DNA from: Spirochaetota bacterium
Lineage (GTDB): Bacteria > Spirochaetota > UBA4802 > UBA5550
Assembly: GCA_012730035.1 (NCBI GenBank)
Contig: JAAYBQ010000103.1
Coordinates: 1-41,110, forward strand
Direction: 5' to 3'
Length of the DNA: 41,110 nt
Both the position numbers and the translations under genes were made by a program. Of the stretch, positions 1-41,110 are shown piece by piece. Below the pieces are notes generated by a model. It was given only the letters and a program-made list of their open reading frames with translations, was not told the origin of the DNA and made no database searches. Every line of letters starts with the position of its first letter. Positions within the stretch are counted from its first letter, which is position 1.

Positions 1-1962
1 AAGTTTCAGGATGCCACGATCGAGATTGACATACTGATTAAAAAATCGACCTCGCTGGCAAAGAACATGGCCGAATCTATCGGTGATATTGAGAACAGGA
101 TTAAGGGACTCGATGTTGAAAAGAGCAACCTGAAAAAGGTAGAGGAGGATATCAGGGTAATTTCGGCCGCAGCAAAGGATGTTAATAAGCAGATACAGTT
201 TATAGCCTCGGCCCGTGAGAATTTTGGCGACATGACCGGAAAACTTGCCTTCCTCTCTGAAAACATGGAGAACATGAACGAGCGGATGAACCAGATGTCC
301 GGCAGCTTCGAAGAGAAGCTCCGTGACAGATCAAGGGATATTTCGAATGAATTCTATGTTTTTTCCGAGAACATGAAGAATGACCTTGAGCGCAGGGAGA
401 CCGAACTTGCCCAGTCTTCAAGAGAACGCATGCTGCAGCTTTCAGAGGAGTTCTCAAAGTCTATGACCGAAATGGAGACCAGGTTTGCCGAATCTGGCGA
501 GCTGCTCCACGATAATTTCAGGATGAAGCTCAACCCGCTTATTAAAACTGTCGAGAAGGCCGAAAACCTTAACTCGCAGCTTAACAACCTGCGCGACACC
601 TTTGCAGGCATGGAGGCGACTTTCTTCGATGACTTCAGCAGGAAGTCGACCGAACTTGGCCAGAAACTCCGCACTGTCGAAACAAACATGGAGGAGTCCA
701 AGACAAAACTTGTCAGCTCCTTTGAATACGAGGTTGACCGGGTACGCACAGAGATCGATAACCTCAGCATACATGCCGTAACCAAGAAGGACGAGATTGT
801 TCAGGCTACCAGGCGTGAAGCCGAGATGATCAGGAAGAAGATGGACGAATTCGAGGATAAATTTATACAGCTCGAGAACAGGCTCGTTGAGACCGCTGAC
901 AGCAAGCTGAGCAGCATGGACTCTGAATACCAGGCAATCGACCTCAGGCTGAGCTCGATGCTCGGACGAATCAGGGATGACGAGCATCAGCTCGAAAAGC
1001 GACTGGGCGAAATAAAGAACGAGATAATAAGTTACGAACAGCACAACGACGTATTCGGCAAGGTCGATACACTTATCAAAACACTTGAAGAGGCAAAGAG
1101 GGAGTCGCGCGATCTTGAAAAGTTCATTGCCGATATTGAACAGATAAAGGAACTCAAGAAGAACGCTGAACGTGAGATACGCACCTTCATATCGAAAAAG
1201 GAGAAGCTTGCCGACATGGAAGGGGAGGTCAGGAACCTCATGGAGGTGAACGATCTTGTGATAAACAAGTCCGACAAGCTGCTTGAAAGCGTTTCAAGAA
1301 TTGACGCGGTTAATTCACGAATTGACGGACTCTCTGAAGCCTACAACGCGCTGGAGCGCAGAATCAACGAGCTCCATGAATACGAGGAGGTTATTACGCG
1401 CAACCTTGACTCTGTCAGCAAGTCTGATCTTGTAATCCAGTCAATAGACAGCAGAATTAAATCTTTTGAAAAGGTCATGGAACGTTCGGACAGAAGAGTC
1501 GACAAGATTACCAGCTCCCTCAAGCGTATAGAAGAGGAGACTCTGATCCTGAAGACAAAAGAGAGCGATATACACGAGCTCAAAGACAGGCTTAGCGAAC
1601 TTGACGGCCTTTCGGATCACATGGAGGAGCGGGTTAAGCAGATCCACGCCATGTTCCAGAAGATCGAAGCTGTCAGAAGGGAGATCGACAGCACTGACAA
1701 CAGGCTGCAGGAAATGTTCAGCCAGACCGACAGGAAGATGAAGGAGTTTTCGGATTTTATCCAGGCTGTTGACAATAACAATCCCATACTCAAGCAGGTC
1801 AAGGGTGACATCAAAAATATGCCGGGACGCAACCTTAACGATAACGTGGTAAAGACTGTGCGCGAACTTTCGGTAAAAGGATGGGATCCCGAGGCTATAT
1901 CAAAGAAACTGATGATCGATGAAAATTCGGTCAGGTTTATTATAAATACAACACTGCTTTAA
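1..1962 (+). CDS. SpiroCoco-type long coiled-coil protein (5' end outside window)
   Basis: The reading frame is open from base 1, so the first in-frame ATG (67) is internal and the gene begins upstream of the window. The visible 653 residues are almost entirely charged heptad coiled coil rich in Glu, Lys, Arg, Asp and Ser, with no membrane segment. The last ~35 residues change character: a GWDPEAISKKLMIDENSV stretch looks like a small helix-turn-helix-like cap rather than coil. Very long coiled-coil proteins of this build are characteristic of spirochaetes (SpiroCoco family) and are thought to be structural or cytoskeletal, but the function is not established. A 10-bp hairpin with a T-run follows the stop. 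The family call rests on composition and the tail motif; other giant coiled-coil families are possible. Confidence 0.75.
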   Translation, partial: KFQDATIEIDILIKKSTSLAKNMAESIGDIENRIKGLDVEKSNLKKVEEDIRVISAAAKDVNKQIQFIASARENFGDMTGKLAFLSENMENMNERMNQMSGSFEEKLRDRSRDISNEFYVFSENMKNDLERRETELAQSSRERMLQLSEEFSKSMTEMETRFAESGELLHDNFRMKLNPLIKTVEKAENLNSQLNNLRDTFAGMEATFFDDFSRKSTELGQKLRTVETNMEESKTKLVSSFEYEVDRVRTEIDNLSIHAVTKKDEIVQATRREAEMIRKKMDEFEDKFIQLENRLVETADSKLSSMDSEYQAIDLRLSSMLGRIRDDEHQLEKRLGEIKNEIISYEQHNDVFGKVDTLIKTLEEAKRESRDLEKFIADIEQIKELKKNAEREIRTFISKKEKLADMEGEVRNLMEVNDLVINKSDKLLESVSRIDAVNSRIDGLSEAYNALERRINELHEYEEVITRNLDSVSKSDLVIQSIDSRIKSFEKVMERSDRRVDKITSSLKRIEEETLILKTKESDIHELKDRLSELDGLSDHMEERVKQIHAMFQKIEAVRREIDSTDNRLQEMFSQTDRKMKEFSDFIQAVDNNNPILKQVKGDIKNMPGRNLNDNVVKTVRELSVKGWDPEAISKKLMIDENSVRFIINTTLL

Positions 1963-1995
1963 TTTTTTAGAGAGAAATCAGTTCTTATAGGTTAC

Positions 1996-2030
1996 ATGAA
2001 GGGAGGCTTACTGGTCTTCCTTCATTTTTT
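1996..2030 (+). terminator. Intrinsic terminator after the coiled-coil gene
   Basis: ATGAAGGGAG (1996-2005) can pair with CTTCCTTCAT (2016-2025) over 10 bp including one G-U pair, with a 10-nt loop, followed by five further T. It lies 34 bases past the stop and overlaps the 3' end of the convergent lipoprotein gene. Confidence 0.6.
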
Positions 2031-2547
2031 CCTGGACCGAGTTGAGTATCTGTTCATCGGAAAGTTTTTTCCGCAGCACCACACGGTAAATGATTTCAAA
2101 TTTTGTCGGTTCAACAACCTTTTTGGGGAACCTGAAGTTCCACCTCATTATATCGTCATTGATAAGACTGTCTATCTCTGTAAAGTTTGTGGGACGCTGT
2201 GACCTGATCTTGTTGATGGCGCCTGAATCGGGAAAGAGCCATACAGACACAACACCTATACGCACTTCATCGATCATGTCGTATTTTTCCATCTCTGCTA
2301 TCATGAATTTGTCGCCGCCATCGTCAGGAGCGCGCTCGATTGTTTTTTCGTTCTTAAGCTGAACAACTTTGTAGCCGTCTGATGATAGCAGCACCCTGAA
2401 AGTCTCAGTTCCCCTGTCCTCGGCGCGGAGAAATTCGTCGTTTTCCTTTTTAATGCTATCCCATGAATCTTTACCACCGGTTGTCTGGCACGAGAAGCAC
2501 AATGGAATTATTAAGAAAAGCGGTAATAAAAATGTTAATTTTTTCAT
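2008..2547 (-). CDS. Putative lipoprotein of unknown function
   Basis: This 179-aa protein has a lipoprotein signal peptide: MKK, a hydrophobic core, then the lipobox LCFSC with Cys at about residue 20. The mature part is hydrophilic and mixed alpha/beta in character, with no motif I recognise. The N-terminal third of the mature protein (SWDSIKKENDEFLRAEDRG) is charged and probably helical. It is a single gene, convergent with the coiled-coil gene and followed upstream by a ~530-base gene-free stretch that must hold its promoter. It is likely membrane-anchored by lipidation; nothing in the context indicates its job. Confidence 0.75.
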   Translation of the reverse strand: MKKLTFLLPLFLIIPLCFSCQTTGGKDSWDSIKKENDEFLRAEDRGTETFRVLLSSDGYKVVQLKNEKTIERAPDDGGDKFMIAEMEKYDMIDEVRIGVVSVWLFPDSGAINKIRSQRPTNFTEIDSLINDDIMRWNFRFPKKVVEPTKFEIIYRVVLRKKLSDEQILNSVQEKMKEDQ

Positions 2548-3080
2548 CGTGTTTTCCTGAAATATTTTTAAGCGGTATTTGTTGAATTGAAATACTTAAC
2601 ATTATACTATGACCAATTTAATCATTGCTGTTTATAAGGCAAGAAAAATGCATCTTTTTATCCACCCTCGGAAAGTTTCACTCCGCGTTTTAATCCATTA
2701 TTGGAGCTAAACAGGCCGGTTCAGCCGAGGTAAAGGCTCAAGCCATGAAAAGTACGCTCATTTTTGGCGAAAATCCATGTATAATGGTTCAACCTGAAAT
2801 GGCAGAACGTTACCCTGTTCAGCTATAAGTGAATAATCACGGTGATGGTTGCGCGTAACCTGAAAGCAAAGAGTTTCTGTTCAAAAAAGAAGACGAAGTT
2901 AATCATTGACAATTTAAACAGCTGTTTTAAGGGATATCTTGTGAGGCTGACCGCGACAGGGCGGGCAGTCCTAACATGCCGGATGCAGTACTTTTAATTC
3001 GTGAATCTGCCGGTGCTTAAACGCGGGTATCGCGAAGTGAGAATATTACAGTTCTGAATTAAATTTGAGAGGTGAGCATC
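2548..3080. other. Gene-free stretch of about 530 bases
   Basis: No convincing coding frame crosses this interval. It carries the leftward promoter region of the lipoprotein gene and the rightward promoter of the small membrane protein. Short imperfect hairpins occur: GGTTGCGCGTAACC near 2848, and a bulged stem pairing GGCTGACCGC with GCGGGCAGTCC near 2945-2971. A TTGACA lies at about 2906, but no good -10 box stands 16-18 bases from it. The GC-rich folded segment at 2940-3000 could be part of a small RNA or leader; I cannot match it to a known family. Confidence 0.4.
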
Positions 3081-3374
3081 ATGAGTTTTGTAATTCTGCT
3101 TTTTATCTTCGGAATGATCTATATCAGCCTGAAAAAATATACAGGCCTTTTTTCTGCAGCCTTCACTATATTCCTGCTTTTCGCCACAACCACAGTCTTT
3201 CTTGTTTACGGATTGTACATGCTTTCTGACGCGGATACTTTTATGGTAGTAAATACAAGAATAAACGCATTATCATTTTATCATTTCTGCATAGCGTGGT
3301 ATGTTGCAGATCTTTTTTGTGCATACAGGGTTGTAAGGATTTACAAAGAGTATGTCAGGGTGAACAGCAGGTAG
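3081..3374 (+). CDS. Small integral membrane protein, unknown
   Basis: A 97-aa protein with about three hydrophobic segments: residues 1-16, roughly 24-46, and a weaker one around 66-82 (FYHFCIAWYVADLFCAY), ending in a basic tail. I chose ATG 3081 because GAGAGGTGAG sits just upstream as ribosome binding site; a GTG at 3072 in the same frame overlaps that site and is less likely. The stop lies 3 bases from the 3' end of the convergent protease gene. No family recognised; it could be an inner-membrane accessory protein. Confidence 0.6.
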   Translation: MSFVILLFIFGMIYISLKKYTGLFSAAFTIFLLFATTTVFLVYGLYMLSDADTFMVVNTRINALSFYHFCIAWYVADLFCAYRVVRIYKEYVRVNSR

Positions 3375-3377
3375 AAA

Positions 3378-4331
3378 CTATACCAGGGTAACCGGAACCG
3401 GCACGAATGTAAGCACCATTATGATCATGCAGGCCCATCCCGTTATCTTCTCCGCTGTCGAGAGTTCTTCGCCCGGGCCATGAATGTACGGGTGGCCCAC
3501 CATAACCAGCAGCAGGATAATTATTACCCAGACTATCCAGCCCGGCCAGTAGAAGCTGAGGATAACAAGCGCGCAGAGAAAGGCCCATCCCGCGTAGCGC
3601 TGCTTTTCGCCTATTAGTGAATAGAGAATGTGCCCGCCATCAAGCTGGCCAACTGGCATCAGGTTAAGTGCGGTCAGCAGAAATCCGATCCACCCCGCGA
3701 ACCCCACCGGATGAAGAAACAGGTCGCTGCCCGGCGCAATGCCGCCGTGGATCTGCTGCACAATAAATGAAAAAAGCCATGACTCTCCGTATGAAAGAAA
3801 GACCCCCTCACCCGCAGGCGGGAGCGGCTGAACCTCTGAAAGGTAAATACCGGTTATAACCGCCGCAAGGCTCACCACGAATCCGGGTAAAGGCCCCATT
3901 GCGCCTATGTAGAAGAGGGCGCGCCTGTGCGGAATTGGTGACCTGGTCTTGATTACCGCGCCGAGCGTACCAACCGGTGAATCGCAGGGAAAGGGTATAA
4001 AAAACGGGAGCGTGGCATTAACGCCGAAACTTCGTGCCGCGAAGTAGTGGCCGAATTCATGCGCCGACAGTATGGCCATCAGCGTACATGAGTATGCGAG
4101 CCCGCTTAAAAAAATTTGCGTAATCGATCCGGACGTTTGGGACTGTGCCAGGGTTGTTGTAATGAATGTGGCTGCAAAGAGCAGTACGTTAATCCATACA
4201 CGGTCTCTGCGTGAACCGGTATAAACAAAATCTTCGGGGCGTACATGCGTCTGGCGTATACGTCCGGCAGGGCCGTAGTTGAGCCTGTTAAAGTATTCCC
4301 TGAAAAATATTTTAAGTCGCCGGGAGTTCAT
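3378..4331 (-). CDS. Site-2 protease family (M50) zinc metalloprotease
   Basis: This 317-aa polytopic membrane protein carries both halves of the M50 active site: HEFGH at residues 91-95 (two zinc His plus catalytic Glu) and NLMPVGQLDGGH with the third zinc ligand Asp231. Hydrophobic segments flank both motifs and fill residues 240-317. There is no PDZ domain between the motifs, unlike RseP, so it is closer to the compact group resembling archaeal and plant EGY-type S2P. Enzymes of this family cleave substrates inside the membrane, often to release regulators. It is the last gene of a leftward set, 4 bases after the propeller-like gene and behind the LysM lipoprotein gene, so an envelope role is likely. 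The substrate is unknown. Confidence 0.9.
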   Translation of the reverse strand: MNSRRLKIFFREYFNRLNYGPAGRIRQTHVRPEDFVYTGSRRDRVWINVLLFAATFITTTLAQSQTSGSITQIFLSGLAYSCTLMAILSAHEFGHYFAARSFGVNATLPFFIPFPCDSPVGTLGAVIKTRSPIPHRRALFYIGAMGPLPGFVVSLAAVITGIYLSEVQPLPPAGEGVFLSYGESWLFSFIVQQIHGGIAPGSDLFLHPVGFAGWIGFLLTALNLMPVGQLDGGHILYSLIGEKQRYAGWAFLCALVILSFYWPGWIVWVIIILLLVMVGHPYIHGPGEELSTAEKITGWACMIIMVLTFVPVPVTLV

Positions 4332-4335
4332 CGGG

Positions 4336-5526
4336 TCAGTCCATGGTTTTAATAAAGTTTTCGTATAGCCGGATCTTTTTTTCTATATAGGTTCGCGAGT
4401 AGTCGTTCTGCCATGAGCCACGGTCAGAGAGTGCAGACCTGTACAGGGTTATGAGAGTACCGGCATTTCTGCGCACCGCCAGCCTGTTTTTTTGCAGCAT
4501 GTTAAGGCTGGTCACGTAGAGTGTGCCGCGGTAGATGGATGTGAACTTGCGTCCGTCCGGTGAAAAATAGGTCTCTTCACCTTCAAGGCCGGTATCCCTG
4601 CGTTTAAGGTTGCTGCCCGAAAAGAATACGATCATCTGGTTGTCAAGGCAGGTTAGCATGCCGGCCTCGCGCGAAAAGTTTATGTCCGGGTTGAGTGTGC
4701 CGGTAAGTATCGCGGATTTTTTACGCGCTGATGAATCGTAGACATTTACAGAGTATTCACCAGCGCTGCCGCCGCTGTAGGCAAACATTGAATTGCTTAT
4801 CCAGCAGAGGTCAGCGGGTGATACTATTCCCGGAATGTCCGATGACGATGAACCGGACAGCAGCCTGGCGCTGTACAATCCGCCCCTTCCCGTAACAAGC
4901 AGGCTTCTCTTTCTGTCGGGCGATATGAAAGAGAGTACGGGCTCACCGTTCGCGAGGCTGCTGTAGCTGGAGGCTGGAACCATTATCTCTTTAACGTCGC
5001 CCAGGGGATTCATGCGCGCAAGTCCGTTCCTTCGATGAATCAGTATTGAGTCGCTGCCGGGAATGATTGTGTAATCAAGAAAAAAATATGGCGATGATTG
5101 TTTTACTGCGGGCCTGCCGCGAAGGCTGATGAACCATATTACGGCGGATGGCCCTGATGATGCGTACTCCAGTGTTTTAACAACCAGCGTGTCCCCCGAC
5201 GAGTTCAGGGATGAGGAGGTTACCGTGCCGCCGAACCTGGCCAGTTCAGATTTTTTGCCCGATGACCTGTCGTAGGACATGGCTATGTTGATGGAATTGT
5301 ATTCCCTGATGTAAATAATTGTTCTGCCGTCAGCCCATTCTGCGTAGATTGTTCTTGTGTCTACTGCCAGCGAAGATATCGCGGAGTAGGTTTTCTCTTT
5401 GCACTGAGTAAGCCTGGAGTAAAGAGTATCGGCCGGATTAATGTACATGCGGTCTAAATCAATGTCCCTCGGTGAAAGAGGGACATTGGCAAGCAGAAGA
5501 GCTGTAACAAGCAGAATCTTTTTCAT
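4336..5526 (-). CDS. Secreted protein, probable beta-propeller, unknown function
   Basis: This 396-aa protein starts with a signal peptide (MKKILLVTALLLANVPLS) without a lipobox Cys. The mature protein is rich in Ser, Gly and aromatic residues and shows repeated strand-like blades, such as SPDGRKFTSIYRG, SPDRKRSLLVTGRGG and NSSGDTLVVKTLE. These resemble WD40-like/TolB-type propeller blades that read SPDG followed by strands. Its start directly follows the LysM lipoprotein stop and it ends 4 bases before the protease gene, so the three are probably one transcript. It is likely periplasmic or exported. The propeller assignment is inferred from the blade-like pattern only; no catalytic motif was seen. 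Confidence 0.65.
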   Translation of the reverse strand: MKKILLVTALLLANVPLSPRDIDLDRMYINPADTLYSRLTQCKEKTYSAISSLAVDTRTIYAEWADGRTIIYIREYNSINIAMSYDRSSGKKSELARFGGTVTSSSLNSSGDTLVVKTLEYASSGPSAVIWFISLRGRPAVKQSSPYFFLDYTIIPGSDSILIHRRNGLARMNPLGDVKEIMVPASSYSSLANGEPVLSFISPDRKRSLLVTGRGGLYSARLLSGSSSSDIPGIVSPADLCWISNSMFAYSGGSAGEYSVNVYDSSARKKSAILTGTLNPDINFSREAGMLTCLDNQMIVFFSGSNLKRRDTGLEGEETYFSPDGRKFTSIYRGTLYVTSLNMLQKNRLAVRRNAGTLITLYRSALSDRGSWQNDYSRTYIEKKIRLYENFIKTMD

Positions 5527-7047
5527 CTATTTTGAAGCACCGTCAGCGCTTTCAGATTTTTCTCTGCGGATCATATCATTTAGTTCCTTTTTACCCGGCT
5601 TTTTTTCAGGCCTGGGCGGGATTCTGAATTTCTGTCCCGGGAAGATCAGGTCAGGATTTTTTATCTGGTCTCTGTTCGCGACGAAAATAAGAGGCCAGAG
5701 TGATGCGTCATCGTAAACCTTCTGTGAAATCCTCCAGAGACAGTCCGTATCCTTTTTTCTCCATTGTACAATGTAGAAATCTCCCTTTGTTTCCTGCGTA
5801 CCCTGATCGGCAACGGATGTCTGCGATGTATCAGATGTGTCAGATGTTCCGTCAGCAACTTTAACATCCAGGGCAGCTTCACTTTCGAGCGCGCTCATTA
5901 CAGCGGCAATTATGGTCTCTGCCTCGTCAGCCCTGGCCATTGCATCATTATAGTTTCCCGATGAAGAGAGGTTTTTCGCCTGGCGTATAAGCGCCTCTGC
6001 GCTGCCCAGGTTTTCGCTGTATTTTGCGCCGCTGTCTTTCTGCTTCGCGGCAGCGAGCATCTTTTCGGCGTTCGCGATGGCTTCGTCTGCGGCACCCTTT
6101 TTAAGCTTGCCCTCTGTCCGGGCTATAAGGTCCTTCGCGTTCCTTATTCGCGTTTCAGCGCTGTTGATGTTATTCTGGCCAAGCGCGGTTTCGGCCCCTT
6201 TAAGTTCGAGCATGGCATTGTCATGGTCGGTCGCCACTGATGCGCTGTTTTTATCTTTTTTAATGGTGTCAAGCTGTGAACGCAGAGTTGCGATCTCCGC
6301 TGCGAGTTTTTGTTTTTTGATCGCGCTCTCTGCTTTGCCAAGAGCTGCCTTTGCCTTGTCAAGTTCGGAATATGCCGTGCGGAAATCGCGCGAGTCCCTG
6401 GCGTCCTTTGCCATGGTCAGTGCCGATGCTGCCGCCCTTAGATCATCAGATGCGGCACCGGCCATCTTATCGTTTTTAAGTGCCAGGTGTTTTTCACCCG
6501 CTGATGAGAGTTCCCTGTCAAGGGTGTAGGAATTGCCGAGCGAATCATCACAGGCTGCACCTGCAATGGCAGTGGCCTCGTCTGCCAGTGACGCAGCCCT
6601 GCGGTATTCCCCCGCATCAAGAGCGGTTTTGGCCTCTGAGATTAATTCCCCTGAACTTTTCAGTTTTGCAGGTGAAAATTTTTCGGCATAAAGTTTTTCA
6701 GCCTCGCTGTACTTTTCTTCAGCGGCAGAGATTTTTTCGCCGGCAAAGAAAGGAAGCGATCTGTTTTCGGCAAGTTTTGCAGCATCGATCGCGTCGAGTG
6801 CCGATTTCTTTGCGGCATCAGCCTCCTCTTTGATTATTTCATCGTGAGCCTGCCGCACAAGGGCTTCAGCCTTGCCGAACTCATCGGGGCTGTGCCTGTC
6901 TGCGTTAACATCTTTTGCGGACTGGATTGCGGCCCTTGCGTCCGTAAGTTCCTGTACCGGCACTTCAACCTGGCATGCGAAAAAAAGCAGCGCAGCAACC
7001 GGAAGTGCAAGGTGTTTTCTGTTTATGAATGCCAAGATCTTTTTCAT
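5527..7047 (-). CDS. LysM-domain lipoprotein with DUF4398-like helical repeats
   Basis: This 506-aa lipoprotein has a signal ending in the lipobox LLFFAC (Cys ~25). Residues ~30-400 are Ala/Lys/Glu-rich helical repeats of the type 'A..A...I..A...ADAAKKSALDAIDAA', matching DUF4398-like periplasmic helical domains. Near residues 430-475 is one LysM domain, recognised from CLWRISQKVYDDASLWPLIF through IKNPDLIFPGQKFRIP, the usual peptidoglycan-binding fold. A charged tail follows. The likely role is a lipid-anchored spacer that contacts peptidoglycan. It is the first gene of the leftward envelope operon, and the next gene's start follows its stop directly. Confidence 0.85.
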   Translation of the reverse strand: MKKILAFINRKHLALPVAALLFFACQVEVPVQELTDARAAIQSAKDVNADRHSPDEFGKAEALVRQAHDEIIKEEADAAKKSALDAIDAAKLAENRSLPFFAGEKISAAEEKYSEAEKLYAEKFSPAKLKSSGELISEAKTALDAGEYRRAASLADEATAIAGAACDDSLGNSYTLDRELSSAGEKHLALKNDKMAGAASDDLRAAASALTMAKDARDSRDFRTAYSELDKAKAALGKAESAIKKQKLAAEIATLRSQLDTIKKDKNSASVATDHDNAMLELKGAETALGQNNINSAETRIRNAKDLIARTEGKLKKGAADEAIANAEKMLAAAKQKDSGAKYSENLGSAEALIRQAKNLSSSGNYNDAMARADEAETIIAAVMSALESEAALDVKVADGTSDTSDTSQTSVADQGTQETKGDFYIVQWRKKDTDCLWRISQKVYDDASLWPLIFVANRDQIKNPDLIFPGQKFRIPPRPEKKPGKKELNDMIRREKSESADGASK

Positions 7048-7278
7048 GGGATACTCCTATGCTGAAAATTATAATGTACGGGTCTGTTCGCGAAAAGGCT
7101 TTTGCGGGGCCTGGTTAAGGGCGCCCCGTAATCCGCATTGACCCTGCAAATCCTGTGAATAATAATATATGCAATTAAACATGCAGTTATCTCTCCCCGT
7201 GTCAATTTCTTTTATTGAATTTACTTCTGTATATGGAGGAAAAAGGGGAAAGCTTTATGTCATATTAACATAAGGTTT

Positions 7279-7884
7279 TCAACGTATCTTCAGCACCCTC
7301 TGCTCCATGAACTGAAAGAGGCTGCCGACCATCAGCTTCATGTTCGCGATAATCTCGCTCCCCTTCTGATGCTCCGCGGTGTCGCTCACAATCTTCCAGA
7401 GGCAGCCCTTAACTTTGTGCGTGCGGCATGCCTGTATAAATCCGGCACCCTCCATGTCCACAAGCTCAGCGGCACGGCCCACTGTTTCCCTTTCGCCGCG
7501 TGAAATGACAGGCCTGTCGAGCGTGGCAAGCGATGCCATGCTGAAGCCTTCAAGCATGGCAGGAGTAATTTTACGGATTTGACCCTTCATAAGCCTGGGC
7601 CTGTCCCAGTCAATAATCTCGTTTATGTGGTAGATTGAACCGGCGTTGATCCCTTCGCGCAGCGCCCCTGCAGCGCCCGCATTATGCAGCAGCGGAATAC
7701 TTTTTTCACGGATAAGATGTGCCGCTGCCAGGGCCGCGTTCACCTTGCCTATGCCGGAAACCACAAGTGCAATGTCACCGGCTGTGTAAACGGGGAAGGG
7801 TTCGCGCGCGGTAAGTTCCATCGACAGGCCTTCAATAAAGGGTTCTGCCTCGAGCATGGTTGCAATTACAATACCTGAATGCAT
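7279..7884 (-). CDS. MTA/SAH nucleosidase-like or futalosine hydrolase-like nucleoside hydrolase
   Basis: This 201-aa protein belongs to the purine nucleoside phosphorylase/nucleosidase (PNP_UDP_1) fold. It has the N-terminal VIATMLEAEPF segment, VSGIGKVNAA (phosphate/ribose loop), AGAAGAL, VDMEGAGF with the substrate-binding Met-Glu pair, and a C-terminal SDTAEH carrying the catalytic Asp. It is shorter than typical MTA/SAH nucleosidase (~230 aa). The exact substrate (methylthioadenosine, S-adenosylhomocysteine, futalosine or another) cannot be told from these motifs. An AAGAGGAGGAACAG ribosome binding site precedes ATG 7884. It is monocistronic, with about 120 bases before the divergent surface-protein operon. 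Confidence 0.8.
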   Translation of the reverse strand: MHSGIVIATMLEAEPFIEGLSMELTAREPFPVYTAGDIALVVSGIGKVNAALAAAHLIREKSIPLLHNAGAAGALREGINAGSIYHINEIIDWDRPRLMKGQIRKITPAMLEGFSMASLATLDRPVISRGERETVGRAAELVDMEGAGFIQACRTHKVKGCLWKIVSDTAEHQKGSEIIANMKLMVGSLFQFMEQRVLKIR

Positions 7885-8006
7885 CTGTTCCTCCTCTTTT
7901 AAGGGTGGCGCACGGGAGCCCTGCGGTCAATAAAAAAAGCCTGTTTTATTCTTAACCACGCCGGTGCATTAATCTATAAATTTTAAAATCTTGAAAGGGT
8001 AGACAC

Positions 8007-9434
8007 GTGCATAAAGATATATTCAAAATAATACTTGCCGCAGGGTTTCTATGCGCCCTGATTAACACCCCCCTCTATGCCGAATTCGTCTTTCTTAAGG
8101 ACGGCACTATCATTGAAGGTACCATCACAGGGGACGCGGCGGATTCCATTACAATCTACACAAAAGAGAAGCAGACTAAAAAGGTTTACCGCTCGCAGAT
8201 AATGCGCGTACTCTACACCGAGTTCAAAATGAGCAGGGTCTACATACAGAAGCGTGACGGACAGGGCTTTGCCGCCTACCTGGTTGACGAGGACCGAACA
8301 ACCTACACATTCCGGAAGGAACTGTACAAGCCTGAAGAGTTCACGGTTAAGCGCGAAGAGGTTCTCTTCATGGCCGAGAAGAATCCCTCGGGACTTAAGG
8401 GCGAGCCCGGAACCACAAGCGTTGAGCTGGCCTGGCTGCCGCCCTACGACGCTGTAAAAAAATACAACATATACATGTCGCAGAAGAAGGGTACGGGTTA
8501 TGTGCTTGCTCAGAGCAGCGGCGGCAAGTCGGCAACGGTGAAGGATCTTAAGAGCAACACAACATATTACTTTTTAGTAAAGAGCGTTGATGCTGACGGG
8601 TACGAGTCCGGGCCGAGTAATGAGCTGAGTGTATTAACATTAAACCGTCCCCCTGAAAAATTTCTGATCACCAGGGTTGAGAAGCTTTCAAAGGGCGGGT
8701 ACACTTTCGAGTGGAATGAAGCATCAGATCCCGACGGCAAAGTTTCAGGTTACAGGATCTACCGCAGGAAGAGCGGAAAGATGGAATTAATTTCAGAGAC
8801 AAAAAAGAGAAGCTTCACTGTTCCGCGCAGTGAAGAGATCGGTGATATTTACATTACTGCATTTGACGAACTGAAGGCGGAATCGGGTATAGTAAAAGTT
8901 TACGACCCCTATATTCCTGAAATGATCGTGAGCGCAAACCCCGCGTTTCTTTTAACAACGGGCAAACTTAAAGATATATTCTCTTTTGGATTCGGCGTAA
9001 CCTTTAAACTGGAAGTTTCAAATTACATTCTGTCCAGGCTTGAACTGGCGCCCGAACTCTCTGTGTATTACCTTATGGCTGAAGATGACTTTAACACGCC
9101 CGAGAGCAGCCTGGATTTTATGATGCTGGTGCCGCTTATGTTCAATGCGGGATACGCGTTTTACCCCTTCAGTGAACTTGCTGTTATTCCATACGCTTCA
9201 GCAGGGGTCATGGCTGTTTATTACGATTACAACTACTTTGATATCCCTGCCTCAGAGGATACTAACAGGAACGAACTGGTTTTTGACCCTGCCGCAGGCG
9301 TCGGCATCAGTTTAAGGTACGGCGTGTCTGAAAATATTTCGCTTAACCTTGGTATAGGGTACAGTATGTTTTTTGAAGAGGATGAAAATTTAGGTTTCAT
9401 GACAGTATCTTTTGGCGCGGGTATGAATTTCTGA
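8007..9434 (+). CDS. Fibronectin type III domain protein with C-terminal outer-membrane-barrel-like region
   Basis: This 475-aa exported protein uses a GTG start at 8007 with GAAAGGG 7 bases upstream. After the signal peptide (cleavage near LYAEF) comes a beta-rich region starting FVFLKDGTIIEGTITG, which resembles small SH3-like 'DGTxxEGxI' domains of spirochaete envelope proteins. Residues ~130-210 form a fibronectin type III domain (SVELAWLPPYD, YNIYMS, NTTYYFLVKSVDADGYES), with a second, weaker FN3-like unit following (FEWNEASDPDGKVSGYRIYRR). The last ~160 residues alternate hydrophobic and polar residues and end in Phe, as outer-membrane barrels do. It is the first gene of a three-gene operon of surface proteins; the next start is 11 bases away. 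Confidence 0.75.
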   Translation: MHKDIFKIILAAGFLCALINTPLYAEFVFLKDGTIIEGTITGDAADSITIYTKEKQTKKVYRSQIMRVLYTEFKMSRVYIQKRDGQGFAAYLVDEDRTTYTFRKELYKPEEFTVKREEVLFMAEKNPSGLKGEPGTTSVELAWLPPYDAVKKYNIYMSQKKGTGYVLAQSSGGKSATVKDLKSNTTYYFLVKSVDADGYESGPSNELSVLTLNRPPEKFLITRVEKLSKGGYTFEWNEASDPDGKVSGYRIYRRKSGKMELISETKKRSFTVPRSEEIGDIYITAFDELKAESGIVKVYDPYIPEMIVSANPAFLLTTGKLKDIFSFGFGVTFKLEVSNYILSRLELAPELSVYYLMAEDDFNTPESSLDFMMLVPLMFNAGYAFYPFSELAVIPYASAGVMAVYYDYNYFDIPASEDTNRNELVFDPAAGVGISLRYGVSENISLNLGIGYSMFFEEDENLGFMTVSFGAGMNF

Positions 9435-9444
9435 AGGTGAGTAT

Positions 9445-11013
9445 ATGAAAAAAACGATAACAATGTTAATTATGGTCTTAATGACGCTCTCGTGTTCAAA
9501 CGGGGTGAATGACCTTATAGATAACCTGGGGAACAGTGTGCCTATATGTGTTAAAAGCGACGCGACAGGTACAGGTGACGGACGCGGGTGGGCCAATGCG
9601 TATAAAACAATACAGGAAGCAGTTAACGCTGCAGATGCAGGTGCAGAAATCTGGGTTGCGGGTATATTTACGATTGATACCACTACAAATATAGACAAAA
9701 AAGTTTATCTCTACGGAGGATTTGACAGCACTGAAAGTGAAATGGATGAAAGAGACCTTAATAATAAGACTGTGATACAGGGCACAGGCCATATTGTATT
9801 AAACGCGGATGGCATTGTTATGGACGGCTTCAAATTCACTGGAAGCCGCAGCTATGAAGCACTGGGTCTGGCGCAAAATTACTCGTATATTTTAAGAAAC
9901 TGCGAGTTTGATACAAATACAAATACAAGCTATGGTGGCGGAGCATTAAACTGTTATAATATTGTAAAACTGGAAATTTTAAACTGTGTTTTTAAAAAAA
10001 ATAGAGTTTACGCCGGTGGATCCGGTGCAACAGGTGGCGGTGCTATTCGCAGCAACTTATCTCATATAATAATAACAGACTGCGTATTCAATGAAAACTA
10101 TACATATAGCAATTCTAGTATTGATGGAGGCGGTATTTATTGCGTTTCCAGCCAGATTGAAATAACCAATACGAGTTTTAATAAAAATTACACAGAAGAT
10201 TCGGACGGAGGAGCTCTTTTCTGTACAACCGACAGCCAGGTTGAAATTGCTGATACCGTGTTTAGCGGCAATAAATCCAAATTGAATCGTAAAGGAGGCG
10301 CAATATACAGCACAGGCAGTACTGTAAAAATTACTGACTGTATTTTTAAAAACAATATTTCCGGAGAAGGAGGTTTTACTGGAGGCGGCGGTGGGGCTAT
10401 TTACAGCTATAGCAATAATAACCTTGAAATAACCAACTCATTATTTGAAAGCAATTCGAGTACGATTCAAAATGGAGGATGTATAGTCTCCAACGAATCA
10501 AAATTAACCGTAGTGAATTCAATCTTTAATTCGAATACGTCACCGGCAATAGCAGGTGCAATCTATATACAAGGGAAGGATGATTTAAATTCACCAAATG
10601 TTATTGTAAACTCAACTTTTTATAATAATACGGCATCAACACTAACCGGTGCAATATATAATTTAGGTGAGACCACTTTGTATCTGTACAATTCTATATT
10701 CTGGTTAAACGCAGGATCTTACTATGTTTATGGAGGTACTACTACTGCTGTCTTATATAATAATGCTGCAGATGATGGTGAATACACTGCTGGTGATCCG
10801 ATTGATCCGCAGTCACTGACCTCATCCCCCTTTGTATCAACAACTTTAGGCAGCGAAGATTTCAGGTTAGTTTCCGGGTCCAGCTGCATAGGTGCGGGAA
10901 GGATCCCCTTGAGCGATGAGATCCCCGGATTCACCATGCCGACAACAGACCTTGCAGGCAATCCGCGTATTGCAGGCGGGACAATAGACATAGGGGCATA
11001 CGAGAGGCAGTGA
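9445..11013 (+). CDS. Pmp-like right-handed beta-helix lipoprotein
   Basis: This 522-aa protein has a lipobox MTLSC (Cys ~17). Past residue ~150 it is a chain of parallel beta-helix coils bearing the two tetrapeptides typical of chlamydial polymorphic membrane proteins: GGA(I/L) (GGGALN, GGGAIRS, GGAIYS, GGALFC) and FxxN (FKKN, FNEN, FNKN, FSGN, FKNN, FESN, FNSN, FYNN), in roughly alternating order. It ends in an IDIGAYERQ-type motif common to these 'choice-of-anchor' surface proteins. The first residues after the lipid anchor (DGRGWANAYKTIQEAVNAA) match the usual N-cap. The repeat core (about 9900-10750) is clearly more AT-rich than flanking genes. There is no autotransporter barrel, so anchoring is by lipid. 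Likely adhesin or carbohydrate-binding surface protein. Confidence 0.85.
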   Translation: MKKTITMLIMVLMTLSCSNGVNDLIDNLGNSVPICVKSDATGTGDGRGWANAYKTIQEAVNAADAGAEIWVAGIFTIDTTTNIDKKVYLYGGFDSTESEMDERDLNNKTVIQGTGHIVLNADGIVMDGFKFTGSRSYEALGLAQNYSYILRNCEFDTNTNTSYGGGALNCYNIVKLEILNCVFKKNRVYAGGSGATGGGAIRSNLSHIIITDCVFNENYTYSNSSIDGGGIYCVSSQIEITNTSFNKNYTEDSDGGALFCTTDSQVEIADTVFSGNKSKLNRKGGAIYSTGSTVKITDCIFKNNISGEGGFTGGGGGAIYSYSNNNLEITNSLFESNSSTIQNGGCIVSNESKLTVVNSIFNSNTSPAIAGAIYIQGKDDLNSPNVIVNSTFYNNTASTLTGAIYNLGETTLYLYNSIFWLNAGSYYVYGGTTTAVLYNNAADDGEYTAGDPIDPQSLTSSPFVSTTLGSEDFRLVSGSSCIGAGRIPLSDEIPGFTMPTTDLAGNPRIAGGTIDIGAYERQ

Positions 11014-12164
11014 TGTTGCGGCAATTATGTACAACGCTGAAAGTTCTTACTGCAGCATTATTCCTCTCCTTATCCTGCACTCCCGAAAATAACGGCGGCG
11101 CAGCATCAAGGCCTTACTACCTTGGACTCACCCCGTTCCCCTTTGACATTCTGGAAATTGAAAATGTATACTACGTGTACGATAAAATCGAAACAGACGC
11201 TGACCTTATTGCACACCACTTTGATAATGGCATACCCTGGGATGAGGCTCTGGCAGGTACTGATCACACCACATACCCTGATAAAGTTCAGGGGGACTGG
11301 TACTTCCGCAAAACCCATACACCTGCAGGTCATAAAGTTTATGTTGCAGTCACTCCCCTAAACGGTATGCGCAACGACCTTGCGCCTATCTGGAATACCA
11401 CAGGTGATAACCAGCCGCTTACCGGAACTGACTGGGACGGACTGGCCTTTAATAATGCAAACGTAAAGACAGCCTACCTTAACTACTGCATAAGCATAAT
11501 AGAATACTTTGACCCTGACTATTTTGCTTTTGGTGTCGAGGTTAACCTGCTTCGTCACCAGAACGAATCTGAATGGAGCGCTTATGTTGAACTTCACGTG
11601 GCAACATATAATGCGCTGAAAGAACGATACCCGGACCTCCCTCTGTTCGTGACCCTCACAGGCGGTGACCTTGTTGACGACTACAGCGAGTGCGACCACG
11701 CGGGCCAGATGGCAGCGCTTGGCGATATAATGGACTACACCGATTACTTCGCCATTTCAATACACCCGTTCTTTGCCGAAATTCCCGGTGCTTCAATACC
11801 TGCAGACATGTTCGACAAAATCTTTAGCCTGAACACAGGCCATAAGCCCGCATGCATCACAGAGACAAGCTTCCCGGCTGAAGTGCTGATCATGACAGCC
11901 TATGACCCGGACATCACCTTCGCAGGCACACCTGAAAAGCAGGTGGAGTACTTCAACCTGCTGCTCAATGAGTCAGAGGATCTTAACCTTGTGTTTGTTG
12001 TGAACTTCCTTGTGCGGGACTACGACGTCCTCTGGGCAACAACGCTGGGTGCGCCCGAGGACATCAACAAGGCCTGGCGCGACACCGGCTTGTATGACGA
12101 GGATGGTGATGCACGGCCTGTGCTTGATGTGTGGAAAACATACCTTGCCAGGCCTGTGCGCTGA
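11013..12164 (+). CDS. Lipoprotein with glycoside-hydrolase-like TIM-barrel domain
   Basis: A 383-aa protein from ATG 11013, which overlaps the previous stop as TGATG; a GTG three bases earlier is also possible. The signal peptide ends in the lipobox LSLSC. The mature domain has features of clan GH-A barrels: FAFGVEVNLL, where the Glu would be the acid/base, and PACITETSFP, where the Glu would be the nucleophile at the end of a late strand. Aromatic-rich strands (YFAISIHPFFAE) lie between. Length and motif spacing fit GH53-like or related families, but I cannot assign one, and the substrate is unknown. Co-transcription with a Pmp-like and an FN3 surface protein suggests a polysaccharide-facing surface complex. 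Confidence 0.6.
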   Translation: MLRQLCTTLKVLTAALFLSLSCTPENNGGAASRPYYLGLTPFPFDILEIENVYYVYDKIETDADLIAHHFDNGIPWDEALAGTDHTTYPDKVQGDWYFRKTHTPAGHKVYVAVTPLNGMRNDLAPIWNTTGDNQPLTGTDWDGLAFNNANVKTAYLNYCISIIEYFDPDYFAFGVEVNLLRHQNESEWSAYVELHVATYNALKERYPDLPLFVTLTGGDLVDDYSECDHAGQMAALGDIMDYTDYFAISIHPFFAEIPGASIPADMFDKIFSLNTGHKPACITETSFPAEVLIMTAYDPDITFAGTPEKQVEYFNLLLNESEDLNLVFVVNFLVRDYDVLWATTLGAPEDINKAWRDTGLYDEDGDARPVLDVWKTYLARPVR

Positions 12165-12186
12165 TCCGGGTTAATGAAACTTCACA

Positions 12187-12570
12187 TCACGACTTATAGG
12201 CTTTGGCCAGTATCCAGAGAGTAGATGCAATAATTATTTCTGCACTGAAGAGCAGCGCCCATGAAATAAACGCAGAGACAGATGAATGTGCAGGCGTTGA
12301 CCAGATAAATTCCGACAGCACAATCCTTGCGACGTAAAACCAGAAGACAACAATACCGGCAGTATATACAGTTTTTTTGCGCGTTTTGATAAAGAGCCCC
12401 ATGAGTATAACAAGGCTGCAGATTATTTCAACAATCCCGAACACCGATTCCAGCACAAGGTTTTTGTTGTTTAATGAAAATATGCTCTCCTCGATCTTTG
12501 GTGATATGCCTGCAATACCAAGCAGCAGAAGAAAAACACCGACAATGATTCTAAGGCTGTTCACTGACAT
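12187..12570 (-). CDS. Four-helix membrane protein, unknown
   Basis: This 127-aa protein has four predicted transmembrane helices (residues about 5-23, 43-62, 70-88, 101-123) with short loops. The size and pattern resemble DoxX/DUF-type small four-helix membrane proteins, but no diagnostic motif is visible. AAGGAG lies about 7 bases before ATG 12570, supporting a real start. It is convergent with the glycosidase-like gene (23-base gap), and upstream lies the gene-poor repeat region. Confidence 0.6.
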   Translation of the reverse strand: MSVNSLRIIVGVFLLLLGIAGISPKIEESIFSLNNKNLVLESVFGIVEIICSLVILMGLFIKTRKKTVYTAGIVVFWFYVARIVLSEFIWSTPAHSSVSAFISWALLFSAEIIIASTLWILAKAYKS

Positions 12571-12735
12571 AAAACGCTCCTTCGCTTAATTTTTGTTTAT
12601 TGCGGGGATTTTCCGCGCAAATGTGCCTGATTAGAATAACTGATTCATTATATGCCTGTGGATTTAAAAAGTAAAATGTTTTTTCCGGTTTAAATAGAAC
12701 TGCTGAATCATCCTCTCCGTAAAGCTTGATTCTTT

Positions 12736-13017
12736 TCATGACTGGTTCAAACTTCCACCCCGGAGGTTCAAACTTCCACCCCGGAGGTTCAAACTTCCAC
12801 CCCGGAGGTGCAAACTTCCACCCCGGAGGTGCAAACTTCCACCCCGGAGGTGCAAACTTCCACCTGCGGGGTAAGCTTCCGGGTTTGCCGGTGCAGTAAA
12901 ATTGCCAGGCAGGTCTGTTCCCTTAAGAATTAACAGCTCAGAGCCGGTCAAAGTCTCCCGGCGCTCATCGTGCCTTCGCTGGCAGCCTCTTAAAAAAATA
13001 TTGACAAAATGGGTCAC
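12736..13017 (-). CDS. Doubtful 93-codon frame ending in heptapeptide repeats
   Basis: A leftward frame begins at a GTG (13017) and ends with five copies of GGSL(H/N)LR and a final GGSLNQS encoded by the 21-bp array. The first ~50 residues are rich in Arg, Thr and Pro and contain no domain I know. No Shine-Dalgarno sequence precedes the GTG. Its stop overlaps the ATG of another short frame (12739) as ATGA, which may be chance. The frame may exist only because the repeat unit is a multiple of three. I list it so the reader can test it; I do not consider it established. Confidence 0.2.
   Translation of the reverse strand: MTHFVNIFLRGCQRRHDERRETLTGSELLILKGTDLPGNFTAPANPEAYPAGGSLHLRGGSLHLRGGSLHLRGGSLNLRGGSLNLRGGSLNQS
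12744..12869. repeat. 21-bp tandem repeat, six units
   Basis: Units start at 12744, 12765, 12786, 12807, 12828 and 12849. Each contains CAAACTTCCACCCCGGA preceded by GGTT (first three) or GGTG (last three). Five units are essentially identical; the sixth diverges at its end (CCACCTGCGG). Because 21 is a multiple of three, long frames are open across it: the leftward reading gives the heptapeptide GGSLHLR or GGSLNLR, the rightward one GSNFHPG. Within each unit CACCCCGGAGGTG is nearly palindromic. It has the look of a variable-number tandem repeat. Confidence 0.9.
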
Positions 13018-13084
13018 CGGGAAAGCCTTAATATTTACTTAAAAATCCGTAAAAAACGGGTTTCAGGGCTACTGGAAATTATAA

Positions 13085-13180
13085 TGTCATACCGGCTGAA
13101 GTGAAACGTAATGCCGGTATCCTGATGAAACCAGAGATTCCGGTATTTGCATGCTGTTAAAGCGCAAAACCGGAATGACA
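13085..13180. repeat. Dispersed palindromic intergenic repeat (REP/dRS3-like)
   Basis: The ends are inverted copies: TGTCATACCGG (13085-13095) and CCGGAATGACA (13170-13180), matching at 10 of 11 positions. Internal ATGCCGGTAT and ATTCCGGTAT motifs lie between. Related TGTCATTCC-type motifs recur near 16157 and 29868 in this window, indicating a genome-wide family of short noncoding repeats. Confidence 0.6.
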
Positions 13181-13248
13181 ATGATGATTCCGGGATTTTC
13201 TAAACAGGCCTTAATATCGCAACTTCAGTATTACACAACGAGGACAGT

Positions 13249-16002
13249 ATGGATTATTCAAAGACAGTCAACCTTCCCGCTACCGATTTCCCCATGAGGG
13301 CAAACCTCCCGCAGAAGGAGCCGGGCATCGCGAAAAAATGGCAGGATGAAAAGATATACAGCCGCATACAGGAATCAAGAAAGGGTGCAAAGACATATAT
13401 ACTCCACGACGGTCCACCCTACGCCAACGGCCACCTGCACCTGGGTCACGCGCTGAACAAGATCCTCAAGGATATTATTGTAAAGCACCACACCATGATG
13501 GGCCAGAGGTCGCCATTTGTTCCAGGCTGGGACTGCCACGGACTGCCGATCGAGCTTAACGTTACGCGCGAACTTGGCGACAAGGCAAAGGAGATGCCCC
13601 GAGTTGATATAAGAAAGAAGTGCAGGGAATACGCCTGGAGCTTTGTTAAGATACAGATGGAGGAGTTCAGGAGGCTGGGTGTATTCGCAGACTATGAGAA
13701 CCCTTACAAAACAATGTCCCCGGAATACGAAACACGCATTGTCGAGGTCTTTGGCGACCTGCTTAATGAGGGATATATCTACAAGAACAAGAAGCCCATC
13801 TACTGGTGCCCCACATGTGTCACTGCCCTTGCCGAGGCAGAGGTGGAGTACGACAACCACATATCACATTCCGTATTTGTTAAATTCAAGGTTGACCCTT
13901 CATCCGTAAGCTTCGGCGGCGATAAGGAAAGGACTTATGTTGTAATATGGACAACAACTCCATGGACGCTGCCGGCGAACCTTGCTGTCAGCTTTCACCC
14001 TGAGTTTGAGTACCTGTCATACAGTTTCAACGGTGAAAATTTTATCATGGCAAAGGGGCTCCTTGAACAGTTCGAGTCAATTACAGGAATGAAACAGGCG
14101 GGCGAAACATCGCTCACCTTTGAAAATATTAAAGCGCTTAAAGTGATGCACCCCTTTATAGACCGCGAATCAAAAGTGGTGTTCGGCACGCACGTTACGC
14201 TCGAACAGGGTACCGGCATTGTACACACAGCTCCGGGTCACGGACACGATGACTATATTGTCGGCCTTGCAAACAACCTTGAGATATTCTGCCCGGTCGA
14301 TGACGAGGGTAAATTCACATCTGACTTCCCTGAAATGAAGGGGATGCACGTGTTCAAGGCAAACCCCGAGGTGGTCAAGCTGCTCGAAGAGAAAAATGCG
14401 CTGGTGCACAGCGGAACGATTGAACACTCGTACCCGCACTGCTGGCGCTGCAAAAAGCCCCTTATATACAGGGCGACCGAACAGTGGTTCTTCGGTATGG
14501 ACCACAAGGATTTACGAAAGAAAGGGCTTGAGTCCGTTGACCATACTGAATGGGTCCCCTCATGGGGCGAGACCCGCTTCAGGGGCATGGTCGAGACCAG
14601 GCCCGACTGGTGCCTGTCGCGCCAGAGGTCATGGGGCGTGCCTATCCCGTCGTTCAGGTGCGCTGACTGCGGCAAAAATTTAATGACCGCTGAATCTGTA
14701 AAGATGTTCGCCGGCATATCGCGCAAAGAGGGTATAGACGCCTGGTACACAAAGGATATAAAAGAACTTATACCCGCAGGAACAAAGTGTACATGCGGCT
14801 GCACTGAACTTATAAAGGAATTTGATATACTCGACGTCTGGTTCGATTCGGGCGTGTCACACTTCGCGGTGCTTGACCAGTGGGAAGACCTTAGCTGGCC
14901 CGCGGACATTTACCTTGAGGGCAGCGACCAGCACAGGGGATGGTTCCAGTCCTCACTCTGGCCTGCCATTGCACTCCGCGGACGCGCGCCGTTCAACACG
15001 GTGCTCACTCACGGCTTTATGCTCGATGAAAACGGCAAGGCAATGAGCAAGTCCCTGGGGAATGTGATTCCCCCTGAAAAGATAATCGGGCAGTTTGGCG
15101 CAGACATATTGCGTCTCTGGGTATCGTCAGAGGATTACAGGAACGACGTGCGCATAGGCATGAACATGATGCAGCAGGTTGCCGAGTCGTACAAGAGGAT
15201 CAGGAACACGCTCAAGTACATCATAGGGAACATAGCCGATTTCGACGCGAAGGATGCTGTTGCTTACGATGAACTTACAGATATAGACAAGTGGGTGCTT
15301 CATAAACTCAACCAGCTTTCAGAGAACGTGATTAAGCATTACTCAAACTATGAGTTCCACCTGGTTTACAGAAGGATTCTCAATTTCTGCGCTGTTGAAC
15401 TTTCGTCAATTTACTTTGACGTGTCAAAGGACATACTCTACGTCGAGGCAAAGAACGCGAAGATACGCAGGGGCAACCTTACCGTACTTCGCGAGATATA
15501 CAACTGCATGGTAAGGCTGATCGCGCCCGTACTTTCGTTCACTGCAGAAGAGATATGGGAATTCAACGGCCACCAGGGTTCGGTTCATATCGAGGAGTAC
15601 TACAGGCTCGACCCGAAGTTCAACAACCTCGCGGTGCATGACAGAATAAACGCCATAGTGGAAATAAAGAAGGATGTGCTCAAGTCCCTTGAAGAACTGC
15701 GGCGTGAGAAGCTTATTAAAACCTCGCTTGAGGCCGAGGTTAAGATATATGTTAAGGATGAGTCAGCAAGGGCACTGATGTCAGAGATGGGCGAGGAGCT
15801 CAGAAGGTTCCTGCAGGTGGCTAAGGTTGAACTTTCGGGCAGCGACGCGGGACTTGTTCAGTACGACTGCTCGTCAGTCGCCTCATTAAAAAGTTCAGGT
15901 AAAAAGTGCATCAGGTGCTGGAACTTTTATGAAAGCCTGGGCAGCGACCCGGAACATCCTGAAATCTGCGCGCGGTGCACGAACGTTGTCAAGAGTCTTT
16001 AG
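13249..16002 (+). CDS. ileS: Isoleucyl-tRNA synthetase
   Basis: This 917-aa class I synthetase charges tRNA-Ile in the cytoplasm. The HIGH signature is seen as HLGH at residues 64-67 within PPYANGHLHLGHALNK. The KMSKS loop reads KAMSKS near residue 596, within ENGKAMSKSLGNVI. The editing (CP1) domain lies between, with TTTPWTLPANLA and GTGIVHTAPGHG. The C-terminal zinc-binding segment (CIRCWNFYE...CARC) is complete, typical of the bacterial-type enzyme. Length is normal. Start ATG 13249 follows ACGAGGACAGT. No T-box-like leader was seen upstream; the 5' region is occupied by a dispersed repeat. lspA follows after ~275 bases, a common pairing. Confidence 0.97.
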   Translation: MDYSKTVNLPATDFPMRANLPQKEPGIAKKWQDEKIYSRIQESRKGAKTYILHDGPPYANGHLHLGHALNKILKDIIVKHHTMMGQRSPFVPGWDCHGLPIELNVTRELGDKAKEMPRVDIRKKCREYAWSFVKIQMEEFRRLGVFADYENPYKTMSPEYETRIVEVFGDLLNEGYIYKNKKPIYWCPTCVTALAEAEVEYDNHISHSVFVKFKVDPSSVSFGGDKERTYVVIWTTTPWTLPANLAVSFHPEFEYLSYSFNGENFIMAKGLLEQFESITGMKQAGETSLTFENIKALKVMHPFIDRESKVVFGTHVTLEQGTGIVHTAPGHGHDDYIVGLANNLEIFCPVDDEGKFTSDFPEMKGMHVFKANPEVVKLLEEKNALVHSGTIEHSYPHCWRCKKPLIYRATEQWFFGMDHKDLRKKGLESVDHTEWVPSWGETRFRGMVETRPDWCLSRQRSWGVPIPSFRCADCGKNLMTAESVKMFAGISRKEGIDAWYTKDIKELIPAGTKCTCGCTELIKEFDILDVWFDSGVSHFAVLDQWEDLSWPADIYLEGSDQHRGWFQSSLWPAIALRGRAPFNTVLTHGFMLDENGKAMSKSLGNVIPPEKIIGQFGADILRLWVSSEDYRNDVRIGMNMMQQVAESYKRIRNTLKYIIGNIADFDAKDAVAYDELTDIDKWVLHKLNQLSENVIKHYSNYEFHLVYRRILNFCAVELSSIYFDVSKDILYVEAKNAKIRRGNLTVLREIYNCMVRLIAPVLSFTAEEIWEFNGHQGSVHIEEYYRLDPKFNNLAVHDRINAIVEIKKDVLKSLEELRREKLIKTSLEAEVKIYVKDESARALMSEMGEELRRFLQVAKVELSGSDAGLVQYDCSSVASLKSSGKKCIRCWNFYESLGSDPEHPEICARCTNVVKSL

Positions 16003-16276
16003 AAGGGTAATGTATTGTAGCAATTAACGAATAGAAGAACAGGACATTCCGGCCGTAGCGGCAGCGAAGGCAGGCATTATTGAAACATCATGTTTTATGC
16101 CTGCAGGCTGCCAGCGTGGCAGCACAGACGGAATACACTTTCGTTAAATTGAATAGATTCCCGCCTGCGCGGGAATTACATCGGGTGTTCTGATTCAATC
16201 GGGCAGTGCCATAGTTAATGAAAAGATTGAAATGACAGATTGATTTATATAAATAAAAATAACAGGAAAGATTTGG
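16003..16276. repeat. Intergenic repeat region with nested hairpins
   Basis: Between ileS and lspA are several palindromes: CAGGCAT near 16072 pairing with ATGCCTG near 16097, GCTGCCA-GCG-TGGCAGC (16107-16123, perfect 7-bp stem), and ATTCCCGC-CTGC-GCGGGAAT (around 16156-16175, 8-bp stem). The last is the classic form of the dRS3-like dispersed repeat. None is followed by a T-run, so these are more likely mobile repeat sequences than terminators. Confidence 0.6.
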
Positions 16277-16780
16277 ATGAAAAAACATATTGCACCATTG
16301 ATAGTTGTGATTGTAGCTCTTATTGCTGATCTGTTTACAAAGGAACTGGCGCTTGACCGGCTTGGCCTGTTCCGTCGCGTCGATTTTCTGGGAGGATTCT
16401 TTCGGCTGGACCTGACCTTTAACGAGGGTGGCGTGTTTGGAATAATGCAGGGGCACAAGATGTTCTTTCTGGTTGTTTCAATAATCGTGCTGGCCCTTAT
16501 GACCGGGTACTATTTTTACGAGAAGAACATGAGCCTGCTTTTCAGAATTGCCATGGCGCTTATTATAGGCGGCGCGATAGGGAATATTATTGACAGGCTT
16601 ATACCAGGCAGGCCCGGTGTTGTGGATTTTATCTCTGTGGGGGTTGACGGCATCTACAGGTGGCCGACGTTCAACATCGCGGACTCGGTTATAGTTGTCG
16701 GCGCGTTCATGATAATTATCGCCGTGTATATCGAGGAGAAGAGGCTGAAGGCGCTTAAGTCTGCAGGTCCCGATCAGTAG
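16277..16780 (+). CDS. lspA: Prolipoprotein signal peptidase II
   Basis: This 167-aa inner-membrane aspartyl protease removes signal peptides from prolipoproteins after lipidation, which fits the many lipoproteins in this window. It has four transmembrane segments. Conserved blocks are TFNEGGVFGI, GGAIGNIIDR, and the two catalytic aspartates in GVVDFI and FNIADSVIVVG. Length is typical. Its 3' end overlaps the convergent lipoprotein gene by 7 bases. Confidence 0.95.
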   Translation: MKKHIAPLIVVIVALIADLFTKELALDRLGLFRRVDFLGGFFRLDLTFNEGGVFGIMQGHKMFFLVVSIIVLALMTGYYFYEKNMSLLFRIAMALIIGGAIGNIIDRLIPGRPGVVDFISVGVDGIYRWPTFNIADSVIVVGAFMIIIAVYIEEKRLKALKSAGPDQ

Positions 16781-17154
16781 GTATCGGTTACGGTGAGTTC
16801 ACCCTCGCCGATTTTTTCGCTCTCTTTGTACGCCTCAACGCTATATTTCCCCGGATTGTAAAAGGAGAGGTCAAAGCTGGCCATCTTCTTTTCACGGTCC
16901 ACGGCGACTGTGATGTTTTTTTCGGGCTTCATTTTGCCGTTCTCTTCACGCATAATCTTCACGATAATGTTTTCAGTTTCGAACGGCTGGTCCGCGGTAA
17001 GTACACCCGTAAGGTCACCGGTTGTGAATTCCTTTCCGCATGAAACGCCCCTGCCTTCGGTGTCAACACCTTCGCAGAAATCCACACTTTTGCTCTTTGA
17101 ACATCCCCCTGCGGTCAGGGCTAACGCGATTATAAGCGCCATAGTTATTTTCAT
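16774..17154 (-). CDS. Small lipoprotein, unknown
   Basis: This 126-aa protein has a signal peptide with lipobox TAGGC (Cys 18). The mature part has two Cys (FCEGVDTEGRGVSCGKEF) that could form a disulfide, then a beta-rich, Ig-like stretch (SFDLSFYNPGKYSVEAYKESEKIGEGELTV trimmed in reading) similar to small periplasmic beta-sandwich domains. Its ATG overlaps the xseB stop by 4 bases, so it appears to be the third gene of xseA-xseB, although exonuclease VII has no obvious use for a lipoprotein. It may simply be carried along. Confidence 0.7.
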   Translation of the reverse strand: MKITMALIIALALTAGGCSKSKSVDFCEGVDTEGRGVSCGKEFTTGDLTGVLTADQPFETENIIVKIMREENGKMKPEKNITVAVDREKKMASFDLSFYNPGKYSVEAYKESEKIGEGELTVTDTY

Positions 17155-17444
17155 ATAAGTGAACCCTGCATATCCTCGTCATCTTCAATCTCGCCGGTGT
17201 CGCTCTTGACCGCGACCTGCCGTGCAACAACGTCACTGCCCCCTTTCTGGAGTATCTCGATCTTGCGCTCAGCCTCTTCCAGTTTTTTATGACAGAAGGC
17301 GGCAAGCTGTATCCCCTTTTCAAACTGCTTTATTGAATCGTCAAGTCCCAGTTCACCGCTTTCGAGTCTGGAGGCAATCTCCTCGAGCTCGGCAAGTGCC
17401 TCTTCAAAGGCCGGTTTAGGGGCGGATTTTTTTACCTTCTCCAA
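17151..17444 (-). CDS. xseB: Exonuclease VII small subunit
   Basis: This 97-aa protein shows the XseB helical hairpin: FEEALAELEEIASRLESGEL, then DDSIKQFEKGIQLAAFCHKKLEEAERKIEIL. It partners XseA in the cytoplasmic nuclease that degrades single-stranded DNA from both ends. The start is a TTG (17444) directly after the xseA TAA stop, with AAGGAG 6 bases upstream inside xseA; no ATG lies before the conserved domain. The rare start and direct abutment suggest translational coupling that keeps the small subunit in step with XseA. The extra ~25 acidic C-terminal residues are not part of the family core. Confidence 0.92.
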   Translation of the reverse strand: MEKVKKSAPKPAFEEALAELEEIASRLESGELGLDDSIKQFEKGIQLAAFCHKKLEEAERKIEILQKGGSDVVARQVAVKSDTGEIEDDEDMQGSLI

Positions 17445-18731
17445 TTATTTCTCCTTCGCGGCAGAGGTTATTTCGGCAGACGCCAGTCCGTCATAGAATC
17501 GTATCTCAACCTTATCACCCGCTTTAATTTTTTCCACACTTTTTATTATTTTTTTACCGGCCCCTGTTACGACCGCGTACCCCCTGGCCATAATGTTCAT
17601 GGGGGATAGTTTTTCGATTGCCTGGAGCTGCATGCTGAAGAGATGACGTTTTTCCATCAGTATTCTTTTTTCAAGCATGGTTATATCGGGAATGTGCAGG
17701 AGTCTCTCTTTTCTTGAGGTTATCACTCCCTGCATGTGCATGGCCATCCGGGATTCAGTATCGGAGAGCAGCATCTCTCTCATGTTTATTATTTCATAAG
17801 GATCGCGGAAGACTTTTCTTGACGCAGTACCGGCAAGCCTGGCGGCGAGCTTTTCCACACCAGATGAAAGTGCCATATTCATCCTGTTAACAAGGTACTT
17901 GATTTCATCCTCCAGGTCAGTGCGCACCGGCACCGCAAGTTCGGCTGCTGCCGACGGGGTGGGCGCGAATGCGTCTGAGGCGTCGTCACAGAGCGGGTGG
18001 TCAACCTGGTGTCCCACTGCAGAAATAATCGGCACGGTCGAATTGTAGCAGGCCCGTACCACCACCTCTTCATTAAACGGCATAAGGTCCTCAAATGAAC
18101 CTCCGCCCCTTCCTGCTATAATCACGTCGACTCCCCACTGCGGCCTGCCCAGTTCCCTTATCGCGCGCGCTATTGAACCCGGGGCGTCGTCACCCTGAAC
18201 CTTTGCCGGGGCAACGACTATCTCTATATTGGGGAACCTGCGAAGCGCGACCTTGATGATGTCGTGCAGAGCGGCGCCCGTGGGCGATGTAACCACACCC
18301 AGTCTTTTCGGTAAAAACGGAAGGGGGCGCTTGTGAGCCGGGTCAAATATCCCTTCGTCCATCAGTTTTTTTCTCAGCTGTTCTATGCGCTTCTGCAGTT
18401 CACCCGCGCCCTCGGGCCGCACGCTCATTGCATTCAGCTGGTAGCTTCCCCGTTTTTCAAATACGGTGAGTCCGCCCAGGACAAGCACACTCATCCCCTC
18501 CTCAAGACGGAACTTCATGTTTTTGTTGTAGTTGCGGAAGAAGACTGCGGATACGGCGGCACCTTCATCCTTGAGCGTAAAGTATATGTGCCCTGAAGAG
18601 TGGTATGTCAGGTTGAAGATTTCACCCTTAACCCAGATGTTCGTAAGGTACGGGTTGTTTTCGATCTCCTCCCTGACAAGGCGGTTCAGTTCGGTTACGG
18701 TCATGAACTGCGGTTTGACTTCGATTTCCAT
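17445..18731 (-). CDS. xseA: Exonuclease VII large subunit
   Basis: This 428-aa catalytic subunit has an N-terminal OB-fold (residues ~5-100, including NPYLTNIWVKGEIFNL and HIYFTLKDE), then the nuclease domain with GVVTSPTGAALHDI, AGRGGGSFEDLMPFNEE and ISAVGHQVDHPLCD. The last usually reads VGHExD; here Gln replaces Glu. A helical region follows, ending in the family's tail (RGYAVVTGAGKKI, AGDKVEIRFYDGLASAEI). Length is slightly short of E. coli XseA. First gene of xseA-xseB-lipoprotein. Confidence 0.95.
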   Translation of the reverse strand: MEIEVKPQFMTVTELNRLVREEIENNPYLTNIWVKGEIFNLTYHSSGHIYFTLKDEGAAVSAVFFRNYNKNMKFRLEEGMSVLVLGGLTVFEKRGSYQLNAMSVRPEGAGELQKRIEQLRKKLMDEGIFDPAHKRPLPFLPKRLGVVTSPTGAALHDIIKVALRRFPNIEIVVAPAKVQGDDAPGSIARAIRELGRPQWGVDVIIAGRGGGSFEDLMPFNEEVVVRACYNSTVPIISAVGHQVDHPLCDDASDAFAPTPSAAAELAVPVRTDLEDEIKYLVNRMNMALSSGVEKLAARLAGTASRKVFRDPYEIINMREMLLSDTESRMAMHMQGVITSRKERLLHIPDITMLEKRILMEKRHLFSMQLQAIEKLSPMNIMARGYAVVTGAGKKIIKSVEKIKAGDKVEIRFYDGLASAEITSAAKEK

Positions 18732-18821
18732 TTATGTTCTCTTTGTTTTTTAATGTATGGAAAGTAATGAGTTTACTTAACAGGCCGCCTGTCCCCCGTA
18801 ACATCCGGGGTGCCGTGGCTT

Positions 18822-19637
18822 TTACTTCCGGTCTCTGCTCTCCGTCAGTCTCTCCACAAGATAACCGTGCAGCCTGCCGTTGGTTGCCGCTATCTCGGGG
18901 TATTCCGGGTCAAAGGGGCTGCCGTCATAGCGTGTGACCGTCCCGCCCGCCTCTGTAAGTATAAGGCTCCCGGCAGCAGTGTCCCAGGGCTTCAGCATCG
19001 GCTCCCAGTAGCCGTCTATGCGGCCGCATGCAGTATAGCACAGGTCAAGTGCCGCCGAGCCGAGTCTGCGCACGCATTGAATCTGCGGCAGAATGCGCGC
19101 CAGTTGTTCCAGGTTGTTGTGTTCCATGTTTTCCTTATCGTAGGGGAAACCTGTCGAGAATAGAGCCCTGCCGTGATCCGCGGTGTCCGATACATGTATG
19201 GCTTTGCCGTTAAGGAGAGCGCCGGACCCTCTGCATGCGCTGAAGAGTTCATCGTGGCAGGGGTCATACACCGCGCCGCAGACAATCCTGCCGGAGCTTT
19301 TTGACATTACGGCTATTGATACGCAGAAGAAAGGTATTCCGTGCGCGAAGTTATTTGTCGCGTCGAGCGGATCAACGTACCAGAGGTATTCACCGTCCCG
19401 GTCCCTGCCGCTGCCCTCTTCGGCAACTATGTCATGGCCTGGAAAGCGTTTCCATATCTCTGAGCAGATGAACCTTTCGGATTCACCATCCATGCTCGTA
19501 ACCATATCGGTCCTGCTTTTGTAGCCAATGGTTGTGGACTCTGACCTGAATCCATTCATCAGGATGGCGCCCGCTTCAAGTGAAATCTCCCGGGCTGCAG
19601 CATCCATCCCGCGCAAAAGCTCCAGGGATTCGGTCAT
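18822..19637 (-). CDS. Inositol monophosphatase family protein (SuhB-like)
   Basis: This 271-aa Mg-dependent phosphatase has all three metal-binding signatures of the family: EEG (residues ~74-76), DPLDATNNF (normally DPLDGTTNF; the Asp pair and the catalytic Thr are kept, with Gly to Ala and Thr to Asn changes around them), and WDTAAGSLILTEAGG near residue 220. Likely substrates are inositol phosphate, fructose bisphosphate or a similar sugar phosphate; the family cannot be resolved further by eye. Its start lies 2 bases from the HPt gene's stop, so the two share a transcript. Confidence 0.85.
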   Translation of the reverse strand: MTESLELLRGMDAAAREISLEAGAILMNGFRSESTTIGYKSRTDMVTSMDGESERFICSEIWKRFPGHDIVAEEGSGRDRDGEYLWYVDPLDATNNFAHGIPFFCVSIAVMSKSSGRIVCGAVYDPCHDELFSACRGSGALLNGKAIHVSDTADHGRALFSTGFPYDKENMEHNNLEQLARILPQIQCVRRLGSAALDLCYTACGRIDGYWEPMLKPWDTAAGSLILTEAGGTVTRYDGSPFDPEYPEIAATNGRLHGYLVERLTESRDRK

Positions 19638-19639
19638 TT

Positions 19640-19996
19640 TCAGAATGAACCTTTTTCTATCATTGATTTCATGTCGAGTATAACAGTCTCGATCTCAGTT
19701 TTAAGAGTGGAGAGTTTTTCAGCCAGTCCCCCGGTATTTTTGTTTCTTCCAGCGGTTTCAAGTTCAAAGGCTGCGTCATAGGCTCCGTCTGCAGAAAAAT
19801 TTGAAACAGCACCCTTAAGTGTGTGTGCGTTTTTTCTGAGCCCCTCCATGTCGCCGGCGTCGATCGCCTCTTTTATCCTGCCTGTAAGAGATGCTGAATC
19901 ATCAAAAAAAAGTTCGGCCAGCTCCTTGAAGAGTTCAAAGTCATTATCAAGTCTTTCGGCAAGTTCATTCCTGTTGATCGGTTCATTCCGGCTCAT
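19640..19996 (-). CDS. HPt (histidine phosphotransfer) domain protein
   Basis: A 118-aa single-domain protein from ATG 19996, with AACGAGG a few bases upstream. An in-frame ATG at 20059 would add 21 residues that are not part of the fold. The four-helix HPt bundle is recognised by the phosphoacceptor motif NAHTLKGAVSNF with His58, preceded by acidic helices (DNDFELFKELAELFFDD). It relays phosphate between receiver domains in multistep phosphorelays. The partner kinase is not adjacent; the nearest kinase and receiver are ~6-8 kb away, so the link is only a guess. Confidence 0.85.
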   Translation of the reverse strand: MSRNEPINRNELAERLDNDFELFKELAELFFDDSASLTGRIKEAIDAGDMEGLRKNAHTLKGAVSNFSADGAYDAAFELETAGRNKNTGGLAEKLSTLKTEIETVILDMKSMIEKGSF

Positions 19997-20193
19997 AAAT
20001 ACCTCGTTATATTTTTTACGGGCACCTCTGTAAATCGGTATTTTCCGGAATGCAAACATGAAAAATTCTGCTCTTAACTGCAGTTGTGCCCCCAGGGGGC
20101 ATCCGGTTTATAATTTATAGAGGTTCACTTATATAATTACACAATATGGATCAATCGTCAACAAATATTAATCTTCCCCCGGGGCGTTATGAA

Positions 20194-20910
20194 TCAGAAG
20201 ATATAAGCGTTATCGCAGAAAACCGAATTAAAGATATATTTTCCGGCTTTGTATGTCGAATTTTTACGGATTATCTCTGTTATTTCGCTTTTCATTGCGG
20301 GGTCAAGGCCTGTCCTTACGATTATTGCATCGGCTTCATCATCAGGGTTCACGATGACAGTATCACGCTGTTCAGTAATTCCGGTGATGTTGAATTCAAC
20401 ATTCAGCTCATTCAGGATCGACACGAGCAGTCCGTTGTGGTCTCCCGTTCCTCCCAGGCCAAGTTCCTCGCGGACCTTTCCGGTTATTGATTTCATTCCC
20501 GGTGAATTCCGGATAATTATTATCCTGTAAGGTGAAAACCGCAGCATCTTTTCGACGGCAAGTTTTTTATCAATCATGGGGTAGAATGAGTGGATGCAGA
20601 TAGATGCGTCATGGACCGGGCCGTTCCAGTCCTCCCAGGTTGAAATATCAATGGTCAGGCTCCCTTTTCCGCCTTCGGAATGGATCGTTTTCATTATGCC
20701 GGCCATCTCTACAGAGGGCTCAACCGCTGTTACCCTGTACCCTGCCTTTGACATGGGCATTGCAAAAAATCCTGAACCTGCGCCCGCGTCAATGACAGAT
20801 GAACCTCTGCTTATCCGCTGCATCACAAAAGGGAGAAGGCTGCCCGGATACCCGGCCTCGCGCTGCTGTTTCTGGTAGTTTAAGGCAAAATCCCTTTCTT
20901 CAAATTTCAT
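20194..20910 (-). CDS. SAM-dependent methyltransferase, class I
   Basis: This 238-aa protein carries the SAM-binding motif I VIDAGAGSGFFAMP (residues ~39-52), the acidic end of strand 2 (VTAVEPSVEM), and a motif like WNGPVHDASICIHSF in the motif IV region. The first 35 residues (ERDFALNYQKQQREAG) resemble a small-molecule methyltransferase cap. The C-terminal third is unusual and contains a stretch rich in Asp and Ile before the final aromatic tail. The substrate is unknown. It is divergent from the following membrane protein. Confidence 0.8.
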   Translation of the reverse strand: MKFEERDFALNYQKQQREAGYPGSLLPFVMQRISRGSSVIDAGAGSGFFAMPMSKAGYRVTAVEPSVEMAGIMKTIHSEGGKGSLTIDISTWEDWNGPVHDASICIHSFYPMIDKKLAVEKMLRFSPYRIIIIRNSPGMKSITGKVREELGLGGTGDHNGLLVSILNELNVEFNITGITEQRDTVIVNPDDEADAIIVRTGLDPAMKSEITEIIRKNSTYKAGKYIFNSVFCDNAYIF

Positions 20911-21006
20911 GGCTTTTTATAACATGGGGCTGTTTATTGTTCAACAATAAAGTTTTTTTATTGAATTATGGCGCGTCAGAGATTAAAAATGCCGGAGGGT
21001 GTAAAG

Positions 21007-22338
21007 ATGGATATAATAAAGCAGCAGCTCGGTAAAATTTATCATTTTCTGATTCTGCTGATTTTTCTTTTCGGCGTGAATATTCTTTTTAATCTTAAAT
21101 ATGACTGGGGCGGAGTCGCGGCAATAACCCGTTCCTATCTCTTTGTCCTCTCGTTTTACTGCGTATTTATTTTCTCGCGACTTAATTATGATGATCTGAT
21201 CGGCGATTACAGGCTCAGGTACGGCAGGTTCGCAAGAATCAAACTTTTTTTTGACATGAGGCTCTTCCCCTTTGTTTTTGCATTTTTACTGAACGTGATT
21301 TTTCTTGTTATCAACTCGGGTAGAGGTTCCTTTTCCGTGTCGGGCCCTCTCATAAAGGTGCTCGATGGAAGATTGTCGAACATGCTTTTTTATTCCCTTA
21401 TACTTTTTTTTGTTCTGCGCCAGAACCGCAGGCCGGGTATAGCCATTCCAGTGTTTATACTGAGCTCTGTAATTTTTTACCTGGGTGACCGTTTTATATA
21501 CGATATTGTTCCTCCGGGCCGGGGCATTGGAGCAGTAAAACTGGTCAAGTACGTTGTATTCATTTTTGTGCTCTCGCATGATTTTGCCCGCCGCAGCTAC
21601 AGGATCGTAAAACTGGTATTGCTCTCCCTTGCCGGGGGCTTTATTCTTTTTATGTCTGTGGCAGCGATTTTTTACGCTACCTATCTTTACACCGACGAAA
21701 ACAGCCAGACAGGGGCAAGGGCCCTCAGGATGCTCATAAAGGCCGGGTTTATTTCAGGTCTGCCCCTGCTTGAACATCAGGCCGGCATAAGCGGAGATTC
21801 TGAAGATATTTCGGATCTTGTTTCATACGCAGCAAGGTACGATTATGCAATAGGCTATGATCAGCTGAAGTGGGAAGGTATCCTGGAGAATCAAAAGATT
21901 AAAACAGCGGACGAAATATTCGGTTACCTTCACAGCAGGGATATGCGGCTCGATTTTACCATGCTTGCCGGTTATGCCGTAAAAAAAAGCATTGAGGAGC
22001 AGAACGGGTTTTCAGCTTCGGAGAATTTTAAAAAATATTTTGCCGGATATTTTGAAATGCACAGTGGTGAGTTCATCCGGATGTTTAATAAGGGGAACGC
22101 TTCCATGAAGATATGGATTATAAACTGCCTGGCATATGCCGATGACCCGGATTCGATAACTTTTCTTATAAGGTTCCTGACCAGCGTGGACAGGAACATC
22201 GGCAGGCACGCCTACGCGGCTTTAAATAAAATCACTGACACAGACCCGGCTGCAGAATCGGGCAGGGAGATATACGACCTGGAAGTCGTGGATTCATTTA
22301 TAAGATACAGGGATAACCGCGTCAGGCAGAAGCGTTGA
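21007..22338 (+). CDS. Polytopic membrane protein with soluble C-terminal helical domain
   Basis: A 443-aa protein from ATG 21007, chosen because GGAGGG lies 7 bases upstream; a longer frame from 20968 lacks such a site. Residues ~1-225 contain about six or seven hydrophobic helices with basic loops. The rest is soluble and largely helical, and near the end (SMKIWIINCLAYADDPDSITFLIRFL) resembles HEAT-like repeats. No enzyme motif recognised. Its 3' end overlaps the convergent nth gene by 17 bases. Confidence 0.6.
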   Translation: MDIIKQQLGKIYHFLILLIFLFGVNILFNLKYDWGGVAAITRSYLFVLSFYCVFIFSRLNYDDLIGDYRLRYGRFARIKLFFDMRLFPFVFAFLLNVIFLVINSGRGSFSVSGPLIKVLDGRLSNMLFYSLILFFVLRQNRRPGIAIPVFILSSVIFYLGDRFIYDIVPPGRGIGAVKLVKYVVFIFVLSHDFARRSYRIVKLVLLSLAGGFILFMSVAAIFYATYLYTDENSQTGARALRMLIKAGFISGLPLLEHQAGISGDSEDISDLVSYAARYDYAIGYDQLKWEGILENQKIKTADEIFGYLHSRDMRLDFTMLAGYAVKKSIEEQNGFSASENFKKYFAGYFEMHSGEFIRMFNKGNASMKIWIINCLAYADDPDSITFLIRFLTSVDRNIGRHAYAALNKITDTDPAAESGREIYDLEVVDSFIRYRDNRVRQKR

Positions 22339-22954
22339 AGTGCCTGCACCACCGTGATACAGTGCATGCGGTGCAGCGGGGATTTCTTGCGGTGCATGTG
22401 GACCTCCCGTGCCGTATAAAGAGCAGATGGGTCTTTTTCCAGTCACCTGGACTTATGACCGCGCATAGATCATGTTCTACCTTCAGTGGATTTGAACTTT
22501 CAGTGTAGCCCAGCCTTTTGGCAATCCTTGAAACATGTGTGTCAACGGCAAGCGCAGGCTTGCCGTAACCCACAGAGATTATAACATTTGCCGATTTTTT
22601 CCCTACACCGGGAAGTTCCATAAGTTCATCAACTTTCTGCGGCAGGAGACCTTCAAATCTTTCCATGACTGTTGCCGCGAGCGCTATAATGTTCGATGCC
22701 TTGACCCTGTAGAATCCCGTACTCTTTATTATTTTTTCAACATCGGACCGCCGTGCACAGGCGAGTGACGCGAAATCAGGGTAGGTGCTGAACAGTTTTC
22801 CGGTAACCCCGTTAACCTGGCGGTCCGAGGTCTGGGCTGAAAGCACAACTGCCACCGTAAGTTCATAGTTGTTCCTGAACACAAGGTCAGGAGGGGCATC
22901 TCCGTAAAGAGCTTCAAGCGCGGAAATTATCTTTGATGACGTGTCCCGTCTCAT
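22322..22954 (-). CDS. nth: Endonuclease III
   Basis: This 210-aa DNA glycosylase/AP lyase acts on oxidised pyrimidines in base excision repair. The helix-hairpin-helix reads LPGVGKKSANVI with the catalytic Lys (second K), and the catalytic Asp is in AVDTHVSR. The iron-sulfur ligands are at the C terminus with normal spacing, C-x6-C-x2-C-x5-C. Length is typical. The start is 3 bases from the rdgB stop, so it follows rdgB in one leftward transcript with the diguanylate cyclase. Confidence 0.95.
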   Translation of the reverse strand: MRRDTSSKIISALEALYGDAPPDLVFRNNYELTVAVVLSAQTSDRQVNGVTGKLFSTYPDFASLACARRSDVEKIIKSTGFYRVKASNIIALAATVMERFEGLLPQKVDELMELPGVGKKSANVIISVGYGKPALAVDTHVSRIAKRLGYTESSNPLKVEHDLCAVISPGDWKKTHLLFIRHGRSTCTARNPRCTACTVSRWCRHFNASA

Positions 22955-22957
22955 CTG

Positions 22958-23554
22958 CTACAACGCCAGATCTTTAAGGATTGCTGCGGCTTTTTCAAGA
23001 GCTTTGCCCCTGTGGCTGAGACTGTTTTTTTCAGACATTGAAAGTTGCGCCATTGTCTTTCCCCTCTCCTCTATATAAAAAACCGGATCGTACCCGAAAC
23101 CTGAATCTCCTGATGGTGATCTTGTAATTGAACCTTCGCATCTGCCCGTTGTGGTAAACTCCCTCCCGTCAGGAAGTACAAGTGCAATAACGCACACGAA
23201 CCTTGCCTGCCTTGATCCGTCAGGTATATCCGCCATCTTTTCAAGCAGCAGCATGTACCTTCCCTTATCATCAAGGCCCGGGCCGCCATAGCGCGCTGAA
23301 TAGACTCCCGGTTCACCGTTAAGTGCGTCAACCACAAGGCCCGAGTCATCAGCCATGGACGGCATGCCGGTGATAGAGCAGATGGTCCTGGCCTTTATAA
23401 GCGCATTCCCCTCAAAGCTTTCTGCGTCCTCGGGTATTTCAGGTACGTCCGTAATTTCTGAAACAGGGACAATTTCAAGATCGGGTATCGATAAAAGTTT
23501 TTCTTTTATCTCTTTTATCTTGTCAGTGTTGGCTGTTGCCGCGACTATTTTCAT
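22958..23554 (-). CDS. rdgB: Non-canonical purine NTP pyrophosphatase (RdgB/HAM1)
   Basis: A 198-aa enzyme that hydrolyses ITP, dITP and XTP to keep them out of nucleic acids. Motifs: ATANTDKIKEIKEKL at the N terminus, ADDSGLVVDAL, YSARYGG, and GFGYDPVFYIEE followed by a C-terminal SHRGKA. I chose ATG 23554 (ribosome site ACGGAG), which overlaps the preceding diguanylate cyclase stop as ATGA; a frame upstream to 23608 reads through that gene. Co-transcribed with nth and the cyclase. Confidence 0.95.
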   Translation of the reverse strand: MKIVAATANTDKIKEIKEKLLSIPDLEIVPVSEITDVPEIPEDAESFEGNALIKARTICSITGMPSMADDSGLVVDALNGEPGVYSARYGGPGLDDKGRYMLLLEKMADIPDGSRQARFVCVIALVLPDGREFTTTGRCEGSITRSPSGDSGFGYDPVFYIEERGKTMAQLSMSEKNSLSHRGKALEKAAAILKDLAL

Positions 23555-25092
23555 TTTTTTCTCCGTGACGTTTTTTTGCGGGGTTTTTCGACTTCGGCCT
23601 GTTCGCATTCAACCCTGTTTTTGCCATTTAACTTGGACCTGTAGAGAGCTGTGTCTGCGCGTGAAACAGCGGAATCAACCGAGTCACCCCGGGTGTATTC
23701 AGTAACGCCACAGCTTATTGTAACCTGGAATATTTCCCTGCTCTCTGTGCCGGTAACCTCATCCGTTTCGTTAAAATCATACTCTTCAACAAGTTTTCTG
23801 AGCCTCTCGGCGGCCATGGCCGATTCGTTAATGCCGCCCGATGTGAGCAGTAAAAACTCGTCGCCGCCCCACCGTACAAGCATGTCAGTAAGCCTTTTGC
23901 TTTTTGACGCAAGCTTTGAAACAGCCTTGAGTACCCTGTCACCTTCGTTGTGCCCGCGCGTATCATTAATGCCTTTGAAATTGTCTATGTCAAAGATAAT
24001 AATAGAAAAGGGGGTTCTGTTGCGGTGCGAGCTATATGCAGCCTTTCTGAAGTGGCTTTGGAACTCTTTTCTGTTATACGCGCCGGTTAGCTCGTCGGTC
24101 ACTGCCAGCAGGTTCATCTCTGACTGAAAATGGTTCACCGTAACAATGGCAATGGCAAGAACAAGCAACGATATTATTATTCCCGCGGCAATATTTCTTT
24201 TTATGTTGCCCATGGTGGGGGCCATGCGCGACTGCTCGTCAATTTCTACAAAAAGGAACCAGTTAAATTCGGGGATTATCCTTGAGGTCAGCAGTATTTT
24301 TCTTCCATCGCTTTCAAATTCATGCAGCTCCGGGTCGCCCGGGCCTGAAAGTATCCGGTCAGCTTCTTCTGAAAGCCCGGGCATGTTCCTGATGTTTACT
24401 TTTTCAATAAGAGTATGGTCCGAGTGAACCTGGATTGTGCCTGACCTGTCCGTAAGGTATATATTGCAGCCGTACATGCTGTTGTACGATCTGATCATAT
24501 CAGCTATGCGCTCAAGGTTCAGGCCTACGCCCGTAATTCCAATCAGCCTTCCATTGTAGTCATTGAGCCGGTGGTTAATGAATATTGTAAGTTTATTGCC
24601 GCCGGCCTGGTCTGTGTCAACATCGAGTTCGTATTCCCTGTTAAGTTTTTTAAACCTGTAATACCAGACATCGTGGGAGTCAGCCGGCGAAATTTTTTTA
24701 AGTATGCCGTTGTAATGGTAGTAGTATCCGGTCTTATCGGAGACAAAAAAGGCTGAAAAAAAATCGTATTTATTTTTAATGGCCCTGAGGTATTTAGTTA
24801 TCAGCTCCCGGTTTTTTTCACCGCTTATGGCCCAGTCTTTAAGGAATGTATCATTTGCCATAACAGAGGAGATGAAAACAGGCCTTACTATTTTAGTCTG
24901 CATCTCTGAATAGATATTGTCCCTTGTCAGGGGCAGAACGCTGTTCATAAGGTTTTCCCTTATGGCCCTGTGTGAGAATGCATAATTCTGCAGGTTGGTA
25001 ATAATGAATGCGGCAACAAGAATCAATGCGAGGGATATGATCATCCTGCTTTTAATTGATGTCTTTTTAATAATCTGTTTAATCGACTTCAT
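23551..25092 (-). CDS. Membrane diguanylate cyclase with extracytoplasmic sensor
   Basis: A 513-aa protein from ATG 25092 (AGGGGACTT before it); a frame from 25164 lacks a ribosome site. Topology: one transmembrane helix near residues 17-35, a ~260-residue periplasmic dCACHE/PAS-like sensor (FFVSDKTGYYYHYNG, GITGVGLNLERIADM), a second helix around 305-330, then the GGDEF domain starting TDELTGAYNRKEF. The active site is intact (RWGGDEFLLL). An inhibitory I-site RxxD (RLTD) sits exactly 5 residues before GGDEF, so product inhibition by c-di-GMP is expected. Role: synthesis of c-di-GMP from two GTP in response to an external ligand. First gene of a transcript continuing into rdgB and nth. Confidence 0.93.
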   Translation of the reverse strand: MKSIKQIIKKTSIKSRMIISLALILVAAFIITNLQNYAFSHRAIRENLMNSVLPLTRDNIYSEMQTKIVRPVFISSVMANDTFLKDWAISGEKNRELITKYLRAIKNKYDFFSAFFVSDKTGYYYHYNGILKKISPADSHDVWYYRFKKLNREYELDVDTDQAGGNKLTIFINHRLNDYNGRLIGITGVGLNLERIADMIRSYNSMYGCNIYLTDRSGTIQVHSDHTLIEKVNIRNMPGLSEEADRILSGPGDPELHEFESDGRKILLTSRIIPEFNWFLFVEIDEQSRMAPTMGNIKRNIAAGIIISLLVLAIAIVTVNHFQSEMNLLAVTDELTGAYNRKEFQSHFRKAAYSSHRNRTPFSIIIFDIDNFKGINDTRGHNEGDRVLKAVSKLASKSKRLTDMLVRWGGDEFLLLTSGGINESAMAAERLRKLVEEYDFNETDEVTGTESREIFQVTISCGVTEYTRGDSVDSAVSRADTALYRSKLNGKNRVECEQAEVEKPRKKTSRRKK

Positions 25093-25515
25093 AAGTCCCC
25101 TGCTCCCCGTTATTATCTTGAGGGATATCGGTGTCAATTTAAGCATTAAACGTCGTACACACAATCAGTAAAATTAATTTTTAACTTTTTTCAGGTTCAA
25201 ATGGTTATGTCCGGGAAGGCTGTTTTTGTTCTTTTATTCTTTTTTATGCGGTATTATTTATATAAAGTTGATGTGTTGCCTGTTTATATGTATTAATAAT
25301 ATAATGGTTCGTCAGCCATGTTGCTCATTTTGTATTAACAGATGCCGGGCTAATGGGATTATTTTTCAGGTAAACGCCCGGGCCGGAAAGAGTAAATGAA
25401 CCGGGCCTTAGGCTTTTTTTACAGGGTGTTTATTCCGTAGCTTCATGGTGTAAAATACAGGTACGGCATACCGTTCTTAAGTATGCGTACAGCACATTTT
25501 TTAAAGAGAGATTTG
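25093..25515. other. Divergent control region between cyclase and kinase genes
   Basis: About 420 bases without a gene, AT-rich in the middle (25230-25310). It must hold the divergent promoters. A GC hairpin with T-run stands at 25376-25420 and is listed separately. I saw no confident promoter hexamer pair. Confidence 0.5.
25376..25420 (+). terminator. Possible terminator or attenuator upstream of the kinase gene
   Basis: GCCCGG (25376-25381) can pair with CCGGGC (25401-25406), and seven T follow at 25414-25420 after a short TTAGGC segment. It lies ~95 bases before the kinase start, with no gene immediately upstream on this strand. It might end a small RNA or a leader transcript. The gap between stem and T-run makes it weak. 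Confidence 0.3.
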
Positions 25516-27627
25516 ATGAACAGATTCCGGGGAAATAATGCTAACCTGCGAAAAATAATCTACTGGATGATTAAAATATTCATCCCCAATGTGCTCCTTG
25601 CGGTTTATATAATCGGTCTTCTGATGATTACAGAGAATCTGGGCAGAACAACATACATAATGCTCATAGCGGGTATGCTATTCTATTTTGTGACAAGGCT
25701 CTATTTTTATTATTACAAGATCGGTTTTTTTTTGTGGAACAATCTGAAGAATCTGAGACAGGTTGTTGATGAATTCAAGAAGGGCAAGTTTGTCCTTAAC
25801 GAGACACAGATTAAACAGACTGATGATATCAGTAATGTAATGAAGGAACTGCTCACTGTGGGTAAACAGTTTGATTCCATTGTTTCTTCCCAGAGCGATG
25901 AACTTAAAAAATACCATGAGATATACAGCCATATTATCTGTTCAATCAATTCCTACTTCATAGTAATAGACAGCAGGGACAGGATACTCTATGCCAACGA
26001 AGCGTTCTGCAAAAAGTTCGGCATTGACTCAAAAAATATCAATGGCAAGGGGCTTAACAGTATCTTTTATTTTGTCAACACCCGTCTTAAAATCGGGATC
26101 AGTCATGTCCTGGGGGATCACAGTCCTGACGCGGTGGTGCTGAAAAATGTCCACCTGATGTCCATAAACAGAAAGTCAATGATCGCGGACCTTAAAATAT
26201 CAGGAATGACAGTAAACGGCGAAGAACAGGCTGTTATAATAATAGATGATATTACAGACAGGTTCAGCAAGGATTACCATGCGTCTATACTTAGCCACCT
26301 GTCCGAAACCATGCGCGATGAGAAGGAGACCGATTCTATTTTTTACAATATCCTGGTAGGCGTTACCTCTGGTTCCGGGCTGGGCTTTAACAGGGCCATG
26401 CTTTTTATAGCCGAGGATGATCTGCTTGCCGGAAGGATGGCCGTGGGGCCCGATTCTTTCGAGGAGGCCATAGAGATATGGAATTCACTCTCTTCGTCCG
26501 ATGTAGATACAGTGACAGCGTTTCCCGGTGATATAAAAAAGGGCAAGCTCCTGGAAAAGGTAAAATCCTTCAGCTTCAGCCTTGCAAAAGAGAATATATT
26601 CGTTGCTGCCTTCAGGGACATGGAGAGGATACATGTCAGGAACGCGCAGTCCGATCAGAGGGTAGACGATGAAATAAAAAAATTGATGGAGGTGGACGAG
26701 TTCATAATCATGCCGCTGATTTCACTGAACAGGTCTATCGGACTGATTGTTGCGGACAACAGGTATAACATGACCGGTATTTCAAACCAGAGCATTGACC
26801 TGCTCTCTGTCTTTTCATTCCAGGCAGCCTTTCTGATCGAGAGTTATCTGAATCTTGTTGAGGTTAAGAAGGAGATGAAGCGTCTTGAGGAGAGGCAGGA
26901 GGCCATAGTCGAATCTGAAAAAATGGCAGCCGTAGGGCGAATAGCCTCGCACATAGCGCATGAGATACGCAATCCACTTGTAACCATGGGTGGTTACGCA
27001 AAGAGAATACTCAAGCATGCCGCGGAGGGTGAGATCGACGCAAAAAAAGTTTCCAAATCAGCTGACATCATTCTGAAGGAATCGGAGCGGCTGGAAAAAA
27101 CACTCTCGAACGTTATGGATTTTACCAAGCCGTCAAAATACATACAGGAATTCAATGACATCAACCACATCATCAGGGACACCTATACCCTTCTGAAAAA
27201 TGTTTTGTTCGAAAGAAACCTGAAGATACGGATGGATCTTGACGAAAATCTGCCGGCTGTTAAGTCAGACTTTAACCAGATGAAACAGGTTTTTCTGAAC
27301 CTGTTTCAGAATGCCATCGATGCCACACCCGAAAGGGGCAGGATAGAGATAATTACCGGATTCGATGATTCCTGGGTAACCATAACTGTGAGGGACAGCG
27401 GCACGGGCATTACGGCTGATAACCCCGATATCATTTTTGAGCCGTTTTTTACCACAAAGATTACGGGCGTGGGCCTGGGCCTTGCAAATGTTAAAAAAAT
27501 CATAAAAGACCACAGCGGTAAAATCAAAGCGCTTAACAGACCCGAAGGTGGGGCCGAGTTCCTGATAAAACTTCCCATACCCGCAGCGGAACAAAAACAG
27601 AAGGATGATGAAAAAAAGCTCAATTAA
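25516..27627 (+). CDS. PAS/GAF sensor histidine kinase
   Basis: A 703-aa protein from ATG 25516 (AAAGAGAG upstream); an ATG at 25483 lacks a ribosome site. Order: two membrane helices (residues ~12-70), a HAMP-like linker, a PAS domain (~140-245, with SYFIVIDSRDRILYANEAF), a GAF domain (~260-450), a short coiled coil, then HisKA with the phosphoacceptor His in IASHIAHEIRNPLVTMGG. HATPase_c follows with the N box NLFQNAIDAT, DSGTGI and GVGLGLANVKKII. It is NtrB-like in its catalytic half and should autophosphorylate and pass phosphate to a receiver. The next gene encodes a single-domain response regulator, the probable partner, though a repeat element separates them. Confidence 0.93.
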   Translation: MNRFRGNNANLRKIIYWMIKIFIPNVLLAVYIIGLLMITENLGRTTYIMLIAGMLFYFVTRLYFYYYKIGFFLWNNLKNLRQVVDEFKKGKFVLNETQIKQTDDISNVMKELLTVGKQFDSIVSSQSDELKKYHEIYSHIICSINSYFIVIDSRDRILYANEAFCKKFGIDSKNINGKGLNSIFYFVNTRLKIGISHVLGDHSPDAVVLKNVHLMSINRKSMIADLKISGMTVNGEEQAVIIIDDITDRFSKDYHASILSHLSETMRDEKETDSIFYNILVGVTSGSGLGFNRAMLFIAEDDLLAGRMAVGPDSFEEAIEIWNSLSSSDVDTVTAFPGDIKKGKLLEKVKSFSFSLAKENIFVAAFRDMERIHVRNAQSDQRVDDEIKKLMEVDEFIIMPLISLNRSIGLIVADNRYNMTGISNQSIDLLSVFSFQAAFLIESYLNLVEVKKEMKRLEERQEAIVESEKMAAVGRIASHIAHEIRNPLVTMGGYAKRILKHAAEGEIDAKKVSKSADIILKESERLEKTLSNVMDFTKPSKYIQEFNDINHIIRDTYTLLKNVLFERNLKIRMDLDENLPAVKSDFNQMKQVFLNLFQNAIDATPERGRIEIITGFDDSWVTITVRDSGTGITADNPDIIFEPFFTTKITGVGLGLANVKKIIKDHSGKIKALNRPEGGAEFLIKLPIPAAEQKQKDDEKKLN

Positions 27628-27692
27628 TTTTGAAATTGGCATCCTTTGGAATTATTATGATATGGGCGGGCATCAATAAACCAGTAGCTTTT

Positions 27693-27807
27693 CATTTCGA
27701 ATACGTGTGACTGCGCTCAGTTTATATTTCTGAGAGAAATTCCGGATTAATAGCTAAATTAACAGCTAAAAAGAAGATTTCTCAGTCGCTTGCGCTTCTT
27801 CGAAATG
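27693..27807. repeat. MITE-like inverted-repeat element between kinase and regulator
   Basis: CATTTCGAA at 27693-27701 is inverted as TTCGAAATG at 27799-27807. Inside, CTGAGAGAAAT near 27731 is mirrored by ATTTCTCAG near 27776, so the ends fold onto each other. The motif TCATTTCGA...GAGAAATCTT is a familiar kind of short dispersed noncoding repeat in many bacterial genomes. It contains no transposase. Confidence 0.65.
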
Positions 27808-27874
27808 ACAAATGGGCAACATTTTCAATATTAAGTTAACGGGGCCCCCTGAAAAAACAATTCCGGGTGATGAT

Positions 27875-28231
27875 ATGGCAAAACTTTTAATTGTTGAGGA
27901 TGAAGAGAGTCTCCGCGATCTGTACGCTGAAGAGCTTGAAGAGTCGGGATTTGAGGTTTCAAGGGCATCAAACGGCAAAGAGGCCATTGATCTTGTGCGT
28001 AAAAAGGATTTTGATCTTGTGATCATGGACATACGCATGCCCGAGATGGATGGAATTGAGACCCTTGGCAAGGTGATATCACTTGAACGGAAGATTCCGG
28101 TGATAATCTACACCGCTTATTCCAACTATAAAAGCAACTTCATGACATGGACAGCGGATGCTTATCTGACGAAATCCTCAAACCTTGATGAACTTAAGAG
28201 CAAGATAAACGAGCTTATTGTTACTGTCTGA
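27875..28231 (+). CDS. Single-domain response regulator (CheY/Spo0F-like receiver)
   Basis: A 118-aa receiver from ATG 27875, preceded by GGGTGATGAT; an upstream ATG at 27812 falls in a repeat-derived segment. Phosphorylation-site residues are all present: the acidic pair in IVEDEE (E8, D9), the phosphoacceptor D52 in VIMDIRMPEMDG, Thr in IIYTAYS and Lys in LTKSS. There is no output domain, so it acts through protein contacts or in a phosphorelay, possibly with the HPt protein. It follows the histidine kinase. Its 3' end overlaps queD by 11 bases. Confidence 0.92.
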   Translation: MAKLLIVEDEESLRDLYAEELEESGFEVSRASNGKEAIDLVRKKDFDLVIMDIRMPEMDGIETLGKVISLERKIPVIIYTAYSNYKSNFMTWTADAYLTKSSNLDELKSKINELIVTV

Positions 28232-28613
28232 CTTCAGGGAAGAAGGTACAGCTGGATGTCTGCGATTCCCACACGGTGACAGAAGATACGTTCACTGCGG
28301 GGAATTCCCGGCTTATAAGGGGCTGAACTTCACTGCAGATATATTCGGCTATATTTTCCGAGCTTGGATTGATTCTGTCAAAAGGCGGGGTCTCGTTCAG
28401 GCTGGTGTGGTCAATCCGCGAAAGAACCTCTTTGAGTATTTTTTTCAGTATTCCGAAATCCACCAGAAGCCCGATGTTGTCCAGCGAGCTGCCCGTAACA
28501 CGCAGTTTTACGCGCCAGTTGTGGCCGTGTATATTTTCACACTTGCCCATGTAGCCCCTCAGCTGGTGAGCAGATGAAAAGTGGTCCTCTACCGTAAGTT
28601 CGTATCGTTTCAT
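28221..28613 (-). CDS. queD: 6-carboxytetrahydropterin synthase / PTPS family
   Basis: This 130-aa enzyme has the zinc His set H16, H29 and H31 (SSAHQL and ENIHGHNW) and the catalytic Cys25 in GKCENIHGH, the arrangement found in QueD. A conserved Glu sits in VTVWES. The usual reaction converts 7,8-dihydroneopterin triphosphate to 6-carboxy-tetrahydropterin in queuosine biosynthesis. No other queuosine gene is nearby, so a pterin-related function is also possible. It lies 16 bases downstream of the DegT-family gene on the same strand. Confidence 0.88.
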   Translation of the reverse strand: MKRYELTVEDHFSSAHQLRGYMGKCENIHGHNWRVKLRVTGSSLDNIGLLVDFGILKKILKEVLSRIDHTSLNETPPFDRINPSSENIAEYICSEVQPLISREFPAVNVSSVTVWESQTSSCTFFPEVRQ

Positions 28614-28629
28614 TACGCTTATCCGTCCC

Positions 28630-29664
28630 TCAGATAAATGCAGCCAGTGATTTAGCGATCTTGTCGATCTCTTTTTTGGTCAGCGTGGGGTACAGCGGCA
28701 GCGAAAAAAGTTTCTTTGACAGCCGGTCTGTATTAGGATAGTCAAAGCCCTTCAGCCCGTGGATTGAATGTAGCGGTACGGAGACAGTCTTTTCGATTTC
28801 GATGCCGTTCTTTTTCCAGTACTTTTCAAGGCGGTCCGATGGAGAATCGAAGAGTACGGGGAAGGACTGGAACGCGAAAGAATCGCTGTATGGGAATACC
28901 GGTTTGTGTGGTGTTATGCGTATAGATTCGTAGTACTTGAGTGCGATCTCCCTGCGCCTTCGTATGAAATCTTTAAGCTTCATTACCTGCGATACGCCCA
29001 TGGCTCCCTGCAGGTCCGTCATGGTAAAGTCAAAGCCCGGTGTTTCTTCGGAACCGCTTCTCATCTCGCGCATAGCAGAGAAGTGTTTTGAATTACTGGT
29101 AAGAACCATTCCGCCGTTTCCAGTTGTTATAATCATTGAAGGTGCGAACGAAGCAACAGCGAAAGCGGCATAAGATCCGGCGGGTTTTTCGTTAAGCTCT
29201 GTCCCTATGGAATGGGATATGTCCGCTATGACCGGCACAGAAATACCGTGCAGCCCTTCAACGTCGGCGTGAAAGCCGCATGAATCGGAGAAGATGACAG
29301 CTTTTGTTTTGTCTGTGATTTTCTCTTTAATCTGCTCTATTGACGGGAAGATGGAGTTTGGCGAAGAATCAACTATAACCGGTTTGCCGCCGGTCAGCTT
29401 CATGGCGCTTAAAGGCGCCGTTGAATAGAATGACGGGATTATTACTTCATCTTCGGCTGATATTTCGAGCGCCCGGAAAATCATTATGTATGCGGAAACA
29501 AGAGAGTTTACGGCAAGTGGATACTTCAGCGTGGTAATGTCAGACAGGGCGCTTTCAAATGTTTTAACCGGACTGCCCGTATTCAGTTCGTCATGGATCA
29601 TGCAGTCAAGGACACCCTCGAGGTCCTTGCGTGTTATGGTCGGTTTGCTTGATACTATTTTCAT
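28630..29664 (-). CDS. DegT/DnrJ/EryC1/StrS family protein lacking the PLP lysine
   Basis: This 344-aa protein matches the sugar aminotransferase fold throughout: NTGSPVKTFE at the N terminus, DEVIIPSFYSTAPLSAMKLTG, the cofactor-contacting Asp in VIADISHSIGT (D148), DFTMTDLQGAMGVSQ and a C-terminal FSLPLYPTLT. Where the Schiff-base lysine should be (family form SFxxxKxxTTGEGG) the sequence reads SFAPSMIITTGNGG, with Met177 in its place (codon ATG at 29134-29136). It therefore probably cannot form an internal aldimine and may be a dehydratase-like variant, a regulatory pseudoenzyme or recently inactivated. AAGAGGAACAG precedes the start. It is the first gene of a pair with queD. Confidence 0.85.
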   Translation of the reverse strand: MKIVSSKPTITRKDLEGVLDCMIHDELNTGSPVKTFESALSDITTLKYPLAVNSLVSAYIMIFRALEISAEDEVIIPSFYSTAPLSAMKLTGGKPVIVDSSPNSIFPSIEQIKEKITDKTKAVIFSDSCGFHADVEGLHGISVPVIADISHSIGTELNEKPAGSYAAFAVASFAPSMIITTGNGGMVLTSNSKHFSAMREMRSGSEETPGFDFTMTDLQGAMGVSQVMKLKDFIRRRREIALKYYESIRITPHKPVFPYSDSFAFQSFPVLFDSPSDRLEKYWKKNGIEIEKTVSVPLHSIHGLKGFDYPNTDRLSKKLFSLPLYPTLTKKEIDKIAKSLAAFI

Positions 29665-30007
29665 CTGTTCCTCTTTCAGTTTGGTGCAGAATGCAGTTAC
29701 CTGTTATCAGGGGGTGTCTTTGATTATAAAGTTATTACCGGATTGAGATTCTGTAATCCCCGCGAAGGCAGGGATCCAGTGGTTTACATGGCATTAGCAG
29801 TGTCAGTATAGATCTCCCGCATGGGACTTCCAAAGGTCTCCCGTCAGCATGGGAATGACACTGCCCCGGTAATGACTTTCCGGAAAGTAATTCACTCTAC
29901 CCGTCAGGTCAAGAAATTTTGCGACATAAAGTCATTAAAAAAGTAAAGGGCTTAAAGAGGTATTCCGATATAATAAACAGGTGTTTATATATTCGGAGGT
30001 TTTTACA
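29665..30007. other. Divergent intergenic region with dispersed repeats
   Basis: About 340 bases without a gene. Near the left end a TATAAT (leftward) lies upstream of the DegT gene. Positions 29757-29871 hold dispersed-repeat sequence: ATCCCCGCGAAGGCAGGGATCC and two direct copies of TCTCCCG...CATGGGA (from about 29811 and 29842), ending in GGGAATGACA. On the right, TATAAT at 29969-29974 may be the -10 box for rlpA, without a clear -35. Confidence 0.5.
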
Positions 30008-31060
30008 ATGAAGAGTTTCATAAAAAGTACTGTTTTTATCATCTCCGGTCTTATGTTTTTTATCATGCTTGCGGGATGCACTCCCAGCAGGGCGCAGACC
30101 AGGGGCAATGATTACGCAGGGAGTTTTGACAGCGAAAACTATGATGAATTTGACAGGGAAGAGGCCGGTGATGACGTTATTCCCGCATATACTGATACAA
30201 AAAGTGCAGATAAACGGGAAAGCCAGGTCCGCACGGAGAAGAAATACGGGGAGACTGCGGCCAGGGTCAAGTCCGGTGTAAAAACAGAGAAGGACGAGGA
30301 CTATTTATATGATGAAAAGGATTCTGCCGGGGACAGGGGAGTTGCAGATGATGACAACAGCTACGAGTCCGGTGCAAACGCCGATTATAATGCAGCCGAA
30401 AACTTTTACCAGAAGGGATATGCCTCGTGGTACGGAAGGGAATTTCACGGCAAGGCCACTGCGTCGGGAGAAAAGTTCGACATGAACCTTCTGACTGCCG
30501 CGCATAAGACTCTACCCTTCGGAACTGTTCTCGAGGTGACCAATCTTGAAAACGGTAAAAAGGTAAAACTTAAAATAAATGACAGGGGCCCGTACAGGGG
30601 AAACAGGATAATAGATCTTTCGTACAACGCGGCCCGTGAAATCGACATGATCAAAAAGGGTGAAGTTAAGGTCGGTATACGGGTAATCAAAATGGGTGAT
30701 AATTCAGTTCTGAACAATACCGCCGGGAGAAAAAGTGAATATGTTGAGCCGGTCTCCGATGATGAGTACCCCTACCAGGAGGAGAAGCAGAACAGCAAGG
30801 GGTCTGCGCGGGGTGAGGATTTTGATGATTATTCTGAAGGTTCGGGTATTATGAAACTTCAGGCAGGTGCCTTCTATTCAAGAAGGAACGCCCAGGCACA
30901 GAAGGAGACAATTGAAGCTCTTACGGACAGGCCGGTTAAGATCATCCAGGAGGGTGAATATTTCAAGATCAGGATTGAGGGAATACAGAGCAGAAAGGAA
31001 CTTGACCGGATCAAAGAGGTGCTCAGGTCCGAAAACATACAGTCTTTTATGGTCGACTAG
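30008..31060 (+). CDS. rlpA: RlpA-like septal lipoprotein with SPOR domain
   Basis: A 350-aa lipoprotein from ATG 30008, with CGGAGG upstream; an earlier ATG at 29981 has no ribosome site. Lipobox MLAGC. An acidic, disordered linker of ~115 residues follows, then the double-psi beta-barrel (GYASWYGREFHGKATASGE, TAAHKTLPFGTVLEV, KINDRGPYRGNRIIDLS), with the Asp and His expected of lytic-transglycosylase-like RlpA. The last ~75 residues form a SPOR domain (MKLQAGAFYSRRNAQ...), which binds stripped glycan strands at division sites. Role: cell-wall remodelling at the septum. It ends at a strong shared terminator. Confidence 0.93.
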   Translation: MKSFIKSTVFIISGLMFFIMLAGCTPSRAQTRGNDYAGSFDSENYDEFDREEAGDDVIPAYTDTKSADKRESQVRTEKKYGETAARVKSGVKTEKDEDYLYDEKDSAGDRGVADDDNSYESGANADYNAAENFYQKGYASWYGREFHGKATASGEKFDMNLLTAAHKTLPFGTVLEVTNLENGKKVKLKINDRGPYRGNRIIDLSYNAAREIDMIKKGEVKVGIRVIKMGDNSVLNNTAGRKSEYVEPVSDDEYPYQEEKQNSKGSARGEDFDDYSEGSGIMKLQAGAFYSRRNAQAQKETIEALTDRPVKIIQEGEYFKIRIEGIQSRKELDRIKEVLRSENIQSFMVD

Positions 31061-31078
31061 AAATTAACTGAATACTAT

Positions 31079-31114
31079 AAAACAGAAAAGGGGGCCTGCC
31101 CCCTTTTCTGTTTT
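31079..31114. terminator. Strong bidirectional intrinsic terminator
   Basis: AAAACAGAAAAGGGGG (31079-31094) pairs perfectly over 16 bp with CCCCCTTTTCTGTTTT (31099-31114) around the 4-base loop CCTG. Both strands end the stem in TTTT, so it can stop rlpA rightward and the aromatic operon leftward. It lies 18 bases past rlpA and 3 bases from tyrA. Confidence 0.92.
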
Positions 31115-31117
31115 ATG

Positions 31118-31891
31118 CTACTTAATGTTCTCGCGAAGTTTATGCAAAAACTTGGTCATCTCATCGGTATCCCTGTCCTTTATTATGTGCGTAAGGTACG
31201 AAAGCTGTGAGTTTATGCTTTCGATCTGCCGCAGGGTGTAGGGATTAAATAGTATCTCGGAAAGCAGGTAGTCATCCTCAGAGAGCAGTCCCTTCGCTAT
31301 CTCCATGTGCTTCTTGAACGTGGTTCCTGGAACGTCGATCTTTTTCATGCACGCGGCAAATACCAGTGTTGAGGCGAACGGTGTTGACAGGGAGTAGGCT
31401 ATGACGCTGTCATGTTCATCAAATGAATACTCGTACAGGTTCAGTTTGAGCGCATTGTACAGGTCGTGGAAAAATTTTTTGCCGTCAGCGTCAGATTCGG
31501 ATATTATGATGGCGCTTTCGCTGCTCAGGTTGCGGACATTGCCGAATGTGGGCCCGAACATGGGGTGGGTGGATACAAAGCGCATTCCCGTTTTTTTATA
31601 GTATCCGGCCAGCCCGTTTTTTACAGACGCGATGTCCGAGAGTATGCAACCCTTCGGCAGCAGAGGTATGACCTGGTCGAACACCTTTTCGGTTGCCTGA
31701 AGGCTTACGCAGTTTATGAACATGTCGGGCTTGAAAGCCTTTACCTCGTTAACATCGAGGAATCGTTTTACATTAAAAAAATATTTAAGCTTTTTGGGAT
31801 CGGTGTCATATATGGCAACTTCATGGTCATGACAGAGTTCCTCCGTGAGCCAGCTTCCCATTCGGCCTGCGCCTAAAATAAATATTTTCAT
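31118..31891 (-). CDS. tyrA: Prephenate dehydrogenase (TyrA)
   Basis: This 257-aa enzyme oxidatively decarboxylates prephenate to 4-hydroxyphenylpyruvate, the last committed step to tyrosine. The NAD-binding loop is GAGRMG (residues 7-12). The catalytic-His block reads STHPMFGP, and SEDDYLLSEILFNPYT is typical of the helical C-terminal dimer domain. It is short because it lacks both a chorismate mutase and an ACT domain, so it carries no visible built-in tyrosine sensor. Cofactor preference (NAD or NADP) and prephenate versus arogenate use were not resolved. Its ATG overlaps the pheA stop as TAATG, and it is the last gene before the terminator. Confidence 0.93.
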   Translation of the reverse strand: MKIFILGAGRMGSWLTEELCHDHEVAIYDTDPKKLKYFFNVKRFLDVNEVKAFKPDMFINCVSLQATEKVFDQVIPLLPKGCILSDIASVKNGLAGYYKKTGMRFVSTHPMFGPTFGNVRNLSSESAIIISESDADGKKFFHDLYNALKLNLYEYSFDEHDSVIAYSLSTPFASTLVFAACMKKIDVPGTTFKKHMEIAKGLLSEDDYLLSEILFNPYTLRQIESINSQLSYLTHIIKDRDTDEMTKFLHKLRENIK

Positions 31892-32970
31892 TATTCCACC
31901 GTCCTGCTGCTGTTCTCTTCAATATTCTTTTCAACGTAGCAGCCCAGAAGTTTAAGGCCAGATGATATTTCCTTTGTTTTTTCAAGCGCAGCGGTTACCA
32001 CCGGGTCTGTGTCCGATCCCTCGAAATCAACCAGGAATGAATAATTGCCCGGTTCGGTTGGAATCGATTCGATCCTGGTAAGGTTTATCCCTGAACCGGC
32101 AAATACTTCAAGTACTTTGAAGAGTGTTCCCGATTTGTGTGCGGTAGTGAAGGTGATTGAACACTTGTTGCCTTTTTCCGCGGATTTTGCTGTTGAAAGT
32201 ATAAGGAACCTTGTGCGGTTTATGTCGGAATCCTCGACGTTCTCTTTTAATATTTCAAGGTTGTAAAGCTCTGCAGCGAGCCTGCCGGCAATACATGCCG
32301 CGCCCATAATCTTTTTCTCGGTGAGCATCCTTGCCGCACCGGCAGTGTCATAGAATGGTATAGGTGTAAGGTTGTTCCGCGACAGAAACCTTCTGCACTG
32401 GGCGAGCGCCTGAGAGTGCGAGTAGACTTCCCGTATCTCTCTGTGGTCTGTTCCCGGGAGCATTAGCAGGCTGTGGTGCACGGGCATATTCACGGCACCC
32501 ACAATCTGCAGGTCTGTGCTGGTGAGCAGCTCGTTTACCGTTTCGATTATTCCACCCAGCGTGTTCTCGACCGGAACTATGCCGTAATCGAACATGCCCG
32601 ATGAGACTCCTTCAAAGACTCCGTTGAAAGTAGTACATGGCATGGTAACCAGTTTGATGTTCCAGTGCCTTGCAGCCTCTTCGCTGTAGGCGCCGTGTTC
32701 ACCCTGGAAACCGATTACACTGTAGTCCTTTGCCTGCAGCTCCTTGCCCCACGTGATGATCATTTTGTAAATGGACTCGGTGAATCCGGGCTGAAGCAGC
32801 GTGTGAGGATTTTTCTTCAGGCGCTCCATCACCTCGTTCTCTCTCTCCTTGTCCTCAATTTTGCTCTTGAACTTTTTGGCGAGCAGCGCCTGCTCCATTC
32901 TGTCGTTAAGCAGTTTTAGTATCTTTGAATCGATCAGATCTATGTTGTTTCTTATCTCTTCAAGTTTCAT
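31891..32970 (-). CDS. pheA: Bifunctional chorismate mutase / prephenate dehydratase (P-protein)
   Basis: A 359-aa fusion that turns chorismate into prephenate and then phenylpyruvate. Residues ~1-85 form an AroQ-type mutase (IRNNIDLIDSKILKLLNDR, AKKFKSK). Residues ~88-265 form the dehydratase (FQGEHGAYSEEAA, EGVSSGMFDYGIVPVEN, SHSQALAQCRRFL and the signature NRTRFLIL). The C-terminal ACT domain (HKSGTLFKVLEVFAGSGINL then IESIPTEPG) is the usual Phe-binding regulatory module; the normal ESRP motif reads ESIP here, so Phe sensitivity may be altered. The mutase supplies prephenate for both itself and TyrA. ATGA overlap with aroC upstream. Confidence 0.95.
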   Translation of the reverse strand: MKLEEIRNNIDLIDSKILKLLNDRMEQALLAKKFKSKIEDKERENEVMERLKKNPHTLLQPGFTESIYKMIITWGKELQAKDYSVIGFQGEHGAYSEEAARHWNIKLVTMPCTTFNGVFEGVSSGMFDYGIVPVENTLGGIIETVNELLTSTDLQIVGAVNMPVHHSLLMLPGTDHREIREVYSHSQALAQCRRFLSRNNLTPIPFYDTAGAARMLTEKKIMGAACIAGRLAAELYNLEILKENVEDSDINRTRFLILSTAKSAEKGNKCSITFTTAHKSGTLFKVLEVFAGSGINLTRIESIPTEPGNYSFLVDFEGSDTDPVVTAALEKTKEISSGLKLLGCYVEKNIEENSSRTVE

Positions 32971-33965
32971 TGACCGGCCTCCTGTTGGTATATTGCCCTG
33001 TTAACCAGGTACATGTCTGCAGCGGCTATTGCCGCACATGCTTCGAATACTACGGGGGCGCGGAGCGCAATGCACGCGTCGTGCCGCCCTGTTACTTCAA
33101 GTTTTTCCGTTTGTCCAGTGGAAAGATTAATTGTCTGCTGAGCCACGCGTATGCTCGGGGTAGGTTTAACCGCCACGCGGAACAGAACGGTGTTGCCGTT
33201 TGTAATGCCGCCGTTTATTCCGCCCGAGTTGTTTGTCGCAGTTGTGCCGTCCGCTGATACAATCGCATCGTTGTGCTCGCTTCCCTGCATGGCGGCCGCG
33301 GCGAAACCCGTACCGAATTCTATTCCGCGCACTGCGGGTACTGAAAAGACAAGGTGCGAAATGACCGACTCAAGTGAGTTGAAGAAGGGCTCGCCAAGTC
33401 CGGCAGGCAGGCTGTTTATGCGGACTTCTATGAGGCCGCCGAGTGAATCACCCCGTTCTATCGCTTCTTTCAGTTTCGCGTCGTAGTCTCTTAGCCCGCC
33501 TATTTCAAGCACCTGTGAACGTATATCCATTCCCGGGACGGTTTTTTTTGCAAGGGCGCCCGCTGCAACAAGGGCAAGCGTGATCCTGCCCGAAAAGTGG
33601 CCGCTGCCCCGCGGGTCGTTAAATCCCCCATACTTGGCAGTGGCCGTGAAGTCTGCGTGTCCCGGCCTTGGCGTATCCCTGAACCTGTCGTAGTCCGCTG
33701 ACCTGGTGTCGCTGTTCCTGAACAGAATGGCGACGGGCGCGCCTGTTGTGAATCCCCTGTACACGCCGCTCAGTATCTCGGGAACGTCCGGTTCGCGGCG
33801 TGCAGTTGTACCATGCCCGCCGGGCATCCTGCGCGCAAGGTCCGCTTCCATGTCGCCCGCGGCAAATGGTATGCCGGGAGGAGTTCCGTCAATAACAATC
33901 CCTATGCCGTTGCCGTGGGATTCGCCGAAAATTGAAATTCTGAAAACAGTTCCAAAGCTGTTCAT
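32967..33965 (-). CDS. aroC: Chorismate synthase
   Basis: This 332-aa FMN-dependent enzyme removes phosphate from EPSP to give chorismate. Signatures: FGESHGNGIGIVIDG (residues ~13-27), RRMPGGHGTTARRE, RPGHADFTATAKYGG, GSGHFSGRIT, NNSGGINGGITNG and GRHDACIALRAPVV. All active-site His and Arg blocks are present. It is ~25 residues shorter than common forms, in the middle and at the C terminus. Both ends overlap neighbours by 4 bases (aroA upstream, pheA downstream). Confidence 0.97.
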   Translation of the reverse strand: MNSFGTVFRISIFGESHGNGIGIVIDGTPPGIPFAAGDMEADLARRMPGGHGTTARREPDVPEILSGVYRGFTTGAPVAILFRNSDTRSADYDRFRDTPRPGHADFTATAKYGGFNDPRGSGHFSGRITLALVAAGALAKKTVPGMDIRSQVLEIGGLRDYDAKLKEAIERGDSLGGLIEVRINSLPAGLGEPFFNSLESVISHLVFSVPAVRGIEFGTGFAAAAMQGSEHNDAIVSADGTTATNNSGGINGGITNGNTVLFRVAVKPTPSIRVAQQTINLSTGQTEKLEVTGRHDACIALRAPVVFEACAAIAAADMYLVNRAIYQQEAGQ

Positions 33966-35209
33966 TGCACATTAACCCCCAGGGCGGCAAGATGTTCGTA
34001 AAATTCATGGTACGACTTGTCTATGCTCTCTGCGTGGTCAATCACAACGGGCCCTTCTGCCCCGAGTGCTGCGATCGCGCAGGCCATTGCTATTCTGTGG
34101 TCTCCATGCGAATCGGTAGTTCCGCCGGTTACGCGTGAACCTTTTATTACCATGCAGTCACCGTCAAGTTCAATGTTGCCGTTAAGTCTGCCCAGTTCAT
34201 TTTTTATTACGGCCCCCCTGTCGCTCTCTTTGTGCGTCAGCCTGCGTGCGCCTCGCAGCAGTGTTGTGCCTTCGCAGTACATGGCAAGCGCCGCCAGAGG
34301 CGGGAAGAGGTCCGGGCATTCGGCTGCATCGAACTCGAAGCCTTTAAGAGTTGAATGCGCGGCGGTGACGTATCCCTCACCCTCTGTTATATCCGCGCCT
34401 GCCAGCCTGAGTGCGTCAACAATTCTTCTGTCGGGCTGAAGCGAAAGGTTGTTAAGACCCGTGACACGCACCTGGCCCCTGATGGCGCCCGCGCATAGAA
34501 GAAACGCTGCGCCGCTCCAGTCTCCCTCTATGCAGATATCTGCGGGAACAAAAGCCTGGCGCCCCCTGATTTTGAACAGGTTGTAATTGCTGTTCTCAAC
34601 GCTGACTGAAAAGTGGTTTAACACCTTCAGTGTTATGTCTATGTACTGCCTGCTCTGTAAATTGTTAACGCTGATTAAGCTGTCCTCCTCCGCAGAGGGG
34701 AGCGCCATGAGGAGCCCGGTAAGGAACTGTGAGCTGAGGCTGCCGTCAATAACGGTTGATCCCCCCTTAAGCTTCGATGATACCTCAATTGGCAAAAAAC
34801 CGTTCTGTGATTTTACAGATGCGCCAAGATCGGATAATGACTCTTCGATTGTCGAGACCGGCCGCTTCAGAAGGCTACCCCTGCCTGTGAGTGTCATCTG
34901 GCGGCCCGTAAGAGCCGCTATGGGTGTAAACATCCTGACTCCCAAACCTGACTCTCCGCAGTCAAGTACTGAAACCGCGGGGTTGATCCCGCCGTCTATA
35001 ATGACGCGGTCCGATGATACGTGAACAGCTGCGCCGAGAGCTTCGGCAATACCGAGTGCAGCCCTTGAGTCATCGCAGAAACTTGGATTGGTAATAGTGG
35101 TGCGGCCGTTCGCGATCAGGGCAGCGGCAACAGCCCTCTGCATTTCACTCTTTGACGCGGGGGCAGCCTGAGTGCCGCGTGCCTCAGAGGGCGAGATTGA
35201 TTTCTTCAT
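33962..35209 (-). CDS. aroA: 5-enolpyruvylshikimate-3-phosphate synthase
   Basis: This 415-aa enzyme joins PEP to shikimate 3-phosphate; it is the target family of glyphosate. Motifs: PASKSEMQRAVAAALIANG (PEP/S3P-binding Lys and Arg), CGESGLGVRMF (in place of the common GNSGTTxR), RGSLLKRPV, QFLTGLLMALP, DWSGAAFLL, DLFPPLAALA, LTHKESDR and DHRIAMA. The CGESGLGVR loop is an unusual version of the conserved N/G-A/S-G-T loop; whether it changes glyphosate response cannot be said. GGAG lies 7-8 bases before ATG 35209, and the start overlaps the end of the aroE-aroK fusion by 26 bases, the largest overlap in the operon. Confidence 0.95.
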   Translation of the reverse strand: MKKSISPSEARGTQAAPASKSEMQRAVAAALIANGRTTITNPSFCDDSRAALGIAEALGAAVHVSSDRVIIDGGINPAVSVLDCGESGLGVRMFTPIAALTGRQMTLTGRGSLLKRPVSTIEESLSDLGASVKSQNGFLPIEVSSKLKGGSTVIDGSLSSQFLTGLLMALPSAEEDSLISVNNLQSRQYIDITLKVLNHFSVSVENSNYNLFKIRGRQAFVPADICIEGDWSGAAFLLCAGAIRGQVRVTGLNNLSLQPDRRIVDALRLAGADITEGEGYVTAAHSTLKGFEFDAAECPDLFPPLAALAMYCEGTTLLRGARRLTHKESDRGAVIKNELGRLNGNIELDGDCMVIKGSRVTGGTTDSHGDHRIAMACAIAALGAEGPVVIDHAESIDKSYHEFYEHLAALGVNVQ

Positions 35210-36491
35210 TTATATGCTCCGCTGTATGTTCGGGATTTACTTCAGATATTACCATCGCAGTGCAGGTCTGCGCGTACAATGGTTTCCGTTTTTCAAAAAG
35301 TTCATGCGCCTTTCTCTCCCTGTTTTCAACAGCGAGCAGGGGCCTGCTATTGTCAGTTATGCGGTTAAGTGATTCACGGGCCGATGTGTAGAGCCAGAAG
35401 CATCCGGTCTCTGCTGTTAGAAAATCGCGGTTTTCCTTTCGCAGGACAATGCCCCCTCCGCATGAAATAATAATGTTTTCAAGACCTTTCAGGGATAACA
35501 GGGTTTCAGTTTCTATCTCCCTGAACCTATCCTCGCCTATTGTGGTGAATATTTCGGGTATGGTCATATTCATTCGCTTCTGGATAAGCTCGTCGGTGTC
35601 GATAAATTCCATGTTCCGCATGCGCGCAAGCTCCCTTCCTGCTGAACTTTTACCGGAACCCATAAATCCTATAAGCGATATGTTTTTCTTTAATGACCGG
35701 GCGTGAGACAGTCCCCGCTTCATAAGTTCAGGTAAGGGAGTAATGCCTGTAAAGAGCCTGCATGCCGGTATAGCCTGGCGGACAAGCCATTCCTCGCCCG
35801 GAATAAAATTAAGGCCGAGCTTTGCGGAAGCGGACTCGTAGCGCGATTTTTTGTACGACGCGTCCATTACAAATGTGCCAGGCTTCATGGCCGAGATGTC
35901 AAGTTGTTCAGCCTCGTACGGTATAGCCGCAACAAAGATGTCCGCGGATGGAGTGTAGTCATGAATGTTCGCGAGAATGTCATGCCTGCAGCCTGTTTTG
36001 CGCGCCGCAGCTTCAGCCTCGGCAGGTGTAATGTTCAGTATAACAACATCTGCACCTCTGGACCGGGCGCCCCATGCCGCTGCCACGCCGGCGCCGCCGG
36101 CGCCGGCAATAACTGTTTTTTTACCCTTTATGCTCCCGGCATGGGCCTCAAGCGCCTCCGCAACTCCGGTAAAATCCGTATTGTAGCCTTTAAGCGTACC
36201 GTTTGATGAAACCACGGTGTTGACAGATTCAAGCCTTGCCGCGTCACCTGAGAGCATGTTCAAATGTCCTGCTATATCGAACTTGAATGGAGCGGTTACA
36301 TTCATGCCGCTAAAGCCCGCTTCGCGCATAAGACGCGCCGCATCAGCAGCGTCGCGCACCGCGACACGTATGTAAGAAGCGTCAACGCGGTATTCAGAGA
36401 ACACCTCGCGGAACATGAGCGGACTTTTGCTGTGAAGAACCGGGTTGCCTGTAACCCCGAATATTTTGTGTTCCGCGCTTTTTAGCATCAT
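35184..36491 (-). CDS. aroE-aroK: Shikimate dehydrogenase-shikimate kinase fusion
   Basis: A single 435-aa chain carries two consecutive steps. Residues 1-265 are shikimate dehydrogenase: SKSPLMF near the N terminus, catalytic Lys70 in GMNVTAPFK, Asp106 in GYNTDFTG, and the NADP loop GAGGAG (130-135). Residues ~270-435 are shikimate kinase: Walker A GFMGSGKSS (275-283), shikimate-binding DTDELIQKRM, the glycine triad CGGGIV, and the lid Arg in ITDNSRPLL and FEKRKPLY. Shikimate made by the first half would be used by the second. No stop or frameshift separates them. Two ATGs (36491, 36488) are possible starts; the first overlaps the aroD stop as ATGA. Confidence 0.95.
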   Translation of the reverse strand: MMLKSAEHKIFGVTGNPVLHSKSPLMFREVFSEYRVDASYIRVAVRDAADAARLMREAGFSGMNVTAPFKFDIAGHLNMLSGDAARLESVNTVVSSNGTLKGYNTDFTGVAEALEAHAGSIKGKKTVIAGAGGAGVAAAWGARSRGADVVILNITPAEAEAAARKTGCRHDILANIHDYTPSADIFVAAIPYEAEQLDISAMKPGTFVMDASYKKSRYESASAKLGLNFIPGEEWLVRQAIPACRLFTGITPLPELMKRGLSHARSLKKNISLIGFMGSGKSSAGRELARMRNMEFIDTDELIQKRMNMTIPEIFTTIGEDRFREIETETLLSLKGLENIIISCGGGIVLRKENRDFLTAETGCFWLYTSARESLNRITDNSRPLLAVENRERKAHELFEKRKPLYAQTCTAMVISEVNPEHTAEHINEEINLAL

Positions 36492-37129
36492 GCTTCCGAC
36501 ATCATGCTTATGATATTTTTTAGCGTGGAAGCATCTATCTGCCCGGGCGCGGTCCTGCGGCTTTTGTCATTGGCTGCGTAAGTAAAGGGGGCGCCGAGCA
36601 GAGTCGCCGCTATCCTGGTTATTCGTCCCAGTTCGCCCATTCCTATGGATATAACATTTTTATTAAGGCTGTATATCGAGAGGAGCCGGGCATTGTCCTC
36701 GATTGAATTGACCCGGCATGATATTTTTGCTATGTCCGGGCTGCTCTCAAGACACCAGTTAAGAACCTGTTCAAGTTCCCTCATAACCGGAGTCTTTACA
36801 AAGTCATGGTATGAGGTGATTACTTTGCAACCGTACTTTCTTGCTGCTTTTATTATTTCATCTTTGAAAAGATCACCTGTTTCAACTTCAATATCAACGT
36901 ATGCTGCGCCCGAGCGGATGGCAAGTAGAAGTGTTCCTATCCTGGTTGATTCGGAAACACCTTCTGAGGGCCTGTACGTGGCAATGGTTTTACCCTTTGC
37001 TGAAAAGAGAGACTTGATGTCATCGCTGCCAAGTTTGAGCCTGTCTATACGCACTTCGCAAAGTTCGTTAGCGTTTACTATTTCTGCCGCCTCTGCTGCT
37101 GTTACGTCGGCAATACTAATACATATCAT
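36488..37129 (-). CDS. aroD: 3-dehydroquinate dehydratase, type I
   Basis: This 213-aa type I enzyme dehydrates 3-dehydroquinate via a Schiff base. Motifs: ELCEVRIDRL (substrate-binding Glu and Arg), VITSYHDF with the catalytic His108, DIAKIS with the Schiff-base Lys135, GELGRITR and a C-terminal APGQIDA. Somewhat smaller than E. coli AroD (252 aa) but complete in active-site residues. Overlaps aroB and the aroE-aroK fusion by 4 bases each. Confidence 0.94.
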   Translation of the reverse strand: MICISIADVTAAEAAEIVNANELCEVRIDRLKLGSDDIKSLFSAKGKTIATYRPSEGVSESTRIGTLLLAIRSGAAYVDIEVETGDLFKDEIIKAARKYGCKVITSYHDFVKTPVMRELEQVLNWCLESSPDIAKISCRVNSIEDNARLLSIYSLNKNVISIGMGELGRITRIAATLLGAPFTYAANDKSRRTAPGQIDASTLKNIISMMSEA

Positions 37130-38190
37130 AGATAATTTTCTCCAGTGGTAATATGTTCCCTTATCAGTCCGTCCAGATCAGAAAGGCTGATATCCCGGAC
37201 AACGGGTCTGCCTGTGCCTTCAAGCAGCACAAACTTAACCGAGCTGCCATCCCTTTTCTTGTCGCTCGCGGCAGCCTCTGCAAGCCTTGCCGAATCTGCA
37301 GCAGCGGCAGTATCATAAAGTCCTGATGGAAGCCCGAAGAATTTAAGCATCGACAATATCCGTTCCGATTGAGCGTTGTCGATCAGCCCGAACTTTTGCG
37401 ACATGAAGAGCGAAAAACCTATACCCGCTGCCACGGCATGCCCGTGCGCCACGCCATGGACCTTCTCGAGGGCATGGCCCGCGGTATGGCCCAGGTTAAG
37501 AATCCTGCGCAGGCCGGTCTCTCTTTCGTCCATGGTCACGACCGAAGCCTTGAACTGTGCGCACCTGTAGACTGCTTCTTCCACAGCCGAAGCGTCGCGT
37601 TCCCTGAGCGGCTCCCTGTGCTGCCAGACAAAATCGAAAAGGCCCGAATTCTCAAGGCATGCGGTCTTGACAAGTTCGGCCATGCCGTTCCTGTACTCCT
37701 CCTCTTCGAGTGTGGCGAGCATTGAATGGTCGCATATTACAAAGCGGGGCTGGCAGAATACTCCTGCCATGTTCTTGAGCCTGTCTATGTTCACGCCGTT
37801 TTTACCGCCCACACTCGCGTCAACCTGGGCGAGAAGCGTGGTAGAAACAAAACCGAAATCGAGCCCGCGCATAAAGATCGACGCAGCGAAACCGGTGATG
37901 TCGCTTACTATTCCGCCCCCAATGCCCGTAATAAATGTATTCCTGTCCGCGCCCAGCGAAATGAATTCCCTGATTATCTCTTCCACGGTGGCAAGGGTCT
38001 TGATCCCCTCGCCAGTACCGATCACAATGGCAGGTATGCCTTTAAACCGGTCGGCGTAGAGCCTGTGAACATTTGTGTCTGTAACAATTATGTTTTTTGA
38101 CGGGTCCGCATACCCTGCCAGGTCGTCAATAGATCCGCCCGCGTAAACAGTTGAAAGCCTGTTTTCGAGATTGATCTTTATCTCTCTCAA
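37126..38190 (-). CDS. aroB: 3-dehydroquinate synthase
   Basis: This 354-aa NAD- and metal-dependent enzyme cyclises DAHP to 3-dehydroquinate. The nucleotide-binding GIGGGIVSD (residues ~89-97) is followed by the family block [19 protein letters not shown] and, in the C-terminal metal domain, [26 protein letters not shown] and HGHAVAAGI with the metal His residues. Normal length. ATGA overlaps on both sides with aroF and aroD. Confidence 0.97.
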
Positions 38191-39029
38191 TGACGACCTC
38201 CGATAATGCTCGGCCCGATTTCGGTATCCATGAACTTTTTAAGTTTGAGCACCTTCTCCATAAGGTGGCTGAACTGTGACGGCGTAAGCTGCTGGTCCGC
38301 GTCACTCTTTGCCTCTGCCGGGTTTATGTGAACCTCAATGAGGATGCCGTCAGCACCTGCAGCGACAGCGGCAAGGCTCATGGATTCAATAAGGCTCAGT
38401 TTACCCGTGCCGTGTGACGGGTCAACCATAATAGGCAGGTGTGTCATCTCTTTCATGGCCGGGATAATGGAAAGGTCGAGCGTGTTCCTTGTGTACGTCT
38501 CGAAGGTTCTGATTCCGCGTTCGCACAATATAACGTTGGGGTTACCCTCTGCCAGTATGTACTCCGCGCAGCTCAGCAGTTCCCTGAACGTGGAGTGCAT
38601 TCCCCGCTTAAGCAGAATCGGTTTGTTTGACTTGCCGACCTCTTTAAGCAGGGAAAAGTTCTGCATGTTGCGCGCGCCTATCTGCAGAATGTCCGCGTAT
38701 TCGCATACCCACGAAACATCCCGCGGGTCAATAACCTCTGTCACTACGGGCAGACCTGTTTTAAGCTTTGCCTTTTCAAGTATCTTCAGCCCTTTAAGGC
38801 CCAGGCCCTGGAAGTCGTAGGGCGAGGTCCTTGGTTTGAACGCTCCGCCGCGTATCATGTTGCCGTGGGCTTTCTTCACAGCCTCTGCTGTCTTCATTGT
38901 CTGCTCTTCGCTCTCGACGCTGCACGGGCCTGCGATCACCACAAAGTCTTTGCCGATGACGCTGTTGCCCACCTTGATTTCGGTCCTTTTACCCGATTCT
39001 TCGAGTTTAACCAGTTTCAGATTCTTCAT
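38187..39029 (-). CDS. aroF: DAHP synthase, short type I-beta form without regulatory domain
   Basis: This 280-aa enzyme condenses PEP and erythrose 4-phosphate, the entry step of the pathway. It is of the KDO8P-synthase-like I-beta type: [10 protein letters not shown] with metal-ligand Cys36, [56 protein letters not shown] and [17 protein letters not shown]. Only ~30 residues precede the catalytic core, so the ACT-like N-terminal domain that gives Tyr/Phe feedback in longer members is missing, and there is no fused chorismate mutase. GGGAGAGG lies 11 bases before the ATG, just beyond the leader terminator. First structural gene of the operon. Confidence 0.96.
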
Positions 39030-39056
39030 TTTTTTATCTACCTCTCCCTGTTTGCC

Positions 39057-39090
39057 AAAAAAAAGACCCTTTGCGTTTTATCAAAGGGTC
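39057..39090 (-). terminator. Leader terminator (attenuator) before aroF
   Basis: Read leftward, GACCCTTTG (39090-39082) pairs perfectly with CAAAGGGTC (39073-39065) around an 8-nt loop, and eight T follow (39064-39057). It stands between the leader peptide and the aroF ribosome binding site, so termination here would silence all eight genes. Confidence 0.88.
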
Positions 39091-39121
39091 CTTTTGCTCT
39101 GTATGCTTATGATAAAACCGC
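39073..39121 (-). promoter_or_regulatory. Antiterminator pairing partners of the aro attenuator
   Basis: GTTTTATCA (39118-39110), just after the leader stop codon, is perfectly complementary to TGATAAAAC (39083-39075), which is the terminator loop plus the last two bases of its 5' arm. With one bulged G, two more pairs (C39120-G39074, G39121-C39073) reach into the 3' arm. The two folds cannot coexist. A ribosome at the leader stop would cover the first segment and favour termination; one stalled at the aromatic codons would leave it free. Confidence 0.75.
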
Positions 39122-39122
39122 G

Positions 39123-39233
39123 CTACGCTGATATGTGGCTTCCGTAAAAATAAAAATAGTAATAACCGTAGTTCAGAGACTGCGGTCCGGATGCGTATTG
39201 CGCTGCTGCGATCTGTTTTACAAGGCTTTTCAT
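39123..39233 (-). CDS. Tyr/Phe-rich leader peptide of the aromatic operon
   Basis: A 36-codon frame, ATG at 39233-39231 and TAG at 39125-39123, starts MKSLVKQIAAAQYASG and carries YGYYYFYFY at residues 22-30 (39170-39144): eight aromatic residues in nine, with seven Tyr and two Phe overall and no Trp. Such a run is the hallmark of a peptide whose translation gauges charged tRNA. The ribosome binding site is weak (only AAAAG near the ATG), and the predicted 5' leader is short. It lies between a promoter-like TTGACA and the attenuator. An overlapping longer frame in another register has no such pattern. Confidence 0.85.
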   Translation of the reverse strand: MKSLVKQIAAAQYASGPQSLNYGYYYFYFYGSHISA

Positions 39234-39251
39234 GGCTTTTAACTGAAAACA

Positions 39252-39281
39252 TAGATATCCGCCGACTGAATGGTCTGTCAA
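39252..39281 (-). promoter_or_regulatory. Candidate promoter of the aromatic operon
   Basis: TTGACA (39281-39276, perfect -35) is followed after 18 bases by TATCTA (39257-39252), a poor -10 match (3 of 6). Transcription would begin near 39245, about a dozen bases before the leader ATG. The -35 is convincing; the -10 is not. Confidence 0.5.
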
Positions 39282-39305
39282 ACATTTTTTTGGATTTTTT
39301 AAAAA

Positions 39306-39323
39306 AAAGAATAATTATTCTTT
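39306..39323. promoter_or_regulatory. 18-bp perfect AT-rich palindrome upstream of the aro promoter
   Basis: AAAGAATAATTATTCTTT is its own reverse complement and lies 24 bases upstream of the -35 hexamer. It could be a dimeric repressor or activator site. Read leftward it is followed by more T (39305-39301), so it might also serve as a weak terminator for the SH3 gene upstream. Confidence 0.45.
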
Positions 39324-39360
39324 AAAACAGATTTTGGAGAAACATGGCGATTTGTTATCC

Positions 39361-39386
39361 TTCACCGCCGAAGGCGGCGGGGTGAA
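39361..39386. other. GC-rich intergenic hairpin
   Basis: TTCACCGCCG (39361-39370) can pair with CGGC and GGTGAA on the other side, with a 2-nt bulge and a 4-nt loop. Neither strand continues into a T-run, so it is not a standard terminator. It may be a dispersed repeat remnant. Confidence 0.4.
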
Positions 39387-39439
39387 TAAAAAAACCAGTA
39401 TCTGTTCAATCAATAATTAAGAAACAGGAGCCTGTTTTC

Positions 39440-39483
39440 GACGGACAGATGACGGACACATGACGGACAGATGACGGACAGAT
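39440..39483. repeat. 11-bp tandem repeat, four units
   Basis: GACGGACAGAT is repeated head to tail four times with one change (second unit GACGGACACAT). The period is close to one helical turn, so identical faces are presented on the same side of the DNA. It lies between the SH3 gene's stop and the aro promoter, ~160 bases upstream of the latter. Confidence 0.85.
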
Positions 39484-39542
39484 AAGACCATGATCTGCAA
39501 AGAGTGCCTTTACGGTTCTGCGAACACGCTAACGTACTGTGA

Positions 39543-40616
39543 TCAATCTGCATAAGAAAAATCATGATCCACAGTCTCTATTGAAGATTTATTGAGCTTT
39601 AAAATTTTATACCCGCTGTACCCTGAATGTGGTAACCATTCTTTTACATATAATAAGATATTATCTCCCGCCTTCAGTGCTGTGATAATATTTCCGTTTG
39701 AAGAATAAGCTAAAGACAATCCAGTCAGTATTAAAAATCCGTTATAATAATCCTCCCTGGAATCTTTACTTTTAAAACTGAACAGGAAGACATCGGGGAG
39801 TGAATCAATACTTTTAACTGTCTGAACAAATTTCGAAGTGATGGCGGTGGCTATTTCGTTTTTACTGCGTTCGTTGTTCAAACTGATAATAATTTCTGAT
39901 TCAGGGAGCAGCTGGTTTAGCTCATCTTTTGTAATGGGCATTGTGGAATCGGTCATTGGAACAATTTTAATATCTGTACCCAGTTGATTTTTGCATTCCC
40001 TGTTATCGACAATCAGAGAACCTGCAGTATTTTTTTTAAGTTTGTATTCAATGTGAAATAAACCAGTGTAGTCTGAGGATATAAGATATAAACCGTTCAC
40101 TTCGTCAGTATAAATTCCCGTGTCTGTGATTACAGAGACAGAATCTCCGGGCAGCAGGCGTGGCAGAAACTTCAGCTCTGCAAGAGATATGGGTCGCTCT
40201 GAATTCGTATTATCCGTATCCGGCCGGGGTTCATTGACTGTAATAATTTCAGAATTATGTATTGCATAGCCTTTATAGAAATAAAAAACAGGCCGTGCTT
40301 TTCCCATCGGCCTTATGTATGCACCAAAGACCCATCCGGTTCTTCCCGCATTTCTGATTTCGTACCAGTTTGAAGTTATGGAATTAATTGTATCTACATC
40401 GTCAGATTTTCTGATCACTTCAACTTCATCCCTGAATTTCAGGAGAAAAACAGGCTTGCTGTTTAAATCGGGCTTTTCCCTTGCGTTAAGGCCTTTTAAA
40501 CTGATGACAAACTGTTTCTTTTCGAATTCAACGGCTTTTTTTTTGTCACATCCCGCAGTGCATATAATTATAGCGGTCAGTATAAGCGATAAAATATTGA
40601 ATCCTTTTATCCGCAT
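39543..40616 (-). CDS. SH3-domain lipoprotein
   Basis: This 357-aa lipoprotein has a lipobox CTAGC (Cys ~23). Residues ~36-105 form a bacterial SH3 domain: LKGLNAREKPDLNSKPVFLLKFRDEV, then SNWYEIRNAGRTGWVFGAYI, the standard SH3b layout that often binds cell wall. The remaining 250 residues are beta-rich with no recognised motif. The gene is AT-rich compared with the aromatic operon next to it. It stands alone, upstream of the operon's control region and reading toward it. Likely a surface or periplasmic wall-associated protein. Confidence 0.85.
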   Translation of the reverse strand: MRIKGFNILSLILTAIIICTAGCDKKKAVEFEKKQFVISLKGLNAREKPDLNSKPVFLLKFRDEVEVIRKSDDVDTINSITSNWYEIRNAGRTGWVFGAYIRPMGKARPVFYFYKGYAIHNSEIITVNEPRPDTDNTNSERPISLAELKFLPRLLPGDSVSVITDTGIYTDEVNGLYLISSDYTGLFHIEYKLKKNTAGSLIVDNRECKNQLGTDIKIVPMTDSTMPITKDELNQLLPESEIIISLNNERSKNEIATAITSKFVQTVKSIDSLPDVFLFSFKSKDSREDYYNGFLILTGLSLAYSSNGNIITALKAGDNILLYVKEWLPHSGYSGYKILKLNKSSIETVDHDFSYAD

Positions 40617-40770
40617 GGTTCAAACCTTCAGTGCAGTATTTTTTTCAAATTAAATTTTTTTTCTAGTTTTACAAGAAATTTTTATATGATCTTCAGCAAT
40701 TCAGCATTTTAAGAAAAAAATCTTGATTAAATAAAAGTGTTTATATTGAATTATCCGGGAGGTATTAAGA

Positions 40771-40854
40771 ATGAAAGCTGCAATGAAGAACAAGATAATC
40801 ACCGAGATAAATGATGTACCTGACAGTTATGAGAAAGCTTGCGGAACCAGGTAA
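40771..40854 (+). pseudogene. Antitoxin N-terminal fragment
   Basis: A strong ribosome site (GGGAGG, ~8 bases upstream) leads into a 27-codon frame beginning MKAAMKNKIITEINDVPDSYEKA, which looks like the start of a small antitoxin ('IxEIxxxPDxYxxE'). It stops abruptly after ACGTR and overlaps the remnant toxin in another frame, so the middle and end of the antitoxin and the toxin start appear to be deleted. Confidence 0.5.
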
Positions 40855-41029
40855 TCCTGACCGGAAATTTAAAGACCATAAACTTATTGGAATATATAAG
40901 GGGCGCCGCGAATGCCATATCGCACCGGACTGGATGTTGATTTATCAGTACATCGGTGAAGATACAATTCTCTTTGAGAGGACGGGCATCCGAACTGTTT
41001 TAAAAATAGCATCTTATACAACATGTTAA
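40811..41029 (+). pseudogene. Degenerate YafQ-family toxin
   Basis: The frame encodes the C-terminal two-thirds of a RelE/YafQ-type mRNA interferase: FKDHKLIGIYKGRRECHIAPDWMLIYQY, including the DH, ECH and DW catalytic blocks. About 25 N-terminal residues are absent. The final block, usually RTGSHxxLF, reads RTGIRTVLK; in the next frame the same bases read H-P-N-C-F, so a small indel seems to have removed the last catalytic His. The toxin should be inactive. Confidence 0.7.
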
Positions 41030-41059
41030 TCCCCTGATAACCAGGCAGCAGGTTAAACA

Positions 41060-41110
41060 ATGCACATATCATACATTATACTTTTCTTCGCCGTCTATTC
41101 ATTTACGGGG
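41060..41110 (+). CDS. Start of a membrane protein running off the window
   Basis: ATG 41060 with AGCAGG upstream opens a frame to the window end. The 17 visible residues (MHISYIILFFAVYSFTG) are a membrane helix resembling the first segment of the 'putative ABC transporter permease' (CmpB-like) family, which begins with a similar LFF..YSF.GW motif. The family guess is weak because so little is visible. Confidence 0.35.
   Translation, partial: MHISYIILFFAVYSFTG

Follow-up and report, generated by a model that had tools for sequence, protein, structure and literature searches.

We identified, in a 41,110-nucleotide stretch of DNA from a Spirochaetota bacterium (the window), a short leader region that, to judge from its sequence, very probably (roughly 0.88) acts as a ribosome-mediated transcription attenuator for the whole shikimate, phenylalanine and tyrosine operon behind it. 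The region contains an ORF with codons for the products of the operon, an intrinsic terminator, a conserved antiterminator that competes with it, and a stop codon placed so that a ribosome sitting on it would mask one antiterminator strand. The features, all on the minus strand, are:

39281-39276, minus strand: -35-like box TTGACA, read in the sequence
39252..39258, minus strand: poor -10-like box, ATATCT (17-nt spacing) or TATCTA (18-nt spacing), read by eye
39233-39123, minus strand: leader ORF of 36 codons, with its ATG at 39233 and its stop codon TAG at 39125-39123
39164..39187, minus strand: predicted hairpin (the P hairpin) within the leader ORF, directly before the aromatic run
39144..39170, minus strand: control codons YGYYYFYFY, inside the leader ORF
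39121-39110, minus strand: strand 2 (antiterminator 5′ strand), GCGGTTTTATCA, beginning 2 nt past the stop codon
39083-39073, minus strand: strand 3 (antiterminator 3′ strand), TGATAAAACGC, which makes up the terminator's apical loop and the top of its stem
39057..39095, minus strand: intrinsic terminator (14 bp, 8-nt loop and T8), between the leader ORF and aroF
39041..39048, minus strand: Shine-Dalgarno-like sequence of aroF, GGGAGAGG, 3′ of the terminator, read by eye

The peptide encoded by the leader ORF (39233-39123) is MKSLVKQIAAAQYASGPQSLNYGYYYFYFYGSHISA. The first-pass annotation had described the TTGACA box, the 36-codon frame with YGYYYFYFY, a complementary segment after the stop codon and the T8, and we confirmed the sequence and coordinates of each. 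It had also described a 9-bp hairpin: the 9-bp arms are where it placed them (39090-39082 and 39073-39065, followed by T8 at 39064-39057), but the stem is 14 bp long when the A/U flank is counted. The core complementarity is between 39118-39110 (GTTTTATCA) and 39083-39075 (TGATAAAAC); allowing one bulged G lengthens it to 11 bp (39121-39110 with 39083-39073). Two weaknesses had been conceded, and both are real: the -10 box is poor, with too little conservation among relatives for certainty, and the ribosome site of the leader is weak. However, none of the seven leaders that we compared (see below) has a clear Shine-Dalgarno sequence, so the weak site is not a flaw of the window's copy. A pattern search for seven consecutive Tyr/Phe codons (TWY x7) in any frame found two sites in the source assembly (3.3 Mb in 442 contigs, 86% complete); the second is antisense within an ABC-transporter ATPase-like gene. 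In addition, an imperfect dyad (TGACAGAC...AGTC, 39263-39280, minus strand) overlaps the -35 box and is kept in four of the seven relatives, with GACAGGTTTCTGTC at its position in L085; it is a possible candidate operator. Tandem CTGTCCGTCAT-like repeats (39439-39482, minus strand) lie between the upstream gene, which is SH3-domain lipoprotein-like, and the leader promoter.

Behind the leader are eight tightly packed genes (aroF-aroB-aroD-aroEK-aroA-aroC-pheA-tyrA), all on the minus strand:

38187..39029 (ATG at 39029), minus strand: aroF/aroG-type DAHP synthase, type I-beta core (NF006421, 430.6 bits; PF00793)
37126..38190, minus strand: aroB, 3-dehydroquinate synthase (TIGR01357, 314.2 bits)
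36488..37129, minus strand: aroD, type I 3-dehydroquinate dehydratase (TIGR01093, 125.1 bits; cut-off 139.3)
35184..36491, minus strand: aroE-aroK fusion, shikimate dehydrogenase and shikimate kinase
33962..35209, minus strand: aroA, EPSP synthase (TIGR01356, 337.2 bits)
32967..33965, minus strand: aroC, chorismate synthase (NF003793, 358.2 bits)
31891..32970, minus strand: pheA, chorismate mutase-prephenate dehydratase with an ACT domain
31118..31891, minus strand: tyrA, prephenate dehydrogenase (PF02153, 45.3 bits; cut-off 26.5)

All seven steps of the common pathway and both terminal branches thus stand behind the leader, and the operon content first claimed is borne out by profile matches for the eight genes. 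PF00793 covers nearly the whole 280-residue DAHP synthase, which has no N-terminal extension and no regulatory domain, so feedback through an N-terminal regulatory domain is presumably absent. A search of the assembly yielded no second PF00793 or PF01474 protein (though, at 86% completeness, the assembly could be missing another enzyme). Since the operon holds the sole detectable DAHP synthase of the assembly, a Tyr/Phe leader would gate all chorismate, and this raises the question of how Tyr/Phe supply can shut the only DAHP synthase without starving the synthesis of Trp and folate.

We propose that RNA polymerase would start downstream of the TTGACA box, with a ribosome translating the leader ORF behind it. 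An ample supply of charged tRNA-Tyr and tRNA-Phe would let the ribosome travel on to the stop codon, where its footprint would cover strand 2 (39121-39110); the terminator would then form, and transcription would end near 39057. When either tRNA is scarce, the ribosome would stall in the YGYYYFYFY run and leave strand 2 free to pair with strand 3 before the last terminator arm (strand 4) is made, and the polymerase would pass on into aroF through tyrA. Folding with a 14-nt footprint upheld the fit to the pheA/trp model that had been suggested, in which a stall frees strand 2 and the stop codon masks it: with the ribosome at codons 22-30 strand 2 is predicted to be free and paired with strand 3, and with the ribosome at the stop codon strand 2 is lost. 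Attenuation also appears to be in use elsewhere in this genome, since a Trp leader (WWW) with a terminator precedes trpE. The signal could be narrower or broader than we propose (mainly one of Tyr and Phe, or the general rate of translation), as the presence of codons for both does not by itself reveal which counts and Trp is absent from all seven leaders; but every leader keeps both codons and the operon makes both products, which leaves this version of attenuation very unlikely.

The window's DNA had been taken as probably spirochaetal, in agreement with its nearest named relatives, which are MAGs labelled Spirochaetia or Spirochaetes. This aroF occurs in 7 of the 20 genomes examined from the same family (the relatives are 82-86% identical), and each of the seven carries a homologous leader, the TTGACA box, the terminator and the antiterminator. 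The box is located 48-76 nt 5′ of the leader ATG in each (0.025 expected per such stretch), and the operon order is conserved across the seven, with one genome (G001) being without the aroE-K segment in place. A check for conservation of the run and stems in relatives had been suggested at the outset; in all seven genomes the aromatic run persists, and so do the terminator and the antiterminator, which show compensatory changes. No leader was found before the f3-family aroF orthologues (72-75% identical), and no comparable leader preceded the gene in 20 further DAHP synthase upstream regions taken as background. A covariance model spanning the stop codon to the T-run found exactly seven copies (75-83 bits) in 46 genomes of the order and 393 Spirochaetota genomes, one per genome and solely before aroF. 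The next matches, at 45 and 43 bits, we read as ordinary terminators, as we did on reading those at 30-45 bits (L058, L059, L142-L144, L149, L150). With one model, seven finds and a wide gap to the next match, the comparative support is enough to define an RNA family.

That such leaderless terminators elsewhere reach 45 bits might suggest that the window's hairpin, too, just ends upstream transcription or fixes a constant fraction of read-through, next to an ORF that is there by chance. This is hard to reconcile with an aromatic run conserved in seven genomes and matched at just one further site in the assembly, with the compensatory antiterminator changes, and with a conserved -35 box that lies after the upstream gene and ahead of the terminator, and we consider it very improbable; we reject a chance ORF in particular on the rarity of the run in the assembly and its conservation in the seven genomes.

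Among the six alignable leaders, the seven aromatic codons show 5, 15 and 36 differences at codon positions 1, 2 and 3, respectively, and Tyr and Phe codons interchange. Third-position differences together with Tyr/Phe exchange point to selection for aromatic codons rather than for one particular peptide. This bears on a nascent-peptide sensor, in which a conserved peptide (MKxLxK...PKSFxFG...) would arrest the ribosome, sense a free metabolite and switch the same terminator. TnaC is a comparable switch, responding to tryptophan. The N-terminal and pre-run residues are indeed as conserved as the aromatic run, but Tyr and Phe swap freely within the run, the SZUA-423 leader (L008) lacks the N-terminal motif and yet keeps the run and stems, and the P hairpin accounts for part of the conservation of PKSFxFG; such a sensor is therefore improbable, if somewhat less so than the alternatives above.

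Ribosome-mediated attenuation requires two alternative helices, and both leave traces in the alignment. In the terminator, 98.6% of the cells are paired (compared to 93.3% in shuffled alignments and 10-76% in slid controls), and three pairs are changed on both sides; these counts are from the short alignment A2, and the longer A1 and A3 are one base out of register for L004 and L007 in the terminator's 3′ arm. Each distinct sequence has strand 2 paired with the loop and upper part of the terminator, and shuffles equal or beat this duplex in 0-0.4% of cases in each of six sequences. All antiterminator positions but one remain paired in the distinct sequences, and three of them show compensatory changes (A-U/G-C; U-A/U-G/C-G; C-G/A-U), which we counted by hand because the distinct sequences are few (six, too few for a formal covariation test). 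L003 and L005 have a C-U mismatch at one antiterminator position. In L006, a terminator pair has changed from U-A to C-G and the matching strand-2 base from A to G; such a joint change in strands 2, 3, and 4 is what one would expect from competition of strands 2 and 4 for strand 3.

The predicted energies are -18 to -25 kcal/mol for the terminator, -4.5 to -9 kcal/mol for the antiterminator before strand 4, and -10 to -18 kcal/mol for the strand-2/strand-3 duplex alone. The terminator is so much stronger that antitermination would have to win kinetically, acting ahead of the transcription of strand 4 as it does in known attenuators. Most of strand 3 is terminator loop, so steric hindrance would contribute more to exclusion than the sharing of stem bases: coexistence of both helices would need a pseudoknot with near-zero connecting bases across an 11-bp helix, and we infer that mutual exclusion in this model is partly steric. 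The P hairpin is predicted in all seven leaders, with some covarying pairs; in each of the seven sequences, its stability exceeds that of 89-99% of synonymous recodings. A weak 1:2 pairing is seen only in the ribosome-free fold of the window. A role of the P hairpin in polymerase pausing is a guess.

We also considered a T-box or a metabolite riboswitch working through this terminator. Such elements are frequent in amino-acid operons, but no Rfam match to either was found at E up to 1, so we regard this as extremely unlikely. In the window, Rfam 15 gave only a sub-threshold Thr_leader match (22.2 bits; gathering threshold 55), which we took as a shared terminator-like shape and not as membership, and a snoRNA; no Rfam leader family exceeded its gathering threshold in the window or its relatives.

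In E. coli, pheA and trp are preceded by leader attenuators, and the spirochaete leader resembles them in its product-codon ORF, its terminator, its competing antiterminator and a stop codon placed to mask strand 2. No sequence homology to them was found (there is no Rfam leader match above threshold), and the two differ in other ways: strand 3 is the terminator apex in the spirochaetes and mainly the terminator 5′ arm in E. coli; the early hairpin of the spirochaetes is conserved, sits inside the ORF and leaves strand 2 unused; and the spirochaete leader controls the whole common pathway and both branches. A comparative survey of such attenuators is available (Vitreschak et al., 2004, cited in PMC1262725). 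Leader attenuation of aromatic genes, established in Proteobacteria as the first-pass annotation had it, is not limited to them. According to a 2010 survey, leader-peptide systems were at that time known solely from Proteobacteria and Actinobacteria, and the survey added one in Firmicutes (PMC2965389). Leader peptide attenuation has been proposed for aroF of Corynebacterium glutamicum (PMC4046766), where Phe and Tyr codons (Phe-Tyr-Phe) also precede a DAHP synthase gene and a short attenuated transcript is described; that leader is actinobacterial, has a three-residue run and serves one of two DAHP synthases. Similarly, attenuation was proposed for the uORFC-13-1 motif before Acholeplasma aroF, which likewise has a promoter, a uORF with Phe codon(s) and a terminator before a DAHP synthase (PMC8632094). 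It comes from another phylum, has at least one Phe codon only and an extra stem of its own, and is compared here by its published description, with no homology shown. Thus, the mechanism is known, and its occurrence in spirochaetes has, as far as we found, not been described; the literature searched (with thin coverage of subscription journals) yielded no spirochaete aromatic leader, so the novelty first claimed holds within it. Our comparative evidence extends aromatic leader attenuation to spirochaetes.

We find a second class of aromatic leader in the same order, before a different, N-extended DAHP synthase, in 15 other genomes from five families including the window's own (L087-L100, L102). 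Like the window's leader, it has a Tyr/Phe run, a terminator and an antiterminator before a DAHP synthase gene; in contrast, its run often includes Trp, its DAHP synthase is of another type, and the two leaders are not homologous. In this class, a segment of the ORF pairs with a post-stop segment around the run (a covarying 1:2 hairpin), and a segment at the end of the ORF is complementary to the terminator 5′ arm (CGCTCG/CGGGCG, CGCTCG/CGAGCG, GCCCG/CGGGC, GTCCG/CGGAC). Most also have a second downstream hairpin in which CCTCC faces the Shine-Dalgarno GGAGG, so that joint control of transcription and translation by Shine-Dalgarno masking is possible on the predicted structure. RNAalifold predicted 30 pairs, 13 of them changed on both sides, and a model of this class matched 16 genomes at 67-80 bits, all from this order and none among the seven with the first class. 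The order is thus a natural experiment, with two unrelated leaders before the same reaction and never in one genome.

The Trp leader in the window's genome (MNLIKIHIANYVSCWWWYLYR; L103, G000:C60) lies with its terminator before trpE (4415-5770), and its promoter is overlapped by a dyad, CATCATGTTTCTATATACAGAAACATGATG; a similar dyad, together with a terminator, lies ahead of the gene for a second chorismate-binding enzyme (L104, G000:C297:4610). The two dyads suggest a shared repressor plus attenuation. A weak covariance match in another family of the order (L148, G022:C11:64427-64497) proved to be a Trp leader ending in GLWWWIYLLVSA, with a terminator and a trpE-like gene. No Phe leader was seen before pheS in the window's genome. 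Tentatively, and with the odds slightly against so broad a claim, leader-peptide attenuation may be the main control of aromatic synthesis across the order: two exclusive, non-homologous classes would serve one DAHP synthase type each, alongside the Trp leaders of trpE; the Tyr/Phe-only leader of the window's lineage would gate the sole DAHP synthase, and hence chorismate for Trp and folate; and the second class would add Shine-Dalgarno masking.

Aromatic leaders were also seen outside the order. Acidobacteria MAGs (L043-L047) have leaders such as MALAHSYRFWYWYVASRERVDLHAMKN, about 180-96 nt before a DAHP synthase gene and followed by a terminator (for example, CCCACTCGG/CCGAGTGGG), with CCACTCG and CGAGTGG on either side of the run, an arrangement like that of a classical 1:2:3:4 attenuator. 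Two contigs labelled Syntrophus (L040) and Desulfobacteraceae (L037) carry aromatic-rich leaders (SFNFYYWYFYGIKHPWSFML and WSYPYLFLFEKTGPPMV) and terminators upstream of genes closely homologous to the window's aroF, possibly by horizontal transfer or misbinning.
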